Source: Chromatiales bacterium (lineage in GTDB: Bacteria > Pseudomonadota > Gammaproteobacteria > Steroidobacterales > GCA-2729495). Taken from it: a stretch of 64,000 nt of DNA. Below the pieces are notes generated by a model. That model was given only the letters and a program-made list of their open reading frames with translations. It ran no database searches and had not been told where the DNA came from. Positions 1 to 64,000 of this stretch are shown in pieces; the stretch's first letter is position 1; every line of letters starts with the position of its first letter. The translations under genes were made by a program, and so were the position numbers. The DNA lies in contig CP070671.1 in assembly GCA_020351875.1 (NCBI GenBank), forward strand, positions 1,692,603-1,756,602, written 5' to 3'.

Positions 1-2
1 AC

Positions 3-500
3 GCGATTCGTAAAGGCAAGGCGCTCGTAAATGTCTACGCACGGCGCGATACGGGTATCTGGGCAGCCCTGAACGGGCTGCTGCATTTCTTCCTGGCCAA
101 CGTGTTGGCGATGAACTACGAGTACCTGGGCATCTATGTCGAAAACGCGCCGGCGCCGCCATCTGTGCCGGTTCGTGAGGCGCTCTACCTGTGGGGCACA
201 ATTCTCGGCTACGTGATTGCGGTGTTGTTCATCGTATTGATGGGGCTGTCGAACGACTGGATGGTGCGCAAGGTCGGCCTGAAGTGGTGGAAGCGGCTCC
301 AGAGAACGAGCTATGCAGTGTTCATTTTCACCAGTGCGCATGCGTTCATGTTCCAGGTTCTCGAGACACGCGCCGCCGTGTGGGTGGTCGTGGTGGCGCT
401 CGTGACGGTGCTGGTCATCACCGGGCAGGGTCTCGGTATCGCCGCCATCAGGAAATTGCGCGACGGGAAGCCGCGGGCCGCGGAACCGGCCAGGGGCTGA
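3..500 (+). CDS. Ferric reductase-like transmembrane protein, C-terminal part (5' truncated)
   Basis: The reading frame is open from the first bases of the window to a TGA at 498-500, so the N-terminus lies upstream. The visible 165 residues hold about four hydrophobic helices. The segment WWKRLQRTSYAVFIFTSAHA resembles the W-x-x-L-H/Q-R ... Y-x-x-F ... HA pattern of ferric-reductase-like (MsrQ/YedZ-type) membrane domains, in which His residues ligate haem. The family moves electrons across the inner membrane, often from the quinone pool. The C-terminus is a short basic tail. The assignment rests on a fragment, so the substrate cannot be stated. Confidence 0.6.
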   Translation, partial: AIRKGKALVNVYARRDTGIWAALNGLLHFFLANVLAMNYEYLGIYVENAPAPPSVPVREALYLWGTILGYVIAVLFIVLMGLSNDWMVRKVGLKWWKRLQRTSYAVFIFTSAHAFMFQVLETRAAVWVVVVALVTVLVITGQGLGIAAIRKLRDGKPRAAEPARG

Positions 501-573
501 ACCGGGTCTTTCGTCGGGTTGAGCGATGTCGCCTCAGGAAAAGAACAGAGCCGAATAGAAAAAGGTACTCCAG

Positions 574-1488
574 TTGCACACCAAAGAAACAGGCAAGTGG
601 CGGCACGACCACGTCTTTGACCAGGACCGCAAGCGCGCGGGAGAGAAGCGCACGCTGATCGTGGTCGTGATGACCGCAGTGATGATGGTCATCGAGATCG
701 CGGCCGGTCTTGCCTACGGGTCGATGGCATTGCTGGCGGACGGCCTGCACATGGCCTCTCACACCGCCGCACTGGGTATCGCACTGGTTGCGTACATCGT
801 CTCCCGGCGCCTCGCGGCAGATCACCGCTTTGCTTTCGGGGTCGGCAAGATCAACAGTCTCGCCGGTTTCGCGAGCGCGGTCCTGTTGCTGGGCTTCGCG
901 GTCGCGATGGTCACCGAGAGCGTCGACCGGCTGATCAATCCGCTGGCGATTGCCTTTGACCAGGCCTTAATTGTTGCCGTGGTCGGGCTCATCGTGAACG
1001 GGGTCAGTGCGTGGATCCTGATGTCCACGCCCCACGATCACGGGCACGGGCATGCGCACGAGCATCATGATCACAATCTCCGTGCGGCGTACCTGCACGT
1101 GCTGGCCGATGCGCTGACATCCGTGCTGGCCATCGTGGCGCTCCTTGCCGGGAAGTATTTCGGCGCCGGGTGGCTCGATCCGATGATGGGCATCGTGGGC
1201 GCATGCCTGGTCGCCCGCTGGTCACTCGGGCTGATCCGCGAGTCGTCCCGGGTACTGCTCGACCACCAGGCCGATGAGCACCGTCTGGCCGATGTGCGGG
1301 AGTCCATCGAAAGGCCCGCGTCGGACCGCGTCACCGACCTGCACCTGTGGTGCATAGGCCCCGGCATTTACGCCGCTGAAATCGCCGTGGTGAGCGATGA
1401 CCCGAAGGCACCACGGTATTACAAGAGCCTGATACCACCCGGGCTCAACGTCGTGCATGCGACCGTCGAGGTACAACGGTGCGAATAA
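574..1488 (+). CDS. dmeF: Cation diffusion facilitator, DmeF-like Co/Ni efflux transporter
   Basis: A 304-residue inner-membrane antiporter that would export divalent metals. The start is a TTG at 574 about ten bases after an AAAAGG stretch; the resulting N-terminus contains the W-x-H-D-H-V-F motif usual for DmeF proteins. The core shows GSMALLADGLHMASHTAAL in the second helix, the CDF metal site with paired Asp/His, and a second H-x-x-x-D set (YLHVLADALTSVLAI) in helix five. A His-rich cytoplasmic loop (HDHGHGHAHEHHDH, near residues 150-163) separates them, typical of Zn/Co/Ni carriers. A short C-terminal cytoplasmic domain follows. It stands alone between the ferric-reductase fragment and the exporter operon. 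Metal specificity is inferred from family resemblance. Confidence 0.85.
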   Translation: MHTKETGKWRHDHVFDQDRKRAGEKRTLIVVVMTAVMMVIEIAAGLAYGSMALLADGLHMASHTAALGIALVAYIVSRRLAADHRFAFGVGKINSLAGFASAVLLLGFAVAMVTESVDRLINPLAIAFDQALIVAVVGLIVNGVSAWILMSTPHDHGHGHAHEHHDHNLRAAYLHVLADALTSVLAIVALLAGKYFGAGWLDPMMGIVGACLVARWSLGLIRESSRVLLDHQADEHRLADVRESIERPASDRVTDLHLWCIGPGIYAAEIAVVSDDPKAPRYYKSLIPPGLNVVHATVEVQRCE

Positions 1489-1650
1489 CTCCGACCGTTA
1501 TACGGCGCGATGCATCACACTGCAGCACGGTCGACAAGACGGGCATCCGGGCGTATCCAAGTAACTGTACCTATTCAGTTTTTCTGGCGCGCCACTAAAC
1601 TATCATCTGGGTGAGTCTGATGCCGCTACGCGGCGTCGCAGGAGACAACA

Positions 1651-2124
1651 ATGCAACGAGCCAGCTATATCGCCGCGTGTCTCGCGCTGGCAGCGTTTTC
1701 TGCCGGGGTGCAGACTGCCGGCGTGGATTTTTCCGGGACCTGGGTCCTGAACGCTGACAAGGGCCAGAACCTGGGCATGGTCGCTGCCGTGCAGGAGACG
1801 ATCGTAGTTACACAGACGCAGGATGCGCTGGACGTGGACTTCACCGACGTGTTCCAGGGCAACACCACGACGCGACAGACCAGTTACGACCTCAATGGCA
1901 AGCCCGCGACGAACTTTGCCGCGATGGGTGACGAGAGCCGGACCGTATCACGCTGGGACGGCGACAAGCTGGTGACCACGTGGACCAGCGAAGGCGCGAT
2001 TGCCGGCACCGAGGTGGTGAAGACCGAAACCCGCTGGCTGTCCGACGACGGTAATTCCATGAGCGTCGAGACCGCCCGCGAGGGCCGGCCGTCGATGATC
2101 ATGGTCTACGACAGGCAGGAATGA
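1651..2124 (+). CDS. Small secreted protein of unknown function at the head of an exporter operon
   Basis: A 157-residue protein with a clear signal peptide (about residues 1-22, ending near VQTAG) and a mature part beginning FSGTWVLNADKGQN, a start seen in many lipocalin-like beta-rich secreted proteins. The rest alternates short beta-prone segments with no Cys and no catalytic motif I recognise. GGAGA precedes the ATG. Its last codon overlaps the next gene (ATGA, 2121-2124), so it is very probably translated with the MacA-like adaptor and may be a periplasmic accessory or cargo-binding protein of that exporter. That role is inference from position only. Confidence 0.7.
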   Translation: MQRASYIAACLALAAFSAGVQTAGVDFSGTWVLNADKGQNLGMVAAVQETIVVTQTQDALDVDFTDVFQGNTTTRQTSYDLNGKPATNFAAMGDESRTVSRWDGDKLVTTWTSEGAIAGTEVVKTETRWLSDDGNSMSVETAREGRPSMIMVYDRQE

Positions 2125-3200
2125 AGGCCAGCCTGACCATTGCGGGTCTGGCCGTGCTGGCGACGGCCGCCGGCGGCGTGTACTGGGGTCGGGGCGGCCT
2201 CGAATCCGCGGACGACGCAGGCATTGTCACCACCTTCGTGTCGCCTGAGCGGCGTACGATCGCGTCGACCGTGTTGGCCACCGGCATCCTGAGGCTGAAA
2301 ACCGGCGCGGAAGTCCGGGTTGGCTCGCAGTTGTCGGGCATTGTCGAGGAACTGAATGTCACGGTCGGCTCGCAAATCGAGCGGGGCGACATCATCGCCA
2401 GGATCGACTCGCGTGGCCTGGAGGCGCGGCTCGCCCAGGCGGAGGCACAGATCGAGGTGCTGGAACGCGAAGTCAGTCGGGCGGAAGTCGAGCTGGCGCG
2501 CGCCCGGCAGCTGGACCAGGACAAGCTGGTGGCCCGCACCGAGGTGGAAGACCGGACGCTGGATCTGATCGATGCGAAAGCGAGGCTGGAGAAAGCCCGG
2601 CGCGATGCGGCGGTGGTTGAAACTGATCTTGCTTACGCGGTGATTCGCGCGCCGATTTCGGGCACCGTCGCATCGGTGACGACCCAGGAAGGGGAGACGG
2701 TCGCCGCCTCCTTTACGACGCCGACTTTCGTCACAATCATCGACCGCCAGGCACTGGAGCTGGTAGCCATGGTCGACGAAACGGACATCGGCGCCGTGGC
2801 GCCGGGCAACGACACGCTGTTCACCGTCGAGGCCTTTCCGGCCGATGAGTTCACGGGCACGGTCAAGCAGGTCGCGCCGAAGGGCACGATCATTTCCGGT
2901 GTCGTGAACTATGAGGTGATGATCGATATTGCATCGCCGGTTACGGTGCTGCGCCCGGACATGACCGCCAACGTCTCCATACGCACGGCGGAGCGTGAAA
3001 CCCTGGTGCTGCCGAGCCGCGCCATACAGCGCGACGGTTTCGAACGCTTTGTCTACGTGCAGTCCGATGGTGAGTTGCGCCGCCGTACCGTGACCGTGGG
3101 GACACGGGATGCCGGTTTTACCGAAATCCGCCAGGGGCTCGCAGACGGTGACCGGGTGCTGCTCGAGCCGTTACCGGAGAAGGTGGAGCAACCCAGTTGA
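2121..3200 (+). CDS. MacA-like periplasmic adaptor of an ABC exporter
   Basis: A 359-residue HlyD/MacA-family membrane fusion protein. An N-terminal hydrophobic anchor (residues 1-22) is followed by a biotinyl-lipoyl half-motif (VGSQLSGIVEELNVTVGSQI), a long coiled-coil hairpin (about residues 95-165, rich in Glu/Arg/Ala), the returning half-motif (VIRAPISGTVASV), a beta-barrel domain and a C-terminal membrane-proximal domain. These proteins link an inner-membrane ABC transporter to an outer-membrane channel. It overlaps the upstream secreted-protein gene by 4 nt and is 10 nt from the ATPase start. No TolC-type outer-membrane gene is present in this window, so the channel must be encoded elsewhere. 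Confidence 0.88.
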   Translation: MKASLTIAGLAVLATAAGGVYWGRGGLESADDAGIVTTFVSPERRTIASTVLATGILRLKTGAEVRVGSQLSGIVEELNVTVGSQIERGDIIARIDSRGLEARLAQAEAQIEVLEREVSRAEVELARARQLDQDKLVARTEVEDRTLDLIDAKARLEKARRDAAVVETDLAYAVIRAPISGTVASVTTQEGETVAASFTTPTFVTIIDRQALELVAMVDETDIGAVAPGNDTLFTVEAFPADEFTGTVKQVAPKGTIISGVVNYEVMIDIASPVTVLRPDMTANVSIRTAERETLVLPSRAIQRDGFERFVYVQSDGELRRRTVTVGTRDAGFTEIRQGLADGDRVLLEPLPEKVEQPS

Positions 3201-3210
3201 GGTCAGCCAG

Positions 3211-3912
3211 ATGATCGAGGCCGAGCACCTGGAAAAAACCTATCAGCGCGGCGATGGCAGGTCCGTCACCGCCCTGCACGACGTGTCGTTCGTGATCGGT
3301 GACGGTGAGTTTGTGACCGTGCGCGGGGCCTCGGGTGCCGGCAAGTCCACGCTGATGAACATCATTGGTTGTCTCGACACGCCCACGTCAGGCGTTTACC
3401 GCTTGGCGGGCGAAGACGTGTCGCACTATTCCGACCAGCAGCGCTCACGAGTGCGCAATCAGCGTATTGGTTTCATCTTTCAGTCCTTCAACCTATTGCC
3501 GCGGACGACTGCGGAAGAGAACGTGGAGCTGCCCGCGCTTTACCGCGGCGAAGCGCCGGACCGCGGCAAGGCCACTGAGCTGCTCGAGCGCGTCGGGCTG
3601 AGTGACCGGGCAGACCACTTCGTGTCCGAGCTGTCCGGTGGTGAGCAGCAGCGGGTGGCGATTGCCCGGGCGCTGATGAACGACCCGCCGATGCTGCTGG
3701 CCGACGAGCCCACCGGCAACCTGGACTCGGCGGCGGGCAACGCGATCATGGACCTGCTCACCGATTTGCACCGTGAAGGTCGCACCATCGTGCTGGTCAC
3801 GCACGATGAGGAAGTGGCCGCCTACGCGCAGCGTGAATTGCTGATCCGCGACGGCGTGATAGCCGCCGACCGCGCGCGGTCGCCACTGCGACCGGTGAGC
3901 GAGGCCGGCTGA
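3211..3912 (+). CDS. ABC transporter ATP-binding protein, MacB/LolD type
   Basis: A 233-residue ATPase. The ATG at 3211 is preferred over the longer upstream frame because it gives the canonical beginning [14 protein letters not shown]. Walker A is GASGAGKST, the Q-loop lies in [12 protein letters not shown], the ABC signature is [15 protein letters not shown], Walker B is [12 protein letters not shown] and the switch His is in VLVTHDEE. This is the MacB/LolD/FtsE subfamily that drives lipoprotein extraction or periplasm-to-outside efflux. Unlike E. coli MacB, the ATPase is a stand-alone polypeptide, followed by two separate permease genes. Confidence 0.93.
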
Positions 3913-3923
3913 GGGCGGGCCCG

Positions 3924-5147
3924 GTGAAGACACTGCAAACCCTGGCCCTGGCGCTGCGCACGCTTTGGCGGAACCCGCTGCGGACACTGCTGATGATGCT
4001 CGGGGTGGCGATCGGCATCGCGTCGCTCACGACCATGACCTCGGTGGGCGAGGCCACGAAGCAACAGACGTTGCGCGAGTTCAAGAACATGGTGGGCACC
4101 TTCGACGTGGTGAACATCTCGCCCGGCGGCGGACGCACGCGGGGCATGCCGTCACTGACCACCGTGGAGCCGACCCTGAAGTTTGCCGACGCGGCCGCCA
4201 TTGCCGCGGAGCTGGCCGGGGTGCGCCAGGTCGCCGAAGTGCAGAACGCATTCGACATCGACGTGAAGTACCGAGATAACACGACGGCCAGCGCGATGTA
4301 CGGCATTTCGGCAAACTGGCTGGAGATGCACAGTTACTTCGTGGCGGCCGGCAACCTCATCTCGGCCGACGACATACAGTCTCTTGCGCGTGTGGCGGTG
4401 ATCGGCCCGGATGTCAGCCGCGAACTGTTCCCGGGCGAAGACCCGCTGGGCAAGCAGATTCGCGTTGGCAACGTGCCGTTCCAGGTCAAGGGCGTGCTGG
4501 AGTCCCGCGGCGCCGGCCCCGGGGGCAGCAGCCTGGACAATATCGTGTTCATACCGGTGACCACGGCGTCGAAGCGGCTGTTCAACCGCGACTACCTGAC
4601 CACGATCACTGTGCAGCTCGACAACCCGGACGAGCCCGACCCGGTGGTTGCCGACATCACCGCGCTGCTGCGCGAGCGCCACGGCATCGTGCCGCCGGGC
4701 GAGGATGATTTCACGATCAACAATCCCCGCGCTGCGGCATTGCGTGTATCGAACGTGCGTTCCACGCTGAGCGCGGTGCTGGCCGGCACGGCTGGCATCG
4801 CCACGCTGATCGGCGGCACGGTGATCATGGGCCTGATGCTCGTGGCAGTCTCCGAACGCCGGCGTGAAATTGGTGTACGCCGGGCCGTGGGCGCGACGCG
4901 CGGTGATGTGCTGTCGCAGTTCCTGATCGAGGCGGCGCTTGTGTCCGCGCTGGGTGGTGTGATCGGTATCGCGATTGGCGTGAGCGCCGCGGTGGTCGTG
5001 GCGGTCCAGCGCGCCCTGCCGCCGGTGGTGCTGTGGCAGGCCGTGGGCGGTGCGCTGTTATTGTCCGTTGCCGTCGGCCTGGTCTTTGGCCTGCAGCCAG
5101 CCTGGAAGGCCGCCCGGGTAGACCCGATCGACGCGCTGCGTAGCTGA
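3924..5147 (+). CDS. ABC transporter permease, MacB-like (first of two)
   Basis: A 407-residue FtsX/MacB-type permease starting at GTG 3924. It has an N-terminal helix (LRTLLMMLGVAIGIASLTTM), a large periplasmic domain of about 230 residues (MacB_PCD type), then three C-terminal helices with the family motif RRREIGVRRAVGATRGDV in the loop between helices two and three. The ending RVDPIDALRS is also typical. It is separated from the ATPase by 11 nt and from the second permease by 2 nt. With two different permeases and one ATPase gene, a heterodimeric transmembrane unit is likely. Confidence 0.9.
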   Translation: MKTLQTLALALRTLWRNPLRTLLMMLGVAIGIASLTTMTSVGEATKQQTLREFKNMVGTFDVVNISPGGGRTRGMPSLTTVEPTLKFADAAAIAAELAGVRQVAEVQNAFDIDVKYRDNTTASAMYGISANWLEMHSYFVAAGNLISADDIQSLARVAVIGPDVSRELFPGEDPLGKQIRVGNVPFQVKGVLESRGAGPGGSSLDNIVFIPVTTASKRLFNRDYLTTITVQLDNPDEPDPVVADITALLRERHGIVPPGEDDFTINNPRAAALRVSNVRSTLSAVLAGTAGIATLIGGTVIMGLMLVAVSERRREIGVRRAVGATRGDVLSQFLIEAALVSALGGVIGIAIGVSAAVVVAVQRALPPVVLWQAVGGALLLSVAVGLVFGLQPAWKAARVDPIDALRS

Positions 5148-5149
5148 GC

Positions 5150-6376
5150 GTGGCCGGCACCTACGGTCTGCTTGCCAGGTCTTCGCTCCGGCAGATCTGG
5201 CGTTACCCGCTGCGTTCTTTCCTCGTCGTAGCCTGCGCGGCACTGGGTGTCGCCGCCGCCATCACGAGCGTGAACTACGCGTCCGGGGGTCGCCAGCAGG
5301 TCCTCGAGCAAATCCGCCGGCTGGGTACCAACATCGTGATCGTGTCGGCAAAGCAGTCGCGCGCAGTCGCCGGCCGGGAGCGCACCGGCACGATCGTGAC
5401 GACGCTGGTGGACGCCGACTATCGCGCGCTGCGCGAGGAAGTGGTCGGCCCGGTGCCGTCGTCGGCAATCGTATCTGCCAGTCTCAGGCTGAAAGCCGGT
5501 TATCTCTCGAAGGTCACGACGGTGGTCGGTGTCGAGCCGGACTATTTCCCGATGAAAGCGTGGACGCTCGCCGACGGGTTGTTCTTCGATACCGATGCGG
5601 TGCGCCGTTCGTCGCGCGTGGCCCTGCTCGGCCATACCGTGGCGCGGGATCTCTACGAAGGCGAGTCACCGGTCGGCGAGCGGCTGTTCATCAACCGCGT
5701 GCCGTTTGAAGTGATCGGTGTGCTGAGCGAGCGTGGCCCCGGGCTGGACCAGGCGAATGAAGATGCCCGGGTCTTCGTCCCGCTGACGGCAGCGACTCGC
5801 AGGTTGCTGAATGTCGACTATTACAACGCGCTGTTGTTCGAGTTACCGGACGTCGGGGATATGCAGGCTGCCGCAGCAGACATCGCGGCACTGATGCGCG
5901 TGCGGCATCGAAGTTCGCAATTTCGCCCCGACGACTTCCAGGTTCAGACGCAGCAGGAACTGATCGATACACAGCTCGCGTCCGCAGATCGTCTCGAGTT
6001 CCTGGTGGCGTGGATCAGCCTGAGCATCCTGGCGGTGGCCGGTCTCGGCATCCTGGCCATCGCGTGGATCGCGGTGCGTGATCGCACGACGGAGATCGGC
6101 ACCCGGCGGGCGCTGGGCGCCACCGCGCCGCACGTATTTTTCCAGTTCGCGTTCGAGGCCGGGCTGCTGGCGGGCGTCGGCGTGCTGGTGGGCTTGTTGC
6201 TCGGGACATTCGCGAGCCAGAGCATGGCCGAGCGCGTCGACCTGCCCTTCGTATTCGACCGGGACAACGCGTGGCTGGCCGTGGGCGTGGCGCTGGCGCT
6301 GAACCTGGTCTTCGCCAGCTGGCCGGCGCTGCGAGCGGCGCGTATTGATCCGATCCGGGCACTCAAACACGAATAG
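5150..6376 (+). CDS. ABC transporter permease, MacB-like (second of two)
   Basis: A 408-residue paralogue of the preceding permease, starting at GTG 5150 two bases after the upstream stop. Same order: N-terminal helix (YPLRSFLVVACAALGVAAAI), long periplasmic domain, three C-terminal helices with RTTEIGTRRALGATAPHV, and the ending RIDPIRALKHE. The two permeases align across their full length but are clearly diverged, which fits a fixed heterodimer better than a recent duplication. Last gene of the exporter operon; about 90 nt follow before the next coding region. Confidence 0.9.
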   Translation: MAGTYGLLARSSLRQIWRYPLRSFLVVACAALGVAAAITSVNYASGGRQQVLEQIRRLGTNIVIVSAKQSRAVAGRERTGTIVTTLVDADYRALREEVVGPVPSSAIVSASLRLKAGYLSKVTTVVGVEPDYFPMKAWTLADGLFFDTDAVRRSSRVALLGHTVARDLYEGESPVGERLFINRVPFEVIGVLSERGPGLDQANEDARVFVPLTAATRRLLNVDYYNALLFELPDVGDMQAAAADIAALMRVRHRSSQFRPDDFQVQTQQELIDTQLASADRLEFLVAWISLSILAVAGLGILAIAWIAVRDRTTEIGTRRALGATAPHVFFQFAFEAGLLAGVGVLVGLLLGTFASQSMAERVDLPFVFDRDNAWLAVGVALALNLVFASWPALRAARIDPIRALKHE

Positions 6377-6467
6377 CGCACTGCCGGACTCCACGAGTCG
6401 GTCAGCCCGTTGCGCCCATGCGCCAAATACGCTGGGATAAGGGGCCTGCGGTACGGGGGTGGGTGCG

Positions 6468-7421
6468 ATGAATACGAAGAACTGGCTGATCGGGGTGGTC
6501 GGCGTGGCCCTGTACCTCACGGCGAATGCCACCGGTGCCCAGGGCCGCCGGATGGAAGGCGACCTGGACGTGATCCCGGTGCGCGACGACATCTACCTGA
6601 TGGTGATGGAGCCGGCTGGCAACGTCGCGGTCCTGATCGGTGAAGACGGCGCGCTGATGGTAGACGACCAGTTTGCACCGATGACGGAACGCCTGCTGTC
6701 TGCGATCGATGAACTGAGCGACCGGCCGTTGCGCTACGTATTGAACACGCACTGGCACGGCGATCACACCGGCAGTAACGTGAACCTGGGCCGCATGGGC
6801 TACACGCTCGTGGCCCATGACAACGTGCGGTCACGCATGTCGAGCGTGCAGTACCACATGCTGTTTCGCACGGGCACCCGACCCCACCCACCCGAAGCGC
6901 TGCCGGTGATTACCTACGGCGACCGGATGAGCTTTCACCTGAACGGCGAACGGATCGACGTGATTCACCTGCCGGTTGCGCATACCGACGGCGATTCGGC
7001 CGTCTACTTCCGCGAGGCTGACGTGCTGCACACGGGCGATGCCTTTATCAACCGTGGTTATCCGCTGATCGATGTGGCGAGCGGCGGCACGATCAAGGGC
7101 CAGATCGAAGCGACGAACCGGATGCTGGAACTGATCGGCGACAACACCATCATCATCCCCGGCCACGGTCCGTTGGCCGACAAGCGGCGCATGACGGAGA
7201 TTCGCGACATGCTGGTCACGGCGCGGCAGAAGGTCGTGGGACTCATCGACCAGGGCCTCGATGTCCGTGCAATCAAGGCCGCAGATCCGCTGGCCGAACT
7301 GAACCCGGTCTGGGAAGAAGGTTTTATCAAGAGTCGCGCTTTCGTGAACATCATTTACCAGAGCGAGACGGGTGACTGGTCGGTGCCGACCGAAGACGAG
7401 ATCAAGCGCTGGGATGAGTAG
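6468..7421 (+). CDS. Secreted metallo-beta-lactamase-fold hydrolase
   Basis: A 317-residue protein. The ATG at 6468 follows a strong purine stretch and starts a signal peptide (about residues 1-23); the GTG at 6459 is less likely. The zinc-binding motif is intact: HWHGDH (near residues 92-97), a third-site His in HLPVAHTDGDS, an Asp in LHTGDAF and the last His in IPGHGP. These proteins are periplasmic or secreted Zn hydrolases; relatives include B3-like enzymes and members acting on alkyl sulfates or quinoprotein-linked substrates, so the substrate is not predictable. It is 8 nt upstream of the sulfatase and probably co-transcribed with it. Confidence 0.82.
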   Translation: MNTKNWLIGVVGVALYLTANATGAQGRRMEGDLDVIPVRDDIYLMVMEPAGNVAVLIGEDGALMVDDQFAPMTERLLSAIDELSDRPLRYVLNTHWHGDHTGSNVNLGRMGYTLVAHDNVRSRMSSVQYHMLFRTGTRPHPPEALPVITYGDRMSFHLNGERIDVIHLPVAHTDGDSAVYFREADVLHTGDAFINRGYPLIDVASGGTIKGQIEATNRMLELIGDNTIIIPGHGPLADKRRMTEIRDMLVTARQKVVGLIDQGLDVRAIKAADPLAELNPVWEEGFIKSRAFVNIIYQSETGDWSVPTEDEIKRWDE

Positions 7422-7429
7422 CGAAGACC

Positions 7430-9040
7430 ATGGCCGCCCTGGTGACTGACACAGTTTGCAGTGCTGACAGGCGGCAACTCGGCCGTTTGTTCTGTTCGCT
7501 GCTGCTGGCGGGCGTGGTCAGCGCCGGGGCGCAGGCGGCAAAACGGCCGAACGTGTTGCTGATCATGACGGACAACCAGAGCGCTTCGTTGCTCGGCGCA
7601 TACGGCAACCCTGTGATTCAAACACCGAACATCGACCGGCTCGCGGCGGAAGGCACGCTGTTCGAGCGCGCCTACGCGACCACCGGCGTGTGCTCGCCGT
7701 CGCGGGCGGTACTGCTCACGGGCCTGATCCCGTCGGCGAACGGTGTGCACAACGGCCTGCCCGGCCGTTTTCCGCTGGACCGATACTCGGCCATCGCAGA
7801 GTTTCGCAACTGGCCACGAACGCTCGCCGATGCGGGATACCGCACCGGCCTGGTCGGGAAGTATCACCTGGGCACGCACGCGCAGCCGACACTTGGCTTC
7901 GACTACTGGGTCACGTTCCGCGGCGGGCACACGGCGAGCTTCACCGACCTACAGATCTTCGACAACGGCAAGCAGTACAACCTCGCCGACGTGAGCGAGC
8001 ACCTGACGGACTTCTGGACCCGCCGCGCGGTGGATTTCATCCAGAGTCACGACGAAGATGAACCGTTTTTCCTGTGGCTGTCCTATAACGGGCCGTACAT
8101 CCTGCCGCCGACCGTGAACGAGCCGCCCGTGTCTCGCTTCGCCCCGGTGTACGAAGAGACGGTTCCCCCGATGCCACAGCACCAGGTGCATCCGTACCTG
8201 CGCGATTGGGTGAAGGCTGCGGGCCGCGGGAACAACCCGAATATCGTGGGCGGCAGCTATCCGTGGGCGGCCGTCGATGCACTGAACAATCGCCGGGCGA
8301 TGAGGAACATCGCGGCCGAAACGACGCACGTGGATGCCGGCGTGGGCCGGGTGCTGGAGGTCCTGGAGGCCAATGGGTTCAAGGACGACACCTTGGTGAT
8401 CTTTCTGTCCGACCAGGGCTCGGCCTACGGCCAGCTGGGCCTGTGGGGCAACAGCTCATGGGGTGAACCGCCGCCGGCCTACAACGCGAACATGCATGTC
8501 CCGCTGATTTTCAGGCACCCCGGCGGCGTCGGGGCCGGGCAGCGCGTGGACGCGATGATTGACCAGTTCGACATCTTCCCGACGATGCTCGACTACCTGG
8601 GCCTGGATCACCTGGAGATCGCCAATTCACCTGGCGTGAGTTTTGCGCCGATGCTGCGTGGTGATGACATGGCGTGGGATGACGAAGTGTTTTTCGAGTA
8701 CATCACCACCCGAGTCATCCAGACCCGTCAATGGAAATACACGCGGCGCTTCCTGGACAGCCCGAACGAGCTGTATGACTTGCGGGTCGACCCCGGGGAG
8801 ACGAACAATCTGGTCGATGACCCGGCGTATGCCGACGTGGTCGACAAACTGGATAAGCGACTCGTCGCGTTCTTTAATGAATACGCGGATCCCGAGTTCG
8901 ATCCGTGGAACGGCGGCACGGGCAAGGCGCTGCTGTTCTATGGCAAGCGTCGGACCGACCGGTTCCGCGAGGCTTTTCCCGAATTCCGGGATCCCTTTGT
9001 CGAGGCACGCCCGGCCTTCACTGACCTGCCCGGTCAGTAA
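7430..9040 (+). CDS. Secreted sulfatase (formylglycine type)
   Basis: A 536-residue arylsulfatase-superfamily enzyme with an N-terminal signal-like segment (about residues 17-36). NVLLIMTDNQSASLLGAYG supplies the first metal ligand, and CSPSR (Cys at residue 88) is the C-x-P-S-R signature whose Cys is oxidised to formylglycine. Later elements include GKYHLG, a Lys/His active-site region, and the C-terminal metal ligands in VIFLSDQGSAYG. Length is normal for the family. It removes sulfate esters outside the cytoplasm, for example from sulfated polysaccharides; the substrate is not evident. No formylglycine-generating enzyme or anaerobic sulfatase-maturase gene is in the window. Confidence 0.88.
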   Translation: MAALVTDTVCSADRRQLGRLFCSLLLAGVVSAGAQAAKRPNVLLIMTDNQSASLLGAYGNPVIQTPNIDRLAAEGTLFERAYATTGVCSPSRAVLLTGLIPSANGVHNGLPGRFPLDRYSAIAEFRNWPRTLADAGYRTGLVGKYHLGTHAQPTLGFDYWVTFRGGHTASFTDLQIFDNGKQYNLADVSEHLTDFWTRRAVDFIQSHDEDEPFFLWLSYNGPYILPPTVNEPPVSRFAPVYEETVPPMPQHQVHPYLRDWVKAAGRGNNPNIVGGSYPWAAVDALNNRRAMRNIAAETTHVDAGVGRVLEVLEANGFKDDTLVIFLSDQGSAYGQLGLWGNSSWGEPPPAYNANMHVPLIFRHPGGVGAGQRVDAMIDQFDIFPTMLDYLGLDHLEIANSPGVSFAPMLRGDDMAWDDEVFFEYITTRVIQTRQWKYTRRFLDSPNELYDLRVDPGETNNLVDDPAYADVVDKLDKRLVAFFNEYADPEFDPWNGGTGKALLFYGKRRTDRFREAFPEFRDPFVEARPAFTDLPGQ

Positions 9041-9278
9041 TCACCGCCAATCGCTGGAAGTGGCGCCGGGCGGGAGCCTAAATGAAAACTTTCGGAATCG
9101 ACATCGTTTCGCTATCTTTTAGGCAAGGGGCAGGGGGGTGTCCCTTGATCCGATCGGCCGCCTGCAATTTAATTTGCGTGCGTTAAATGGCGCGGAGTGG
9201 CGTGTGGCGTTTCGTGCTGGTTAACCCATGGCGATCGTTAGTTCTGAGACACGAAACGCAAGCTACAGAGGTCAGATT

Positions 9279-9503
9279 GTGAGTAAGGACGAGGAGTCAA
9301 AGCGCGGGCGGCCGCCGCTGGGCCGCACCCGGATGATCACGGTCGGGGTGCGCCTCGAACCCGAAGAGCGGGAGCAGCTCGTGGAGATGGCCGAGTCGGA
9401 GGGCGACTCGGTATGCGGGTTCCTGAGAAACCTGGTGCGCCGCGAACTGGCGCAGGCCTGCGCCGCGAAGGGTCCGGTCTGTTCCTGCGGTTTGGCCCAC
9501 TAA
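9279..9503 (+). CDS. Ribbon-helix-helix-like regulator with a Cys/His tail
   Basis: A 74-residue protein if started at the GTG 9279, which has AGAGG just upstream; an in-frame ATG at 9228 would add 17 residues. The middle (RMITVGVRLEPEEREQLVEM then a Gly-containing turn and FLRNLVRRELAQA) has the strand-helix-helix pattern of small MetJ/Arc-type DNA-binding proteins. The N-terminus KRGRPP is AT-hook-like. The last residues carry C-x6-C-x-C-x3-H plus another Cys in the second helix, suggesting metal binding or redox sensing. No obvious partner or toxin gene lies next to it. The function as a DNA-binding regulator is inferred. Confidence 0.55.
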   Translation: MSKDEESKRGRPPLGRTRMITVGVRLEPEEREQLVEMAESEGDSVCGFLRNLVRRELAQACAAKGPVCSCGLAH

Positions 9504-9718
9504 CAATCAGCTCATTTCCCGGCATGCGCTAGTTGGGACGACTTTGGGCCTGCGATAGCCTTAATAACTCCCGATCGCGCTCATGTGCGGTTATCGCTTT
9601 AGAGTATGCTTATTGCTCCGGGGTAACCCGCATTTGCCTCGGGGGAGTGTCTGGCGATGATTCGCCATGCAAAAAATACAAGAAGGTGGCCGGCCTTGTA
9701 GGTGGCCAGCGGCGCACC

Positions 9719-11317
9719 ATGACCAGCTATTCGCCTGCCGAAGCCGTCGAGATCCGCGCTGCGCTAGCCAAGCTGCAGACCAGCGAGGTGTTCGCCCATT
9801 CGCAACGGATGTTGCGCTTTCTCGAGTTTGTCGTTGAGGCAGCCCTGGCCGGTCAGGGCGAACGATTGAATCAGACGGCCATCGGCATTGATGTATTCGA
9901 TCGTGGGGCCGGTTTTGACCCGACCGCGGACTCCGTGGTGCGCGTGGAGGCGGGGCGGCTGCGGTCGAAACTGCTGGAGTACTACGTAACAGACGGCAGG
10001 CATGATGCATGGAAGTTCGAAATTCCGAAGGGTCGGTACGCCCCGGAGATTACTTTCGTTGCGTCCCGCGAGGCGGTGGACGATTCTGCCCCGACCAGGC
10101 CTGCGCCGTCAGTTCGAACGGACGAGCCACCCGCCATTGTGGTTGTCCCGTTCGACAATCTTGGCGGTGGTGCGGACATCGCAGCCTTCGCCGCAGGACT
10201 CACCGAAGACATTATGACTGGACTGTCTGCGTATCGCTGGTGCCCGGTGATTGCAAGGCATTCGTCCTTGAACCTGAAGGACAAAGCGGCCGACCTTGGC
10301 GCGATGGCTGAGCAGTTTGGTGTCGGATACATACTGGAAGGCAGTGTCCGCGGGGCCGGAAAAAATCTTCGCATCAACGTGCAGTTCATTCGGGCCGACG
10401 GGGATACCCACCTGTGGGCGGAACGATACGACCGGCAACTGGGTGATGTCTTCGCGCTTCAGGATGACGTTACCCGGCGCGTCGTTACCCATGTGGCCAT
10501 CGAGTTCCGGCAGGCGGAGATCGACCGGGCCCTGAAACAAGACCCTGAATCCCTGGGTTTCTGGGGCTGCGTAAACCGGGCCGCCTGGCATGTGGCGCGG
10601 GGCAACCAGGATGACAATCAGCGGGCACAGCACTTTGCAAACCGGGCGCTGGAGTTGAAGCCCCGGTCAGCGGACACGCTGCCGCACCTGGCGATATCTC
10701 ATCTGCTGGAGCGGACCTACGGCTGGTCCGACGATCCGGAAGCCTCACTGAACCAGGCACTGACGGTGGCGCAGCAGGCGGTGGCCAACGATCCGCGACA
10801 TTCGGAATCTTTTGCCTGTTTGTCCGCGTGTCTCAAGGAACTCCGCCAGCACCAGGAAAGCGTGGAGACGGCCAAGCAAGCTGTGGCGCTGAATCCTTTC
10901 AGTCACCACAGCCGTTTGTGTCTCGGGTCCGCGCTGTTGTTCGCCGGGCAACCTCGGGAGGCCCTGGAGGAATTCCGGCAAGCGATGAAGTTGTCGCCCA
11001 GGAGCCTGGACCGGGACGTCATGCTGGCCAACATGGCCCTGGCCCACCTGGTACTGAGAGACTTCGATCAGGCTGTCAGTATGGCGCGACAGGCGGTGCA
11101 CGCGAAGCCGACAGTGGATCGCAGTTACTATCGTCTGGCGGCCGGACTCGCCTATCGCGACGAGACGGAAGCAGCGGCAAAGGTGCTTGCAGATGCCCGG
11201 GCCCTGGGCATGGAGCCTTCGGTTCGGTATCTGTCGATACTCCATCCGTTCCAGGACCCCGCGCACTTCGAGTTCATCCTGGAAGGCCTGCGCAAGGCGG
11301 GCTGGACGGAAGCCTAG
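9719..11317 (+). CDS. TPR-repeat protein with a TolB/adenylate-cyclase-type N-terminal module
   Basis: A 532-residue protein from the ATG at 9719; the frame stays open further upstream but that part has no homologous look. Residues 1-115 (with VVRVEAGRLRSKLLEYY) form the helical module often found at the N-terminus of adenylate-cyclase-like regulators. Residues 135-265 match the segment usual in these proteins: a TolB-like IVVVPFDNL, then FAAGLTEDIMTGLSAY, ILEGSVRGAG and LWAERYDRQLGDVFALQDDV. The C-terminal half is tetratricopeptide repeats. No catalytic cyclase domain is present. It likely acts as a cytoplasmic scaffold or regulator. The stop shares the palindrome CTAG with the stop of the convergent flavoenzyme gene. 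Confidence 0.75.
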   Translation: MTSYSPAEAVEIRAALAKLQTSEVFAHSQRMLRFLEFVVEAALAGQGERLNQTAIGIDVFDRGAGFDPTADSVVRVEAGRLRSKLLEYYVTDGRHDAWKFEIPKGRYAPEITFVASREAVDDSAPTRPAPSVRTDEPPAIVVVPFDNLGGGADIAAFAAGLTEDIMTGLSAYRWCPVIARHSSLNLKDKAADLGAMAEQFGVGYILEGSVRGAGKNLRINVQFIRADGDTHLWAERYDRQLGDVFALQDDVTRRVVTHVAIEFRQAEIDRALKQDPESLGFWGCVNRAAWHVARGNQDDNQRAQHFANRALELKPRSADTLPHLAISHLLERTYGWSDDPEASLNQALTVAQQAVANDPRHSESFACLSACLKELRQHQESVETAKQAVALNPFSHHSRLCLGSALLFAGQPREALEEFRQAMKLSPRSLDRDVMLANMALAHLVLRDFDQAVSMARQAVHAKPTVDRSYYRLAAGLAYRDETEAAAKVLADARALGMEPSVRYLSILHPFQDPAHFEFILEGLRKAGWTEA

Positions 11318-12681
11318 CCCATCGGTTTGATGTTCTGGTTCAGCCGGAACACGTTGTCCGGATCGTATTTGGTTTTCAGTGACTGCAAGCGGGCATAGTT
11401 GCTGCCGTAGGCAGCCGGCACGGCGTTGCCTTCGTCGTGATCCAGGTAATTCATGTAGATGTTGCCCCGCTTGAAGGGTTCCATGTCCTCGCTGAGTTGC
11501 CGGGTCCACTGAATGTTGGCCTGGTCTGCCGCCGGGGCATGCCACTGGGACATGACCAGCAGGTTGTAGCCCTCTTCGCGGTGGGGAAAGGCCGTGGCCT
11601 CAGCTGGCACTTCGACGGCGGCGCCGTACCAGTGTTCCAGGATGACGACCGTGTCCGGTGAAGGGCAGCGCGCATAGGCGTCCACCATGACGTCGATGAA
11701 GGCATCCGAGATATCCGGCAAAAAGAAGGATCTCCAGTAGGCGCGAATGCCGCGCGGGAAACTCCCGTCCAGCATGGTGTTCAGGGCCTCGTAGCTCATG
11801 GGGCCGACCGTATCCATCAGCGGGGCACCAAAGTTCTTGATCGATTTGGCCACCGCCGCGCCGTCGGCCAGGGAACCGCAGTGACCGACCACCAGCGCCG
11901 CCAGCTTGCTCCGGGAATCGTCCGGTGCAGTGAGAAAGCCCACGTTGAGCGCGGGGCCTGGCGGCAGCGAATCAGTCTGATCCCTGAAGAATCGCAGTAC
12001 CTCCCTGGCGTCGGCACACGGGTACGCGGTGTGGCCGCCGGTGACCGCCGGCCCGATCGGCTTGAGGCTGTATTCCAAGGACGCTGCGACACCGAAGTTG
12101 CCGCCACCGCCACGGATGCCCCAGAACAGCTCGGGATTTTCATCGGCGCTGGCGGTAACGATGCGGCCATCCGCAAGCACCATTTCTGCTGATATCACCG
12201 CGTCTACGGCCAGGCCGTGCAGCGGCATCATGTACCCGTAACCGCCACCAAGCGTCAGGCCGGCAATGCCCGTGGTAGAAACCGCTCCGCCCGTCGTGGC
12301 CAGACCGTGTTCCTGGGTGGCGGCATTCAGATCCCGCCACGTCATCCCGGTCTGGGCACGGGCGACGCGGGTCCGTGGATCAACCTGGGCGATTTTCATT
12401 GGCGACAGGTCGATCATCAGTCCATCGTTCACTGTGGCCCGGCCGGCTACGTTATGGCCACCACCGTGCACCGCAATAGCCAGATCATGTTCCCTGCCGA
12501 ACAGCACGGCGGCTGCGATGTCCTCCGCCGTTCGGCACTGTGCGATCAGGGCCGGACGCTTGTCCACCATACCGTTGTGGAGTTGCCGGGCCTCGTCGTA
12601 ACCACCATCTTCAGGCTGAAGCAACTTGCCGGAAAATGTCTGACCGAAGGCAGTCAGTTGTTCTGCGGTTGGAGTTGACAT
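11314..12681 (-). CDS. FAD-binding oxidoreductase, berberine-bridge-enzyme (BBE) type
   Basis: A 455-residue flavoenzyme. The start at 12681 (MSTPTAEQL) is chosen over a longer frame. The PCMH-type FAD domain shows AIAVHGGGHNVAG, whose His is the usual covalent 8-alpha-FAD attachment point, then TTGIAGLTLGGGYGYMMPLH. The Cys that gives a second covalent link in some BBE enzymes is not seen in the expected segment. The C-terminal BBE motif NYLDHDEG...YGSNYARLQSLKTKYDPDNVFRLNQNI is intact but split here for brevity: N-Y-L-D, then YDPDNVF. Family members oxidise sugars, alkaloids or aromatic alcohols; the substrate is unknown. No signal peptide is visible. Confidence 0.87.
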   Translation of the reverse strand: MSTPTAEQLTAFGQTFSGKLLQPEDGGYDEARQLHNGMVDKRPALIAQCRTAEDIAAAVLFGREHDLAIAVHGGGHNVAGRATVNDGLMIDLSPMKIAQVDPRTRVARAQTGMTWRDLNAATQEHGLATTGGAVSTTGIAGLTLGGGYGYMMPLHGLAVDAVISAEMVLADGRIVTASADENPELFWGIRGGGGNFGVAASLEYSLKPIGPAVTGGHTAYPCADAREVLRFFRDQTDSLPPGPALNVGFLTAPDDSRSKLAALVVGHCGSLADGAAVAKSIKNFGAPLMDTVGPMSYEALNTMLDGSFPRGIRAYWRSFFLPDISDAFIDVMVDAYARCPSPDTVVILEHWYGAAVEVPAEATAFPHREEGYNLLVMSQWHAPAADQANIQWTRQLSEDMEPFKRGNIYMNYLDHDEGNAVPAAYGSNYARLQSLKTKYDPDNVFRLNQNIKPMG

Positions 12682-12710
12682 CGAGTCGGCCTCTAGAGGG
12701 TTGGTTCTGG

Positions 12711-13139
12711 TCACCGCTCGACAATGGGCGGCAGTGCATCAAACTTGCGAATGTCGTCGTTGAGATAGGCCCATGGCTGGGTTCTGCCGGCGAAGCATTG
12801 GGCGGCCGGTTTGATCCAGCTGGCATCATCCAGGGTGCCGACTGGCAGGATGGTGATTCCAGGGAAGGCGGGACCATACTCCGCCATGTGAGAGCCGCAG
12901 GTGACGCAGAAGTTTCTCTGGTTGATCCGTCCGGGCGCCACTTCCGTTTCGAAACTTCGCACTTCGCCTGTTTGACTGAAATCGTCGCTTGGAATCAGGA
13001 TATAGGTGCCGAAGGCAGTGCCTGTGTACCGTTGGCAATCCAGGCAGTGACAGACCACGGTTGCGATGGGTTCACGTGACGGCCGATACACGTACTGGAC
13101 TGCGCCACACAGGCAACTGCCTTTGTAGATCTCTGACAT
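12711..13139 (-). CDS. GFA-family (glutathione-dependent formaldehyde-activating-like) zinc protein
   Basis: A 142-residue protein started at the ATG 13139. It carries the full zinc signature of the family: C-x-C in GSCLCGAVQY, C-x-C-x-x-C in CHCLDCQRYTG, and C-x-x-C in FCVTCGSHM. The fold is the Mss4-like beta structure. Only a few members have been tested and the formaldehyde-glutathione activity of the family is disputed, so the name is structural. It lies 29 nt upstream of the flavoenzyme and may be in the same leftward transcript, with the small membrane peptide gene just upstream. Confidence 0.85.
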   Translation of the reverse strand: MSEIYKGSCLCGAVQYVYRPSREPIATVVCHCLDCQRYTGTAFGTYILIPSDDFSQTGEVRSFETEVAPGRINQRNFCVTCGSHMAEYGPAFPGITILPVGTLDDASWIKPAAQCFAGRTQPWAYLNDDIRKFDALPPIVER

Positions 13140-13179
13140 GGTGATTGGCTCCTGTGGCAGGCGGCAAAGTTGCCCGGCT

Positions 13180-13278
13180 TCAGGCAGGCACGTGTGCAAC
13201 GATGGAAAACACTGTAGAGCTGATCACGATGACACCGATGATCGTGGCGAGTGCCGTATCTATCAATTTGCCGTTCAT
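13180..13278 (-). CDS. Putative 32-residue single-span membrane peptide
   Basis: A very small open frame on the minus strand. It starts with ATG at 13278, preceded by GGGAGAAAGAGC (a good ribosome-binding site at normal spacing), and ends with TGA at 13180. The peptide starts MNGKLIDTALATIIGVIVIS, continues hydrophobic (SSTVFSIVAH) and ends VPA: a short polar N-terminus, one membrane-length helix and a short tail. It sits 41 nt upstream of the GFA gene start in the same orientation. The ribosome-binding site and the helix-like composition support translation; conservation has not been tested. No function is proposed. Confidence 0.5.
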   Translation of the reverse strand: MNGKLIDTALATIIGVIVISSTVFSIVAHVPA

Positions 13279-13446
13279 GCTCTTTCTCCCGTCAAGTTAG
13301 TCTGACACGCCGCTTTGGCGTGGCACTGATAGTGGCGGCCCGGCGCCGCGGACGGGAGTAGTTAACGGTATCTAACCTGCTAACTTCTTGTAAATAATAG
13401 TTTTTCATTGATTTTTGCAGTCGCGCCGTCTGGCAGGATGGTAGGG

Positions 13447-14256
13447 CTACCAGGGAATCGTGCGGCCGTTATAGAGAATCACCCGGCCGCCCATTTCCGG
13501 CTTGAGTTTCGCGATCATTTCGATCACGAGGGTCGCGCTTTCCTCGGCGCTGATCGATTTGCCGGTATAGCCAGAGTCTTTCAGCATCTGGGTGTCGACG
13601 CGGCCCGGCGAGATCATCGTGACGATGATCCCCGTGTCTTCCAGGTCCTTCTGCAAAGTGCCCATCGCGCTGATGTGTGCCGCCTTGCTCATTTTCATGA
13701 AGTAGTGGCCGCCGAACATGCTGCCGATGGTCGGCGTGCCCATGCCGCCGCCCAGGCTGACGATCTTTTTCTGCCGGCCAGCCTGCACGTTGCCGAGAAA
13801 CGCCTCCGACATGCGTAGCGAGCCGATCGTGTTCACGTCCAGCACGCGCTTCAGCTCTTCGTAATCGAAACTACCGAGCGTCTGTTTTTCCAGGTTCCCG
13901 TAGATACCGGCATTGTTGAGCAGCACGTCCACCGGCTGCCCGGCATAGGCTTCGGCCACCCGCTGCACGTCTCGATCCAGGGTAACGTCCAGCTCTTCGA
14001 TCGCGACGCGATCAAACTGGGCCGCCAGCATCTGCAGCTCCGCGGCGGCTTTGGGGCGACGGCAGGTCGCAATCACGTTCCAGCCCAGCGCGGCGTATTG
14101 CCGCGCGAACTCCAGGCCCAGGCCCCGGTTGGAACCGGTGATCAGGACCGTCGGCTGGTCCGGGTCGAAGCGGGCAGCCTCGCCTGCGGAAGTAACGCCA
14201 GCGCAGCCGCTGACCGACAACAGGCAAAGCAGGACCGAGGTATAAAAGGCACGCAT
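13447..14256 (-). CDS. SDR-fold lipoprotein lacking the catalytic Ser and Tyr
   Basis: A 269-residue short-chain-dehydrogenase-fold protein with a lipoprotein signal (LLSVSGC, Cys at about residue 18). The Rossmann elements are intact: TGSNRGLGLE for the cofactor and LLNNAGIYG for the structural NAG motif. The usual catalytic residues are not: the strand expected to carry Ser reads KKIVSLGGGMGTP, with Gly at that position, and the expected Y-x-x-x-K reads M-K-M-S-K. The Lys is kept while Tyr is replaced by Met; a Tyr occurs two residues earlier, out of register. An SDR anchored outside the cytoplasm would also lack NAD(P). It may be a binding protein or a non-enzymatic relic. Confidence 0.75.
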   Translation of the reverse strand: MRAFYTSVLLCLLSVSGCAGVTSAGEAARFDPDQPTVLITGSNRGLGLEFARQYAALGWNVIATCRRPKAAAELQMLAAQFDRVAIEELDVTLDRDVQRVAEAYAGQPVDVLLNNAGIYGNLEKQTLGSFDYEELKRVLDVNTIGSLRMSEAFLGNVQAGRQKKIVSLGGGMGTPTIGSMFGGHYFMKMSKAAHISAMGTLQKDLEDTGIIVTMISPGRVDTQMLKDSGYTGKSISAEESATLVIEMIAKLKPEMGGRVILYNGRTIPW

Positions 14257-14442
14257 GGCTGCAGCCCCGTCGAGAATCCACTGATAGCCTAACGACCCCG
14301 ACTGGAAACGGAAACCACCGCCCGCCCGTTGTAGCCGCTGTCCTGCTGCCGGCAGACGCTCCCGGCACCTCGTCGTTTCGGCCTACGGACGGTCGCCAGC
14401 CAGGCGTCGATGCGCAGGGCCGGTGTCTATATAGTGGCCCCG

Positions 14443-16050
14443 ATGATCAGGCGAATGTGGATTCTGGTTGCGGCCGCCGCCATACCGGGGCTTTCAGATG
14501 CAAGCGGGGCATCAGCGGCCTTCTGTCCGGAGGTTTACCGCAAGGGCCTGCTCCAGGCACCGTTCAACGTGGCGTTCCTGCACATTCAGAAATTCAATGC
14601 AGGTAAGGCCGGCAAGGCGGACGGCTTGCTGATGTCGAGCTTTTTCAATGCGGTGAAGACCGCGGATGGCAGGAAGGTCGAGCGGTTCAGTCAGCGCGAC
14701 CTGGTTGCCAGGATCGCGGACCTGGACGCGGTCAATTTCGAGTCCTTCGACGGCGCGCGCGATATCGAGGTGCTGACCGATCTCGATGGTGTGTCGCGGC
14801 AGGTCTGGCCGAACGAATCCGCGCGCGTGCCCGACGGTGTGCTGCCCTTCGAGGCCATCATCTCGCCGCAGGGTTTTCAGTCTACGCCCCGCCCCGGGCG
14901 GCTGACCTTGATTAACCTGGACGATCCGGCACGCACCGAGTACGTGGTGGATCAGAGTACTTTCCAGCCGCCGCGCTGCGCGCCGGGCAGCGCAGACAAC
15001 CAGCCGTGGTTCTACCACGATGGGCGCTTTGTCGACATGGACGGCGACGGACTGCGCGACATCGTGACCGTGCGCTCGAGTTTCATCGTCGCCGGCGGTT
15101 TCTGCCCGCCGACCGGCCAGCTGGTCTGGTTCCGTAACCCCGGCGACGCGCTGGCGCCGGGCAGGGAGTGGGATGAAACCGTGCTGGTCGACACGGAGCC
15201 GGAACCCGGCGGGCCGGAGGTCAACATGAACGTGCACGACTTCGACGGCGACGGGATTCCGGAGGTGGTCGCGTCGCATTTCTTCAAATACGACGGCATC
15301 ACGATCTACGGGGCCCCGGCCGGTAAACGCTGGTCCGACGTCGATCCGGTCGCCGGGCCCTATGTGCGGCAGAAAGACATCATGCGCAGCCAGGGCAACC
15401 CGTTCGCCGTGGAGATCGTGGACCTGAACCTGGACGGCCGCGTGGACGTGCTGACCAGCAATCACCAGGGCGACCAGTGCTTCGACGTGACGAAGAGCGA
15501 CATCGGTGGCCGGGTCATCGCGATCGAACAGCCGGCCGACGGCAAGCTGTTCTCCAGCGACTGGCAGGCGCACGTGCTGAAGGACGACATTCTCGCCACG
15601 CCTACGTATCCGGAACCCGCGCGGGGTCCGGGCCGGCTCGCGCCGAACCGCGCAGTGGCCTTCTGGCCGGCACGGATACTCCAGGGCAGCACGAAGCCGT
15701 GGCTGGTCGTGGGCGGCGACGAAGCATCGAAGGTCTGGATCCTGAAGCCGCGACTGCCCATCGACAGCAACAACTGGGACTATGAGTCGGCGGTGATCTT
15801 CGACATCAACGACCACTACGGCCCGAATACCACGCAGACGCTGATGACAGATCCCCAGGGCATCAGCATCTCGACGATCGGCGGGCTGGCGTGGCGTTAC
15901 GACGAGCCGGGGCCGCTCGGCATGGCGGAGTTCTACCTGCCGGTGTTCGAGGCGCGGGACATTCACGTGCTGAGCTTCCGCCCGGTTGACGCCGGCGCGG
16001 CGGTGAAATGCCCGGCCGATGTCTATCCTGCCTGTCCATCGTCGCCGTAG
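14443..16050 (+). CDS. Secreted FG-GAP/VCBS-repeat protein
   Basis: A 535-residue protein starting at ATG 14443 with a signal peptide (about residues 1-24, ending SGASA). The body has repeated calcium-binding loops of the integrin-like beta-propeller type: DMDGDGLRDIV, DFDGDGIPEVV and DLNLDGRVDVL, each followed by a short hydrophobic strand. Secreted propellers of this kind bind ligands or carbohydrates; no catalytic domain is recognisable. There is a Cys pair near the N-terminus and another at the C-terminus (KCPADVYPAC) that could form disulfides. It converges with the TonB-dependent receptor, with only 93 nt between the two stops. Confidence 0.72.
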   Translation: MIRRMWILVAAAAIPGLSDASGASAAFCPEVYRKGLLQAPFNVAFLHIQKFNAGKAGKADGLLMSSFFNAVKTADGRKVERFSQRDLVARIADLDAVNFESFDGARDIEVLTDLDGVSRQVWPNESARVPDGVLPFEAIISPQGFQSTPRPGRLTLINLDDPARTEYVVDQSTFQPPRCAPGSADNQPWFYHDGRFVDMDGDGLRDIVTVRSSFIVAGGFCPPTGQLVWFRNPGDALAPGREWDETVLVDTEPEPGGPEVNMNVHDFDGDGIPEVVASHFFKYDGITIYGAPAGKRWSDVDPVAGPYVRQKDIMRSQGNPFAVEIVDLNLDGRVDVLTSNHQGDQCFDVTKSDIGGRVIAIEQPADGKLFSSDWQAHVLKDDILATPTYPEPARGPGRLAPNRAVAFWPARILQGSTKPWLVVGGDEASKVWILKPRLPIDSNNWDYESAVIFDINDHYGPNTTQTLMTDPQGISISTIGGLAWRYDEPGPLGMAEFYLPVFEARDIHVLSFRPVDAGAAVKCPADVYPACPSSP

Positions 16051-16081
16051 CGCAGCCGCTTGAGACGGACTCGTGCATGGC

Positions 16082-16102
16082 GCCGGGCATCCGGCGCCCG
16101 GC
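16082..16102. terminator. GC-rich hairpin between convergent genes
   Basis: GCCGGGC (16082-16088) pairs with GCCCGGC (16096-16102) around a seven-base loop in the 93-nt gap between the convergent FG-GAP and TonB-receptor genes. There is no T run on either side, so it is at best a weak or Rho-assisted bidirectional terminator. Confidence 0.4.
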
Positions 16103-16143
16103 AACGATGCGCCAATGCAGGTCGGTAATGACCTCGGGGGTGT

Positions 16144-18633
16144 TTACCGCCCGCCGAAGCGGTAGGTCAGGCTGACACCCCAGTTTCGGCTGCGCCTGGG
16201 GGTCAGTGGAAAGGCGTTAGTCACTTGGGCCGGAAAATTCTGGAAGTTCGGAAAGTCAGACACCAGCACCGGCGCATCCTCGTCGAGGATATTGTCCACG
16301 TAGACGCTTGCGACGATCGAGTCGTTCTCGACGCCCAGCCTGGCGTTCCACAGGTAGGTTTCGCCGATCTTCGCTTCGTTGACTGCCGAGATCCACTGTT
16401 CCGATTCATAGACCCAGTCGGTGCGTGCAAACCAGTCCAGCGTGGCGTTGAAGCTGCGGGTATAGGTTGCCGCCGCCGTGACATTGTGCTTCGGCACTCG
16501 CGGGGCCTCGTTGCCTGACACGTCGCCGTCGCCGCCGGTCAGCTCCGCATAGGTCAACGATTCGAAATCTTCCAGCTTGGTGTCCTGCAGGCCGTAGGCC
16601 AGGGACAGGAACAGGTTTTCCGTCGCGGCCAACTGCAGGTCCATTTCCAGACCGTAGACCCTCGACTCGCCGGCGTTGAACACGATCCGGTTCGGTTCGT
16701 CCAGGGATACCCCATTGCACACGGTGGGGATATTGACGTTTTCATTGATCGCCTGGTTCGTCCAGTCGATATAGAACAGCGATGCATTGAGCGCCAACCG
16801 GCCATCGAGCCAGCTGGTCTTCGCACCGATCTCGTAGGTCCAGGCCTCTTCTTCATCGAATAAGGCATCACCGTTCTCGATCCCGGCCCGGGTATCTGCG
16901 GGGGCTACGTCCACGTCGAAGTAGGCGAAGAAGAACCCACCCGGCTTGGTGCCCTTCGCCGCCAGCCCATATAGCGTGAGGTCGTCGTTCGGGCGGTAGG
17001 TGAGCGTGTAACGGGGCGCGAAGCTTTCGAAGTCATCCTGTTCGGAAACGCCCCGGGGTGATTTCCTTTTCGGGGTGTCCACCGCGTAACGGCCCTCGAC
17101 AGAGGCGGTCAGGAACGGTGTGAGGTCATACTCGACGCTGCCGAACACGGCCTCGTTGGTCACATCGCCGTCGCCCACGGGCGAGGGGCGCGTGGTGTCG
17201 TACCCGGGATCTCCTTCGTAGAGCTCGACTGCCCCTGGGCCGATGCGGGGATCGCCGAAGTTGAACCGGCAGATGCCGGTGAAGTCGCGCTGGAACGCGG
17301 TTTCCTGGGAATCGTAGTAATACAGGCCCGCGGTTGCGCGGAATCGCTCATCCTGCGGGGAAGACACCCGGAACTCGAAGGACTGGTCCTCGAAGTCGTT
17401 TTTCTGGCCACCGGTAAAGACGCCGATGTCTGCCGGGCCCAGGTAGGGACTGCGGTCGAGGTCCCGGTACTGCTCCACTTCCTGCTCGTTCCATGCATAG
17501 CGAGCGATGACGCTCCAGTCACCGGGGTCCCAGAAAATCTCGGCCAGGTAACGTCTCGTCTCACTCTCAGCGCCCACGTAGGGTGCAGGGTCGACCGTGG
17601 CATAGATGCTCGATGCGCCGGCACCGAAGTCCGCGATGTTCATCTGGTTGATCAGGCCGTCAACCTTCAGTTCCCCGCAGAACCAGCCCGGCGAGTCAGG
17701 GGAACTGCCCGGGTCACCAGGCAAAAAGCAGTTGGTCTCACCTTGGAAGAATGTGGCGTAGTGATCGTCGTTGGTTTCGGTGTAGCTCGCCTTGAAGCTG
17801 ACCGCAAAGTCATCCCGTGGTCGCCACTCGATCTTGCCCGTGACGTTCCAGGTTTCCTCGCCACCCAGATCGGTGAAATTGGGCGTCGTTGCCGAGGCCG
17901 GCAACTCGGGCCAGGTGCCGAAGAAGTTGTTCGTTACCCAAGTGCAGCCTTGTCCGTCGTCTGCCCGGTCCTCGCACGGGATCAGCCCATTGCTCCACTC
18001 CCCGTCCCAGGTCTCGTAGGTGCCGGACACGAAGAACAGCAGCTTGTCCTGGATGATCGGGCCGCTCAGGAAACCGCCCAGGTTGTAGTCCGCGTCTTCG
18101 CCCATCCGGGCGTTGATCTCGCCCTCGAATTCGTTCGTTGGTGCACGGGTGACGAAATTCACCGCGCCGGCAAAGGCCGAGCGGCCGAACTGGGCCGCCT
18201 GGGGCCCGCGCAACACCTCGACGCGCTCGAGGTTCTCGATGGGCAGCGTGCTACTGGTGCCGGTGATGAATACACCGTCGACATAGAACGCGACGTTGCT
18301 GCTGCCGATGGCTGGCGACCCGCCGAGCAACGGGCTGAACTGGCCGCGGATGTTCGGTGCGTCCAGCTGCCGGCCGATGATGTTGGGACCGAAGTTGAAG
18401 TTGGGGGTGAAGGTTGCGACATCGTACGCGTTGTTGATGTTGCGGTCCCGCAGCGCCCGGGCGTCGAAGGCCGCTACCGACAGCGGCACGTCGGCCAGGG
18501 CCTCCTCTCGCTTTCTGACCGTGACGACAATTTCCTCGATCGGCTGCGCGGCAAAGGCGATCGGGCAAAGCGCCACGCACCCTGCGCCGAACAGGCCGCA
18601 CAGCTTGCCCACACGAGCCAAGCGGATTGTCAT
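16144..18633 (-). CDS. TonB-dependent outer-membrane receptor
   Basis: An 829-residue receptor. The ATG at 18633 follows TAGGGGGG and is preferred to the GTG one codon earlier. After a signal peptide (about residues 1-30) come a TonB box-like segment (IEEIVVTVRKREE), the plug domain (NVAFYVDGVFI, NLERVEVLRGPQAAQFGRSA, AGAVNFVT) and a long 22-stranded barrel ending NWGVSLTYRFGGR. The plug closely follows the pattern of receptors common in Sphingomonadales and marine Gammaproteobacteria that import large or hydrophobic molecules, not only siderophores. There is no FecR/FecI pair or hydrolase operon beside it, so the ligand is unknown. The gene upstream of it on the same strand is a PLP enzyme 133 nt away. 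Confidence 0.92.
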   Translation of the reverse strand: MTIRLARVGKLCGLFGAGCVALCPIAFAAQPIEEIVVTVRKREEALADVPLSVAAFDARALRDRNINNAYDVATFTPNFNFGPNIIGRQLDAPNIRGQFSPLLGGSPAIGSSNVAFYVDGVFITGTSSTLPIENLERVEVLRGPQAAQFGRSAFAGAVNFVTRAPTNEFEGEINARMGEDADYNLGGFLSGPIIQDKLLFFVSGTYETWDGEWSNGLIPCEDRADDGQGCTWVTNNFFGTWPELPASATTPNFTDLGGEETWNVTGKIEWRPRDDFAVSFKASYTETNDDHYATFFQGETNCFLPGDPGSSPDSPGWFCGELKVDGLINQMNIADFGAGASSIYATVDPAPYVGAESETRRYLAEIFWDPGDWSVIARYAWNEQEVEQYRDLDRSPYLGPADIGVFTGGQKNDFEDQSFEFRVSSPQDERFRATAGLYYYDSQETAFQRDFTGICRFNFGDPRIGPGAVELYEGDPGYDTTRPSPVGDGDVTNEAVFGSVEYDLTPFLTASVEGRYAVDTPKRKSPRGVSEQDDFESFAPRYTLTYRPNDDLTLYGLAAKGTKPGGFFFAYFDVDVAPADTRAGIENGDALFDEEEAWTYEIGAKTSWLDGRLALNASLFYIDWTNQAINENVNIPTVCNGVSLDEPNRIVFNAGESRVYGLEMDLQLAATENLFLSLAYGLQDTKLEDFESLTYAELTGGDGDVSGNEAPRVPKHNVTAAATYTRSFNATLDWFARTDWVYESEQWISAVNEAKIGETYLWNARLGVENDSIVASVYVDNILDEDAPVLVSDFPNFQNFPAQVTNAFPLTPRRSRNWGVSLTYRFGGR

Positions 18634-18769
18634 CACTACCCCCCTAGGTCGAAGCGGCTGCGTCCGCAGTCTTCTGGATCGACCCTGTGCCCATGATCAG
18701 ATTAGCACGGGAATCCGCCGGCACGCGGATCGCTGTCGGCTCGTTCCTCCAATGGTTGGTGCCCGGGCG

Positions 18770-19828
18770 CTACTCGAAGTGACTGCGGAACTCGGCCGGT
18801 ACGTCGTTAACGCCGTAGTCCGCGATCTCCGGGGGGTAGGGGTGCGAGTTGTAAGTCAGCCAGAACACCACGGAGCTGTCGGCGAGGCGCCCGCTGCGGG
18901 CATCCTGCACGAGCGCATCCATCGCCTTGCCCGTATAGGTGGTTTCCAGGCCGATACTGGCGAGCTTTTGCGCCATTTCCACTGCTTCGGTCGTGCCGTC
19001 GGTTGGAATCGCGTAGCCGTCGCCCAGGAACTCGTCGCGCAGCTCGAAATTTGCAAAGGGTTCGTCGACGATCGGGAAGTTACCGTCCAGCGCGTGCAGT
19101 TCCTGGCCGGTTTCGCGAAACAGGCGGTCGTAGGCCGCGGGCAGGCGCGTGGGCATGGGCACCACGCGTACACCGACCACCTGCGTCTGCCAGCCCAGCA
19201 GTCGCAGGCCCAGCGCGAGGCCGGCGGCCGTGCCCTGCGTGCCGGCGGCCACGTAAAGATAGTCCGGCGGATCACGGGCCAGCTGCTCGCCGATTTCCAG
19301 CGCCGCATTCACGAAGCCGGTGGCGCCGACCCAGGACGATCCGCCCCACCAGATGTCGTAAATCTTAGACCCACCGGTGGGATGGTTAGCCATCACCGCA
19401 TCACGGGCCGTCACGGTTTCCTGGAAGCCTTTCGCTGCCACCATCTTCGTGCCGAGCAGCGCGTGATAGCGCAGCGTGTCCGCGACCTTCGGCGTGGATG
19501 CCTGCGGGGTCATGACCGCATAACAATCGACGCCGACACGGTGCGCGTAGATCGAGGTGGCCAGCGCGTGATTCGAGCCCGCTGCGCCATAGGTCAGCAC
19601 GGCATCGCAGCCTTTCTGGAGCGCGTCGGCCAGCAGGTGTTCGAGCTTGCGCACCTTGTTGCCGCCATAAGGCTGCGCGCAGACATCGTCGCGCTTGATC
19701 CACAGGCGCCGGATACCGAGTTCCGACGCCATGCGGTCCGCATCGTCCAGCGGCGTCGGCAGCTCGGCCAGCTGCAGGTAGGGCAAGGTTGCGAACAGGG
19801 CGGGATACCGATCCGTCAGCAACGTCAT
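18770..19828 (-). CDS. PLP-dependent D-cysteine desulfhydrase / ACC deaminase family enzyme
   Basis: A 352-residue fold-type II PLP enzyme. The ATG at 19828 overlaps the stop of the upstream CapA-like gene (ATGA), which fixes the start. KRDDVCAQPYGGNKVRKLEH contains the Schiff-base Lys in the GGNKVRKLE motif, and LTYGAAGSNHALATSIYA is the family's Ser/Asn phosphate and substrate loop. The C-terminus has the GLETTYTGKAMDAL segment. Family members cleave D-cysteine to pyruvate, ammonia and H2S or deaminate 1-aminocyclopropane-1-carboxylate; these motifs alone do not separate the two activities. Confidence 0.85.
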   Translation of the reverse strand: MTLLTDRYPALFATLPYLQLAELPTPLDDADRMASELGIRRLWIKRDDVCAQPYGGNKVRKLEHLLADALQKGCDAVLTYGAAGSNHALATSIYAHRVGVDCYAVMTPQASTPKVADTLRYHALLGTKMVAAKGFQETVTARDAVMANHPTGGSKIYDIWWGGSSWVGATGFVNAALEIGEQLARDPPDYLYVAAGTQGTAAGLALGLRLLGWQTQVVGVRVVPMPTRLPAAYDRLFRETGQELHALDGNFPIVDEPFANFELRDEFLGDGYAIPTDGTTEAVEMAQKLASIGLETTYTGKAMDALVQDARSGRLADSSVVFWLTYNSHPYPPEIADYGVNDVPAEFRSHFE

Positions 19829-21012
19829 GGTGCAGCCACGCAATCGGCGATGGGCCCGGTCACGGGGGCGAATGCACCCGCATTGTCGAAACCGAGGCCA
19901 CCGCCACCGAAGTCCAGCACGGTCAGTTCACGCATCATCCGCCCGGCACGGTCGGCGGCGTCGCGTCGCGGGCCGTCGGGCCGGATCTGTTGCATCGATA
20001 CAATGTCGCCGCTGACGAAACGGCCATTACCGTCCACGGTCGCGCGCAGAATCGGGGCGTAACCTTTCGGGCCGGAAACGCTGATGCCCCACCAGGTGGC
20101 GAAGTTGCCCAGGCTGTAAGCCACCAGGCGCTCGCGGTACAGCTCCATCGCGCGCGGCACGTGCGGGCCGTGCCCGAACACCAGGTCGGCGCCGGCATCC
20201 ACCATCGCGCGCGCGAACTTCACCACGTTGCCGCGGTTCTCTTCGCGGTAGAACTCCTCGGCGAACGGGATACGTTCCGCGTCGGCGCCTTCACCGCCGC
20301 CGTGGAAGGACACGATCACGATGTCGTGGCCGGCCGCGAGACCGGCGACGGCAGCCTCCGCACCCACCGGGTCGAGCATCGGCCACGCACCCTTGAACGG
20401 GGCGAAGGCGATCATCGCCACGCGCACGTCGCCGACCTGCCAGCTGGCCAGCGTGTCCGCCCGGCCGGAGTGTAGGACGCCCGCGTCGTCCAGTGCGGCC
20501 ATCGTGGAATCGCGACCTTCTTCACCAAAGTCGCGGGCGTGGTTGTTCGCGAGGCTCAGCACCGTGAAACCCGCCGCGGCCAGGGTGTCGGCGAAACGCG
20601 GCGGCGAGCGGAACAGGTAGCAGGCCGACGGGTTGCGACATTTCTTCGCCGGTTCACCGCCGTCGAGTAGCACCCCTTCCAGGTTACCGAAGGCGATGTC
20701 GGCCTGCCGGAGTATCGGTGCCGCGTCGCTCAGCTGGCCCGCGCCGTCGTCGGCGGGCAGCCGGGATTCCGGGAAATCGGTGCCGAGCATGATGTCGCCC
20801 ACGGCCGCGACGGACAGCCGTTCGCAGGCCAGCGCCTGGGCGCGGCGTTTCGCCAGTTCCATCGGGGTGGGCGCTGCAGGCGGCGCAGGTTCGGCCGGCG
20901 CGGGCGCCGGCCTGGGTACCGGTGCGGGAGTCGGTGGCTGGGCCGCACAACCGGCGAGCAACACCAGCGCCAGAACGACGACCGGGGCAGCAAACTTTGC
21001 ACGAGCCGGCAT
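19825..21012 (-). CDS. CapA-family metallophosphatase-fold lipoprotein
   Basis: A 395-residue lipoprotein (lipobox LLAGC near residue 22), followed by a Pro/Ala-rich linker of about 40 residues and a CapA (PgsA) domain. Recognisable elements are VAAVGDIMLGTDFP, AFGNLEGVL, LSLANNHARDFG, VSFHGGGEGAD and VFGHGPHVPRAME, whose Asp, Asn and His residues form the two-metal site. Characterised relatives take part in poly-gamma-glutamate capsule synthesis, but many isolated CapA lipoproteins have other, unknown roles. No PgsB/PgsC partner is nearby. It is 4 nt downstream of the SPOR gene and overlaps the PLP-enzyme gene, so all are probably one leftward transcript with argS. Confidence 0.82.
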   Translation of the reverse strand: MPARAKFAAPVVVLALVLLAGCAAQPPTPAPVPRPAPAPAEPAPPAAPTPMELAKRRAQALACERLSVAAVGDIMLGTDFPESRLPADDGAGQLSDAAPILRQADIAFGNLEGVLLDGGEPAKKCRNPSACYLFRSPPRFADTLAAAGFTVLSLANNHARDFGEEGRDSTMAALDDAGVLHSGRADTLASWQVGDVRVAMIAFAPFKGAWPMLDPVGAEAAVAGLAAGHDIVIVSFHGGGEGADAERIPFAEEFYREENRGNVVKFARAMVDAGADLVFGHGPHVPRAMELYRERLVAYSLGNFATWWGISVSGPKGYAPILRATVDGNGRFVSGDIVSMQQIRPDGPRRDAADRAGRMMRELTVLDFGGGGLGFDNAGAFAPVTGPIADCVAAP

Positions 21013-21016
21013 TAGC

Positions 21017-21577
21017 CTAGTCCGCCACCCGGATCACCAGCACTTCCACGCGTGCGTCACGCAGTTTTTCGCGCGTGCGGTTCAACTCGGCCAGGTCCTC
21101 CACTGGCCCGATGCGCACGCGGTGGAAGTCGCGGTCGTCCACGCTGACTTTCTGGATGCGGGACATCACGCCGAGCAGCGCGAGCCTGGCCTTCATGCGG
21201 TCGGCGTCTTCGAAGGTTGAAAATGAGCCGGCCTGCAGCACGTAGGAACCGGGCGCTTCCACTGCCGCCGGGGTGACGTCGGGCCGCGCGTCCAGGTCCT
21301 GTTCCGGAATGATGACCTCGAATTTCGGCAGCATCTCGTAGAAGTCGAACTTTGGCCTGTCATCGTCAGGCTGGGCCGATTTTTTCTTCGCGACCTTGGC
21401 TCGTGGTGCGGTTTCCGTGTCCGAAATCGACGCTGCCGCCGGGCGGCGATCGTTTACGTAGATCGCCGCGGCCACTGAAAGGCCCACGGCCAGGCCGAAC
21501 AGCATCCACACCCAGCCGGGCAGCGGCTCGGATTTCTTGCGCCGCCTGGTCTTGCGACGTGTTTTTTTGCGCGCCAT
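21017..21577 (-). CDS. SPOR-domain inner-membrane protein, FtsN-like
   Basis: A 186-residue protein with a very basic cytoplasmic start (KKTRRKTRRRKKSE), one membrane helix (about residues 22-42), a linker and a C-terminal SPOR domain (GSYVLQAGSFSTFEDADRMK to the end). SPOR domains bind denuded septal peptidoglycan, and FtsN-type proteins act in cell division. A SPOR gene beside argS and priA is a conserved arrangement in pseudomonads and related Gammaproteobacteria, where hslVU usually follows; here hslVU is absent and the CapA-like gene follows instead. It is 8 nt from argS. Confidence 0.88.
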   Translation of the reverse strand: MARKKTRRKTRRRKKSEPLPGWVWMLFGLAVGLSVAAAIYVNDRRPAAASISDTETAPRAKVAKKKSAQPDDDRPKFDFYEMLPKFEVIIPEQDLDARPDVTPAAVEAPGSYVLQAGSFSTFEDADRMKARLALLGVMSRIQKVSVDDRDFHRVRIGPVEDLAELNRTREKLRDARVEVLVIRVAD

Positions 21578-21585
21578 CGCGCAGG

Positions 21586-23361
21586 CTACATGGAAGCAGG
21601 CGCCGACACGCCCAGGAGCCCGAGGCCGTTGCGCAGTACCTGGCGCGTGGCCAGGATCAGCAGCACGCGTGCGTCGCGCAGCGCGTCGTCATCGACGATA
21701 AAGCGGTGCGCGTTGTAGTACGCGTGCAGGTCGTTGGCCAGGTCCCGCAGGTAGTGCACGATGTGCTGCGGGGCCCGCTGCCGCGCCGCCTGCTCCACCA
21801 TCTCGGGATAACGGACGAGAGCCTGCATCAGCTTCTGCTCGTGGGCCTCGGTCAACCGGTCCAGTGACACCTTGCCCCGCGAGTCGTCCCAGTCGACCCC
21901 CCGGGTTTCCATCTCGCGCATCACGCTGCAGATGCGCGCGTGCGCGTACTGGATGTAGAACACGGGGTTCTCGTTCGTGCGCGACTTGGCGAGTTCGAGA
22001 TCGAAGTCCAGGTGTTGCTCGTTGGAGCGCGACACGAAAAACAGTCGCGCCGCGTCGTCGCCCACCTCGTCGCGCAGTTCCCGCAGCGTGATGAACTCGC
22101 CGGAGCGCGTGGACATCTGCACCTTCTCGTCGCCGCGGTAGAGCACCACGAACTGCACCAGGTCTACCTCGAGGCTTTCCGGCGGCTCGCCGGTGGCTTC
22201 CAGCCCTGCCCGTACCCGGGCCACGTAACCGTGGTGGTCGGCGCCAAGTATGTCGACCAGGCGGTCGAAGCCGCGGGCCCGCTTGTCCAGGTGATAGGCA
22301 ATGTCGGACGCAAAGTACGTGGTGCTGCCGTTGTCGCGCACCACCACCCGGTCTTTCTCGTCGCCCAGCGCGGTGGCGCGGAACCATGTCGCGCCGTCCA
22401 GTTCATAGGTGTGCCCCGAGTCGTTTACCCGGCTCAGCGCGCGGTCGACAGCGCCGCCATCCACCAGGCTGCGCTCGGAATACCACTCGTCGTAGGCCAC
22501 GCCGAATTCCGCGAGGTCGTCGCGAATGTCGCCAAGTATTGCCCGCAGGCCGATCTGCAGCACCGCGGCGAAACCCTCCGGACCCAGCAGTTCGCGTAAC
22601 GCCGCAATCAGCGCGTCCAGGTGCAGGTCCGCGTCACCGTCCGGCGCGTCCGGAGGTGCGTCGGCGGCCCAGTGGTCGACAAAGGGCAGCAGTTTCTGGC
22701 TCTGCGCGTCGACCAGCGCGTCGCCGGCGATTTCCACCAGGTACGCACCGCGATAGCCGGCGCTCGGGAACGGCAGTGTCACCCCGGCCAGCTCCTGCAT
22801 GCGCAGCCAGAGGCTCAGCGCCAGGATGTCCATCTGCCGCCCGGCATCGTTCACGTAGTACTCGCGATGCACCTGGTGCCCGGTGGCGGCGAGCAGGTTG
22901 GCGACGCACGCACCGTAAGCGGCGTGGCGGCCGTGGCCCACGTGCAGCGGACCGGTGGGGTTCGCCGACACGAATTCCACCAGCACCCGTTCGCCGGCGC
23001 CGAGCTGCGAACTGCCATAGGCTTCGCCCCGGTCGATGATCTGCGCGAGTTCCTGGTGAAAGGCCTGCGGCGACAGGCGGAAATTGATGAAACCGGGGCC
23101 GGCAATGTCCACGCCGGCGAGCAGGCCCGTATTCGGCAGTCGTGCGACGATCTCGTCGGCGATGTCGCGCGGTTTGCGCCGCAGGGGCTTTGCGAGTTGC
23201 ATCGCGAGATTGCTCGCGTAGTCGCCGTGTTTCGCGTCGCGGGCGCGCTCCACCTCCAGGCGCGGCATCTGGCCTTCCAGCCCGGGCAACTCGGCGGCGG
23301 CGGCGGCCAGCAGCTTTTCGATCTCGTGTTTCACGGCCGTGGGCTTGCGCAAACGGCGCAT
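21586..23361 (-). CDS. argS: Arginyl-tRNA synthetase
   Basis: A 591-residue class I synthetase charging tRNA-Arg. The HIGH motif is within ANPTGPLHVGHGRHAAYG, the KMSKS-equivalent is MSTRSGEF, and the N-terminal Add-1 domain and C-terminal DALR anticodon-binding helices are present (end RQVLRNGLGLLGVSAPASM). Its length fits bacterial ArgS. The ATG at 23361 gives nine residues before VKHEIEKLL; a GTG at 23334 would give the more usual beginning and cannot be excluded. It is 30 nt from the priA stop in the same direction. Confidence 0.96.
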   Translation of the reverse strand: MRRLRKPTAVKHEIEKLLAAAAAELPGLEGQMPRLEVERARDAKHGDYASNLAMQLAKPLRRKPRDIADEIVARLPNTGLLAGVDIAGPGFINFRLSPQAFHQELAQIIDRGEAYGSSQLGAGERVLVEFVSANPTGPLHVGHGRHAAYGACVANLLAATGHQVHREYYVNDAGRQMDILALSLWLRMQELAGVTLPFPSAGYRGAYLVEIAGDALVDAQSQKLLPFVDHWAADAPPDAPDGDADLHLDALIAALRELLGPEGFAAVLQIGLRAILGDIRDDLAEFGVAYDEWYSERSLVDGGAVDRALSRVNDSGHTYELDGATWFRATALGDEKDRVVVRDNGSTTYFASDIAYHLDKRARGFDRLVDILGADHHGYVARVRAGLEATGEPPESLEVDLVQFVVLYRGDEKVQMSTRSGEFITLRELRDEVGDDAARLFFVSRSNEQHLDFDLELAKSRTNENPVFYIQYAHARICSVMREMETRGVDWDDSRGKVSLDRLTEAHEQKLMQALVRYPEMVEQAARQRAPQHIVHYLRDLANDLHAYYNAHRFIVDDDALRDARVLLILATRQVLRNGLGLLGVSAPASM

Positions 23362-23391
23362 TCTAGCAGGCGGCCGGCCGCGTTCCGCCGG

Positions 23392-25599
23392 TCAGTAGAG
23401 TTCCACCGGGTCCACGTCCAGTGACCAGCGCGCCCGCCGACCCGTCGGCAGGTCTTCCAGCGCCAGGCGCCACGGTTGCAGGAAGGCCTGCAGGGCGGGA
23501 CGCTGGCGCGCCTGCACCAGCAGCTGCGCGCGAAACCGTCCCTGCCGGCGCTCCATCGGTGCGGGGGCAGGACCCAGCAGAGTGACGCCGCTCACCAGGT
23601 AAGGCCCGGCTGCCGTGAGCGCAGCGTCGAGAAACTCGAAAGCGGCTTCGCGCCGGGCGGCTTCCGCGCGCAACAGTGCGAGAAAACCGAATGGCGGCCA
23701 CCCGGCTTCGCGACGCTCGGCCAATGCGCGTTCGGCGAAGGCCGTGTACCCGTCGCGCACCAGCGTGGTGAGCAGCGGATGTTCCGGGCTGGCGGTCTGG
23801 ATCAGCACTTCGCCGGCCCGGTCCGCGCGCCCGGCCCGGCCGGCCACCTGCACGAAAGACTGTGCGAGTCGTTCGCTCGCGCGGAAATCCGTGCCGAACA
23901 GCCCCTGGTCGGCGTCGATCACGCCCACCAGGGTCAGCGCCGGAAAGTCGTGCCCCTTCGTGAGCATTTGCGTGCCGAGCAACAGGCGTGCCTCGCCGCG
24001 GCGAAAGCGTTCCAGCTGCGCGGCGAGTTCGCCGCGGCGGCGCGTGGTGTCCCGGTCGATGCGCAGCAGCGCTTCGTCCGGAAACTGTTCCTGCAAGGCG
24101 TGTTGCAGCCGCTCGGTGCCCTGGCCCACCGGGTGCATGGCGTGGGCGCATTCCGGGCAGTGACTCGGCGCGGGGCGCTCTGCACCGCAGTGGTGGCAGA
24201 CCAGCTTGCTGCGATGCCGGTGCAGCACCATGCGCGCGTCGCAGCGCCGGCACTCGGCCACATAGCCGCACCCGCCGCACAGGAGCACCGGGGCGTAGCC
24301 GCGCCGGTTCAGGTAGATCAGGACCTGGCCGTCGGCGTCCAGGTGGCGGCGCACCGCGGCGAGCAGTGGCTGACTGAGGCCGTCCGGCGCCGGGTACCGG
24401 CGCAGGTCCACCAGTTTCACAGTGGGCGGTTCGGCGGCGCCCGGACGCTCCGGCAGGTGCAGATGCATGTAGCGGCCGGAGTGCGCGTTTTCCAGGCTTT
24501 CCAGCGCGGGGGTTGCGGAGCCGAGTATCACGCTCACATTCAGCTGGCGGGCGCGCCAGACCAGCAGGTCGCGAGCGGAATACCGAAAGCCATCCTGCTG
24601 CTTTAAAGACGTGTCGTGTTCTTCGTCGACGATGAACAGGCCCGGCTTGCACAGCGGCGTAAACACGGCCGAACGCGTGCCGATGACCACGCCGGCTTCA
24701 CCGCGCGCGGCGGCTGTCCATGACCGCAGGCGTTCGCCGTCGGCCAGCCCGGAGTGCAGCACGGCCACCGGGACGCCGAGGCGTTCGCGGAAGCGTTGCA
24801 CGAGCTGGGGTGTCAGGCCGATTTCCGGCACCAGCACCAGGCTTTGCCGGCCAGCGGCGAGTTGCGCGGCAATCGCGTGCAGGTAGACCTCGGTCTTGCC
24901 GCTGCCGGTCACACCTTCCAGCAGGTAGCACCGGTAGCCGGCGTCGGCTTCTATGGCTTGCGCGGCCTCGCACTGCGCCGGGTTCAGTTGCGGCCCTGCC
25001 TTGGCCGCCCGCGCATCGGCATCTTGAGTCAGAATCGAACCTTCGCGGGCCGACAGCAGTCCCTTCTCTTGGAGAGATTTCACCGCGTTGCGCCAGTTCG
25101 GCGCCGGCGGGTCGAGATCTTCCGGCCCGATGCCGTCGGGCATTCGCCGCGCGGCGTCGAGTATGCGCGCCTGCACCGGCGCGCGCCGCCCGAGTTTTTC
25201 CGGGTCGGCCTGTCGGCCCTCCGGCGTGCAGCACCAGCGCAGGCTGGGTGTGGCGAGATCCTGGCCGCGGCGCAGTGCCGCGGGCAAAGCGGTCGCGACG
25301 ACTTCGCCCAGCGGGTACTGGTAATAGTCGGCGGCCCAGCGCAGCAGCGCGAGCAGGTACGGGTCGAGCAGCGGTTCGGTGTCCAGCACGGCAGTCGCGC
25401 GCCGCAGCCGCTCTGCCGGCACGTCGGTGTGATCGCTGACGTCGGCGATCAACCCGATGCGCTTGCCGCGTCCGAACGGCACGCGCACGCGGCAACCGGG
25501 CGTTAACGTATGTTCCGCCACTGCCTGCGGTGGCAGGTAGTCGAACAACCGTTTCAGTGGCGTTGCCAGCGCCACGCGCAACACGGTCGGGCTATTCAC
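23392..25599 (-). CDS. priA: Primosomal protein N' (replication restart helicase PriA)
   Basis: A 735-residue superfamily 2 helicase that reloads the replisome at stalled forks. GTG 25599 is chosen because the protein then begins with the conserved VLRVALATPLKRLFDYLPP and matches the E. coli length; the frame stays open to 25698. Motifs: Walker A GVTGSGKTEVY, DEEHD box, TRSAVF, the two zinc-binding Cys clusters (LCGGCGYVAECRRC and CHHCGAERPAPSHCPEC), and motifs V-VI (GTQMLTKGHDFP, QVAGRAGRADR). Its promoter region carries DnaA-box-like sites. It is followed by argS as in many gammaproteobacteria. Confidence 0.96.
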   Translation of the reverse strand: MNSPTVLRVALATPLKRLFDYLPPQAVAEHTLTPGCRVRVPFGRGKRIGLIADVSDHTDVPAERLRRATAVLDTEPLLDPYLLALLRWAADYYQYPLGEVVATALPAALRRGQDLATPSLRWCCTPEGRQADPEKLGRRAPVQARILDAARRMPDGIGPEDLDPPAPNWRNAVKSLQEKGLLSAREGSILTQDADARAAKAGPQLNPAQCEAAQAIEADAGYRCYLLEGVTGSGKTEVYLHAIAAQLAAGRQSLVLVPEIGLTPQLVQRFRERLGVPVAVLHSGLADGERLRSWTAAARGEAGVVIGTRSAVFTPLCKPGLFIVDEEHDTSLKQQDGFRYSARDLLVWRARQLNVSVILGSATPALESLENAHSGRYMHLHLPERPGAAEPPTVKLVDLRRYPAPDGLSQPLLAAVRRHLDADGQVLIYLNRRGYAPVLLCGGCGYVAECRRCDARMVLHRHRSKLVCHHCGAERPAPSHCPECAHAMHPVGQGTERLQHALQEQFPDEALLRIDRDTTRRRGELAAQLERFRRGEARLLLGTQMLTKGHDFPALTLVGVIDADQGLFGTDFRASERLAQSFVQVAGRAGRADRAGEVLIQTASPEHPLLTTLVRDGYTAFAERALAERREAGWPPFGFLALLRAEAARREAAFEFLDAALTAAGPYLVSGVTLLGPAPAPMERRQGRFRAQLLVQARQRPALQAFLQPWRLALEDLPTGRRARWSLDVDPVELY

Positions 25600-25963
25600 G
25601 GGCGGGGGGCAGCCACCGTGTCGGGCCGCTGACAGTTTTCCACAATTCCTGTGGATATCTCTGTGGATAGCGTGGGGCAATGGGCCCGAATCCCGCATAA
25701 CAAGGCAATTTGTGACACTTTGGTTAAATTTTGCGCGAAGGCTGATTTGTATTTTGGAAACAGGGGGTTGCGGTTTCTTCTTTTAACAATAAGACCGAAT
25801 GATCGCTAAGGTACGGGCACGGCACGCCCTTGTGTGAATAAACGGGTGTTTTCATTGCGTGTTCGCGGTCAACCGGCATCGTTTTCACTCGTTATATTGC
25901 CCGAAAGCCAAAGGACGGTGGCGCCGGCAACGAGGCCGGGGACCATGGGACTCACGGTATGCT
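25600..25963. promoter_or_regulatory. Divergent intergenic region with four DnaA-box-like sites
   Basis: This 364-nt gap lies between priA (leftward) and an ECF sigma gene (rightward). TTTTCCACA at 25636-25644, the reverse-oriented TGTGGATAT at 25650-25658 and TGTGGATAG at 25662-25670 each differ from the DnaA box TTATCCACA at one position. TGTGAATAA at 25833-25841 is a perfect TTATNCACA box on the minus strand. Positions 25681-25800 contain 69 A/T of 120, far above the surrounding sequence. Both promoters must lie here. A DnaA-responsive priA promoter, a DnaA-titrating or reactivating site, or less likely an origin, are possible readings. Confidence 0.5.
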
Positions 25964-26572
25964 ATGAACGGGGTCGACGCGACACTGCCGCACGGCGGTT
26001 GCCTTCAGGCCGAAAGGGAGGAGCTGAGCCTGGACAATCGCCGGGCAATGGATCGGTTTCTGGCCGGCGTGGAGGTCGGCGCATTTCGCATGGCCCAGTT
26101 CGCCGTGCGTGATGCCGACGACGCGCTGGACATCGTGCAGGACACGATGATCCGGCTGACGCGCAGTTACTCGCAGCGTCCGGAGGGGGAATGGGCGCCG
26201 CTGTTCTTTCGTATCCTGAAGAACCGGATTACGGATCACCAGCGTCGCAGCACCGTTCGCAACCGCGTCTTCGCCTGGCTCGGCCGCGGTCGCGAAGAAG
26301 ACACGGTGCCGGACCCGGTGGCGCAGGCCCCGGGACGTGACAGTGACCGGCCGGAACGACAGTTGGCCACGAGCGATGCGATGCAGGAACTCGAAGCCGC
26401 CGTTCAGGCATTGCCGGCACGCCAGCAACAGGCCTTCCTGTTGCGGGCGCTGGAAGAACTCAGCGTGGCCGATACCGCGCAAGCGATGGGCTGCTCGGAG
26501 GGCAGCGTGAAGACGCATTACTCGCGCGCGGTGCACAGCCTGCGAGAAGTTTTAGGAGATCATTGGGAATGA
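25964..26572 (+). CDS. ECF-type RNA polymerase sigma factor (first of two)
   Basis: A 202-residue sigma-70-family protein. Region 2 is GAFRMAQFAVRDADDALDIV plus DTMIRL and FFRILKNRITDHQRR; region 4 is VQALPARQQQAFLLRALEEL followed by the helix-turn-helix VADTAQAMGCSEGSVKTHYSRA. The ATG at 25964 is taken as the start; a purine-rich GGGAGGAG at about 26010 leaves a later start near 26048 (MDRFLAGVEVG) possible. It overlaps the next gene by 4 nt (ATGA), the usual sigma/anti-sigma coupling. It probably controls its own operon, whose products are envelope proteins. Confidence 0.85.
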   Translation: MNGVDATLPHGGCLQAEREELSLDNRRAMDRFLAGVEVGAFRMAQFAVRDADDALDIVQDTMIRLTRSYSQRPEGEWAPLFFRILKNRITDHQRRSTVRNRVFAWLGRGREEDTVPDPVAQAPGRDSDRPERQLATSDAMQELEAAVQALPARQQQAFLLRALEELSVADTAQAMGCSEGSVKTHYSRAVHSLREVLGDHWE

Positions 26573-26961
26573 ACGATCAGCAGGACAACACGGTGACACC
26601 GGGCGACGCGGAATTCGCGGCGCGCGTCGGTCAGCGCCTGCGCGACAGCGCCGACAGTCTCGATGCGCAGACCCGTTTGCGGCTGAACCGAGCCCGGCAG
26701 AAGGCCCTCGAGGAGTTGTCGCCGCGGCCGCTATGGCAGCGCAGCCCGGCGCTGGCCGGCGCCGCAACAGCAGCCGTCGCGGTAGTCGCCCTGCTGATGT
26801 GGCAGCCGATCGAGAACGGTCCCGAGGTCGTCGCACCGCCGGCATTCGACGCACCGGATCTCGAATTGCTGATGACGGACGAAAGCCTCGACATGCTGGA
26901 GGACCTGGAGTTCTACACTTGGCTGGCCGCAGAGGACCTGGGCGGCGGTGCGGCGGGCTGA
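26569..26961 (+). CDS. DUF3619-like single-span membrane protein, probable anti-sigma factor
   Basis: A 130-residue protein translationally coupled to the sigma gene (ATGA at 26569-26572). A soluble N-terminus (DAEFAARVGQRLRDSADSLD) leads into LRLNRARQKALEEL, one membrane helix (about residues 62-80) and an acidic periplasmic tail rich in Asp, Glu and Leu (DLELLMTDESLDMLEDLEFY). The pattern resembles DUF3619 proteins, which accompany ECF sigma factors. The position and topology fit a membrane anti-sigma factor, but no zinc-binding anti-sigma motif is seen. Confidence 0.72.
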   Translation: MNDQQDNTVTPGDAEFAARVGQRLRDSADSLDAQTRLRLNRARQKALEELSPRPLWQRSPALAGAATAAVAVVALLMWQPIENGPEVVAPPAFDAPDLELLMTDESLDMLEDLEFYTWLAAEDLGGGAAG

Positions 26962-27185
26962 TGAAGCTCCGCTGGACGACGCTGGTACTGCTGGCGGTGA
27001 TGGCTGGCAACGCAGCCGGGCAGGACGAGCTGCCCGACGAAGATTTCCTGGCGTTCCTTGGCGGATTGGCAGCCGATGACGACTGGGAAGTCTTCTTCGA
27101 CAGCGTCCCGGACGACTTGCCGGCGCCGCCGGTCGTGGCCGACATCGAGCCACTGGAAGCCGAGGAAGAAGATGAGCTGGATTAG
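26961..27185 (+). CDS. Small, highly acidic secreted protein
   Basis: A 74-residue protein whose ATG (26961) shares one base with the upstream TGA. A signal peptide (about residues 1-20, ending NAAGQ) is followed by a short acidic mature part with no Cys, ending EPLEAEEEDELD. Its 3' end overlaps the start of the downstream DUF3106 gene by 14 nt, so the two are translated together. Because the next product is very Arg-rich, this could be its electrostatic partner or chaperone; that is inference. I recognise no family with confidence. Confidence 0.65.
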   Translation: MKLRWTTLVLLAVMAGNAAGQDELPDEDFLAFLGGLAADDDWEVFFDSVPDDLPAPPVVADIEPLEAEEEDELD

Positions 27186-27834
27186 GCTGACAACCTTGCT
27201 GTTCCTAGGCCTGCTGGCGAGCGCTACGTGGGCCAACGAGGGTGTGGACTGGAATGCGTTGAACTCCGACCAGCAACGGGTGCTGTCGGGTGCACGTGAC
27301 CGTTGGTCAACACTGGAGCCGGAGCAGCAACGGAACCTTGCGCAGGGCGCCGAACGCTACCTCGGCATGGATGAAGCCCAGCGCGCGGAGGCGCAGGGGC
27401 GCTTCCAGCGCTGGCGAAATCTCGAACCGGAACAGCGCGACCAGATTCGCCGCCGGTTCCAGGAATACAAGTCGCTGGCACCCGAACAGCAGGACCAGGT
27501 GCGCCGCAACTTCCAGCGTTTCCGCAACCTGCCGCCGGAGGAACGCCAGCGCCTGCGTCGCAACTGGGAACGACTGTCACCGGAACAACGCCAGCGCCTG
27601 CGGAGCATGACACCAGAGCAGCGTGAACGCCTGCGCAATATGACCCCGGAACAACGGGAACGGCTAAGAAATATGACTCCCGAACAGCGTGAGCGGCTCC
27701 GGAATATGACGCCTGAGCAACGGGAGCGGCTGCGTAATATGACCCCGGAGCAGCGCCAGCAGATGCGCCAGCGCCGGCAGAACCGCCAGGGCAACGGTCG
27801 CGCGCAACCCCAGCCCCGCAACCGCGGTCAGTAA
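27172..27834 (+). CDS. DUF3106-type Arg/Gln-rich repeat protein
   Basis: A 220-residue secreted protein. The ATG at 27172 follows GAGGAAGAAG and begins a signal peptide (about residues 1-20). The mature part is a chain of short L-x-P-E-Q-R-x-x-x-R units: loosely spaced at first (LEPEQRDQIRRRF, LAPEQQDQVRRNF, LPPEERQRLRRNW) and then five tandem 11-residue units MTPEQRERLRN, the last one diverged. It ends with a Gln/Arg/Asn-rich basic tail. DUF3106 proteins usually accompany ECF sigma/DUF3619 pairs, as here, and have no known activity. The helical, very basic repeats suggest binding to an acidic surface or to the acidic protein encoded just upstream. Confidence 0.82.
   Translation: MSWIRLTTLLFLGLLASATWANEGVDWNALNSDQQRVLSGARDRWSTLEPEQQRNLAQGAERYLGMDEAQRAEAQGRFQRWRNLEPEQRDQIRRRFQEYKSLAPEQQDQVRRNFQRFRNLPPEERQRLRRNWERLSPEQRQRLRSMTPEQRERLRNMTPEQRERLRNMTPEQRERLRNMTPEQRERLRNMTPEQRQQMRQRRQNRQGNGRAQPQPRNRGQ
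27607..27771 (+). repeat. Five tandem 33-bp coding repeats with diversified synonymous codons
   Basis: Units start at 27607, 27640, 27673, 27706 and 27739. The first four all encode MTPEQRERLRN, yet the DNA differs throughout. Thr is written ACA, ACC, ACT, ACG in turn and Pro CCA, CCG, CCC, CCT, using each synonym once. Leu is CTG, CTA, CTC, CTG, and the last Arg is CGC, AGA, CGG, CGT. The fifth unit ends QQMRQ instead. Confidence 0.92.
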
Positions 27835-28033
27835 TCGCGTCGGGTTTCGGGGTTGTAGTCTCGACGGGTGATGACGCCGGACACAGCTTCTCGAGTCGCT
27901 GGTTTAATGTCCGCTTTCGGCCAGATCAGCTAACGGTCACGTTAGCGGATGCAGATTTCCACCAGTTTTCCGCGTCTTGCATTTTCACGCAGCCTCACTA
28001 GGCCGGGTCCTTCCGCCTTGACTAGTTACGGTG
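27835..28033. other. Non-coding spacer after the sigma operon
   Basis: No convincing coding frame. GTCCGCTTTCGGCCA at 27909-27923 is one of three related motif copies in the 27.9-29.9 kb stretch, and TAACGGTCACGTTA at 27932-27945 is an imperfect inverted repeat. No strong terminator with a T run was found after the DUF3106 stop. Confidence 0.4.
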
Positions 28034-28213
28034 CTACGGCCCGTCCGTGATGGGCGGGAGCTCCGACTCTGCCAGCACCACGAAGTCCGCCTCGCACACC
28101 CCGCGGTCGTTGTGCTCGGTCTTCACCGAGGCTACCTCCGGCGTCAGGGTGTCATTGGGCGCGAACACGATACCAACGGGCGGTTCCCATTCCCCCTCCC
28201 ATCCCGGCGCGGG
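28034..28213 (-). pseudogene. Probable gene remnant (C-terminal fragment without a start)
   Basis: On the minus strand the frame between stops at 28216-28214 and 28036-28034 has no ATG at its head, yet reads like real protein: it includes WEPPVGIVFAPNDTLTPEV and EHNDRGVCEADFVVLAESE, then ends LPPITDGP. The amino-acid mix (D, E, V, P, T) and third-position GC bias are coding-like, whereas the flanks are not. It is probably what remains of a gene whose 5' part has been deleted. I do not recognise the family. Confidence 0.4.
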
Positions 28214-28393
28214 CTAATAGCCAGATGCCTATTCTCGAAATTACATCACGTTCGACTTCTTAGAATTTTTCTATGTTGAATTTTCTCGTAGATGACCAGG
28301 ATCGAAAATCCAGTTGCGCCGAACTGGCTTTAGGTTACACGCGGGTCGACTGGGAAACCGTGTTAGGCTGCCACTGCTATTCGAAGAATTTCT
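28214..28393. other. AT-richer spacer upstream of a coiled-coil gene
   Basis: No coding frame is supported. The stretch around 28240-28290 is clearly richer in A and T than the surrounding genome and would hold the promoter of the downstream gene, but I cannot fix -35/-10 boxes. Confidence 0.35.
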
Positions 28394-28822
28394 ATGCACC
28401 CCAAACAGGTTGAACTACTCGCCAGTCGGCTCCGCCGGGACGGCAACGTGCAAGTCCGTGACGGTGCCTTGCGCCATCTGGATGCGGCCCGAGCCAAGCT
28501 GGACGAGTTGCGGGAAATACGCCATCGCATGGCCAGCACTTTGTCTCGATGCGTGGATGAGCGAGACGCCGCGGTCGCGGCCCTCAACAAACTAAAAGAT
28601 GCGCGCAATGAGCAGGCGCGGTCAGTCTATTGCGTGCAGCAGGCTATTATTGATGACCTGCGCAGGGATCTGGAGTTTGCGATCTCGGCGCTGCAGGATG
28701 TCAGCGCACAGCTGGAGCATGGCCGCTTTTCACCGAATATCTTCACGCGGGTTGCCACAACGGCACGCAATGCACTTGATCGTCTCTCCGGGCGGCCTTC
28801 GTCGCAGAGCGGCCTCCGGTAG
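28394..28822 (+). CDS. Hypothetical coiled-coil protein
   Basis: A 142-residue protein starting at ATG 28394, without a strong ribosome-binding site. No signal peptide or membrane span. Residues 1-125 are almost entirely helical with heptad-like spacing of Leu, Ala and Ile (LDAARAKLDELREIRHRMAS, then AVAALNKLKDARNEQARS), so a parallel or antiparallel coiled coil is likely. The C-terminus is short and polar. It stands alone in a weakly coding stretch and its base composition is slightly less GC-rich than its neighbours, which could mean a recent arrival. No function can be assigned. Confidence 0.5.
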   Translation: MHPKQVELLASRLRRDGNVQVRDGALRHLDAARAKLDELREIRHRMASTLSRCVDERDAAVAALNKLKDARNEQARSVYCVQQAIIDDLRRDLEFAISALQDVSAQLEHGRFSPNIFTRVATTARNALDRLSGRPSSQSGLR

Positions 28823-29102
28823 CAGATCTAAACGACTACCGTGCCGTAGCCACAGCGTCTGGCGCTAGCTGCCCGAGCTTGATAAACGGTTCTCTAGGCC
28901 TTTGGGGACAACACACCGGAGAACAGCTGTTCTAGCCCCTGCCGCTAGCACGGGTTCCTGGCGCCACCCTGATGCCCGCTTTCGGCCAAAACGGACGTCG
29001 ATAAGATCAAGAAAAATCCGGCGCCCCCGCAAGCTCCTGCTCAATATGCCAAGCTCTGTTCGCCAGCAGCCCTTTGGCCATCAAGAATCAGGCGAATGCC
29101 GT
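28823..29102. other. Non-coding stretch between convergent genes
   Basis: No supported gene. The motif CCCGCTTTCGGCCA occurs at 28975-28988, followed by AAACGGACG, a near-palindromic partner of the same motif. The right end abuts the stop of the leftward DUF4136-like gene. Confidence 0.35.
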
Positions 29103-29690
29103 TCACTCAACTTCAATTGTGCTGCCCGACTTACCGGGGAAGTCAAGAAACAAGGCTGACGATAGCTTCTGCACGGTAGCAACGGGCTGTTGTCCGGAAG
29201 CTGACTCAGCTGTCCGCACTGCACGGCCTTCCCAGAGAACATCTCTCTGCTCTCGGCTGACCAGCTGTACGTCGAGTTGCGTCACGATGACTTCGCCCCC
29301 TTCGGATCCGCCAACGTCCGTACTGGCGCCCACACCCATACCGCCGCTGCCGCCGTAGGAACTACCGCCGAACCCGATGGAAAACGGTGAACGGCTAGGT
29401 GCCTGAATCTCCACGCTCTTCGTCACGTCGACGATCGCCAGCAGGTCGACCTGCTCACCCTCCACTCTTTCGAAACCAAGCCGATTCAGCTCTGCTGCCA
29501 CCTGACCCAAGTAGGTGCTGAACTCCAAGCTATCCTCGTTAGCCGTATTCGCCGCCTCCACATTGACAGCCTGGGGCGCGATCGTATCCCCCCGGTGAAA
29601 GCGCGTTACTTCCGTGCCGGTTTTCGGACCGGGAGTGGCACACGCGACGGTGACTAGGACCGCCGCAATCGGCAAGGGAGCGCGTTTCAT
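29103..29690 (-). CDS. DUF4136-like secreted lipoprotein
   Basis: A 195-residue protein with a short signal and a Cys at about residue 17 (VTVACATPG), probably a lipoprotein although the lipobox is atypical. The domain (HRGDTIAPQAV, AAELNRLGFERVEGEQVDLL, then VDVTKSVEI) fits DUF4136, whose members begin with a TFxW-like strand and an L-x-x-x-G-F helix. A Gly-rich run (residues about 106-130, GFGGSSYGGSGGMGVGAS) interrupts it, as is usual for these proteins. The C-terminus (LDVQLVSREQRDVLWEGRA) is the closing strand pair. It faces away from the symporter gene cluster and stands alone. Function unknown; outer-membrane attachment inferred. Confidence 0.7.
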   Translation of the reverse strand: MKRAPLPIAAVLVTVACATPGPKTGTEVTRFHRGDTIAPQAVNVEAANTANEDSLEFSTYLGQVAAELNRLGFERVEGEQVDLLAIVDVTKSVEIQAPSRSPFSIGFGGSSYGGSGGMGVGASTDVGGSEGGEVIVTQLDVQLVSREQRDVLWEGRAVRTAESASGQQPVATVQKLSSALFLDFPGKSGSTIEVE

Positions 29691-29965
29691 GATGTTCCTC
29701 CAGACAGAGACGCGAGATCGGTTCTATTACGCGGCGAATTCAAGATTATGCTACATGATGGCGCCCGGAGGCTCATGGCTACCAACGCGCCTGCAGCAGC
29801 CCCCGGCCCCGCCGCCTCACGAGGTTTCAGCTGTTTGGGCAACGACGATCAGAAAGCGGACGTTCGGTCCAGCTTGGCAGTAAGTTTTTGGCGACTTTCT
29901 CTAAGAATCCTGGATCTGGCGGTTCGGCCATGGCTTTGAACACTGTTCGTTTGAGGAACCGGCTT
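29691..29965. other. Spacer containing a third copy of the short motif
   Basis: No coding frame is supported. AGAAAGCGGACGT (29850-29862) is the reverse complement of the ACGTCCGCTTTCT form of the motif seen at 27909 and 28975. The promoter of the DUF4136-like gene should lie just right of 29690. Confidence 0.35.
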
Positions 29966-31738
29966 CTAGTGTTCGTGGGCCACTCTGGCACCGGCCGGCA
30001 CCCGGATGTCGTCGATAAGCTCCTGAATTTCAAAGGGTGGCGGCGCTTGCAGACGGCACAGGCTCAAGGCGACGGCAAAGTTGATGACCATACCGAGTAC
30101 GCCAATGCCTTCCGGTGAAATGCCGAGCAGCCAATGCTCGGCATTGTTGAGGTCTGGCCGAATAAATTTGAAATACACGATGTAGATACTCGTGAACGAT
30201 AGTCCGGCGCACATGCCGGCAACCGCGCCGAGCGTGTTCATGCGCCGGGAAAAGATTCCCATGAAGATGGCCGGAAACAGTGAGGCCGCGGCGAGACCAA
30301 ACGCGAAAGCCACGACCTGAGCGACGAAGCCCGGCGGATTGATCCCGAGGTAACCCGCTACACAGATTGCTGTCGCGGCAGACAGCCGAGCATAAAGTAA
30401 CTCTTGTTTTTCGCTGATGCCGGGCAGAAAGGTTTTTTTCAGCAGGTCATGACTGATCGACGTCGAAATCACCAGCAGCAGCCCGGCCGCTGTGGACAAA
30501 GCGGCGGCCAGTCCGCCAGCGGCCACCAGCGCAATTACCCAACCAGGCAGATTCGCGATTTCCGGGTTCGCCAGCACCATGATGTCCCGATCCACATACA
30601 CTTCATTGCGGACCTTGGTTGGCGCGCTGCTGACAAGGCGCTCGCCGCTGTCTCCCTGGCCGGTATTGAAGGCCGGGCGGCCCTCGAAAGGAGCGCCGGG
30701 TCCGTACTGAATCGCACCGTCCCGGTTCTTGTCCAGCCAGCCGATCAGTCCAATGTCTTCCCAGTTCCGGAACCAGCCGGGCGCGTCCTGGTAGCGGGTC
30801 TCGTGAATGGTCTCAACGAAATTGAGCCGCGCGAAGGCGCCCACCGCCGGGGCGGTGGTGTAGAGCAAGGCGATGAATACTAGTGCGTAACCCGCCGAGA
30901 CGCGTGCGTCGGAAACCTTGGGGACAGTGAAAAACCGCACTATGACGTGCGGCAGACCGGCGGTACCAACCATCAGCGCCAGGGTAATCGCAAAGACATC
31001 GATGGTGGATTTGCTGCCGGAGGTGTAGGGGCCAAATCCCAGTTCCTGCAAGGTGAAATCCAGTTTCTCCAGCACAGCCATGCCTGATCCGTCGACGGTC
31101 TCCGAACCGAGGCCAAGCTGCGGCACAGGGACACCGGTCACCAGGAAGGAAATGAAAATGGCCGGCACCAGGTAGGCGAAGATCAGCACGCAATACTGGG
31201 CGACCTGGGTATAAGTAATCCCCTTCATACCGCCAAGCACCGCGTAGATGAAAACCACCGCCATCCCGATCAGGACGCCAAGATTGATGTCGACTTCCAG
31301 GAAGCGCGAAAACACGATACCGACGCCACGCATCTGTCCCGCCACATAGGTAAAGGACACGAAGATCAGGCAGGTGACGGCCACGACCCTGGCAACTCGC
31401 GAGTAGTATCGCTCGCCGATGAAATCGGGCACGGTAAATTGGCCGAACTTGCGCAGGTAGGGCGCAAGCAACAGGGCCAGAAGTACGTATCCGCCGGTCC
31501 AGCCCATGAGATAGACTGACCCGTCGTAGCCCAGGAACGCGATGATGCCGGCCATGGATATGAACGAAGCAGCGCTCATCCAGTCGGCAGCCGTCGCCAT
31601 GCCATTGGCGATCGGATGCACCCCTCCGCCGGCGACATAGAAATCCTTTGTCGAGGCCGCGCGTGACCAGATCGCAATGGCAATGTAGATCCCGAAGGTC
31701 AGGCCGACGAAGAGATAGGTCAGCGTCTGGGTCGTCAT
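29966..31738 (-). CDS. Sodium:solute symporter, VC_2705-like large subunit
   Basis: A 590-residue SSS-family carrier with about 13 membrane helices. The ATG at 31738 overlaps the stop of the small-subunit gene (ATGA, 31735-31738), which fixes the start. Characteristic parts are FYVAGGGVHPIANGMATAAD, GYVLLALLLAPYLRKFGQFT and MKGITYTQVAQYCVLIFAYL. These carriers pair with a DUF4212 protein and are related to ActP, so acetate or another short carboxylate is a reasonable guess; an acetyl-CoA synthetase gene lies 11 kb away. The region between helices eight and nine is long and hydrophilic (about residues 335-425), as usual for this subgroup. Confidence 0.9.
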   Translation of the reverse strand: MTTQTLTYLFVGLTFGIYIAIAIWSRAASTKDFYVAGGGVHPIANGMATAADWMSAASFISMAGIIAFLGYDGSVYLMGWTGGYVLLALLLAPYLRKFGQFTVPDFIGERYYSRVARVVAVTCLIFVSFTYVAGQMRGVGIVFSRFLEVDINLGVLIGMAVVFIYAVLGGMKGITYTQVAQYCVLIFAYLVPAIFISFLVTGVPVPQLGLGSETVDGSGMAVLEKLDFTLQELGFGPYTSGSKSTIDVFAITLALMVGTAGLPHVIVRFFTVPKVSDARVSAGYALVFIALLYTTAPAVGAFARLNFVETIHETRYQDAPGWFRNWEDIGLIGWLDKNRDGAIQYGPGAPFEGRPAFNTGQGDSGERLVSSAPTKVRNEVYVDRDIMVLANPEIANLPGWVIALVAAGGLAAALSTAAGLLLVISTSISHDLLKKTFLPGISEKQELLYARLSAATAICVAGYLGINPPGFVAQVVAFAFGLAAASLFPAIFMGIFSRRMNTLGAVAGMCAGLSFTSIYIVYFKFIRPDLNNAEHWLLGISPEGIGVLGMVINFAVALSLCRLQAPPPFEIQELIDDIRVPAGARVAHEH

Positions 31739-32076
31739 TCGGGCGGCGGCTCGCGGTCGTCGACGCCAAACTTCCGATCGATCCGGCTGGCGAGAATCAC
31801 ATAGATGAAAATGATCGCGACGAAGACGTAGATAGCCCCCTGCTGGGCCCACCAGAAGCCGAGCTTGAAGCCGAAAAACGGGATGCGGTTCAGAGGTTCG
31901 ACCAGCAGAATCCCGAAGCCGAATGACACCACGAACCAGAGCAACAGCAGGCCGATGACAAGACGCAGGTTTGCGCGCCAGTAGCGGTGCACGGTCGCTT
32001 CGCTCAGCACCTCCTGGCTGTGTTCGCCGGGTCGCGGGAGGTTATCCCCTTTGTGTTGATAAACCTCGCGCTCCAT
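31735..32076 (-). CDS. DUF4212 small subunit of the sodium:solute symporter
   Basis: A 113-residue protein with a soluble N-terminus and two membrane helices (LRLVIGLLLLWFVVSFGFGI and GAIYVFVAIIFIYVILA), separated by the conserved LNRIPFFGFKLGFWWAQQG. This is the sodium/substrate symporter small subunit found beside VC_2705-type carriers. It overlaps the large-subunit start by 4 nt. The two are thought to act as one transporter. Confidence 0.9.
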   Translation of the reverse strand: MEREVYQHKGDNLPRPGEHSQEVLSEATVHRYWRANLRLVIGLLLLWFVVSFGFGILLVEPLNRIPFFGFKLGFWWAQQGAIYVFVAIIFIYVILASRIDRKFGVDDREPPPE

Positions 32077-32101
32077 GGGTTATTTGTACCCCTCGCCGCC
32101 G

Positions 32102-33481
32102 CTACAGTGACTTGATCGCCTGGATCAATTCCGACACCGCGGCCTGGCCGTCGCCGTACAGCATGCGCGTGTTGTCCAGGAAGAACAGCGCGTTCTGGAT
32201 GCCGGAGAAACCTGCACCCTGCCCGCGCTTGATCACGATGCAGTTCTTGGCCTTGTCCGCATTCAGGATCGGCATGCCGTAAATCGGGCTGGTGCTGTCG
32301 GTGCGCGCCACCGGGTTCACGACGTCGTTCGCGCCGATTACGAGCGCGACGTCGGCCGTGTCGAACTCCGGGTTGATTTCGTCTTGGTCGTAGATGATGT
32401 CGTACGGAACGCCCGCCTCGGCCAGCAGCACGTTCATGTGGCCCGGCATGCGCCCGGCCACCGGGTGGATTGCGAACTTCACCGTCACGCCGCGGTCCTG
32501 CAACAGCTGCGTGAGTTCCCACACCTTGTGCTGGGCCTGGGCGACCGCCATGCCGTAGCCGGGTACGATCAGTACTTTCTCCGCGAAGGCCATCATGATG
32601 CCGACGTCATTCGCGTCGATGGCTTTCATTGCCCCGGTCACTTCCTGGCTGCCACCGGAAGAATCGCCAAAGCCGCTGAATAGCACGTTCGCCAGCGACC
32701 GGTTCATGGCCTTGGCCATCAGCTGCGTGAGCAGCGTGCCGGCTGAGCCCACGACGGTGCCGGCAATGATCATCGCGGCGTTGTCGAGCACGAAGCCTTC
32801 GAAGGCGACAGCGAGCCCCGTTAATGCGTTGTATAACGAAATCACCACTGGCATGTCCGCCCCGCCAATCGGCAGCGTCATTGTGATGCCGAGCACCAGC
32901 GCCAGCGCGAACATCAGCGTAATCGAGTCCGTAGAACCATTGGCCGCGATCTGCATCACGCCCAGTACCGCAGCAGCGGCGAGGATCGCGATGTTCACAA
33001 TGTTCTGGCCCTTGAAGCGCACGTCCTTGCGCAGCAGCCCCTGCAGTTTCGCAAACGCCACCATGCTGCCGGAGAAGGACACCGAGCCGATCAGTCCACC
33101 GAGTACCGCCAGGGTGGAAACCACCGGGCCGAGTTCGCGCCCGCTCAACAGCTCCACGGCCGAGATGGCCGCGGCGGCGCCGCCGCCCATGCCGTTGTAC
33201 AGTGCGATCATCTGCGGCATGTCGGTCATCGCCACGCGCTTGCCGGTCCACCAGGCCAGCACGCCGCCGACGAAAATCGCCGCAGTCATCAGCGCGTAGT
33301 TGTGCATGTCCGGATACAGGAAGGTGATTGCGGTCGCGACCACCATGCCCAGCCCGGCCCACTTGATGCCGCTGGCCGCGGTCACCGGGGAGCTCATGCG
33401 CTTCAGCCCCATGATGAACAGGAAGGCCGCGACGTAGTAGCTGATCTCGATTAGCAGGCTGGTGGAGAAAAGTCCGGTCAC
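32102..33481 (-). CDS. pntB: Proton-translocating NAD(P) transhydrogenase subunit beta
   Basis: A 459-residue membrane protein with nine or so N-terminal helices and a C-terminal NADP-binding domain III (VLIVPGYGMAVAQAQHKVWE, then MPGHMNVLLAEAGVPYD and GANDVVNPVA). It starts at GTG 33481, overlapping the TGA of the upstream gene (GTGA). The complex uses the proton gradient to make NADPH from NADH. The three subunit genes form a single leftward operon. Confidence 0.95.
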   Translation of the reverse strand: MTGLFSTSLLIEISYYVAAFLFIMGLKRMSSPVTAASGIKWAGLGMVVATAITFLYPDMHNYALMTAAIFVGGVLAWWTGKRVAMTDMPQMIALYNGMGGGAAAAISAVELLSGRELGPVVSTLAVLGGLIGSVSFSGSMVAFAKLQGLLRKDVRFKGQNIVNIAILAAAAVLGVMQIAANGSTDSITLMFALALVLGITMTLPIGGADMPVVISLYNALTGLAVAFEGFVLDNAAMIIAGTVVGSAGTLLTQLMAKAMNRSLANVLFSGFGDSSGGSQEVTGAMKAIDANDVGIMMAFAEKVLIVPGYGMAVAQAQHKVWELTQLLQDRGVTVKFAIHPVAGRMPGHMNVLLAEAGVPYDIIYDQDEINPEFDTADVALVIGANDVVNPVARTDSTSPIYGMPILNADKAKNCIVIKRGQGAGFSGIQNALFFLDNTRMLYGDGQAAVSELIQAIKSL

Positions 33482-33777
33482 GACTTCTTCTCCCCGCTGG
33501 TCTTGAACATCTCGAGCATGCGCTCGGTGACCACGTAGCCGCCGACGGCGTTACCCGCGCCGAGCAGCACGCCCAGGAAGCCGATGATGTAGCCGGCGGT
33601 CGTATCGGCGTGTCCCAGCGCGACCATTGCGCCGACGACCACGATGCCGTGCACGAAGTTCGAACCGGACATCAGCGGGGTGTGCAGGATGGCCGGGACC
33701 TTCGCAATGACTTCGTAGCCGGTAAAGGCGGCGAGCATGAAGATGTATAACGCCGCGAATCCGCTGAGCTCGATCAT
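33478..33777 (-). CDS. pntAB: Transhydrogenase membrane subunit alpha-2 (PntAB)
   Basis: A 99-residue protein with three helices (residues 5-25, 37-57, 63-83) containing GYEVIAKVPAILHTPLMSGS. It is the C-terminal membrane part that in E. coli is fused to PntA but in many proteobacteria is a separate subunit, as here. It overlaps both neighbours by 4 nt (ATGA at 33774-33777 and GTGA at 33478-33481). Confidence 0.93.
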   Translation of the reverse strand: MIELSGFAALYIFMLAAFTGYEVIAKVPAILHTPLMSGSNFVHGIVVVGAMVALGHADTTAGYIIGFLGVLLGAGNAVGGYVVTERMLEMFKTSGEKKS

Positions 33778-34907
33778 GACTGGCCTCCTTCCAGGGCGAC
33801 GCGGGTGGACTCGTGCTGCACCTCGCCGTCGCGGGTCAGCACCGTACCGGCAAACACCTCGTCCTCCCAGTCGATCTGCAACTCGCCCTCTTTCAGCGCG
33901 GGCTCCAGCAGGTTGTAGAGATTACGGGCGTACATTTCGCTCGCATGGCGGGCCACGGTGGCCGGCAGGTCCACCGGGCCGATAATCGTCACGCCGCCGT
34001 GCTGCACGGTCTCGCCGGCTTCGGTCAGTTCGCAGTTGCCGCCGCTCTCGGCGCCGAGGTCCACGATCACCGCACCGGGTTGCATGCGCTCCACGGTGGC
34101 GCGATTGATGATTTTTGGTGCCGGTTTGCCGGGCACGGCCGCGGTGGTAATCACCAGGTCGGCCTTCACGATATGCTCTTCCAGTGCGGTTTGCTGCTGT
34201 TCGCGTTCTTCAGGGGTCAGCTCGCGCGCGTAGCCACCCTCACCTTCAGCCGACACACCGGTGTCGACGAATTTCGCGCCGAGGGATTCCACCTGTTCTT
34301 TCGTCGCACTGCGCACGTCGAAGCCTTCAACCACCGCACCGAGCCGGCGGGCGGTGGCAATGGCCTGCAACCCGGCGACGCCCGCGCCGATGATCAGCGC
34401 CTGCGCGGGACGAATGGTGCCGGCGGCCGTGGTCAGCATCGGCATGAACTTGTCCAGCGCGGCGGCACCTTGCAACACTGCTTTGTAGCCGGCTACCGCC
34501 GCTTGCGATGACAGCGCGTCCATCGACTGCGCGCGCGAGATACGCGGCACGAGTTCCATCGCGAGGCTGGTCACATCCTTGTCACACAGCGCGCGGATCA
34601 TCTCGGCCTGGCGATGGGGCTGCATGAAACCGACCACCGTGGCACCGAACTTCAGGCGCGCGACCTCGTTGATGGTCAGCGGCTGCACTTTCAGGAGCAC
34701 GTCTGCATGCTCGAGCACGCTGGCTGCATCAGGCACCAGTTCCGCGCCCTCGAAAGCGGCGTCCGGGATGCGGGCCGCTACCCCGGCACCGGCCTGCACG
34801 AGCACGCGGGCGTCGGCCGCCAGGAGCTTGCGCAGCACCTCGGGCACGAGCGCGACACGTCTTTCTCCGGGCGCAGTCTCGGTCACCACGCCAATGGTCA
34901 GTCCCAT
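33774..34907 (-). CDS. pntAA: Transhydrogenase NAD-binding subunit alpha-1 (PntAA)
   Basis: A 377-residue soluble domain I. The ATG at 34907 gives the standard beginning MGLTIGVVTETAPGERRVAL; a longer upstream frame is not needed. The NAD site is LIIGAGVAGLQAIATARRLG and VEGFDVRSATKEQVESLGAK, and the mobile RQD-like region and the conserved DLAAESGGNCE-type segment (here DLGAESGGNCELT) are present. First gene of the pnt operon; the promoter must be in 34908-35153, shared with the divergent HNH gene. Confidence 0.95.
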   Translation of the reverse strand: MGLTIGVVTETAPGERRVALVPEVLRKLLAADARVLVQAGAGVAARIPDAAFEGAELVPDAASVLEHADVLLKVQPLTINEVARLKFGATVVGFMQPHRQAEMIRALCDKDVTSLAMELVPRISRAQSMDALSSQAAVAGYKAVLQGAAALDKFMPMLTTAAGTIRPAQALIIGAGVAGLQAIATARRLGAVVEGFDVRSATKEQVESLGAKFVDTGVSAEGEGGYARELTPEEREQQQTALEEHIVKADLVITTAAVPGKPAPKIINRATVERMQPGAVIVDLGAESGGNCELTEAGETVQHGGVTIIGPVDLPATVARHASEMYARNLYNLLEPALKEGELQIDWEDEVFAGTVLTRDGEVQHESTRVALEGGQS

Positions 34908-35153
34908 GGTATGTCCTCGGTCTGGATCGACTGTCTGGATAGATTCTTTGGCTTGATCTGGTGGTTGCGGGAGCCCGGATGTGCGTCCGGGGTCGGCCGG
35001 CAGGGCGAATGATGACACAGACCTCCGGTCTGCGGATGGCAGAACGGGCAGGGCCTCGGGTCCTGGCGCCGGACCATTGGCACTGTGGGCAAATGTGTTG
35101 ATTTATTCACCCCAGTCTGGGAGATTCGGAAGCATCTGACACTGGCCAAGACC

Positions 35154-35792
35154 ATGGAGACCGACCCAGAGCGACATGACCTCTCCCAGCAGGTGCTCCG
35201 CACGGACGTGGCGGGCATGCCGCTGGAGTGGATCGACTACCGTGAGGCGGTGCGCCTGTACCACACGGAGCAGGTGGCCTACACGTGCGGCACCCCGCTG
35301 TACCAGATCTTCGGCGGCACGAATGCGCTGTCGGGCCTGCGCAGCACGGTCGAGGTCAATTCCATCGTCGCGACCATTGGCCGCACCCACGGCATCGCTG
35401 AACTGCGCGAGCGCTACACGCCGCCGCTGAACAACAAGACGCTGTTCCGCCGCGACGGCTACCTGTGCCTTTATTGCGGCCAGCACTTCATGATCCGGGA
35501 CCTGACCCGGGATCACATCCGCCCGCTCAGCCAGGGCGGCGGCGACCTGTGGCAGAACGTGGTCAGCGCGTGCCGGCGGTGCAACAACCACAAGGGCGGC
35601 CGCACGCCCGAGCAGGCTGGCATGCAGCTGCTCGCGGTGCCGTTCACGCCTACCTACGCCGAGTACATCTACCTGAAGGGCCGCCGCGTGCTGGCCGACC
35701 AGATGGAGTTCCTGCTGGCGCACATTCCGCGTTCCAGCCCGCTGCACCAGCGCCTGGCCAGCAGCCTGCGCGCCGGCGCCGATCCGCACTGA
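35154..35792 (+). CDS. HNH endonuclease-family protein
   Basis: A 212-residue protein from the ATG at 35154; the frame extends further upstream without support. The N-terminal 100 residues (AGMPLEWIDYREAVRLYHTE and so on) are the usual leader of this conserved gammaproteobacterial group. The HNH nuclease core follows: LFRRDGYLCLYCGQHF, then TRDHIRPLSQGGG, NVVSACRRCNNHKGGRTP. The two C-x-x-C pairs bind a structural zinc, and the His of DHI is catalytic. These chromosomal HNH proteins have no assigned role and are not part of a restriction system here. Confidence 0.85.
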   Translation: METDPERHDLSQQVLRTDVAGMPLEWIDYREAVRLYHTEQVAYTCGTPLYQIFGGTNALSGLRSTVEVNSIVATIGRTHGIAELRERYTPPLNNKTLFRRDGYLCLYCGQHFMIRDLTRDHIRPLSQGGGDLWQNVVSACRRCNNHKGGRTPEQAGMQLLAVPFTPTYAEYIYLKGRRVLADQMEFLLAHIPRSSPLHQRLASSLRAGADPH

Positions 35793-35793
35793 G

Positions 35794-35835
35794 TTCGGGC
35801 GACTGCCCGAAAAAAGTTCCCGGGGCTTAACCCCG
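35794..35835. promoter_or_regulatory. Two inverted repeats ahead of the vWA/ECF operon
   Basis: TTCGGGC (35794-35800) pairs with GCCCGAA (35805-35811) right after the HNH stop; five bases on, CGGGG (35821-35825) pairs with CCCCG (35831-35835). The first is followed on the plus strand by A's, not T's, so it is a poor terminator for the HNH gene. With the vWA start at 35888, the second may be part of a promoter or operator for that sigma-linked operon. A function is not demonstrated. Confidence 0.4.
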
Positions 35836-35887
35836 TTCGGCCCCCGTCGGCGTTCATACCTCCGAGACCACACGGAGGAACGTATCC

Positions 35888-37672
35888 ATGAACGACCCTA
35901 TCTACCGCCGCGGGCTGGCGCCCGCAGTATTCATCTGCCTCGCGCTGGCCATTGGCGCCTGCACCGTCCGGGAAGACCCGCCCGAGGCCGCCGGCACCGG
36001 CGGCACACCGCCCACGCCGGGCCCTAAAGACATCACGCAGCAGGAAATACCGCCGGTCAGCGCCGTGCCCGAGGAAGTGAAGAACTCACCGGCCACGGTG
36101 GAAGCTGACGCGATCGCCGGGCGCCATCGCGCCGACCAGGCGCGGCCGGCGATGAAAATGCACATGGAAATGGCACCCGGTGTCGCGTCGGCCTACGGCG
36201 TGCCGGAACCGTGGCGCATTGCACGCGAGCCACTGGACCGGGAGAACTATGCGCACCTCGACCCGAACCCCGTTCGGCTGGTCAGCGCCGACCCGGTCTC
36301 CACGTTCAGCATCGACGTGGACACCGGTGGGTATGCGAACGTGCGCCGCATGCTGAACGAAGGCCGCCTGCCACCGGAGGATGCAGTGCGGATCGAAGAG
36401 CTGATCAACTACTTCGACTACGCGTACCCGGTGCCGGCAGACTCGCGCCGGCCTTTCTCCATCACCACCGAGCTCGCGGCCGCGCCGTGGAACGCCGACC
36501 GGCTGCTGCTGCAGATCGGCATCAAGGGCTACGAGGTGCCTGCGGAGCAGCGGCCGCCGGCCAACCTGGTGTTCCTGATCGATGTGTCGGGCTCGATGAA
36601 CGATCCGCGCAAGCTGCCGTTGCTGAAGCAGTCGATGAAGCTGCTGGCACGCCAGCTCACCGCGGACGACTGCGTGTCCATGGTGGTGTACGCCGGAGCG
36701 GCCGGCGTCGTGCTGGAACCGACGCCGGGTGACGAGCAGGCGAAGATCCTGGCTGCGCTGGACCGGCTGCAGGCTGGTGGTTCGACGAACGGGGCCGGCG
36801 GCATCCGCGCCGCCTACCAGCTCGCCCGCCAGGCCTACCTTGTTGACGGCATCAACCGCATCCTGCTGGCCACCGACGGCGACCTCAACGTCGGGACGGT
36901 GGACTTCGACAGCCTGATCGACCTGGTGGAGCGCGAGCGCGAAGGTGGCGTGTCGCTGACCACACTCGGCTTCGGCACCGGCAACTACAACGATCACCTG
37001 ACGGAGCAGCTGGCCGATGCGGGCAACGGCAACTACGCCTACATCGACAACCTGAACGAAGGTCGCAAGGTGCTGGTGGACCAGGTCGGCTCGACCCTGC
37101 AGACCATCGCGAAGGACGTGAAGATCCAGGTGGAGTTCAACCCGGCGGTCGTCGCCGAGTACCGGCTGATCGGTTACGAGAACCGCATGCTGCGCCGGGA
37201 AGACTTCAATAACGACAAGATCGATGCCGGGGAGATCGGCGCGGGGCATACCGTCACTGCGCTGTACGAGCTGACGCTGGTGGACAGCCCCGCGCGGCTG
37301 ATGGATCCGCTGCGCTATGGCAGCGAAGACCGTCGCGCGCAGTCGGCGGCCGGCGAGGCGGCCTTTGTGCGCCTGCGTTACAAGGCACCGGACGGCGACG
37401 TGAGCCAGCTGATCGAGCAACCGGTCCGCACCCGTAATGTGGACGCGAATCCGTCGGCCGAGTTGCGCTTTGCCGCCGCCGTCGCGGCCTTCGGCCAGCT
37501 GCTGCGCGGGGGTGACTACCTGGGTGACTACCAGTACACCGACGTGCTGGCCCTGGCCGGGCAGTCGAAGGGCGCGGATCCGCACGGCTACCGCGGTGAA
37601 TTCGTCGGCCTGGTGCGGCTGGCCGATTCGCTGGCGACGGTGAATGCACCGGACCGCCAGGCTCGCCGCTGA
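35888..37672 (+). CDS. YfbK-like von Willebrand factor A domain lipoprotein
   Basis: A 594-residue protein with a lipoprotein signal (AIGAC, Cys near residue 25) and a Pro/Gly-rich linker. A YfbK N-terminal region (VSTFSIDVDTGGYANVRRML) precedes the vWA domain, whose MIDAS motif is DVSGS near residue 229 with Thr/Ser (GGSTNGAGG) and Asp (LATDGDLN) partners. A C-terminal DUF3520 region ends the protein. The ATG follows GGAGGAA. Such lipoproteins are commonly encoded with an ECF sigma/anti-sigma pair, as here, and may bind ligands or protein partners at the envelope; their cellular role is not known. Confidence 0.88.
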   Translation: MNDPIYRRGLAPAVFICLALAIGACTVREDPPEAAGTGGTPPTPGPKDITQQEIPPVSAVPEEVKNSPATVEADAIAGRHRADQARPAMKMHMEMAPGVASAYGVPEPWRIAREPLDRENYAHLDPNPVRLVSADPVSTFSIDVDTGGYANVRRMLNEGRLPPEDAVRIEELINYFDYAYPVPADSRRPFSITTELAAAPWNADRLLLQIGIKGYEVPAEQRPPANLVFLIDVSGSMNDPRKLPLLKQSMKLLARQLTADDCVSMVVYAGAAGVVLEPTPGDEQAKILAALDRLQAGGSTNGAGGIRAAYQLARQAYLVDGINRILLATDGDLNVGTVDFDSLIDLVEREREGGVSLTTLGFGTGNYNDHLTEQLADAGNGNYAYIDNLNEGRKVLVDQVGSTLQTIAKDVKIQVEFNPAVVAEYRLIGYENRMLRREDFNNDKIDAGEIGAGHTVTALYELTLVDSPARLMDPLRYGSEDRRAQSAAGEAAFVRLRYKAPDGDVSQLIEQPVRTRNVDANPSAELRFAAAVAAFGQLLRGGDYLGDYQYTDVLALAGQSKGADPHGYRGEFVGLVRLADSLATVNAPDRQARR

Positions 37673-37717
37673 TCCTGCAACTTCCCCGCCGTGGCCGGCT
37701 GGCCTATGCTGCCGGCC

Positions 37718-38281
37718 ATGGCGGGGGCACCCGACGACAGCGAACTGATGTTGCGCTACCAGCGTGGTGACACCACTGCGTTTCAGACGCTCTACGAGCG
37801 CCACAAGGGGCCGCTGTATCGTTACTGCCTGCGCCAGGTCGGCGACGCGCAGACCGCGTCGGACCTGTTCCAGGAAACGTGGACTAAAATCATCGGCGCG
37901 CGCCGCCGCTACCAGCCCACGGCGAAGTTCACCACTTATATGTACAAGGTCGCGCACAACTGCACGGTAGACCACCTGCGCAAGCTGGGCCGCAATCCCA
38001 CGGCCAACCCCGGTCGGCGTGTAGATGCCGGGCTGGCGCCCGAGCCGGTGGATACCGAGAGCGCGACATCAGCCGTGCAGCTGCAGCAACGGTTCGCTCG
38101 GGCGCTGGCAGAGTTGCCGGAAGAACAGCGCAGCGCGTTCCTCCTGCGCGAGGAGGGTGGGCTGAGCCTCGCCGAAATTGCCCGGACCACCGGCGTGCCG
38201 GAAGAAACCGCGAAGAGCCGCCTGCGCTACGCGGTCAAGAAACTGCGTGCGGTTCTCGGCGATGCGGAGCCGGGCCAATGA
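37718..38281 (+). CDS. ECF-type RNA polymerase sigma factor (second of two)
   Basis: A 187-residue sigma factor. Region 2: DTTAFQTLYERHKGPLYRYC, DLFQETWTKII and FTTYMYKVAHNCTVDHLRK. Region 4: ALAELPEEQRSAFLLREEGG and the helix-turn-helix AEIARTTGVPEETAKSRLRY. Upstream in-frame starts at 37691 and 37706 are alternatives; none has a clear ribosome-binding site. It overlaps the following gene by 4 nt (ATGA). Probably drives the vWA lipoprotein operon and itself. Confidence 0.85.
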   Translation: MAGAPDDSELMLRYQRGDTTAFQTLYERHKGPLYRYCLRQVGDAQTASDLFQETWTKIIGARRRYQPTAKFTTYMYKVAHNCTVDHLRKLGRNPTANPGRRVDAGLAPEPVDTESATSAVQLQQRFARALAELPEEQRSAFLLREEGGLSLAEIARTTGVPEETAKSRLRYAVKKLRAVLGDAEPGQ

Positions 38282-39144
38282 ATGACCAGCGTGACGAACG
38301 CGAATTCGACGCCTACCTGTCGGGTGAGTCGCCGGTATCCCGGCAATACGCCGAGCTTGGCGCAGCCGAGCCACCGCCGGAACTCGATGCGCGTATCCTG
38401 GCCGCCGCCGAAGCCGAAGTGAACGTCGTGCCGCTGCGCCGGCCCTGGCAACGCTGGGCCACCGCGGTGGGTGTTGCGGCCACCGTCATGCTGGCGTTCA
38501 CCCTGGTCATGCAGATTGCGATCGAGCCCTTCTGGCAGGGCGACGTCAGCGCGCCGCCGGCGTCGGTCGTGCTGATGGAGAAGGCCGAGTTGCAGCAGCC
38601 CGCGACGCTCGAAAAAAAGGAGTCACCCGCGGCAACCAGTCCCCAGGGCCGCTTCGATACACCGGCCGCACCGCCGGGACGAGTGGCCGCCGATGCGGCG
38701 CGCGAGCAGCTGCTTGACGATCTCGCGCCGGCGGAGGCACAGCCTGGTCTGGCCGACATGGATGTGCAGGTACCCGTCGCGTCGTCATTGAAAGCGCCCG
38801 AACCAGAGGCCTTAGCCGGCGCGGCGATGAAAGTCGGCGAATCCGTGCTGATCACCGAAGCGCGCCTGGCCGACGCGGTGGCCGTCATTCGCGCCGCGCG
38901 CACGACAGAAGCCGACCGCGTGGAGCGGCAACAAGGTGCTGCCCGCGCGCGGGCCAGGACTGCCGATGAGGGCGGCATGGCGAGCGACGCGTTACCCGAC
39001 GGCGACCCGCAGGCGCAGCTTGATGAGATACTGCGTCTGTACGACGCCGGCGATCACATCGGCGCGGCCACCCGGCTGAGCGAGTTTCGCACGACGCATC
39101 CGGAGCATCCGGTCAGCCTGCGCCTGGCCGACACGCTAGAATGA
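38278..39144 (+). CDS. Single-span membrane protein, probable anti-sigma factor with a Pro/Ala linker
   Basis: A 288-residue protein translationally coupled to the sigma gene. A short cytoplasmic part (residues 1-58) precedes one helix (RWATAVGVAATVMLAFTLVM), then about 170 residues of low-complexity Ala/Pro/Glu sequence and a C-terminal helical piece with DEILRLYDAGDHIGAATRLS, a TPR-like helix pair. This topology and position fit an ECF anti-sigma factor; there is no zinc-binding motif. The large periplasmic part could be a sensor or be cut by a protease. Confidence 0.65.
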   Translation: MNDQRDEREFDAYLSGESPVSRQYAELGAAEPPPELDARILAAAEAEVNVVPLRRPWQRWATAVGVAATVMLAFTLVMQIAIEPFWQGDVSAPPASVVLMEKAELQQPATLEKKESPAATSPQGRFDTPAAPPGRVAADAAREQLLDDLAPAEAQPGLADMDVQVPVASSLKAPEPEALAGAAMKVGESVLITEARLADAVAVIRAARTTEADRVERQQGAARARARTADEGGMASDALPDGDPQAQLDEILRLYDAGDHIGAATRLSEFRTTHPEHPVSLRLADTLE

Positions 39145-39150
39145 CAGGCG

Positions 39151-40044
39151 ATGCAGACCTACCTGATCGACGCCAGCATTTACGTGTTCCGCGCGTGGTT
39201 CACGATTCCGGACGACATGCTCGATGCCGAGCAGCAGCCGGTGAACGCGGTGTACGGCTTCACGCGTTTCCTCGGCGACTTCCTGGAGCGGGTAGATCCC
39301 GACCATGTGGCCGCGGCCTTCGACGTGAGCCTCACCAGTTCCTTCCGCAACGACCTGTATCCCGATTACAAGGCCAACCGCGAACCGGCGCCGCCGGAAC
39401 TGAAGCGGCAGTTCCAGATGTGCCGGGAAATTACCGCGGCGCTAGGCGTGCGCAGCTGCGCCGACACGCGTTACGAGGCCGACGACCTGATCGGTACGCT
39501 GGCCGCGGGTAATCGCCGTGACGGCCAGCGTGTGACGATCGTCAGCCGCGACAAGGACATGCTGCAGCTGCTGCAAGACGGCGATGCAATGTGGGACCTG
39601 ACCGGCGGCAAGCGGGTGCGCCACGACCAGGTCGGCGATGCGCTCGGCGTGCGTGCGGAGCAGGTGATCGACTATCTCGGGCTCGCCGGTGACAGCGTGG
39701 ACAATATTCCCGGCGTGCCGGGTGTGGGGCCGAAAACCGCGTCGCGTCTGCTCGAGCACTTCGACTCACTGGAGCACCTGTACGCCGACCTGGAGCGCGT
39801 GGCCGAACTGCCGCTGCGTGGCGCCGCAAAGCTTGGTGCGAAGCTGACTCAGCACCGTGAGCAGGCGGAACTCAGCCGCGAACTCGCCCGCATACACTGC
39901 GACGTGCCGATGCCGATGGACAAGGCCAGCGTGGCCCGCGGCGCGCCGGAAATCGACACGCTGAACGCGCTGTACGACGCAGCCGGGTTCGGTGAGGGCC
40001 TGCGCCGCCAGGCGCAACGCATCGCCGAGCGCTACCAGCGATGA
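39151..40044 (+). CDS. 5'-3' exonuclease / flap endonuclease, ExoIX (Xni) type
   Basis: A 297-residue nuclease similar to the N-terminal domain of DNA polymerase I. The first metal Asp is in YLIDASIYVFRAWF, others in FDVSLTSSFRNDLYPDYKANR (conserved R and K) and DTRYEADDLIG, then SRDKDMLQLL. A helix-hairpin-helix follows (DSVDNIPGVPGVGPKTASRL). Longer than E. coli Xni (251 residues). Such enzymes cut 5' flaps and single-stranded ends. It overlaps the fructosamine-kinase-like gene by 4 nt. Confidence 0.88.
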   Translation: MQTYLIDASIYVFRAWFTIPDDMLDAEQQPVNAVYGFTRFLGDFLERVDPDHVAAAFDVSLTSSFRNDLYPDYKANREPAPPELKRQFQMCREITAALGVRSCADTRYEADDLIGTLAAGNRRDGQRVTIVSRDKDMLQLLQDGDAMWDLTGGKRVRHDQVGDALGVRAEQVIDYLGLAGDSVDNIPGVPGVGPKTASRLLEHFDSLEHLYADLERVAELPLRGAAKLGAKLTQHREQAELSRELARIHCDVPMPMDKASVARGAPEIDTLNALYDAAGFGEGLRRQAQRIAERYQR

Positions 40045-40916
40045 TCCCGGCTGCCGTTGCGGCAGCCCTGGCGCCCGTGACGGGAGAGCTGGCGGCGAGC
40101 ACCGGTGCAGGCGGCGGCAGCATCAACGACAGTTACGTGATCACCGGGACAGGCGGGCGCCGCTGGTTCCTGAAACTCAATGACGCAGGGCAGGCCGACA
40201 TGTTCGCGGCCGAGGCTGCCGGTCTGGAGGAAATGGCGGCGGCCGACGCGGTTCGTGTGCCCCACGCCCTGGCCCATGGCACGGCCGGCCATCACGCGTA
40301 CCTGTTGCTGGAATGCCTGGACCTCGGCCGGGGTGGTGCGGCGGCAGCGGCGCAACTCGGCCGGCAGCTGGCAGCCCAGCACCGGGTCGTGAGGGAGCAG
40401 TTCGGCTGGCGTCGCGACAACACCATTGGCAGCACCCCGCAGCCCAATGGCTGGTGCGAAGACTGGGTGGAATTCTGGCGCGAGCGCCGCCTGGGTTTTC
40501 AGCTCGATCTCGCCCGCGACAACGGCTACGACCGCGGTTTGCTCGCGCGCGGCCGGGAGCTGCTGGCCCGCCTGCCGGAACTGTTGGCGGGACACAGACC
40601 CGAGCCGTCATTGCTGCACGGCGACCTGTGGGCCGGCAACTGGGGCGTGTTGACCACGGGTGAACCGGTGATCTTCGATCCGGCGGTTTACTTCGGCGAT
40701 CGCGAAGCCGATCTCGCGATGACGCGACTGTTCGGCGGCTTTCCGCCGGACTTCTACACAGCCTACGACGCGGCGTGGTCGTTACCGCCCGGGCACGAGC
40801 AGCGTGTTGCGCTTTACAACCTGTATCACGTGTTGAACCATCTGAACCTGTTCGGGCAGTCCTACGCCGCGCAGGCACAGGGCCTGATGGATCGTCTGCT
40901 GGCCAGCGGCGCCTAG
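40041..40916 (+). CDS. Fructosamine kinase-family protein
   Basis: A 291-residue aminoglycoside-phosphotransferase-fold kinase. WFLKLND carries the ATP-binding Lys, LLHGDLWAGNWG the catalytic Asp and metal-binding Asn, and IFDPAVYFGDREADLAMTRL the DFG-like Asp and the family's conserved GDREADLAM. FN3K relatives phosphorylate ketosamines so the glycation adduct is lost, a protein-repair function. It overlaps the exonuclease gene by 4 nt, and the DUF898 gene follows after 21 nt. Confidence 0.88.
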   Translation: MIPAAVAAALAPVTGELAASTGAGGGSINDSYVITGTGGRRWFLKLNDAGQADMFAAEAAGLEEMAAADAVRVPHALAHGTAGHHAYLLLECLDLGRGGAAAAAQLGRQLAAQHRVVREQFGWRRDNTIGSTPQPNGWCEDWVEFWRERRLGFQLDLARDNGYDRGLLARGRELLARLPELLAGHRPEPSLLHGDLWAGNWGVLTTGEPVIFDPAVYFGDREADLAMTRLFGGFPPDFYTAYDAAWSLPPGHEQRVALYNLYHVLNHLNLFGQSYAAQAQGLMDRLLASGA

Positions 40917-40937
40917 CCGCGGCCGATGGGGGCCACG

Positions 40938-42014
40938 ATGGAACAGTTACCCGCGGCGCCAGCGGTGCCGGTGCAGAGCCCGGCGCTGGAGACGATGAGT
41001 TTCACCGGCAAGTCGGGTGAATACTTCCGCATCTGGATCGTCAACCTGTGCCTGACGGTGATTACGCTGGGCATTTACTCGCCGTGGGCGAAAGTCCGGC
41101 GCAACAAGTACCTGTATCGCCACTCGCATCTCGCCGGTGCGAGCTTCGACTACCACGCCGACCCGGTGGCGATCCTGAAAGGCCGCCTGATCGCGGTCAG
41201 CATGCTCGGGCTGTACCTCGTGACGTCCACGGTGTTGCCGGCCGTGAGCCTGCTGATCGGCCTGGTTATCGTGCTTGCGGTGCCGTGGCTGCTGGTGCGC
41301 TCGCGGATGTTCGCGATGCGCAATACGTCGTACCGCAACGTGCGCTTCCGCTTCAAGCCGATCTACAGGGAAGCCTATAAGGTCATCATCGGGCAGATGT
41401 TGCTGGTGATCATCACTTTCGGCCTGTTTTACCCGCGGTTCCGTTACGCGCGCTCGCGATTGATCGTGGACAACACCGCCTACGGCACGCTCGACCTGAA
41501 GCTCGGCGACCAGGTCGACGCGTCGGAATTCTACGGGATCTACCTGGCGGCGGGTTTGCTGTTCCTCGCGGTTTTTTTGCTGGCGGGCGTCCCGTTGATG
41601 ACCCTGGGCAGCGGCGGTGCAGATCCGGACACTGGCGTGGACAGTTCCTTCGTGTGGCGCGCCTTCGTCCCGACCGCGGTGCTCGTGGTGCTCTACCTGC
41701 TGACCTACTACGGGCTGGAAGCGGCGGTCATGCGATTGATATTGCGCGGCACGTCGGTCGGCGATCACCAGCTGCGCTGCGACTGGAGCCTGGTGAAGCT
41801 GACCTGGGTCCAGGCCACCAACCTGGTCGCGATCGCGGCGTCCCTGGGCCTGCTGATTCCGTGGGCGACCATCCGGTTGCAGGACTACAAGCTCTCGAAG
41901 CTCCGGGTGGCGGTGCAGGGCGACCTGGGCGCGATTGCTGCCGCCGAAGCCGAGGAGGTTTCGGCCCTCGGGGACGAAATCGGCGACGCTTTCGATTACG
42001 ACTTCGGTCTGTAG
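40938..42014 (+). CDS. YjgN-family (DUF898) multi-pass membrane protein
   Basis: A 358-residue inner-membrane protein. The ATG at 40938 is preferred to the one at 40926 because GGGG lies at a proper distance upstream. After SFTGKSGEYFRIWIVN come six or so helices with the repeated family element LGIYSPWAKVRRNKYLYRHS and, later, FGLFYPRFRYARSRLIVDNT. The C-terminus is acidic. Function unknown. A gene for a YjgN-type protein directly before an M48 peptidase, seen here, is a recurrent neighbourhood. Confidence 0.82.
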   Translation: MEQLPAAPAVPVQSPALETMSFTGKSGEYFRIWIVNLCLTVITLGIYSPWAKVRRNKYLYRHSHLAGASFDYHADPVAILKGRLIAVSMLGLYLVTSTVLPAVSLLIGLVIVLAVPWLLVRSRMFAMRNTSYRNVRFRFKPIYREAYKVIIGQMLLVIITFGLFYPRFRYARSRLIVDNTAYGTLDLKLGDQVDASEFYGIYLAAGLLFLAVFLLAGVPLMTLGSGGADPDTGVDSSFVWRAFVPTAVLVVLYLLTYYGLEAAVMRLILRGTSVGDHQLRCDWSLVKLTWVQATNLVAIAASLGLLIPWATIRLQDYKLSKLRVAVQGDLGAIAAAEAEEVSALGDEIGDAFDYDFGL

Positions 42015-42020
42015 CCTGGC

Positions 42021-43022
42021 ATGCGCGGCCTGCTCTATTCCAGCGACAGTTCGGCGCGCCGCGAAGTCGACGTAGCCGTGCTGCCCACCGGCAACCTGCA
42101 GGTGCGCGATGGTCGCGATGTGCAGAGCTGGTTGCTGGCAGACCTGACCATTGAACCGCGCCTGGCCGGCGTGCCGGCGGTGGTGATGTTGCCGGAAGGA
42201 GGCCGGCTGGAGGTCGCCGACGCCGACGCGTTCTACGCGGCCCTCGGCGGTGGCCGGATGCGGTGGCTGCACGCGCTGGAAGAGCACTGGGCCCTCGCGC
42301 TGGTGTGCGCGGCGGTGAGTGTCGGCGTGGTCTTCTGGTTCGTGACATATGGGATTCCGCTGGCCGCCCGCGTGGCGGCTGAGCTGATGCCGGATGAAGT
42401 GCACGACCTGGTCGGCCGGGAAGGCCTGGCGGCAATGGACCGCTACCTGTTCGAGCCAACGGAACTCGCGATCGGCCGCCAGGCCGAACTGCAATTGCTG
42501 TTCGCCGATGTCGTGTCCGTGCTGGGCAACGAGGATGAATACGAGCTCCGTTTTCGCGACTCCGATGCGTTCGGCCCAAATGCGTTTGCGCTGCCTTCAG
42601 GCATCGTGGTGCTCACCGACGAGCTGGTCGCGCTGGCCGATGACGATGACGAACTGGCGGCGGTGCTGGCCCACGAGGTCGGGCACGTGGTGCATCGGCA
42701 CGCGATGCGCCAGCTGATCCAGAATTCCGTGGCCGCCGGCCTGATCGTCGCGGTCACGGGTGACCTGGGTTCGGCCACTAACCTGGCCGCCGGCATCCCG
42801 ACGGTGTTGCTCAACGCGTCCTATTCCCGGGACTTCGAGCGCGAGGCCGACGAGTCGGCTTTCCTGTACCTGGAGACCCGCGGCATCGATACGGCGGAGC
42901 TGGGCGAGCTGCTGGTGCGCATCGATGAAGACGCCGGGCGCAATCCCGGCCGCGCGACGCTGCTGGATTCCCATCCCGCCTCCCGGGAGCGGCTGGAGGT
43001 GGCCCGCGAGCGCAGGCCCTGA
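42021..43022 (+). CDS. M48-family membrane metalloprotease
   Basis: A 333-residue zinc protease with an N-terminal beta-rich region of about 80 residues (DUF7092-like), one membrane helix (about residues 91-110) and the peptidase domain. VLAHEVGHVVHRHAMRQ contains the HEVGH zinc motif (His near residues 218 and 222), and the third ligand Glu is in DFEREADESAFLYL. M48 proteases of this type (BepA/LoiP-like) degrade misfolded envelope proteins. It is 6 nt downstream of the DUF898 gene, which suggests a joint function. Confidence 0.88.
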   Translation: MRGLLYSSDSSARREVDVAVLPTGNLQVRDGRDVQSWLLADLTIEPRLAGVPAVVMLPEGGRLEVADADAFYAALGGGRMRWLHALEEHWALALVCAAVSVGVVFWFVTYGIPLAARVAAELMPDEVHDLVGREGLAAMDRYLFEPTELAIGRQAELQLLFADVVSVLGNEDEYELRFRDSDAFGPNAFALPSGIVVLTDELVALADDDDELAAVLAHEVGHVVHRHAMRQLIQNSVAAGLIVAVTGDLGSATNLAAGIPTVLLNASYSRDFEREADESAFLYLETRGIDTAELGELLVRIDEDAGRNPGRATLLDSHPASRERLEVARERRP

Positions 43023-43077
43023 TTCCCCTTCGCCCCGAACATAGGGGAAAATGCCGGCAGACAAGCGGAGTAACCCC

Positions 43078-45038
<1,961 letters not shown>

Positions 45039-45042
<4 letters not shown>

Positions 45043-45416
45043 ACGCGCTGCATGCCGGTCCACACGCCGGTGGCATAAGCGACTAACCAGTACACCCACA
45101 CGGGTGCGAGGTAGAAGTGAAAGCGGCTCAGGATCGCTTCTCGGTCCGTGCGCTTTGCCCACGTGCCGACCACCGCGAGGATGGCCATCAGCGCCAGCGC
45201 GGTGTAGCCGCTAATCGTGTGAAAGTCCCAGCTCGTGACCTTGACGGACATCGCCATCATGCGCGTGGCCAGCATATCGCAGGCCAGGCCCACCCAGATG
45301 ATCACCAGATGTGCGGTGGTGAGCATCTTCAGTCGCCAGTTTCTAAAGGCTGCAATGGTGTACAGCAGGAATGCCAGCGTGATGGAGACAACGGAAACGG
45401 CAATGATCGGTTTCAT
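45039..45416 (-). CDS. HsmA-family four-helix membrane protein
   Basis: A 125-residue protein started at the ATG 45416 ([10 protein letters not shown]). Four membrane helices with a Trp/Arg-containing first loop ([20 protein letters not shown]), a His in [13 protein letters not shown], and an ending [17 protein letters not shown] resemble the small HsmA/TIGR03987 membrane family. The biological role is unknown. Its TAG stop shares CTAG with the acs stop. Confidence 0.7.
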
Positions 45417-45549
45417 GGGTAAGCCACCTTCCCGGCGTGCTGGCACTCTGCGTCATCAGGCCCGGTCCGACGCCAGCGACTAGACATTGTTGGACGGCCA
45501 CATTCTATAAATGTGACCCCGTTCTGTTGCTCAGGACTTATCCGTATTG

Positions 45550-46251
45550 TCAGCTGAGATAAAGCGCCAGGATCGTGCCCTCCGGCGCGACGATTTCCCA
45601 GTGATCGCCGCGGCGCGTCAGCGCGAAGCCGAAACGCTCCGCAGTCGCTTCCACATCGGCGAGCAGCGCTGAGCGGAAGTGCAGCCTCGGCGTCGCCCCG
45701 CCGCTCCTGGCAAGCCGCAGGCGCAAGGCCGGCGCGGCGAGTTCCAGCATGTCGCGTGGTTCGTCGCTGTCTTCGTCGTCGCCCGATTCGAGGCCGGCAA
45801 TGCGCCAGAATTCTTCGCCCTTTGCAAGGTCACCGCAGCCCAGCTCGATGTGCGCGGATGGACCCGTGAGTGGTGCCGGCGCAGCTTGCACCTGCATCGG
45901 TGAGAACGTAGCTGCCTCGATCACGATTACCCGGTGCCCGGACGGCCCGGCCAGCGTGAACTCGTGAAAATCGTCGATGCCCAGGCGCTGGCTTTCCAGC
46001 TCGAAGCCCGCGGCCTCGAGTTGCCGCGCCCAGTTCGCGGCGTTGGTTTGCACGAAACTCAGCGCCGGTCCCGGCATGTCCTCCGCGTGTAATCCGATGG
46101 CGATACGCCCGTCGCTGACAACCGCATAAGGGTAGGTGCGCGCGTCCGTGGTCGTCAGCTCGGTAAAGCCGAGACAGCGATAGAAATCCAGCGACGCCAC
46201 GATGTCGGGCGTCGGGATGCTCAGCTCCAGAAAGCGCCAGTGGCCGGCCAT
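45550..46251 (-). CDS. VOC-superfamily (glyoxalase-fold) protein
   Basis: A 233-residue two-domain vicinal-oxygen-chelate protein. The first half (FLELSIPTPDIVASLDFYRC LGF) and the second half (SAHIELGCGDLAKGEEFW) each begin with the family beta-alpha-beta-beta pattern and carry His/Glu positions that could bind a metal. Members include glyoxalases, dioxygenases and resistance proteins. The second domain is diverged and there is no context to choose between them. Confidence 0.7.
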   Translation of the reverse strand: MAGHWRFLELSIPTPDIVASLDFYRCLGFTELTTTDARTYPYAVVSDGRIAIGLHAEDMPGPALSFVQTNAANWARQLEAAGFELESQRLGIDDFHEFTLAGPSGHRVIVIEAATFSPMQVQAAPAPLTGPSAHIELGCGDLAKGEEFWRIAGLESGDDEDSDEPRDMLELAAPALRLRLARSGGATPRLHFRSALLADVEATAERFGFALTRRGDHWEIVAPEGTILALYLS

Positions 46252-46273
46252 CTCCTAGTATCCAGCGCAGTCC

Positions 46274-46298
46274 AAAAATTGGGTCTGACCCATTTTTT
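46274..46298. repeat. A/T-flanked inverted repeat between two leftward genes
   Basis: AAAAATTGGGT (46274-46284) and ACCCATTTTTT (46288-46298) form an 11-bp stem with one mismatch and a CTG loop. In the leftward transcript it lies just after the lipoprotein stop, with T's on the downstream arm, so it may act as a weak terminator. The core GGGTCTGACCC resembles small intergenic palindromes that recur in some gammaproteobacterial genomes. Confidence 0.55.
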
Positions 46299-46312
46299 CA
46301 GGTGAAAAACGC

Positions 46313-46729
46313 CTAGTCCACTTTCTGCAGCGTCAGGAACATCGCCTTGTCCAAGGCCATGAAGAAGTCCTGGTAGGTCTTCGGGTCGTCGACTGCATTC
46401 TCATCGATCCGGGCATTGGCCCGCACCGCGATGCGCTGCGAGTCTTTTTCGCGCACCGTGACCGTCATTCGCATCTTGTACTTGTCGTAGCGCGTCGCGG
46501 TCACAGTGCCGAGATCGGCACTGGCCTTGTCGATGACGAAACCGAGGTCCTGCAAAGTCGCAATCACGGATCGCAGCGTCATGTCCTTGTTCAGGGTGTC
46601 GTATTCGCGAGTCTGGATCTGGCGAATCTGTACCTGGCTGCCGGCGCCGGTCACGTCCGGCGCCTGCGTCGCGCAACCGGCGAGTATCAGGCTCGCGAGC
46701 AACGTGAGCGGTATGGTCAGGTGTCTCAT
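46313..46729 (-). CDS. Lipoprotein of unknown function, paralogue of the adjacent lipoprotein
   Basis: A 138-residue lipoprotein (lipobox LILAGC, Cys near residue 19). The mature part carries QIQTREYDTLNKDMTLRSVI, then TLQDLGFVIDKASADLGTVT and an ending YQDFFMALDKAMFLTL. Each of these matches the neighbouring gene product, so the two are tandem paralogues. Its ATG overlaps the preceding stop by 4 nt. Probably periplasmic or outer-membrane facing. No activity is assignable. Confidence 0.75.
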   Translation of the reverse strand: MRHLTIPLTLLASLILAGCATQAPDVTGAGSQVQIRQIQTREYDTLNKDMTLRSVIATLQDLGFVIDKASADLGTVTATRYDKYKMRMTVTVREKDSQRIAVRANARIDENAVDDPKTYQDFFMALDKAMFLTLQKVD

Positions 46730-47292
46730 TGCTGGCTCGTTTCCAGGAAGATCGATTTCGACAACTTCTCGAACATGTCCTGGTAGATCTCCGGGTTGCC
46801 GATTACGCCCATCAGTTTGATGCGTTCCAGCTGATCGAATACCACCCGCTGCAGGGTGAACCTGGCTGTATATTCATTTTCTCTCTCCAGGCTCGGCAGC
46901 ACGACGAGCGTGACAATAATCTTCTCTTCATCGCTCGCGGTTTGCATGTATCCACCACCGATAATCACATCCATGATGAACAGGCCGACCTTCTCCTCGG
47001 CTGAATCCGCATCGATCACTTTCGAGGCGGTTAGGACCCCGAGCGGCCGTTCGATCTCGTCGATGTTGAATTCCATGTCCTGCAGCACACCGATCGATGC
47101 AGCCAGGATGACGGACTCATCTGAAACTTCAAATTTGCGCGTCTGTATCGATCGGATCTCGAGGGCGCTTTCCGACAGCCGCAGCGCATCCTGTGGGTAT
47201 TTCGGTTGGGTCCCCGCGCAGCTGGCGACGAAAGCGCCGAGCAATGCGAGCAGCACAAACTGTCGCCGAATGCCTCTGGCACGCGGGAGCAT
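46726..47292 (-). CDS. Lipoprotein of unknown function, paralogue of the adjacent lipoprotein
   Basis: A 188-residue protein with a signal and a probable lipobox (FVASC, Cys near residue 25). The core SIQTRKFEVSDESVILAASI and VLQDMEFNIDEIERPLGVLT, plus the ending YQDMFEKLSKSIFLETSQQ, line up with the downstream 138-residue lipoprotein; this copy has an extra central segment of about 45 residues. The stretch resembles a secreted DUF of Trp-less beta-alpha fold, but I cannot name it. It follows the BamE-like gene by 2 nt. Confidence 0.75.
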   Translation of the reverse strand: MLPRARGIRRQFVLLALLGAFVASCAGTQPKYPQDALRLSESALEIRSIQTRKFEVSDESVILAASIGVLQDMEFNIDEIERPLGVLTASKVIDADSAEEKVGLFIMDVIIGGGYMQTASDEEKIIVTLVVLPSLERENEYTARFTLQRVVFDQLERIKLMGVIGNPEIYQDMFEKLSKSIFLETSQQ

Positions 47293-47294
47293 GG

Positions 47295-47732
47295 TCAGAA
47301 TCTCGACGTGTGGTAACTGAAGTCGCGGACCCGGTCCTCTTCGTCAAACTTGATGATCACGGTGAGCGTCCGTTGCGAGGTGCTCTCCGCACCGGAACTG
47401 GCACTGCCAGCGCCCAGGCCGCCGCCGGAGCCGCCAAAAATGAGGCCGATAATGGTGCCACCGCTCCTGGAGTAGGCAACTTCCGTCGATATCTTGTCGT
47501 AGATCCAGGTTTCCCGGCGCTCCTCGTCCGTGGTCACGATATTGGGCGAGCCGAGGACCGTCGCCACCTCGGCCGCGGACATGCCCATGGTGATTTCCTT
47601 CTGCACCGTGCCCACGGTGACGCGGTCGCTGTCTTCGGCACGTACTTCGTCGACATGCTGGCTTGCGGTACAGCCCGCCGCGACGGCGAGTAACGCAACC
47701 AGCGGTAAGCCTGTGCTACTGATCTTCAGCAT
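47295..47732 (-). CDS. BamE/SmpA-like lipoprotein
   Basis: A 145-residue lipoprotein (lipobox AVAAGC; ATG at 47732 chosen over a longer frame). The domain ITMGMSAAEVATVLGSPNIV and ETWIYDKISTEVAY follows the BamE/OmlA pattern of a G-M-S helix, a short G-x-P turn and a W-x-Y strand. A Gly/Ser-rich loop (about residues 95-118) separates the last strand pair. BamE helps the outer-membrane assembly machinery, but this domain also occurs in unrelated lipoproteins, so the specific role is not claimed. First gene of a three-gene lipoprotein operon. Confidence 0.78.
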   Translation of the reverse strand: MLKISSTGLPLVALLAVAAGCTASQHVDEVRAEDSDRVTVGTVQKEITMGMSAAEVATVLGSPNIVTTDEERRETWIYDKISTEVAYSRSGGTIIGLIFGGSGGGLGAGSASSGAESTSQRTLTVIIKFDEEDRVRDFSYHTSRF

Positions 47733-47839
47733 TGTGTTGTACCCATTTTCGGGAATGATAAGAAAATGCTGCCGTTGCACAAGCGTGGGGTCTATAGGGG
47801 CTTTCAACCATCATGTAGCGCTTGAAAACCGCTAAGCCC

Positions 47840-48853
47840 ATGAAAACTCGCGCTGTTTTTCAAGCGCATTTACACTCGAACTTCTGCGTTACAGCAAGCC
47901 GCTGGAATCACGACCTGATGGTGGACGGCAAAGAACGCGCATCGACGCTGCAGCCTTTCGCGTTTGGCGATGTATTCGTCGGCGCTACGCTGTTGAACGA
48001 TCCGGATGACGATCACGCCGGCCTCGGCCGTATTTTCCAGTACGACGCGAATCTGAACCTGCGCGGCCAGCTCTGGGTCACCGGCACCACGCACCTGGTT
48101 TACGGGCTCACTTTCTCGCCGCAGGGCGAGCTGTGGGCTTTCGACCCGTGGGCGTGGCTGACTGTGAGGGTGAATGCGAAGGCGCAACAGCTGCCGATCC
48201 GCCGCTTCGCATCGCGCGCGTTTTCCATGGTGCATTTTGCTGCCGACGGCAGCCTGTGGTTCACCGAGTCCCTGGGCGGCGACCACCAGCCTGAACCGCT
48301 GACCACGCGCCACCGGCCGCTGCCAGGGCACGACCGGCTGCTCGGCGAGGCCGGGCTTTATCACTACACGCCGGAGGGCGAACTGCTCGGCCAGTTTCAT
48401 CCCGAATTTCACGGCGGCATGAGCGGCAGCATGGCGATCACCCATTCGGTGCTGGCGCCTGACGGCCACACCCTGATTTACGTGTCGGAGACCGGCCCGC
48501 GACTGATGCGTTTCGATCTCGAACGCGGGGCGCAGCTGCCAGACCTGCAGCGCTACCCGGACGGACAGCGCGAGATGTTTTTCGATCTCGCCCTTACCGA
48601 ACACGAGGAACTGCTGATCTGCCGCGGGGACCGGGTAGAGGCCCTCGATCTCGACGGGCGTTTGCAGCGTCGCTACCCGCTGGAAGGCTTCGGCTGGTCC
48701 GTTATCGGCACGGCTAAGCCCGGCATGGCCTATGTCGCGAACTGGTTCAGCGGCGAAGTGGTGTGCCTGGAACTCACCACGGGCGCCGTTACCGCGTCCG
48801 TCACGATAGCCCCGAAATGCATCGCCGGTCTGGCACAATATCCGCTGACGTGA
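47840..48853 (+). CDS. Hypothetical beta-propeller-like protein
   Basis: A 337-residue protein from the ATG at 47840 (a TTG at 47822 is also possible). No signal peptide. The sequence is a chain of short strand pairs with blade-like spacing: FSPQGELWAFDPWAWLTVRV, AADGSLWFTESLGG, APDGHTLIYVSETGPRLMRF, and LICRGDRVEALDLDGRLQRR. This is the look of an SMP-30/NHL-type propeller, some of which are lactonases. No catalytic metal site can be fixed. The stop overlaps the next start as GTGA (48850-48853). Confidence 0.65.
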   Translation: MKTRAVFQAHLHSNFCVTASRWNHDLMVDGKERASTLQPFAFGDVFVGATLLNDPDDDHAGLGRIFQYDANLNLRGQLWVTGTTHLVYGLTFSPQGELWAFDPWAWLTVRVNAKAQQLPIRRFASRAFSMVHFAADGSLWFTESLGGDHQPEPLTTRHRPLPGHDRLLGEAGLYHYTPEGELLGQFHPEFHGGMSGSMAITHSVLAPDGHTLIYVSETGPRLMRFDLERGAQLPDLQRYPDGQREMFFDLALTEHEELLICRGDRVEALDLDGRLQRRYPLEGFGWSVIGTAKPGMAYVANWFSGEVVCLELTTGAVTASVTIAPKCIAGLAQYPLT

Positions 48854-49185
48854 CGGAAGCGACCATCATTTCCCTGCGCCGCTATGGCGCACATCGCAGG
48901 GTCCGGCAACTGCGGAGCCTGCCGCCTGGCCTGCGCACACCCGCCCGGGCTGCGCCGGCGCTGGAGGCTATCGTCGCCTATGCGTGGGAGCCGGCTGCGG
49001 GTGACGAGCCGGCTGAGCCGGCCCGCATTTGCCGGCGCCTGGAGGAGTTCGTGCCGCCGGCACCGTCCGGACTGGGCGGGCAGTGGGGCCTGGTGCACTG
49101 GTTGTACGACAACCTGGTGCCGGAAGCCTGGGATTCCCCGACTCTGTTCAAACCGCTGCTCACGGACTGTTTGCGCGACGGTTGA
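48850..49185 (+). CDS. Small hypothetical protein coupled to the propeller gene
   Basis: A 111-residue protein starting at GTG 48850, overlapping the preceding TGA by 4 nt. The N-terminal third is very Arg-rich (RRYGAHRRVRQLRSLPPG), the middle Ala/Pro-rich and the end acidic-aromatic (GQWGLVHWLYDNLVPEAWDS). No recognised family, signal or membrane span. The overlap argues that it is real and works with the propeller protein. A Rho-independent terminator follows 44 nt after its stop. Confidence 0.6.
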   Translation: MTEATIISLRRYGAHRRVRQLRSLPPGLRTPARAAPALEAIVAYAWEPAAGDEPAEPARICRRLEEFVPPAPSGLGGQWGLVHWLYDNLVPEAWDSPTLFKPLLTDCLRDG

Positions 49186-49228
49186 GGGAGTCTGCCCGCA
49201 GCCCGGCTAACAGGCGCAAGGGTATGCA

Positions 49229-49254
49229 GGTCCCCGGAAGGGGGCCCTTTTTTT
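49229..49254 (+). terminator. Rho-independent terminator of the propeller operon
   Basis: GGTCCCC (49229-49235) and GGGGGCC (49240-49246) pair with one T-G wobble around a GGAA tetraloop, followed by C and seven T's (49248-49254). This is the clearest intrinsic terminator in the window. Its T run overlaps the stop codon of the convergent DctM gene. Confidence 0.85.
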
Positions 49255-50569
49255 ATGTCCCCAGCAGGCCCGGCAGCCACAGCGCGAGGCCGGGTGCCAG
49301 CAACAACAAACCGAGCAGCGCCGCATCACAGGCGAGATAGGGCGCCGCCGCGAGCGCGATGCGCGACAAGGTGGTGCCCGGCGGCGCCACGCCCAGCATC
49401 AGGAACAGCAGCAGCCCGAACGGCGGTGTGCTGAGGCTCATCTCCAGCGCCAGCAGCATCACGATGCCGAACCAGACCGGATCAAAGCCCAGGGCCGCGG
49501 CCAGCGGGAAGAACACCGGGATGGTCAGCAGCATGATGGAGATCTGGTCCATGAACATGCCCAGCACCAGCAGCACCGAGAACATCAGCACCAGCTTTGC
49601 CACCGGCCCGGCCTCCAGCGAAATCGCCCAGTCCACCGCGGCACCACTGGTGCCGGAAAAGGCCATCAGCTGACCGAATACCGATGAACCAACGATCAGC
49701 AGGAACACAGTGCCGGTGACGCTGACGGTGCTCAGCAAAGATTTTTGTAATGCCTGAAACGACAGACCGACCGTCGCGACGGCAAGTCCTGCGACCGACA
49801 GGGCACCGAAGGCTGCCGCCTCCGAGGGTGTCGCAATCCCGAGGATGATGAAGCCCACGACGGCAAAGATCACGATGCCCAGCGGCAGGATGTTGACGAC
49901 CACGAGCCGCAGTTTTTCCCGCGCGGTGACCGAGTCCACGTGGTAGGCGGGGGCGGCTTCCGGGTTGCGGCGCGCCTGCACGTAGATCACCAGCACATAC
50001 AGGGTCGCGAGGACCAGGCCGGGAACCAGGCCCGCCAGCAGCAACGCGCCGATATCCACGCGGGCGAGACTGCCGAGCAGCACACCGAGGGATGACGGCG
50101 GAATCAGCATGGCCAGTCCACCGGTGCCGATGATCGGGCCGATGGCCATGTGCGGCTGGTAACCGCGCCGGGTCATCTCCGGCACCATCAGCGAACCGAG
50201 CATGGCGGTGTTGGCCATCGTCGAGCCGGTCAGCGTCGAGAAGGTCGCACCGCCGGCTACGGTCAGGTAGCTGAGCCGGGCCGGGATGCGGCCGAACAGC
50301 GCATCCAGCGCATCGAAGACACGCAACGCGAGACCACTGTGAAACAGCAGTGCGCCCATCAGCACGAACATCGGCACGGCGACGAGCGTGAAGGTGGTAA
50401 TCAGCGCGGTGGAGTTGTCGACGAGCTGCAGTAACCCCGGCAGTCTGCCCATGATCAGCAGCGCGCCGAGCAGGTTGGCACCCAGAAAGGCAAAGGCCAC
50501 CGGGACGCCGGCCGCCATCAGCAGCGCGACCAGCGCAAAGACCAGCAAACCGGCGCCGGGGCCGCTCAT
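49253..50569 (-). CDS. dctM: TRAP transporter large permease (DctM)
   Basis: A 438-residue membrane protein with about 12 helices. Typical segments are LLAAGLPVAF-like (here LLMAAGVPVAFAFLGAN), PMFVLMGALLFHSGLA, GSTMANTAMLGSLMVPEM and LGMFMDQISIMLLTIPVFFP. DctM forms the transport path of Na+-driven TRAP systems. Its ATG overlaps the DctQ stop by 1 nt. Last gene of the TorT-kinase-TRAP operon. Confidence 0.94.
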   Translation of the reverse strand: MSGPGAGLLVFALVALLMAAGVPVAFAFLGANLLGALLIMGRLPGLLQLVDNSTALITTFTLVAVPMFVLMGALLFHSGLALRVFDALDALFGRIPARLSYLTVAGGATFSTLTGSTMANTAMLGSLMVPEMTRRGYQPHMAIGPIIGTGGLAMLIPPSSLGVLLGSLARVDIGALLLAGLVPGLVLATLYVLVIYVQARRNPEAAPAYHVDSVTAREKLRLVVVNILPLGIVIFAVVGFIILGIATPSEAAAFGALSVAGLAVATVGLSFQALQKSLLSTVSVTGTVFLLIVGSSVFGQLMAFSGTSGAAVDWAISLEAGPVAKLVLMFSVLLVLGMFMDQISIMLLTIPVFFPLAAALGFDPVWFGIVMLLALEMSLSTPPFGLLLFLMLGVAPPGTTLSRIALAAAPYLACDAALLGLLLLAPGLALWLPGLLGT

Positions 50570-51069
50570 CAGAAAGTATCCGGCCGTTGCGCGCCGGCCA
50601 GGGATTCACCGCGCACCAGCAGGCGCAAAAACTCCGTGCCCATCAAACCGAAGCCGACGACCAGCGGCAGGAACAGCAGCCAGCGGGGTGTGTCCAGCGA
50701 GCGCACATCGACCTCACCGCGGTGCCAGGCTTCGACCGCCAGCAGCATGGCCAGTGTTGCCATCAGTGCGCAGATCACGACGCACAGGGTGAGCACCGCG
50801 CGGTCGAGCCAGCGTCGCTTTTGTGCGTCCACGCGCCGGTACAGGACCTCCACGATGATGTGCCCGCGCATTCGCACGAGGTAGGGCGCCGCAGCCATCG
50901 TGAAATAGAGCAGCGCGTACTCGGTCAGCGCGACCGTGGATGCGGGCGGCTGCAGCCCGAGGTTGCGTGCAATGACGTCCCACGCGATCAACAGGCACAG
51001 TGCGCCGATCAGCGCGCCGGCGAAGCCCGCCAGGCCGTGAATCAATACGTGGTACGCGCGGCGGATCAC
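50569..51069 (-). CDS. dctQ: TRAP transporter small permease (DctQ)
   Basis: A 166-residue protein with four helices and the family layout: GALIGALCLLIAWDVIARNL, then SVALTEYALLYFTMAAAPYL (here TVALTEYALL), MRGHIIVEVLY and a C-terminal FLPLVVGFGLMGTEFL. It starts at GTG 51069, overlapping the DctP stop (GTGA). It pairs with DctM as the membrane unit. Confidence 0.92.
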   Translation of the reverse strand: MIRRAYHVLIHGLAGFAGALIGALCLLIAWDVIARNLGLQPPASTVALTEYALLYFTMAAAPYLVRMRGHIIVEVLYRRVDAQKRRWLDRAVLTLCVVICALMATLAMLLAVEAWHRGEVDVRSLDTPRWLLFLPLVVGFGLMGTEFLRLLVRGESLAGAQRPDTF

Positions 51070-52076
51070 TGCGCGTCACCTTCCGGGTAGAAGTACGGTT
51101 TGAGCTTGCGCGCAGCCTCGGGGGCACGTCGTGCCATTCGTGCCCAGACGACGTCGTGCGCCAGGGCCCGGTACGCATCGCCATGGGGCGCCGGTATCGG
51201 GGCCGACTGCAAGCCACGTTCGGCGAGCAGCGCCACTTCCCGATCCTGCAGTTCGAAGAAGCCTGCGCGCCCCCGTGGTTCGTAAGCCTCTGCCTGCTCC
51301 GCGAGAATCCGCCGTGCTGCCGGGCTCAGGGATTGCCAGCGGTCCAGGTTGATCTGCAGGCAAATGGACATCTGCAGGAACGATGGATCGATGCGATAGC
51401 GAATGAAGTTCTCCACGCCGAGATCCGGGATGCCGGTGGTCGTGAAGGCGAGGCCGTCGACGGTGCCCCGTTGCAGCGCGGTGTAGATTTCTTTGACCGC
51501 GATTTGCACTGGCCGGCCACCGAGCACGCTCAGCAGTTCGCGGTTCGACGGTGACGTGCGAATCTTCAGGCCCGCCAGGTTGGGCATCCCGTCAGCATCG
51601 AAACGCGGTTCGTCGGTCAGGTAGATGTTCACGCCGACGCCCGACTGCATCCAGCCCAGCAGATGCGCGTTGATGCGCCTGGCCCAGTAAGCCTGCAGCG
51701 CGTCGAAGCCGCCGTTGCGCCGCGCGTCCGCCGGCGTGATGGTCGAGGCGAAAATCGCATCGCCTTCCGGCAGCACGCCGCGGTAGTAGGTAATGGCGCC
51801 GAAGGCCATGTCGATCACACCCCGGCGCAGCGCATACAACAGCTGCGCCTGCGGGATCACCTCCGGGCCGCCGAGAAAGTCGATCTGCACCACGCCGCGG
51901 CCCGTCTCATTCACGGCGTCCACGTAGTCCATGAACAGCACGTTGAAGTTCTGCGGCTTGCTCCAGCTGCTGACCAGCGTCAGCCGCTGTTCATCGGCGC
52001 TGGCGCCACTTCCCGTGATCAGCCAACCTAGCAGGACAAGCCAGGGCAGTCGGAGTCTGGCACTCTTTTTGGTCAA
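51066..52076 (-). CDS. dctP: TRAP transporter solute-binding protein (DctP)
   Basis: A 336-residue periplasmic binding protein, signal peptide about residues 1-27. The start is a TTG at 52076 six bases after the kinase stop. LTLVSSWSKPQNFNVLFMDY, then GGPEVIPQAQLLYALRRGVI, LAGLKIRTSPSNRELLSVLG (conserved Arg for a carboxylate) and VDGLAFTTTGIPDLGVENFI are usual DctP features. Ligand not predictable; the conserved Arg argues for an organic acid. Confidence 0.92.
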   Translation of the reverse strand: MTKKSARLRLPWLVLLGWLITGSGASADEQRLTLVSSWSKPQNFNVLFMDYVDAVNETGRGVVQIDFLGGPEVIPQAQLLYALRRGVIDMAFGAITYYRGVLPEGDAIFASTITPADARRNGGFDALQAYWARRINAHLLGWMQSGVGVNIYLTDEPRFDADGMPNLAGLKIRTSPSNRELLSVLGGRPVQIAVKEIYTALQRGTVDGLAFTTTGIPDLGVENFIRYRIDPSFLQMSICLQINLDRWQSLSPAARRILAEQAEAYEPRGRAGFFELQDREVALLAERGLQSAPIPAPHGDAYRALAHDVVWARMARRAPEAARKLKPYFYPEGDAQ

Positions 52077-52082
52077 GGTTTC

Positions 52083-55000
52083 TTATGCCTGCGGGCTCTT
52101 TTGCAGGCTGGGCGATCGTTTGGCCGGCGTGGCTACGGCCTCGCGGACCCGGGCCAGCAACTGCTCGCGCGTACAGGCACTTTTTCTGACTACTTCCTCT
52201 ACGCGGCCGTTCAGGCGGGCTCGATCTTCCGGGGTCAAGGTCTTGGCAGTGACGACCACGACCGGGATGTCGTTCCATTCGGGATGCTCGCGTATCTCGG
52301 CGAGGAATTCGAAGCCGTCCATCACCGGCATCATCAGGTCCAGCAGGATCAGCGCGGGCGTTTGGTCGGCCATCAGGTCCAGCGCTTCGCGGCCGTTCCC
52401 GGCTTCCGCGATCGTCCAGCCCGTTTTCTCCAGCGCCCGCGACATGAGTTCGCGGGACTCAGCGTCGTCTTCCACCACAAGTACCGTGCCTCCCGCAGCC
52501 TTGTCCTGGCCACAACGCTCCAGCGCCTTGTGCAGCTGCTCGCGATCCACCGGTTTGGTCAGGTAGTCCACCGCGCCCAGCGAGTAACCGCGGGTCCGGT
52601 CATCGATCATGCTCAGCATGATGACCGGAATCTCGCGGAGATCCGGATCCGCCTTCAAGGCTCGCAGCACCGACCAGCCGTCCATCTCCGGCATCATCAC
52701 GTCGAGGGTGATCGCGGTGGGCCGCAGTTCGTGTGCCAGTTGCAGCCCCTGCTCACCGCTGAAAGCCGTCGCCACCGCGAAGCCGTCTTTCTTGAGGTAG
52801 CGGCCGATGATTTCGCAGGCTTCCGGGTCGTCATCGATGATCAGGATTGTTGTCTGGTCCCCAGCATCGCCTGCACTCTCTGCCGGAACCTCCGCTTTGA
52901 CGGTGGTCGGCTGCGGTGAGGTTGCCTGCCTGAGCTTCGTGCCCGGCACGTTTGATGGCACGTACACGGTAAACGTGGAGCCCTCGCCTACGGTGCTTTC
53001 CACGCTCAGTTTGCCGCCCAGCATCTGGCAGAAACGCCGCGATATGGCCAGGCCGAGTCCGGTGCCACCGTAGTCTCGCGTGGTGGACTCGTCGGCCTGG
53101 GTGAACTCCTGAAAGATGTGCTCGAGTTTGTCTGCTGGAATGCCGATGCCAGTATCGATGACCGCAAAAGTGAGCCGGTCTTTGTCCTGCTCTATCTTCC
53201 GGTCGATCCGCAATGTCACGGTGCCGCTCTCCGTGAACTTGGCCGCGTTTGATAGCAGGTTGAACAACGTCTGCCGCAGCTTGGTGATGTCCTGGCAAAT
53301 CACCCCGCCGGCCCCGGTTCGTTCTACCAGTAACTTGTTGCCGTGTTTCTTGACTAATGGCTGTGCTGTGGCGCTGACCTCGTCGATCAATTCGTCGAGA
53401 TCTATCTCTTCCGGGAACACGTCCATCTTGCCCGACTCGATCTTCGACAGGTCGAGCACGTCGTTGATCAGTGAAAGCAGGTGGGTGCCGGCGCTGTTGA
53501 TCTTTTTCAGGTCCGGGATAAAGTCTTCCTGTTCAAGTTCCTCGGCTTCCTCCATCAGCATTTCGCTGTAGCCGAGGATTGCATTCATCGGCGTGCGCAG
53601 TTCGTGGCTCATATTGGCGAGAAATGCACTCTTGGCCTCGTTGGCCGCATCGGCTGCGTCTTTGGCTGCCCGTAACGCGTCTTCTGTTTGCTTGCGCTCG
53701 GTAAGGTCGTGCCACACGCCGAGCATTGCGGTCTTACCTTCGAGTTCCACCGGCGTCATGCTGACTTCAACCAGGAATTCCTCTCCGTCCTTCTTGCGGT
53801 GCATCCACTCGAACAGGTGATGTCCCAGGCGGCGCGCAGTTTCATCCACCTCCAACGACTTCTCGTCAGAGCGACGTCCGTCCGGCTGAAACTCGGGCGA
53901 GAACTCAGACGGGTGATGTGACAGCAGGTCCTCCTTGTCGTCGTAACGCAACAGGCGGACTGCCGCTTCGTTGCAGTCGACGATGCCGTTATCATCGAAG
54001 ATCAGGTGGGCGTCAAAGGACTGCTCGAACAGTAACCGGAAGCGTTCCATGCTCGCCCTGAGCTCTTCTTCCACCAGTTTCTGCTCGGTTACGTCTATCT
54101 GGACGCCGGTGAAACGCAGCGGCGCGCCCTCATCGTCCCAGTCAGTGGTCTTGCCGATGCTGAGTATGGAGCGGTAATTGCCGTCTTTCGCCCGCAGGCG
54201 AAATTCCTGACGCAGCAATGGCGTTTTCTTCTCGACATGCTCGCGGAAGGCGGCAAACGCGCCGTCTACGTCGTCGGGATGCGCAATCCTGGTCCAGTCC
54301 TCGATACAACCGGTGAGGTCAGCACTGCAGTAACCGAGCATCGAAGCCCAGCGATCGTTGACGATGTATTCGTCGGTCTGCGGCCGGTAGTCGTAGACTC
54401 CGAGATCGGCGGCTTTCAGCGCGAGTTCGAGCCGTTCCCTGCTCTCTGCGAGGTCCGCTGTCGCTGCGCGCACGCGCTCGGTGATGTTCTGGTTGCGCCA
54501 CAGGAGTAGTGCGATGAACAGAGCAAGGACTGCAGTACCCCCGAGCCCGGCAAGTAACGTGAACCGCGCCAGTTTCTCGGGCGGGCCTCCGGCAAACTCT
54601 TCGGTAATGACCCAGCTCACACTCAGATCTGCACCCGCGCTGACCGTGCGATCGGTCACCACGTGCAGTGCGCCTGGCACTTCGTCGCCCAGGATCCGTT
54701 GCTTCTGGCCGTCCAGGAACCTGCCGTCCAGCTGCAGCTGCATGCCAGGAGGCACGCGAATCTCGAACAGGCCCTCGACGATGCCGGTGGAGTCGATTTT
54801 CCCGACAATGACGGCTTCGCCTTCCGGCGTCTGAATATTCAACGCCACCGCCGAGTACACGCGCCCGTCGGCCTCGAAGGGCGGACCCATGATCAGGTCA
54901 CCAAAACGATCGACGGCCTCGTCGACGGTATCTTTCAACCAGGGTTGATCGCCAAGGTGTCGGCCCTCGGCCAGCAGACCATAAGGATTGGTCGTGTACG

Positions 55001-55346
55001 TAATCTGCCATTCACCGTTTTCGCCGCGTCTCAGGTAGGCAGCACCATCCAGAAAGAAAGTCGTGGCACGCGACTCCAGGCTGTCATAGGCATCGAGGAA
55101 CTCCGCCTCCGTCAGGCTCGTGGTGTGCTCTGCCAGCGCCGCCAGCCCGGACAACGGGGCATAGCTTTCCTCCAGCCAGTTGAGCATGGTGCCGGTCAGC
55201 CACTGCCCGGCGTTGTCTGCCTGCGCGATCCAGGCACGGTAGGCGTCTTTCCGGAAAGCTTCGCTCAGTTGTCGTGAGCCGAAGGTCCCGGCAGCGAGCA
55301 GGATCAGCAGTATCGACCAGCGAATCAGTGGACCAAGGCGGTTCAA
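52083..55346 (-). CDS. Hybrid histidine kinase with CHASE-like sensor, two PAS and two receiver domains
   Basis: A 1087-residue membrane kinase, starting at TTG 55346 directly after the TorT-like stop. N-terminal helix (about residues 9-27), periplasmic sensor (about 35-275, CHASE-like), second helix (about 278-298), two PAS/PAC domains (about 315-570), HisKA with phospho-His 581 in ANMSHELRTPMNAILGYSE, HATPase (about 690-815; NLLSNAAKFT, GTGLGLAISRRF), then two receiver domains with phospho-Asp 882 (DVMMPEMDG) and 1003 (DLMMPVMDG). No Hpt and no DNA-binding output domain. It presumably reads the ligand state of the adjacent TorT-like protein and passes phosphate to an unlinked partner. Confidence 0.92.
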   Translation of the reverse strand: MNRLGPLIRWSILLILLAAGTFGSRQLSEAFRKDAYRAWIAQADNAGQWLTGTMLNWLEESYAPLSGLAALAEHTTSLTEAEFLDAYDSLESRATTFFLDGAAYLRRGENGEWQITYTTNPYGLLAEGRHLGDQPWLKDTVDEAVDRFGDLIMGPPFEADGRVYSAVALNIQTPEGEAVIVGKIDSTGIVEGLFEIRVPPGMQLQLDGRFLDGQKQRILGDEVPGALHVVTDRTVSAGADLSVSWVITEEFAGGPPEKLARFTLLAGLGGTAVLALFIALLLWRNQNITERVRAATADLAESRERLELALKAADLGVYDYRPQTDEYIVNDRWASMLGYCSADLTGCIEDWTRIAHPDDVDGAFAAFREHVEKKTPLLRQEFRLRAKDGNYRSILSIGKTTDWDDEGAPLRFTGVQIDVTEQKLVEEELRASMERFRLLFEQSFDAHLIFDDNGIVDCNEAAVRLLRYDDKEDLLSHHPSEFSPEFQPDGRRSDEKSLEVDETARRLGHHLFEWMHRKKDGEEFLVEVSMTPVELEGKTAMLGVWHDLTERKQTEDALRAAKDAADAANEAKSAFLANMSHELRTPMNAILGYSEMLMEEAEELEQEDFIPDLKKINSAGTHLLSLINDVLDLSKIESGKMDVFPEEIDLDELIDEVSATAQPLVKKHGNKLLVERTGAGGVICQDITKLRQTLFNLLSNAAKFTESGTVTLRIDRKIEQDKDRLTFAVIDTGIGIPADKLEHIFQEFTQADESTTRDYGGTGLGLAISRRFCQMLGGKLSVESTVGEGSTFTVYVPSNVPGTKLRQATSPQPTTVKAEVPAESAGDAGDQTTILIIDDDPEACEIIGRYLKKDGFAVATAFSGEQGLQLAHELRPTAITLDVMMPEMDGWSVLRALKADPDLREIPVIMLSMIDDRTRGYSLGAVDYLTKPVDREQLHKALERCGQDKAAGGTVLVVEDDAESRELMSRALEKTGWTIAEAGNGREALDLMADQTPALILLDLMMPVMDGFEFLAEIREHPEWNDIPVVVVTAKTLTPEDRARLNGRVEEVVRKSACTREQLLARVREAVATPAKRSPSLQKSPQA

Positions 55347-56468
55347 CTAGTCCCCCACGCTGAACATGGCCCGGAACCCACGCGGCGGCAGGGTGGTTGA
55401 GGAATCCCAGCCGGGTAGAGTCTCGCGGTCGATTACGATCACGCGTGGCGCCGCATGCTTGAAGTAGGGCTTCTCCTCCAGGATGCGCACCATCATGTCG
55501 ACGGCCATGCGCGCCTGGATCACGTTCGAGTCGGCGGGAGCGGCGATGATAGTGCCACGCTTGATGCCTTGGTGAACCCCCGGACCGTAATAGTAGGCCA
55601 GTACCCCGATGTCCCCATCGAGGCCACGCCGTCGCAGCACGCTCACGGCGGCTTCCGCGCTGACCGTGGTGCCGACGATAAAGTCCAGCTGCGTCGAGGC
55701 CTGGTCGCCGAGTTCATCCAGCACGGCTTCGATCAGGCTGGTCTGGGTGGCCTTGCCGGTGTCGCCTTTCCTGGTCGCGATGATGCGGATGTTGCTGTCG
55801 GCCACTGCGGCATTGAAGCCCCGGTCACCGGCTTCTACCCAACCCGCTCCTTCCGGCCCCGGAAACCACGCAACCCTGATCTCGCCGCTGTCTGGCGCCA
55901 AGAGTTCCTGGAGGTATTGCCCAGCCTGGAAACCGGAGTCGTAGTAGGTGACGGCGGCGCGGGCCGTGATGTCGGGTGAGTTGATGCCGTTGATCAGGTC
56001 CAGCACTGGTATGCTGCGCGCGCGCGTCGCAGTCACCAGGTCATTGAGCCCGTCGGCGTCGATGGCACTGAGAATCAGGCCGTCTACGGGTTGGCCCTGG
56101 ATACCGTCAGCGAGGCACTCTTTCACTTGCTGGCGTTGCACCTCCAGGCGGTCGTAGCCGCCGGCTTCATAGATGGCCAGGTTCACTTCCATGCGCCGGG
56201 CTTCATCGACCAGGCCGAAATTCACTGCCAGCCAATAAGCATCTTTCAGATGCGGAATCGACACGCAGATGTTCCAGCGTTTCTCGGCCTTCTCCAGCGG
56301 CACATAGCTCTGTTGGGATCGTTGACGTTCGGTATTGAACGGTGGGTCCCAGACATCGACGGTGACCGGGTACCACTGCCCGGCTGACAGAGAGGCTGGT
56401 ATCAGCAGGCACAGTGCGGCGGCCAGGCTGCAGCGGCGCCGCTTGGAGAGACGGGGATCATGCATCAC
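55347..56468 (-). CDS. TorT-like periplasmic sugar-binding-fold sensor protein
   Basis: A 373-residue secreted protein with a signal peptide (about residues 1-29, ending SLSAG). The mature part starts WYPVTVDVWDPPFN and has the type I periplasmic-binding fold: KRWNICVSIPHLKDAYWLAV, VDGLILSAIDADGL, GSPDITA-like (NSPDITARAAV), WFPGPEGAGW and GVLAYYYGPGVHQGIKRGTI. This matches TorT, which binds TMAO and controls the kinase TorS. No TMAO reductase genes are here. The gene abuts the hybrid kinase gene with no gap. Confidence 0.85.
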   Translation of the reverse strand: MMHDPRLSKRRRCSLAAALCLLIPASLSAGQWYPVTVDVWDPPFNTERQRSQQSYVPLEKAEKRWNICVSIPHLKDAYWLAVNFGLVDEARRMEVNLAIYEAGGYDRLEVQRQQVKECLADGIQGQPVDGLILSAIDADGLNDLVTATRARSIPVLDLINGINSPDITARAAVTYYDSGFQAGQYLQELLAPDSGEIRVAWFPGPEGAGWVEAGDRGFNAAVADSNIRIIATRKGDTGKATQTSLIEAVLDELGDQASTQLDFIVGTTVSAEAAVSVLRRRGLDGDIGVLAYYYGPGVHQGIKRGTIIAAPADSNVIQARMAVDMMVRILEEKPYFKHAAPRVIVIDRETLPGWDSSTTLPPRGFRAMFSVGD

Positions 56469-56537
56469 CCGGCTAGTCTACAGTTGAACCGGACAGGCTT
56501 CAGCCGACGGCTGCCGGTTGCACCGACAAAGCCGCTC

Positions 56538-57947
56538 CTACGCAGACGGTGATCCTGCGGGCTGCGCGGCGCTTTCCTCCACCGCGCGTTGCTTGCGGAA
56601 CACGCTGCGCCACCAGAGCCCACCTACGCCGCCGGCGACGAAGTTGGCGGTGCAGGCCGCAGCAAACACGCCTATGAGCCCGAACAGCTGCGCGAAGATG
56701 AAAGCCAACGGCGCATAGACGAGGACCGTTCGGCACAGAGAGGTGACCATTGCCTGCAGCGGCTTGCCGATGGCATTGAATGCGCCGTTGAGGGACATTG
56801 CTACGCCGAGGGCCGCATAGCTGATTGGCACGATGCGCATGTGCATCGTGGCGGTATCGAGAGCCTTTTCGTTCTCGGTGAATAACCCAGCGACAAGTGG
56901 CCCGACACCAAACATGACCGCAGCCACGATGAGTCCGTAGATCAGTATGAAGCGATAGCACCACTTGATGCCGTCTTCCACCCGGTCGAAGTGTTGCCCA
57001 CCGAAGTTCTGCCCGACGAACGGCGTGACGGCGGCACTCAAGGCCATCAGCGCCAGCAGCGACAGGCCCTCGAAGCGCGACGCAATGCCGAAACCGGCCA
57101 CGGCCTCCGGACCGAACTGGGCGACCTGGTAAGTAATGAAGGCGGTGGTTAGCGGCGCGACCAGGCTGCTGGTCATCGAAGGTATGCCGACGTGCAGGAT
57201 GCGTTGCCAGGAATCCCGCAGCAGGTCCAGGTGCAACGCGCGGAACTGGATCAGCTTGTCGCGGAAGTAAACAACGCCGACCGAGGCGCACATGGTGATG
57301 ATGTTCGACGCGACCGTGGCAATGGCCGCGCCTTCGACACCGAGGGCGGGAAAGCCGAAGTAGCCAAAGATCAGGATCGGATCCAGCACGATGTTCAGCA
57401 CCGCGGCGGTGGTCATGATCTTTGCCGGTGTGGTTGCATCGCCGGACGCCCGCAACACCGAGTTGGTGATCATCGGCATCACCAGGAAAATGCCACCGTA
57501 GTAGTAGATGCTCATGTAGCTGACGATGATCGGTAGCGTGGTGTCGTCGGCACCGAGCGTGCGGAACACGGGTTCGATGGTCGCGAGCCCCAGGGCCACC
57601 ACGCTGACGCCGATGACAACGCCGAGGAAAATCGCGTGTAGCGTCACGCGCTCGGCCTCTTCGCGTTCCTGCGCACCGAATAACCTGGAGACCACCGACG
57701 ACGTGCCGATGCCGATGCCCATCGTGATCGCGCCGACGATGAAATTCACTGGGAAGGTAAAGCTGATCGCCGCCAGCTCCATCGTTCCGATCTGGCCGAC
57801 AAAGAAGGTGTCGGCCAGGTTGTAGGAGATGAGGGCAATCATCCCCATCATCATTGGCAGCATCAGCGAGCGAATGGATTCGCCGACAGGTCCCTGGGTG
57901 AGGCGGGGTCTGCCCTTGCCGGGAGATTTTTTCGCTGGCTGCATCAT
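56538..57947 (-). CDS. MATE-family multidrug/cation antiporter
   Basis: A 469-residue membrane protein (ATG 57947 chosen; the next codon is also ATG) with 12 helices. Family segments include LMLPMMMGMIALISYNLADT, FVGQIGTMELAAISFTFPVN, GIGIGTSSVVSRLFGAQERE and, in the second half, GFGIASRFEGLSLLALMALS and FVGQNFGGQHFDRV. It exports drugs or metabolites using a Na+ or H+ gradient. It lies 69 nt upstream of the TorT-like gene in the same direction and could share its transcript, but no functional link is evident. Confidence 0.92.
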   Translation of the reverse strand: MMQPAKKSPGKGRPRLTQGPVGESIRSLMLPMMMGMIALISYNLADTFFVGQIGTMELAAISFTFPVNFIVGAITMGIGIGTSSVVSRLFGAQEREEAERVTLHAIFLGVVIGVSVVALGLATIEPVFRTLGADDTTLPIIVSYMSIYYYGGIFLVMPMITNSVLRASGDATTPAKIMTTAAVLNIVLDPILIFGYFGFPALGVEGAAIATVASNIITMCASVGVVYFRDKLIQFRALHLDLLRDSWQRILHVGIPSMTSSLVAPLTTAFITYQVAQFGPEAVAGFGIASRFEGLSLLALMALSAAVTPFVGQNFGGQHFDRVEDGIKWCYRFILIYGLIVAAVMFGVGPLVAGLFTENEKALDTATMHMRIVPISYAALGVAMSLNGAFNAIGKPLQAMVTSLCRTVLVYAPLAFIFAQLFGLIGVFAAACTANFVAGGVGGLWWRSVFRKQRAVEESAAQPAGSPSA

Positions 57948-58044
57948 GACGGCGGCGAGTCTATAGCGCCCGGGTGGGGATAGACAGCGCTCCGGCACGC
58001 CGCGCCGGGCCAGCGCCACCCCGTGAACCTGGAAAACAAAGCCC

Positions 58045-58076
58045 TTGGCCGTTGCCCGGGCGGCGCTCCCTATAAT
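58045..58076 (+). promoter_or_regulatory. Candidate promoter for the FAH-family gene
   Basis: A perfect TATAAT (58071-58076) lies 48 nt before the ATG at 58124. TTGGCC (58045-58050) is the nearest -35-like box, but the 20-bp spacing is longer than the optimal 17, so only the -10 box is convincing. Confidence 0.4.
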
Positions 58077-58123
58077 GAGCCCCGAGCCGCACCGTCTGCG
58101 GCGCGGTAATCGGGGCCTGAATC

Positions 58124-58963
58124 ATGAAATTCGCGAGTCTTGCCGCCGGGGGATATGGCCTGGTCGACAGCGACGGCATCCGCCCGGTGCCGGAATCGGT
58201 GCTGGCCCGCTACCCGACCCTGCGCGCCGCCCTGAGCGCAGACATGTTGAGTTGGGCCGCAGAAGCCGCGGCGGCCGGCGAGGCGGTGGCCACGGACAAG
58301 CTGGCCCTGATTCCCACGATTCCGGACGCGGGCAAGATCATTTGTATCGGCATGAACTACCGCGAACATATAAAAGAGATGGGTCGCAAACCGCCGCGCT
58401 ACCCGGCCTTCTTCCTGCGGGTAAACGACAGCCTCGTGGGCCACGAGCAGCCACTAATCCGCCCGCGCCTGTCCACACACTTCGACTGGGAAGGGGAATT
58501 GGCCGCGGTGATCGGGCACACGGCTCGCCACGTCTCGCGCGCGGATGCGCTGGAGCACGTGGCCGGTTACACGATCCTGCAGGACGGTTCCCTGCGGGAT
58601 TACCAGGAGCACACCACGCAGTTCGCCGCCGGCAAGAATTTTCACCAGAGCGGGGCGATGGGACCCTGGCTCGTGACCGCCGATGAAATCCCGGACCCGG
58701 CTGAGCTGACACTGGAGACGCGCGTGTCGGGTGAAGTGATGCAGCGGGGCGAGATTGCCGACTTGTGCATCGACGTGCCCGCCATCATCGAGTACCTGTC
58801 CGGCATCATGGAGCTCCGGCCGGGCGATGTGATCGCCACCGGCACGCCGTCGGGTGTGGGCGCCGGGCGCAAGCCGCCGCGATGGCTGGTGGCCGGTGAC
58901 GTGGTGGAGGTGGAAATCAGCGGCATCGGCGTGCTGCGCAATGCCGTGGTGGACGAAGACTGA
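58124..58963 (+). CDS. Fumarylacetoacetate hydrolase-family protein
   Basis: A 279-residue protein. The metal site is in IICIGMNYREHIKEMGR, HFDWEGELAAVIG (Glu ligands) and YTILQDGSLRDYQEHTTQFA; GDVIATGTPSGVGAGRKPPR closes the active site. FAH-family members hydrolyse or decarboxylate beta-keto acids and acylpyruvates; the exact substrate is unknown. The ORF neighbours a dienelactone-hydrolase-like gene converging 6 nt away, a loose hint to aromatic breakdown. Confidence 0.92.
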   Translation: MKFASLAAGGYGLVDSDGIRPVPESVLARYPTLRAALSADMLSWAAEAAAAGEAVATDKLALIPTIPDAGKIICIGMNYREHIKEMGRKPPRYPAFFLRVNDSLVGHEQPLIRPRLSTHFDWEGELAAVIGHTARHVSRADALEHVAGYTILQDGSLRDYQEHTTQFAAGKNFHQSGAMGPWLVTADEIPDPAELTLETRVSGEVMQRGEIADLCIDVPAIIEYLSGIMELRPGDVIATGTPSGVGAGRKPPRWLVAGDVVEVEISGIGVLRNAVVDED

Positions 58964-58969
58964 GCCGCG

Positions 58970-59629
58970 TCAGATACAGGACGCGAGAAACGTCAACGTC
59001 CGGTCCAGTGCCTGCCCGGCACTGTCAGGATGAAAATCCGCGCGGTCCTCGCAGTTGAAGCCGTGCCCGGCCTCCGGGTACAGGTACATGATGCCTTCGG
59101 GTCGTCCGGCCCGAATCTGTTGCAGGGTGGTCATCGGGATCAGCGCATCGTTGCCGCCGAAGTGATAGAGCACGGGGCACTGCGGGTGCAGGTCGAGCCA
59201 GCTGGTCAGGCGCCCGCCGTAATACGCCGCGGCACCGTTCAGCGCCAGGCGGCACGCGGCCAGGTCCGCCATCGCGCCGCCCCAGCAATAACCCACCGCG
59301 GCCACTTTGCCGTCGGTCCTCGCGGCTTCTGCCGCGGCTGCGATGTCCTGCAAGGATTCGTCGAGATCCAGTTTCAACATCACGTCGCGGCCTTCTTCCA
59401 CGGCGTCGTAAGACAGGATGATGCCCGGTGACACGCGGTCGAACAGCGCCGGCGCAATGGCCAGGTAGCCTGCTTCGGCAAATCGGTCGGTGACGCGCTT
59501 GATGTGATCGGTGAGTCCGAACACTTCCTGTATCACCACCAGTCCGCCACGGGGGTTGCCGTCCGGCGTGGCCTGGTAGGCGTCGAACCGGTGACCGTCC
59601 GCGGCCGTCAGTTGAATGTTCTCACCCAT
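58970..59629 (-). CDS. Dienelactone hydrolase-family protein
   Basis: A 219-residue alpha/beta-hydrolase, ATG 59629 preceded by GGAGAGCG. The catalytic triad is visible: Cys in VAAVGYCWGGAMAD, Asp in YHFGGNDALIPM and His in YPEAGHGFNCED. Dienelactone hydrolases open the lactone ring in chlorocatechol breakdown, but many family members act on other lactones. It converges with the FAH-family gene. Confidence 0.93.
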   Translation of the reverse strand: MGENIQLTAADGHRFDAYQATPDGNPRGGLVVIQEVFGLTDHIKRVTDRFAEAGYLAIAPALFDRVSPGIILSYDAVEEGRDVMLKLDLDESLQDIAAAAEAARTDGKVAAVGYCWGGAMADLAACRLALNGAAAYYGGRLTSWLDLHPQCPVLYHFGGNDALIPMTTLQQIRAGRPEGIMYLYPEAGHGFNCEDRADFHPDSAGQALDRTLTFLASCI

Positions 59630-59715
59630 ACATCGCTCTCCGGGAAGCGGGCACCCGTCCTCGAGGCAGGGGCCGTGCGACAATGCCGCCGCTCTACCCC
59701 CACGAATTCTAACTC

Positions 59716-60591
59716 TTGTACGAACAGCTGATCCCAATCATCACGCCGGTGGCCGTCTGTGCGCTGCTCGGTTACGGCTGGGCGCGCGCCGGGTGGACCT
59801 TCGACCGCGAGTTCGTGACCCGCATGATCATGAATATCGGCGCACCGGCGCTGGTGCTGGACGGCATCGGCGGTCTCGATGCACAGACACCGCAGTTCCT
59901 GCTGGCCGTCGGCCTGGCATGTACCGTATTGCTGACTTGCGCGGGGGTCGGGTACCTGGTGCTGCGTGTCTCCGGCCAGCCGGTGCGCAGTTACCTGCTG
60001 CCGGTGACCTTCGGCAACGTCGGCAATCTTGGCCTGCCGCTGTGCTATTTCGCCTTTGGCCCCGAGGGCCTCGGCCTGGCGGTGGGCTTCTACCTGGCGG
60101 GATCCATGGCGCATTTCATTTTCGGCCCGCTGGTGCTCGGGCGCGAAGCCGCGTGGCAGACGCTGCTGAAGACCCCGATCATCTACGCCGCAATCGCTGG
60201 GCTGGCCATGCTGAGCTTTCGGGTGCCGGCGCCGCCGTGGCTGCAGAACACCGTGGAACTGGTGGCCGGCATGGCTATTCCGCTGATGTTGCTGGCCCTG
60301 GGCCATGCGCTGGGCACTTTCGGGGTGCGGCGCCTGCGGGCATCGGCAATGGTCGCGGCGCTGCGCATGATCGTCGGCTTCTCGGTGGGCGTCGCGCTCG
60401 TCGAGCTGTTGCAGCTCGACGGCATACTGCGCGGCGTGGTGCTGATTGAAGCGGCCATGCCGGTGGCCGTATTCAACTTCCTGCTGGCAGCCCGCTACCA
60501 CCGCGACCCGGACGCGGTGGCCGGCGCGATCGTCGTCTCGACGGTGGTGTCATTCCTGACTATGCCGGCCCTGGTGCTCTACGCACTGTGA
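59716..60591 (+). CDS. AEC-family (auxin efflux carrier-type) membrane transporter
   Basis: A 291-residue transporter starting at TTG 59716, with about ten helices in two inverted halves. The family segments FDREFVTRMIMNIGAPALVL and LPVTFGNVGNLGLPLCYFAF hold the conserved Asn and Gly residues of the first half, and VELVAGMAIPLMLLALGHAL those of the second. Bacterial AEC proteins move malate, malonate or related organic anions; no adjacent enzyme specifies which. Confidence 0.85.
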   Translation: MYEQLIPIITPVAVCALLGYGWARAGWTFDREFVTRMIMNIGAPALVLDGIGGLDAQTPQFLLAVGLACTVLLTCAGVGYLVLRVSGQPVRSYLLPVTFGNVGNLGLPLCYFAFGPEGLGLAVGFYLAGSMAHFIFGPLVLGREAAWQTLLKTPIIYAAIAGLAMLSFRVPAPPWLQNTVELVAGMAIPLMLLALGHALGTFGVRRLRASAMVAALRMIVGFSVGVALVELLQLDGILRGVVLIEAAMPVAVFNFLLAARYHRDPDAVAGAIVVSTVVSFLTMPALVLYAL

Positions 60592-60770
60592 ACCCGTAAT
60601 GGCGGATCAGCCACGGATTGCCGCGGGGAAACTGGCGCCTGATAACAATTTTTGATGGATTTTGGCCTCGGCCGCCTTTTTGGTCATACTTGGGCGACGG
60701 CGCGCTAAGACGCCTGAAGCGATAAAGCGGTAGTGCGCCACCAGAGCCGCGGGGAGCGGAAGGGGGCGTT

Positions 60771-61211
60771 ATGCGACTGGTACAGGACATTCTCAGTGTG
60801 AAGGGCAACGACGTGTATTCCGTCGGGCCCGATATCACGATCTTCGAAGCCGTGCAGATGATGGCCGACAAGAGCGTCGGCGCACTGCTGGTGATGGAAA
60901 ACCGCAAACCCATCGGCATCGTGACCGAGCGCGACTATGCGAGAAAGGTTGCGCTGGAAGGCCGGTCGTCGCGCGATGCGCTGGTCAAGGAAATCATGTC
61001 CACGCGCGTGTTGTGTGTAAACCCGCACCGCACCATCGAAGACTGCATGGCACTGATGACCGACAAGCGCGCCCGCCACCTGCCGGTGGTGGATCACAAG
61101 AACGTGATCGGCGTGATTTCCATCGGCGACCTGGTCAAAGCCGTGATCGCCGAACAGAAGTTCGTGATCGACCAGCTGCACGACTACATCACCGGGCCGC
61201 ATCTCGGCTGA
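60771..61211 (+). CDS. Stand-alone protein with two CBS domains
   Basis: A 146-residue cytoplasmic protein made of one CBS pair: DIFEAVQMM-like (TIFEAVQMMADKSVGALLVM) and HRTIEDCMALMTDKRARHLP. The linker carries EIMSTRVLCVNP. CBS pairs bind adenosine nucleotides and regulate enzymes or channels. GGAAGGGGG precedes the ATG. The stop is 1 nt before the GTG of the flavoprotein gene, so they share a transcript. Confidence 0.88.
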   Translation: MRLVQDILSVKGNDVYSVGPDITIFEAVQMMADKSVGALLVMENRKPIGIVTERDYARKVALEGRSSRDALVKEIMSTRVLCVNPHRTIEDCMALMTDKRARHLPVVDHKNVIGVISIGDLVKAVIAEQKFVIDQLHDYITGPHLG

Positions 61212-61212
61212 C

Positions 61213-62325
61213 GTGCCGACACAGGATCGACTTGACTGCGTGGTCGTCGGCGCCGGCGCAGTGGGGCTGGCAATTGCCCGGACAAGGGCCCTCGCCGGGC
61301 GCGAGGTGCTGGTGCTGGAGCAGGCGGACGCGATCGGTACGGGCACCAGCAGCCGCAATTCCGAAGTCATTCATGCCGGCATCTACTATCCCACCGGTTC
61401 TCTGAAGGCACGTCTGTGCGTGTCAGGCAAGGAAGCCCTCTATCCTTACCTCGAGGAACGTGTCGTGGGGCACCGGCGGCTCGGCAAGATCATCGTCGCA
61501 GTCACGCATGACGAGATCGCCGAACTGGAGCGCTATTACGCACAGGCGGCGGCTAACGGCGTGACCGACTTGCAGTGGTTGTCCGCGGACGAGATTGCCG
61601 AGCTCGAACCGGAGATCCGGTGCGTCCGGGGGCTCCTGTCACCGTCCACCGGCATCCTGGACACCCACGAATACATGCTTGCGCTGCAGGGCGACCTGGA
61701 GACCGCCGGCGGGCTGGTTGCATTGAACGCGCCCGTGCACCGGGTTGTCGTGACGAGCGACGGCTTCCGGGTGCAGTGCGGTGGGCCGGCGCCTGCGGTT
61801 CTTGAATGCGCCAGTTTCATTAATGCGTCCGGTCTGCACGCACCCGATCTCGCCGGCCGGGTGGAAGGCCTGGCATCGGAGCACGTGCCGAAGGCCTACT
61901 TTGCGAAGGGGCACTACTACGCGCTGTCCGGCAAGTCGCCGTTCAGTCGGCTGGTCTACCCGCTGGCCGGCAGTGGCGGGCTTGGTGTGCACGTGACGCT
62001 GGATATGGGGGGCGCCGCGCGTTTCGGCCCCGACGTGACCTGGGTTTCGGGTGAAGACTATGCCTTTGATGACTCCCGTCGGTCGACATTTATTGACGCG
62101 ATTCGCCGGTACTATCCGGGCCTGAGTGAAGACCGTTTGCAGCCGGCCTATACCGGCATCAGGCCGAAAACTGTCGGCCCCGGCGACGCAGATGCCGATT
62201 TCCGGATTGACGGACCGGCAGAACATGGTGTGCCGGGCCTGGTGAACCTGTTCGGCATCGAGTCGCCCGGCGTCACGGCATCGCTGGCAATTGGCGATTA
62301 CGTGGGTAACTTGTTGGCTAACTAG
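61213..62325 (+). CDS. FAD-dependent oxidoreductase, L-2-hydroxyglutarate-dehydrogenase-like
   Basis: A 370-residue DAO-type flavoprotein starting at GTG 61213. The dinucleotide-binding motif is VVVGAGAVGLAIARTRALAG, followed by VLEQADAIGTGTSSRNSEVI and HAGIYYPTGSLKARLCVSGK, the signature of LhgO/L2HGDH proteins. The C-terminus holds GVHVTLDMGG and YTGIRPKTVGPGDADADFRI. The family oxidises L-2-hydroxyglutarate to 2-oxoglutarate, a metabolite-repair reaction. The true substrate is inferred. Confidence 0.88.
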   Translation: MPTQDRLDCVVVGAGAVGLAIARTRALAGREVLVLEQADAIGTGTSSRNSEVIHAGIYYPTGSLKARLCVSGKEALYPYLEERVVGHRRLGKIIVAVTHDEIAELERYYAQAAANGVTDLQWLSADEIAELEPEIRCVRGLLSPSTGILDTHEYMLALQGDLETAGGLVALNAPVHRVVVTSDGFRVQCGGPAPAVLECASFINASGLHAPDLAGRVEGLASEHVPKAYFAKGHYYALSGKSPFSRLVYPLAGSGGLGVHVTLDMGGAARFGPDVTWVSGEDYAFDDSRRSTFIDAIRRYYPGLSEDRLQPAYTGIRPKTVGPGDADADFRIDGPAEHGVPGLVNLFGIESPGVTASLAIGDYVGNLLAN

Positions 62326-62328
62326 GCA

Positions 62329-62892
62329 ATGGACTTCGAAGCCACCCGACACATCCAGCCGGAAATGGCGACCACGGAACGCCTGATGTGGTCCGGCCGT
62401 CCGGTGCAGGGCCTGCGCTTTCGCAGGGAGGACGTGCCGACCGCGCTGTTTGGCCTCGCCTGGACCGGCTTCGCGGCATGGTGGACCTGGTCCGTGTGGC
62501 AGGAAGAAGCTGACCTGATCCCCACCATGATGGGTGGCATGATGATCCTGATCGGCTTGCACCAGTTCGTCGGCCGGTTTTTTCTCGATTCCTATATCCG
62601 GGCGCGCACCTTCTATGGCGTCAGTGATCAGCGCATGGTCATCCTGAAGTTGGTACCGGCGCGCAGCGTCGAGTCCCTTAGCCTCGCAGAGTTGCCCGAC
62701 GTCACGCTGGAGACCGAGGGAATCGACGGCGGCGTCATCCAGTTCTCACCGGATGTGACGGTGACAGTGCCGGGTAGAGGAACCCGGCGCCGCCGGCGCG
62801 TGCGCCGCCGCGGCCCGCATTTCGAGCTGGAAAGCGGGGCGCGCAGTGCCTACGAGATCATCCGCCGTGCGCAGAAAGATGCCCGTGACTGA
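62329..62892 (+). CDS. Membrane protein with a bacterial PH-like domain
   Basis: A 187-residue protein 3 nt after the flavoprotein stop. Two helices (about residues 41-56 and 66-84) frame a soluble domain that begins RTFYGVSDQRMVILKLVPA, a pattern of bacterial PH-like domains (Y-x-x-T/S-D-x-R). An Arg cluster (RGTRRRRRVRRRG, about residues 149-161) follows. The C-terminus is helical. Probably the last gene of the CBS-flavoprotein transcript. Function unknown. Confidence 0.65.
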   Translation: MDFEATRHIQPEMATTERLMWSGRPVQGLRFRREDVPTALFGLAWTGFAAWWTWSVWQEEADLIPTMMGGMMILIGLHQFVGRFFLDSYIRARTFYGVSDQRMVILKLVPARSVESLSLAELPDVTLETEGIDGGVIQFSPDVTVTVPGRGTRRRRRVRRRGPHFELESGARSAYEIIRRAQKDARD

Positions 62893-63477
62893 CTAGGCGG
62901 CCGCATCGCCTGCCGCAGCCTTGAGCTCGGCGCTCCATTCCTCCGACTGAAACGGCTTGTCGACCGGCGTGTCGGCAATGTGATTGGTGTAATTGCTCAG
63001 CGTTTTCTGTCCGATACCGAGAATCACGTCGAGAATCGTCTGCTGCGTATAGCCGGCCGCGAGAAACGCGCCGATCTCGGCCGGTTCGGCCCAGCCGCGC
63101 GTGCGCACCATGTGTGAAGTCAAGCGGCGCAGCGCCTCGTGTTTTGGATCGGACAACCGCGCACCGGTGCGCAATGCGTCAACGTCGCCTTCCGGCACGC
63201 CGCCATGTTTCGCGACTACGCTGTGCGCGGCCATGCAGTAGGTGCACTCGTTTTCGTAATTGATCGTCAGCCAGACGATATGGCGTTCCACGTCGCTCAG
63301 TGATGTCTTGGCGAAGATCTTGCCGAGTGCCTGGTAGGCCTCGACCAGCGCCGGCGATTCCGCCATGACGCCGTAGAGATTCGGCAGCATGCCGCCAAAG
63401 CCTTTTTGGGTGGCCTCCAGGATGGGCTTCGAAGCCTCGGGTGCGGTATCGGGGGTATGCACGGTGAAGTCGGTCAT
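62893..63477 (-). CDS. AhpD-like carboxymuconolactone decarboxylase-family protein
   Basis: A 194-residue all-helical protein. The peroxidase-type active site ECTYCMAAHSVVAKHGG has C-x-x-C and a nearby His, as in AhpD thiol-disulfide relay proteins and uncharacterised CMD members. Its stop abuts the upstream PH-like gene's stop with no bases between. A perfect inverted repeat lies just behind its start. Confidence 0.88.
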   Translation of the reverse strand: MTDFTVHTPDTAPEASKPILEATQKGFGGMLPNLYGVMAESPALVEAYQALGKIFAKTSLSDVERHIVWLTINYENECTYCMAAHSVVAKHGGVPEGDVDALRTGARLSDPKHEALRRLTSHMVRTRGWAEPAEIGAFLAAGYTQQTILDVILGIGQKTLSNYTNHIADTPVDKPFQSEEWSAELKAAAGDAAA

Positions 63478-63534
63478 GGTTGTTCTCCTCGTAGACTGCC
63501 CGGTTGGACCGGCGGCGCTACACTAAGTTTCGTT

Positions 63535-63581
63535 GGGGACATTGTGCTTTTTCCACCAAGTGGAAAAAGCACAATGTCCCC
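63535..63581. repeat. Perfect 22-bp inverted repeat with a 3-nt loop
   Basis: The left arm 63535-63556 (GGGGACATTGTGCTTTTTCC then AC) is matched exactly by the right arm 63560-63581, with loop CAA. It sits in the divergent gap between the AhpD-like gene and the carboxylesterase. It carries no trailing T run, so it is not a standard terminator. It looks like a mobile palindromic element or a strong operator or cruciform site. Confidence 0.85.
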
Positions 63582-63607
63582 CTCAGGGCCCAACGGTGGG
63601 GGGAGCC

Positions 63608-64000
63608 ATGAGAACCAGAATCGGCGTCTGCACGGTGGTGGCGATCGGAAGCCTGCTGGCCATGACGGCGGCCCTCGGCGGCGGGCACACGCCGCCCGAG
63701 CTGGTGCGCATTGATACGGGCGAGTTACAGGGCACCGTGGCAGACGGTGTCGCAGTGTTCCGCGGGATTCCCTATGCCGCACCGCCGGTGGGCGAGCTGC
63801 GCTGGCGTCCGCCGCAGCCGCCCGCGGCCTGGGACGGCGTGCGGGACGCGAGCAAGTTCGGCCATGCCTGTCCGCAGAAACTTGGCGCCTACCCGGAGTG
63901 GGCCGACACGCATTTCGAGAGCGTTGGGCTGAACGAAGACTGCCTGACCCTGAATGTCTGGACGCCGGTTCGGCGATCGGGGCCGCTGCCCGTGATGTTC
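63608..64000 (+). CDS. Type B carboxylesterase, N-terminal part (runs off the window)
   Basis: The frame from ATG 63608 is open for 131 codons to the last base. A signal peptide (about residues 1-24) is followed by the carboxylesterase N-terminal motif IDTGELQGTVADGVAVFRGI and PYAAPPVGELRWRPPQPP, then EDCLTLNVWTP, the second family signature. The catalytic Ser lies beyond the window. Likely a secreted or periplasmic esterase. Confidence 0.88.
   Translation, partial: MRTRIGVCTVVAIGSLLAMTAALGGGHTPPELVRIDTGELQGTVADGVAVFRGIPYAAPPVGELRWRPPQPPAAWDGVRDASKFGHACPQKLGAYPEWADTHFESVGLNEDCLTLNVWTPVRRSGPLPVMF

Follow-up and report, generated by a model that had tools for sequence, protein, structure and literature searches.

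Gene content of the locus

The window (the whole 64,000-nucleotide stretch of DNA analysed) carries on its minus strand a MATE transporter gene followed by genes for a TorT-like periplasmic binding protein, a hybrid receptor kinase and the three subunits of a TRAP transporter.

56538..58019, minus strand: MATE transporter gene; found directly before dctPQM in 6 of 12 relatives without the pair
55347..56468, minus strand: TorT-like periplasmic binding protein gene; 373 aa, GTG start with ATG as codon 2
52083..55346, minus strand: hybrid receptor kinase gene; 1087 aa, TTG start, 0 nt gap to the TorT-like ORF; order TM - CHASE-like sensor - TM - PAS - PAS - HisKA - HATPase - REC - REC; hydrophobic segments at aa 4-22 and 259-284
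54576..55259, minus strand: kinase aa 30-257, predicted periplasmic sensor with a CHASE-like fold; not assigned to any Pfam family, model pLDDT 90
52953..53636, minus strand: HisKA and HATPase_c kinase core, aa 571-798 (Pfam)
52521..52847, minus strand: first receiver domain, aa 834-942 (Pfam)
52176..52484, minus strand: second receiver domain, aa 955-1057
51066..52076, minus strand: DctP TRAP solute-binding protein gene; 336 aa, TTG start, 6 nt gap; PF03480
50569..51069, minus strand: DctQ TRAP small permease gene; 166 aa, 4 nt overlap; PF04290
49253..50569, minus strand: DctM TRAP large permease gene; 438 aa, 1 nt overlap; PF06808, with TIGR00786 above cut-off

The ORF coordinates and Pfam families agree with the order and spacing of the five genes from torT to dctM in the original prediction. 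At a threshold of E<=0.001, the Pfam scan assigned the TorT-like protein to Peripla_BP_4 and found PAS_3, PAS_9, HisKA, HATPase_c and two Response_reg domains in the kinase, with neither an Hpt nor a DNA-binding domain; the two receivers and the lack of Hpt and DNA-binding domains are as had been described. The TRAP set is complete, with DctP, DctQ and DctM all above their Pfam cut-offs and 4mnc as the nearest solved relative of DctP (E 2.9e-48). The TTG codons proposed as starts of the kinase and DctP hold as predicted starts, since the kinase start falls at the same position as in its relatives and a TTG can be read at a similar position in dctP of genome G003. The promoter scan was uninformative, with no sigma-70-like site in the region and 1.8 expected by chance. 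As had been noted, no TMAO reductase gene lies beside the pair, and neither does torR; no close TorA relative was found in the genome, in which an E. coli TorA query matched nine places, the best at 30% identity (E 5e-34).

The proposal that a TorT-family protein is paired here with an Hpt-less hybrid kinase beside TRAP genes, with the output partner located elsewhere, is supported. At one other locus (L019) the ORF of a receiver protein shares 14 nt with the torT ORF. The match to this receiver in the window's own genome is 76% identical, the next best being 37-40%, and lies directly behind the gene of a paralogous kinase, which has 63% identity across the kinase-REC-REC part. An unlinked single-receiver protein (candidate G000:C1:2991543-2991899) is the likely phosphate acceptor of the kinase.

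The sensor domain and the TorT-like protein

According to its structural model, the sensor is an unnamed, cytokinin-receptor-like domain that is closest to CHASE domains. The model is alpha/beta with nine strands between the membrane helices, and it shows the long helix and tandem PAS-like subdomains of the CHASE fold. The CHASE domain of AHK4 heads the 50 structural matches listed (VIA-align Z 19.9, rmsd 2.4, 208 aligned), followed by PcrK at Z 18.1 and the next entry at Z 16.0; the LuxQ and TorS sensors are absent among these 50, which speaks against neither. With the same model, Foldseek puts tandem Cache domains at the top and AHK4 no higher than 15th. Sequence searches gave no relevant Pfam match for the window sensor at E<=10, no match to Pfam CHASE (PF03924) in 10 of 10 sensors at the same threshold, and 15.6 bits against a cut-off of 25 for one of three divergent sensor relatives compared with PF03924. 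BLAST against TorS returned nothing meaningful (best E 0.38), and the sensor profile searched against PDB sequences retrieved a single chemoreceptor at E 0.057. The periplasmic sensor of TorS is described as all-helical (PMC8534201), a fold that the alpha/beta model of the window sensor does not share. The kinase as a whole falls short of both TorS models (TIGR02956, 315 vs 676.5 bits; NF008543, 195 vs 982 bits) and of the LuxQ model (289 vs 1200 bits).

The TorT-like protein passes the NCBIfam TorT model NF008185 (PRK10936) with 341 bits vs a cut-off of 200 and stays below that of TIGR02955 (253 bits vs 310). It has a type I, ribose-binding-like fold, and its model matches 4yhs (E 2.5e-45) and TorT 3o1i (E 3.2e-28); 4yhs, titled as an ABC solute-binding protein, is also its nearest solved structure at 47% identity. 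In the tree, the receptor-linked TorT-like proteins form one clade (support 99/83), and the four TorS-linked proteins including E. coli TorT form a separate one (support 100/99) with long branches, outside of which the window protein falls. The aromatic and acidic residues that we take to form the TMAO pocket of TorT map by alignment to D76, Y78, W79, position 175 and Y293. The pocket alignment holds 31 receptor-linked, 54 ABC-linked and four TorS-linked rows, plus an unlabelled 90th (L040), and at the four presumed pocket positions other than 175 the residues D, Y, W and Y are kept in 89/89 class-labelled rows. Position 175 is W in 4/4 TorS-linked proteins, F or Y in 31/31 receptor-linked proteins and F in 53/54 ABC-linked proteins; the window protein has Y. 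Among seven annotated plasmid torT loci, an ABC importer lies beside five, and a TorS-like kinase together with an ABC importer beside the other two.

Distribution and neighbourhood of the pair

We scanned 80 TorT-like loci and counted 79, omitting L026, where the contig ends after torT. A receptor with the periplasmic domain of the window kinase lies beside torT in 30 of the 79, and an ABC importer in the remaining 49, of which 45 also have pxpA, accC, kipI and kipA matches within the locus. Every close sensor copy seen adjoins torT, in genomes that were themselves chosen via TorT. For the same reason the reverse test, from sensor to torT, adds only one new close copy with torT (G508:C79); it also found four divergent copies without torT. 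A search of 398 genomes drawn from the phylum without reference to TorT returned the sensor in the window's own genome and, beyond that, a single weak and partial match (E 8.5e-7). Most receptor loci are metagenome-bin contigs, and their organism names may be wrong; two loci filed under different groups (L024 and L043) have TorT-like genes at zero distance. An apparent single-frame fusion of TorT and receptor at L027 was rejected, as it spans a scaffold gap (run of N).

The divergence of TorT is correlated with that of the sensor across 26 loci (r 0.77; 0 of 2000 permutations as high). For the 18 loci where a kinase core is present, r is 0.78 for TorT and sensor, 0.40 for TorT and core and 0.33 for sensor and core, and the partial correlations are 0.74 vs 0.24; the two lower r values also exceed all 2000 permutations, and the co-divergence statistic still contains shared ancestry. 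By these sequence distances TorT and the sensor diverge together more than the sensor and its own kinase core do. The output parts behind the sensor vary. Among 26 other receptors scanned, 17 have a HisKA/HATPase output (seven with Hpt, six complete without it, four cut by a contig end), two have SpoIIE, two GGDEF and one GAF only, while four have no output domain, three of these being cut by contig ends. The GGDEF form occurs in Neptuniibacter, a relative that is in culture. This comparison shows the predicted output parts, namely kinase, kinase with Hpt, SpoIIE and GGDEF, to be exchangeable.

The TRAP genes behave differently from the pair. They adjoin it only in the window and in one genome of the same genus. 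Of 12 inspected relatives carrying these dctPQM genes, six have a MATE gene directly before dctP and none has torT or a window-type kinase; therefore, the pair was probably inserted, in this genus and in the same direction, into an existing row between the MATE gene and dctPQM. Of 24 other receptor loci examined, 13 have 1.5 kb or more of visible downstream sequence, and at none of the 13 do TRAP genes lie beside the pair. The underlying tblastn search used the proteins of the window itself as queries (E<=1e-5) and could miss a distant TRAP type; distant, non-adjoining TRAP matches occur at L057, L060, L094 and L015, the last of these a plasmid locus. In genome G001 an antisense gene stands between the kinase and dctP, so that module and TRAP genes do not form one operon there. 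We therefore reject the view that the five genes are a cassette of conserved order, since TRAP adjacency was seen in this genus only, and find no support for a TRAP importer that replaces TMAO reductase as a conserved arrangement. Of the expected conservation of gene order elsewhere, the part that survives is the TorT-kinase pair, which recurs.

There is a slightly less than even chance, in our estimate, that the TRAP neighbourhood is incidental and that the inserted module controls genes elsewhere. The TRAP-free surroundings of all 13 comparable loci, the TRAP row in relatives without the module, the lack of a DNA-binding domain in the kinase and the antisense genes that flank the G001 pair on both sides all favour this. 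On the other hand, the pair in the window runs in the direction of the operon and lies only 69 and 6 nt from its neighbours. The module may control the TRAP importer, but this is the weakest step of the scheme.

A proposed sensing module and its relation to known systems

We propose, with a probability of roughly 0.6, a two-gene sensing module of the LuxP/LuxQ kind that consists of the TorT-like protein and the kinase. The periplasmic TorT-like protein would bind a small solute and dock on the CHASE-like domain of the receptor, as LuxP does on LuxQ, which the pairing and the co-divergence suggest. The signal would reach the PAS-kinase core by way of the second membrane helix, and phosphate would move via the receiver domains to a separate single-receiver protein, for which the candidate named above may serve. 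By the comparison of loci, the module is portable and its output parts are exchangeable.

It is improbable, though worth weighing, that the CHASE-like domain binds a ligand of its own, as AHK4 and PcrK do, and that the TorT-like protein merely modulates or scavenges that ligand. Points in favour are that AHK4, solved with cytokinins, is among the best structural matches and that the four divergent sensor copies stand without torT; however, all close copies seen adjoin torT, albeit in the TorT-chosen genomes, and the sensor co-diverges with TorT. We consider it very unlikely that the TorT-like protein serves transport as an additional solute-binding protein, as its ABC-linked kin would suggest, even though its closest solved relative bears an ABC title and 49/79 loci are ABC-linked, since TRAP already has its own DctP, no ABC genes are among the neighbouring genes scanned and the receptor-linked proteins are a clade apart. 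The original reading of a TorT-TorS system rewired from respiration to TRAP import, which draws on the NF008185 match and on TRAP genes directly after the pair, is largely refuted by the failed TorS models, the differing sensor fold, the position outside the TorS-linked clade and a TRAP adjacency seen in this genus only.

We regard it as an even bet that TorT-like proteins together with the unnamed CHASE-like domain make up a portable receptor module whose parts co-evolve, in which the sensor reads the binding protein and not the free ligand, and in which outputs (kinase phosphorelay, c-di-GMP synthesis, SpoIIE phosphatase) are freely exchanged. It would occur in several classes of Proteobacteria and also, provided that the bins carry correct names, in other phyla. 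The literature searched, in which subscription journals were largely out of reach and full texts were not covered, contained no description of the pairing of TorT-like proteins with CHASE-like receptors and none of TorT-TorS together with a TRAP transporter. To our knowledge, the bacterial ligands of CHASE-type receptors are mostly unknown. If the proposed function is right, the pair gives a defined route to ask how such receptors obtain their signals, and is an example of a single sensing unit coupled to outputs as different as kinases, phosphatases and cyclic-di-GMP enzymes. Beyond correcting the idea of a rewired respiration sensor at this locus, the analysis indicates that proteins annotated as 'TMAO reductase system TorT' often occur in other settings.

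Among known systems, TorT-TorS-TorR, which senses TMAO, is similar in that the gene for a TorT-family binding protein adjoins that of a hybrid kinase. It differs in that TorS carries an Hpt domain and the window kinase does not, in the lack of TMAO reductase or TorR genes beside the window pair, and in position 175, which is Y in the window protein and W in all four TorS-linked proteins. Its sensor is also all-helical (PMC8534201), in contrast to the CHASE-like sensor modelled here. The CHASE receptors AHK4 and PcrK have the folds closest to the window sensor (Z 19.9 and 18.1), yet the latter has no Pfam CHASE match and is paired with a binding protein gene. The ABC-linked TorT-like proteins have the nearest solved structure, 4yhs (47% identical), as a putative member; their loci (49/79) adjoin an ABC importer, whereas the window protein adjoins a receptor. 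LuxP is a ribose-binding-like protein. In LuxPQ as described in PMC8534201, the hybrid kinase has a tandem PAS-like sensor that reads a periplasmic binding protein, which is the combination also predicted for the window pair. The window differs from LuxP-LuxQ in that its binding protein is of the TorT family, its sensor is CHASE-like and its kinase fails the LuxQ model, and in that relatives of its receptor have SpoIIE or GGDEF outputs.

The gene pair and its distribution

The gene cluster is real. When the open reading frames were checked, the five leftward genes of the original prediction (TorT-like protein, hybrid kinase, DctP, DctQ and DctM) had the coordinates and spacing it gave, and the window (bases 1692603-1756602) belongs to a genome assembled as one 3.49 Mb contig that is 95.6% complete. 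The domain content also stood as read: Pfam recognised the TorT-like product as a type I binding protein, recognised DctP, DctQ and DctM each, and ordered the kinase as PAS, PAS, HisKA, HATPase, REC, REC, with neither an Hpt nor a DNA-binding domain found in the scan. The TRAP solute-binding protein, DctP, is nearest to 4mnc, named TRAP dicarboxylate transporter DctP subunit. Searching the window's own genome with the TorT-like protein gave one match, and E. coli TorA gave distant matches only (best 30% identity), presumably to molybdopterin-type enzymes.

What recurs elsewhere is the pair formed by the TorT-like protein and its CHASE-like receptor; the five-gene cassette, proposed as a unit, is a local arrangement. 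A survey that sampled each of 84,980 species by a single genome, with alignment A1 as query, confirmed at least 545 relatives, of which the best 80 were kept and one that ends after torT (L026) was omitted. Among the remaining 79 loci, 49 are ABC-linked, and in 29 the gene just downstream of torT has an N-terminus matching the window kinase sensor; L040 is a thirtieth receptor-linked locus by partial sensor match. TRAP genes adjoining torT were seen in none of the 79, many of which are short. The order TorT-kinase-DctPQM was not seen again among the receptor loci examined: of 24, none of the 13 showing at least 1.5 kb downstream has DctP, DctQ or DctM beyond the receptor, the nearest relatives (L019, L020, L021) ending too early to show TRAP genes. 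A tree built from 90 TorT-like proteins groups those linked to a receptor (29 survey loci, the window, L040 and G001, another genome of the genus) in one clade (support 99/83) and four TorS-linked proteins in another (100/99); the other 54 are ABC-linked. The window and G001 proteins are sisters (100/96); deep joins are unsure owing to long branches (E. coli, Vibrio, Paracoccus, two ABC rows).

The 49 ABC-linked loci (among L045-L098) include 45 with pxpA, accC, kipI and kipA matches, the remaining four being cut by contig ends. TorT-like matches also occur in 59 plasmid records. Eight plasmid regions were inspected, one of them (L102) lacking annotation. In five (L010-L012, L014, L103), genes for an ABC ATPase and permease come after the TorT-like gene; pxpA, accC and kipI/kipA-like genes adjoin it in four of them, and the fifth, L103, has hydantoinase/oxoprolinase genes alongside. 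These neighbours suggest that the ABC-linked proteins serve uptake of lactam-like compounds, not TMAO sensing. In two further regions, from Paracoccus and Leisingera (L013, L015), the neighbours of a glycine-betaine-type ABC importer are TorT, a TorS-like kinase and a regulator; the gene table, which is incomplete, lists no TMAO reductase in the flanking 8 kb. TorT-TorS sets placed next to an importer, and not next to TMAO reductase, thus already exist.

Sensor fold, probable partnership and possible ligand

No credible Pfam family was found for the receptor sensor at E up to 10 in any of the 10 sequences tested, from an alignment spanning 27 loci. Its model (pLDDT 90) has a long helix followed by alpha/beta subdomains. 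VIA-align ranked CHASE domains at the top (AHK4, Z 19.9, rmsd 2.4 over 208 residues; PcrK, Z 18.1), then sporulation kinase D (16.0), with Cache-type sensors lower; in the Foldseek ranking alone, a tandem Cache domain leads, at modest scores, and AHK4 comes 15th. As modelled, the sensor is CHASE-like by fold and not a CHASE member by sequence.

A reverse test ran the sensor profile over 27 genomes reached through receptor loci. torT adjoins 30 of the 35 resulting rows, nearly all of them originally found through TorT; the sole new close copy (G508:C79) also has torT. The other five rows are four divergent places without torT. These copies (L165, L166, L167, L168; about 25% identical), three in G507 and one in G512, lack torT in the fetched 7-8 kb, and one of three scanned gave a sub-threshold CHASE match. 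Among 398 genomes of the phylum picked independently of TorT, the sensor appeared in the own genome and as one weak partial match only, so the module is rare.

The sensor is joined to varied outputs. Of 26 receptors scanned besides the window's, 17 have a kinase core (seven end in Hpt, six are complete without it, four are cut), two have SpoIIE, two GGDEF and one GAF only; four show PAS or MASE1 without a visible output domain, three of them cut. A MASE1 membrane region precedes the sensor in the torT-linked receptors L034:11058-13295 and L169:84-902. Directly upstream of another torT lies a gene (L029:2169-6569) for a 1466-aa protein that combines NMT1-like and SBP_bac_3 binding domains with PAS domains and weakly matches dCache.

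After removal of near-copies (L043, L090), TorT distances and sensor distances show a correlation of 0.77 across 26 loci (0 of 2000 permutations as high). Where a kinase core is present (18 loci), the core being the only internal control, the values are 0.78 for TorT-sensor, 0.40 for TorT-core and 0.33 for sensor-core; the sensor thus tracks a separately encoded protein better than the core of its own chain. This co-divergence, to which shared ancestry may still contribute, is the main evidence pointing to a physical TorT-sensor partnership.

The TorT-like protein passes one of two TorT models and fails the other, and by sequence and by predicted structure (pLDDT 92) it is closer to 4yhs, titled a Bradyrhizobium ABC solute-binding protein, than to TorT itself. 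D76, Y78, W79 and Y293 are conserved in all 89 class-labelled rows; position 175 is W in 4/4 TorS-linked rows and F or Y in 31/31 receptor-linked rows. We take these five positions to form the site where TorT binds TMAO; on that reading the pocket stays aromatic-acidic with an altered wall, and the ligand could be a relative of TMAO, yet not TMAO itself. A RACo-like corrinoid activation protein gene directly upstream of torT (L037:105-1814) is a possible hint of a link to methylated-amine metabolism.

Probable origin of the locus and candidate output partner

Of 60 genomes searched, 15 contain DctP relatives (E<=1e-30), the own genome and G001 among them. Twelve of the remaining 13 were fetched, leaving out G028, whose match is a contig-end fragment. 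Neither torT nor a window-type kinase is present in any of these 12, and no TorT-like match at E<=1e-30 was found in the same-genus genomes G002, G003 and G004. MATE lies directly before dctP in six (G003 of the same genus; G016, G031, G019 and G012 of the same family; G051 of another family), five of which share FAA-hydrolase, dienelactone-hydrolase-like and AMP-ligase neighbours. MATE is 1.7 kb upstream in G027, and no match was seen in the other five. In G003 a TTG fitting as the dctP start is overlapped by the MATE stop. The most economical account has the torT-kinase pair inserted between MATE and dctP within this genus; its loss in the other relatives would be a less simple alternative. 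In G001 the pair is flanked by antisense genes (M48 peptidase and two others before, SnoaL-like after), and is therefore not in one operon with dctPQM.

Antisense genes flanking the pair within the MATE-dctPQM row of G001
L017:7168-9678, antisense, before the pair, with one M48 peptidase gene
L017:13874-14374, antisense, after the pair, one SnoaL-like gene

At L019 the torT ORF and a 124-aa receiver ORF overlap. Its counterpart in the own genome (G000:C1:2991543-2991899) is 76% identical, the next best being 37-40%, and starts 23 nt after a paralogous hybrid kinase.

Candidate output locus in the own genome
G000:C1:2988571-2991905 (L018:5572-8906), paralogous hybrid kinase and single-receiver gene

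This kinase (PAS, GAF, PAS, HisKA, HATPase, REC, REC) has no clear membrane segment and is 63% identical to the window kinase over kinase-REC-REC. Judged from one sister locus, the receiver is the best candidate phosphate acceptor.

The TorT-like protein and its CHASE-like receptor are probably a variant of the binding protein and receptor arrangement to which LuxP-LuxQ likewise belongs.
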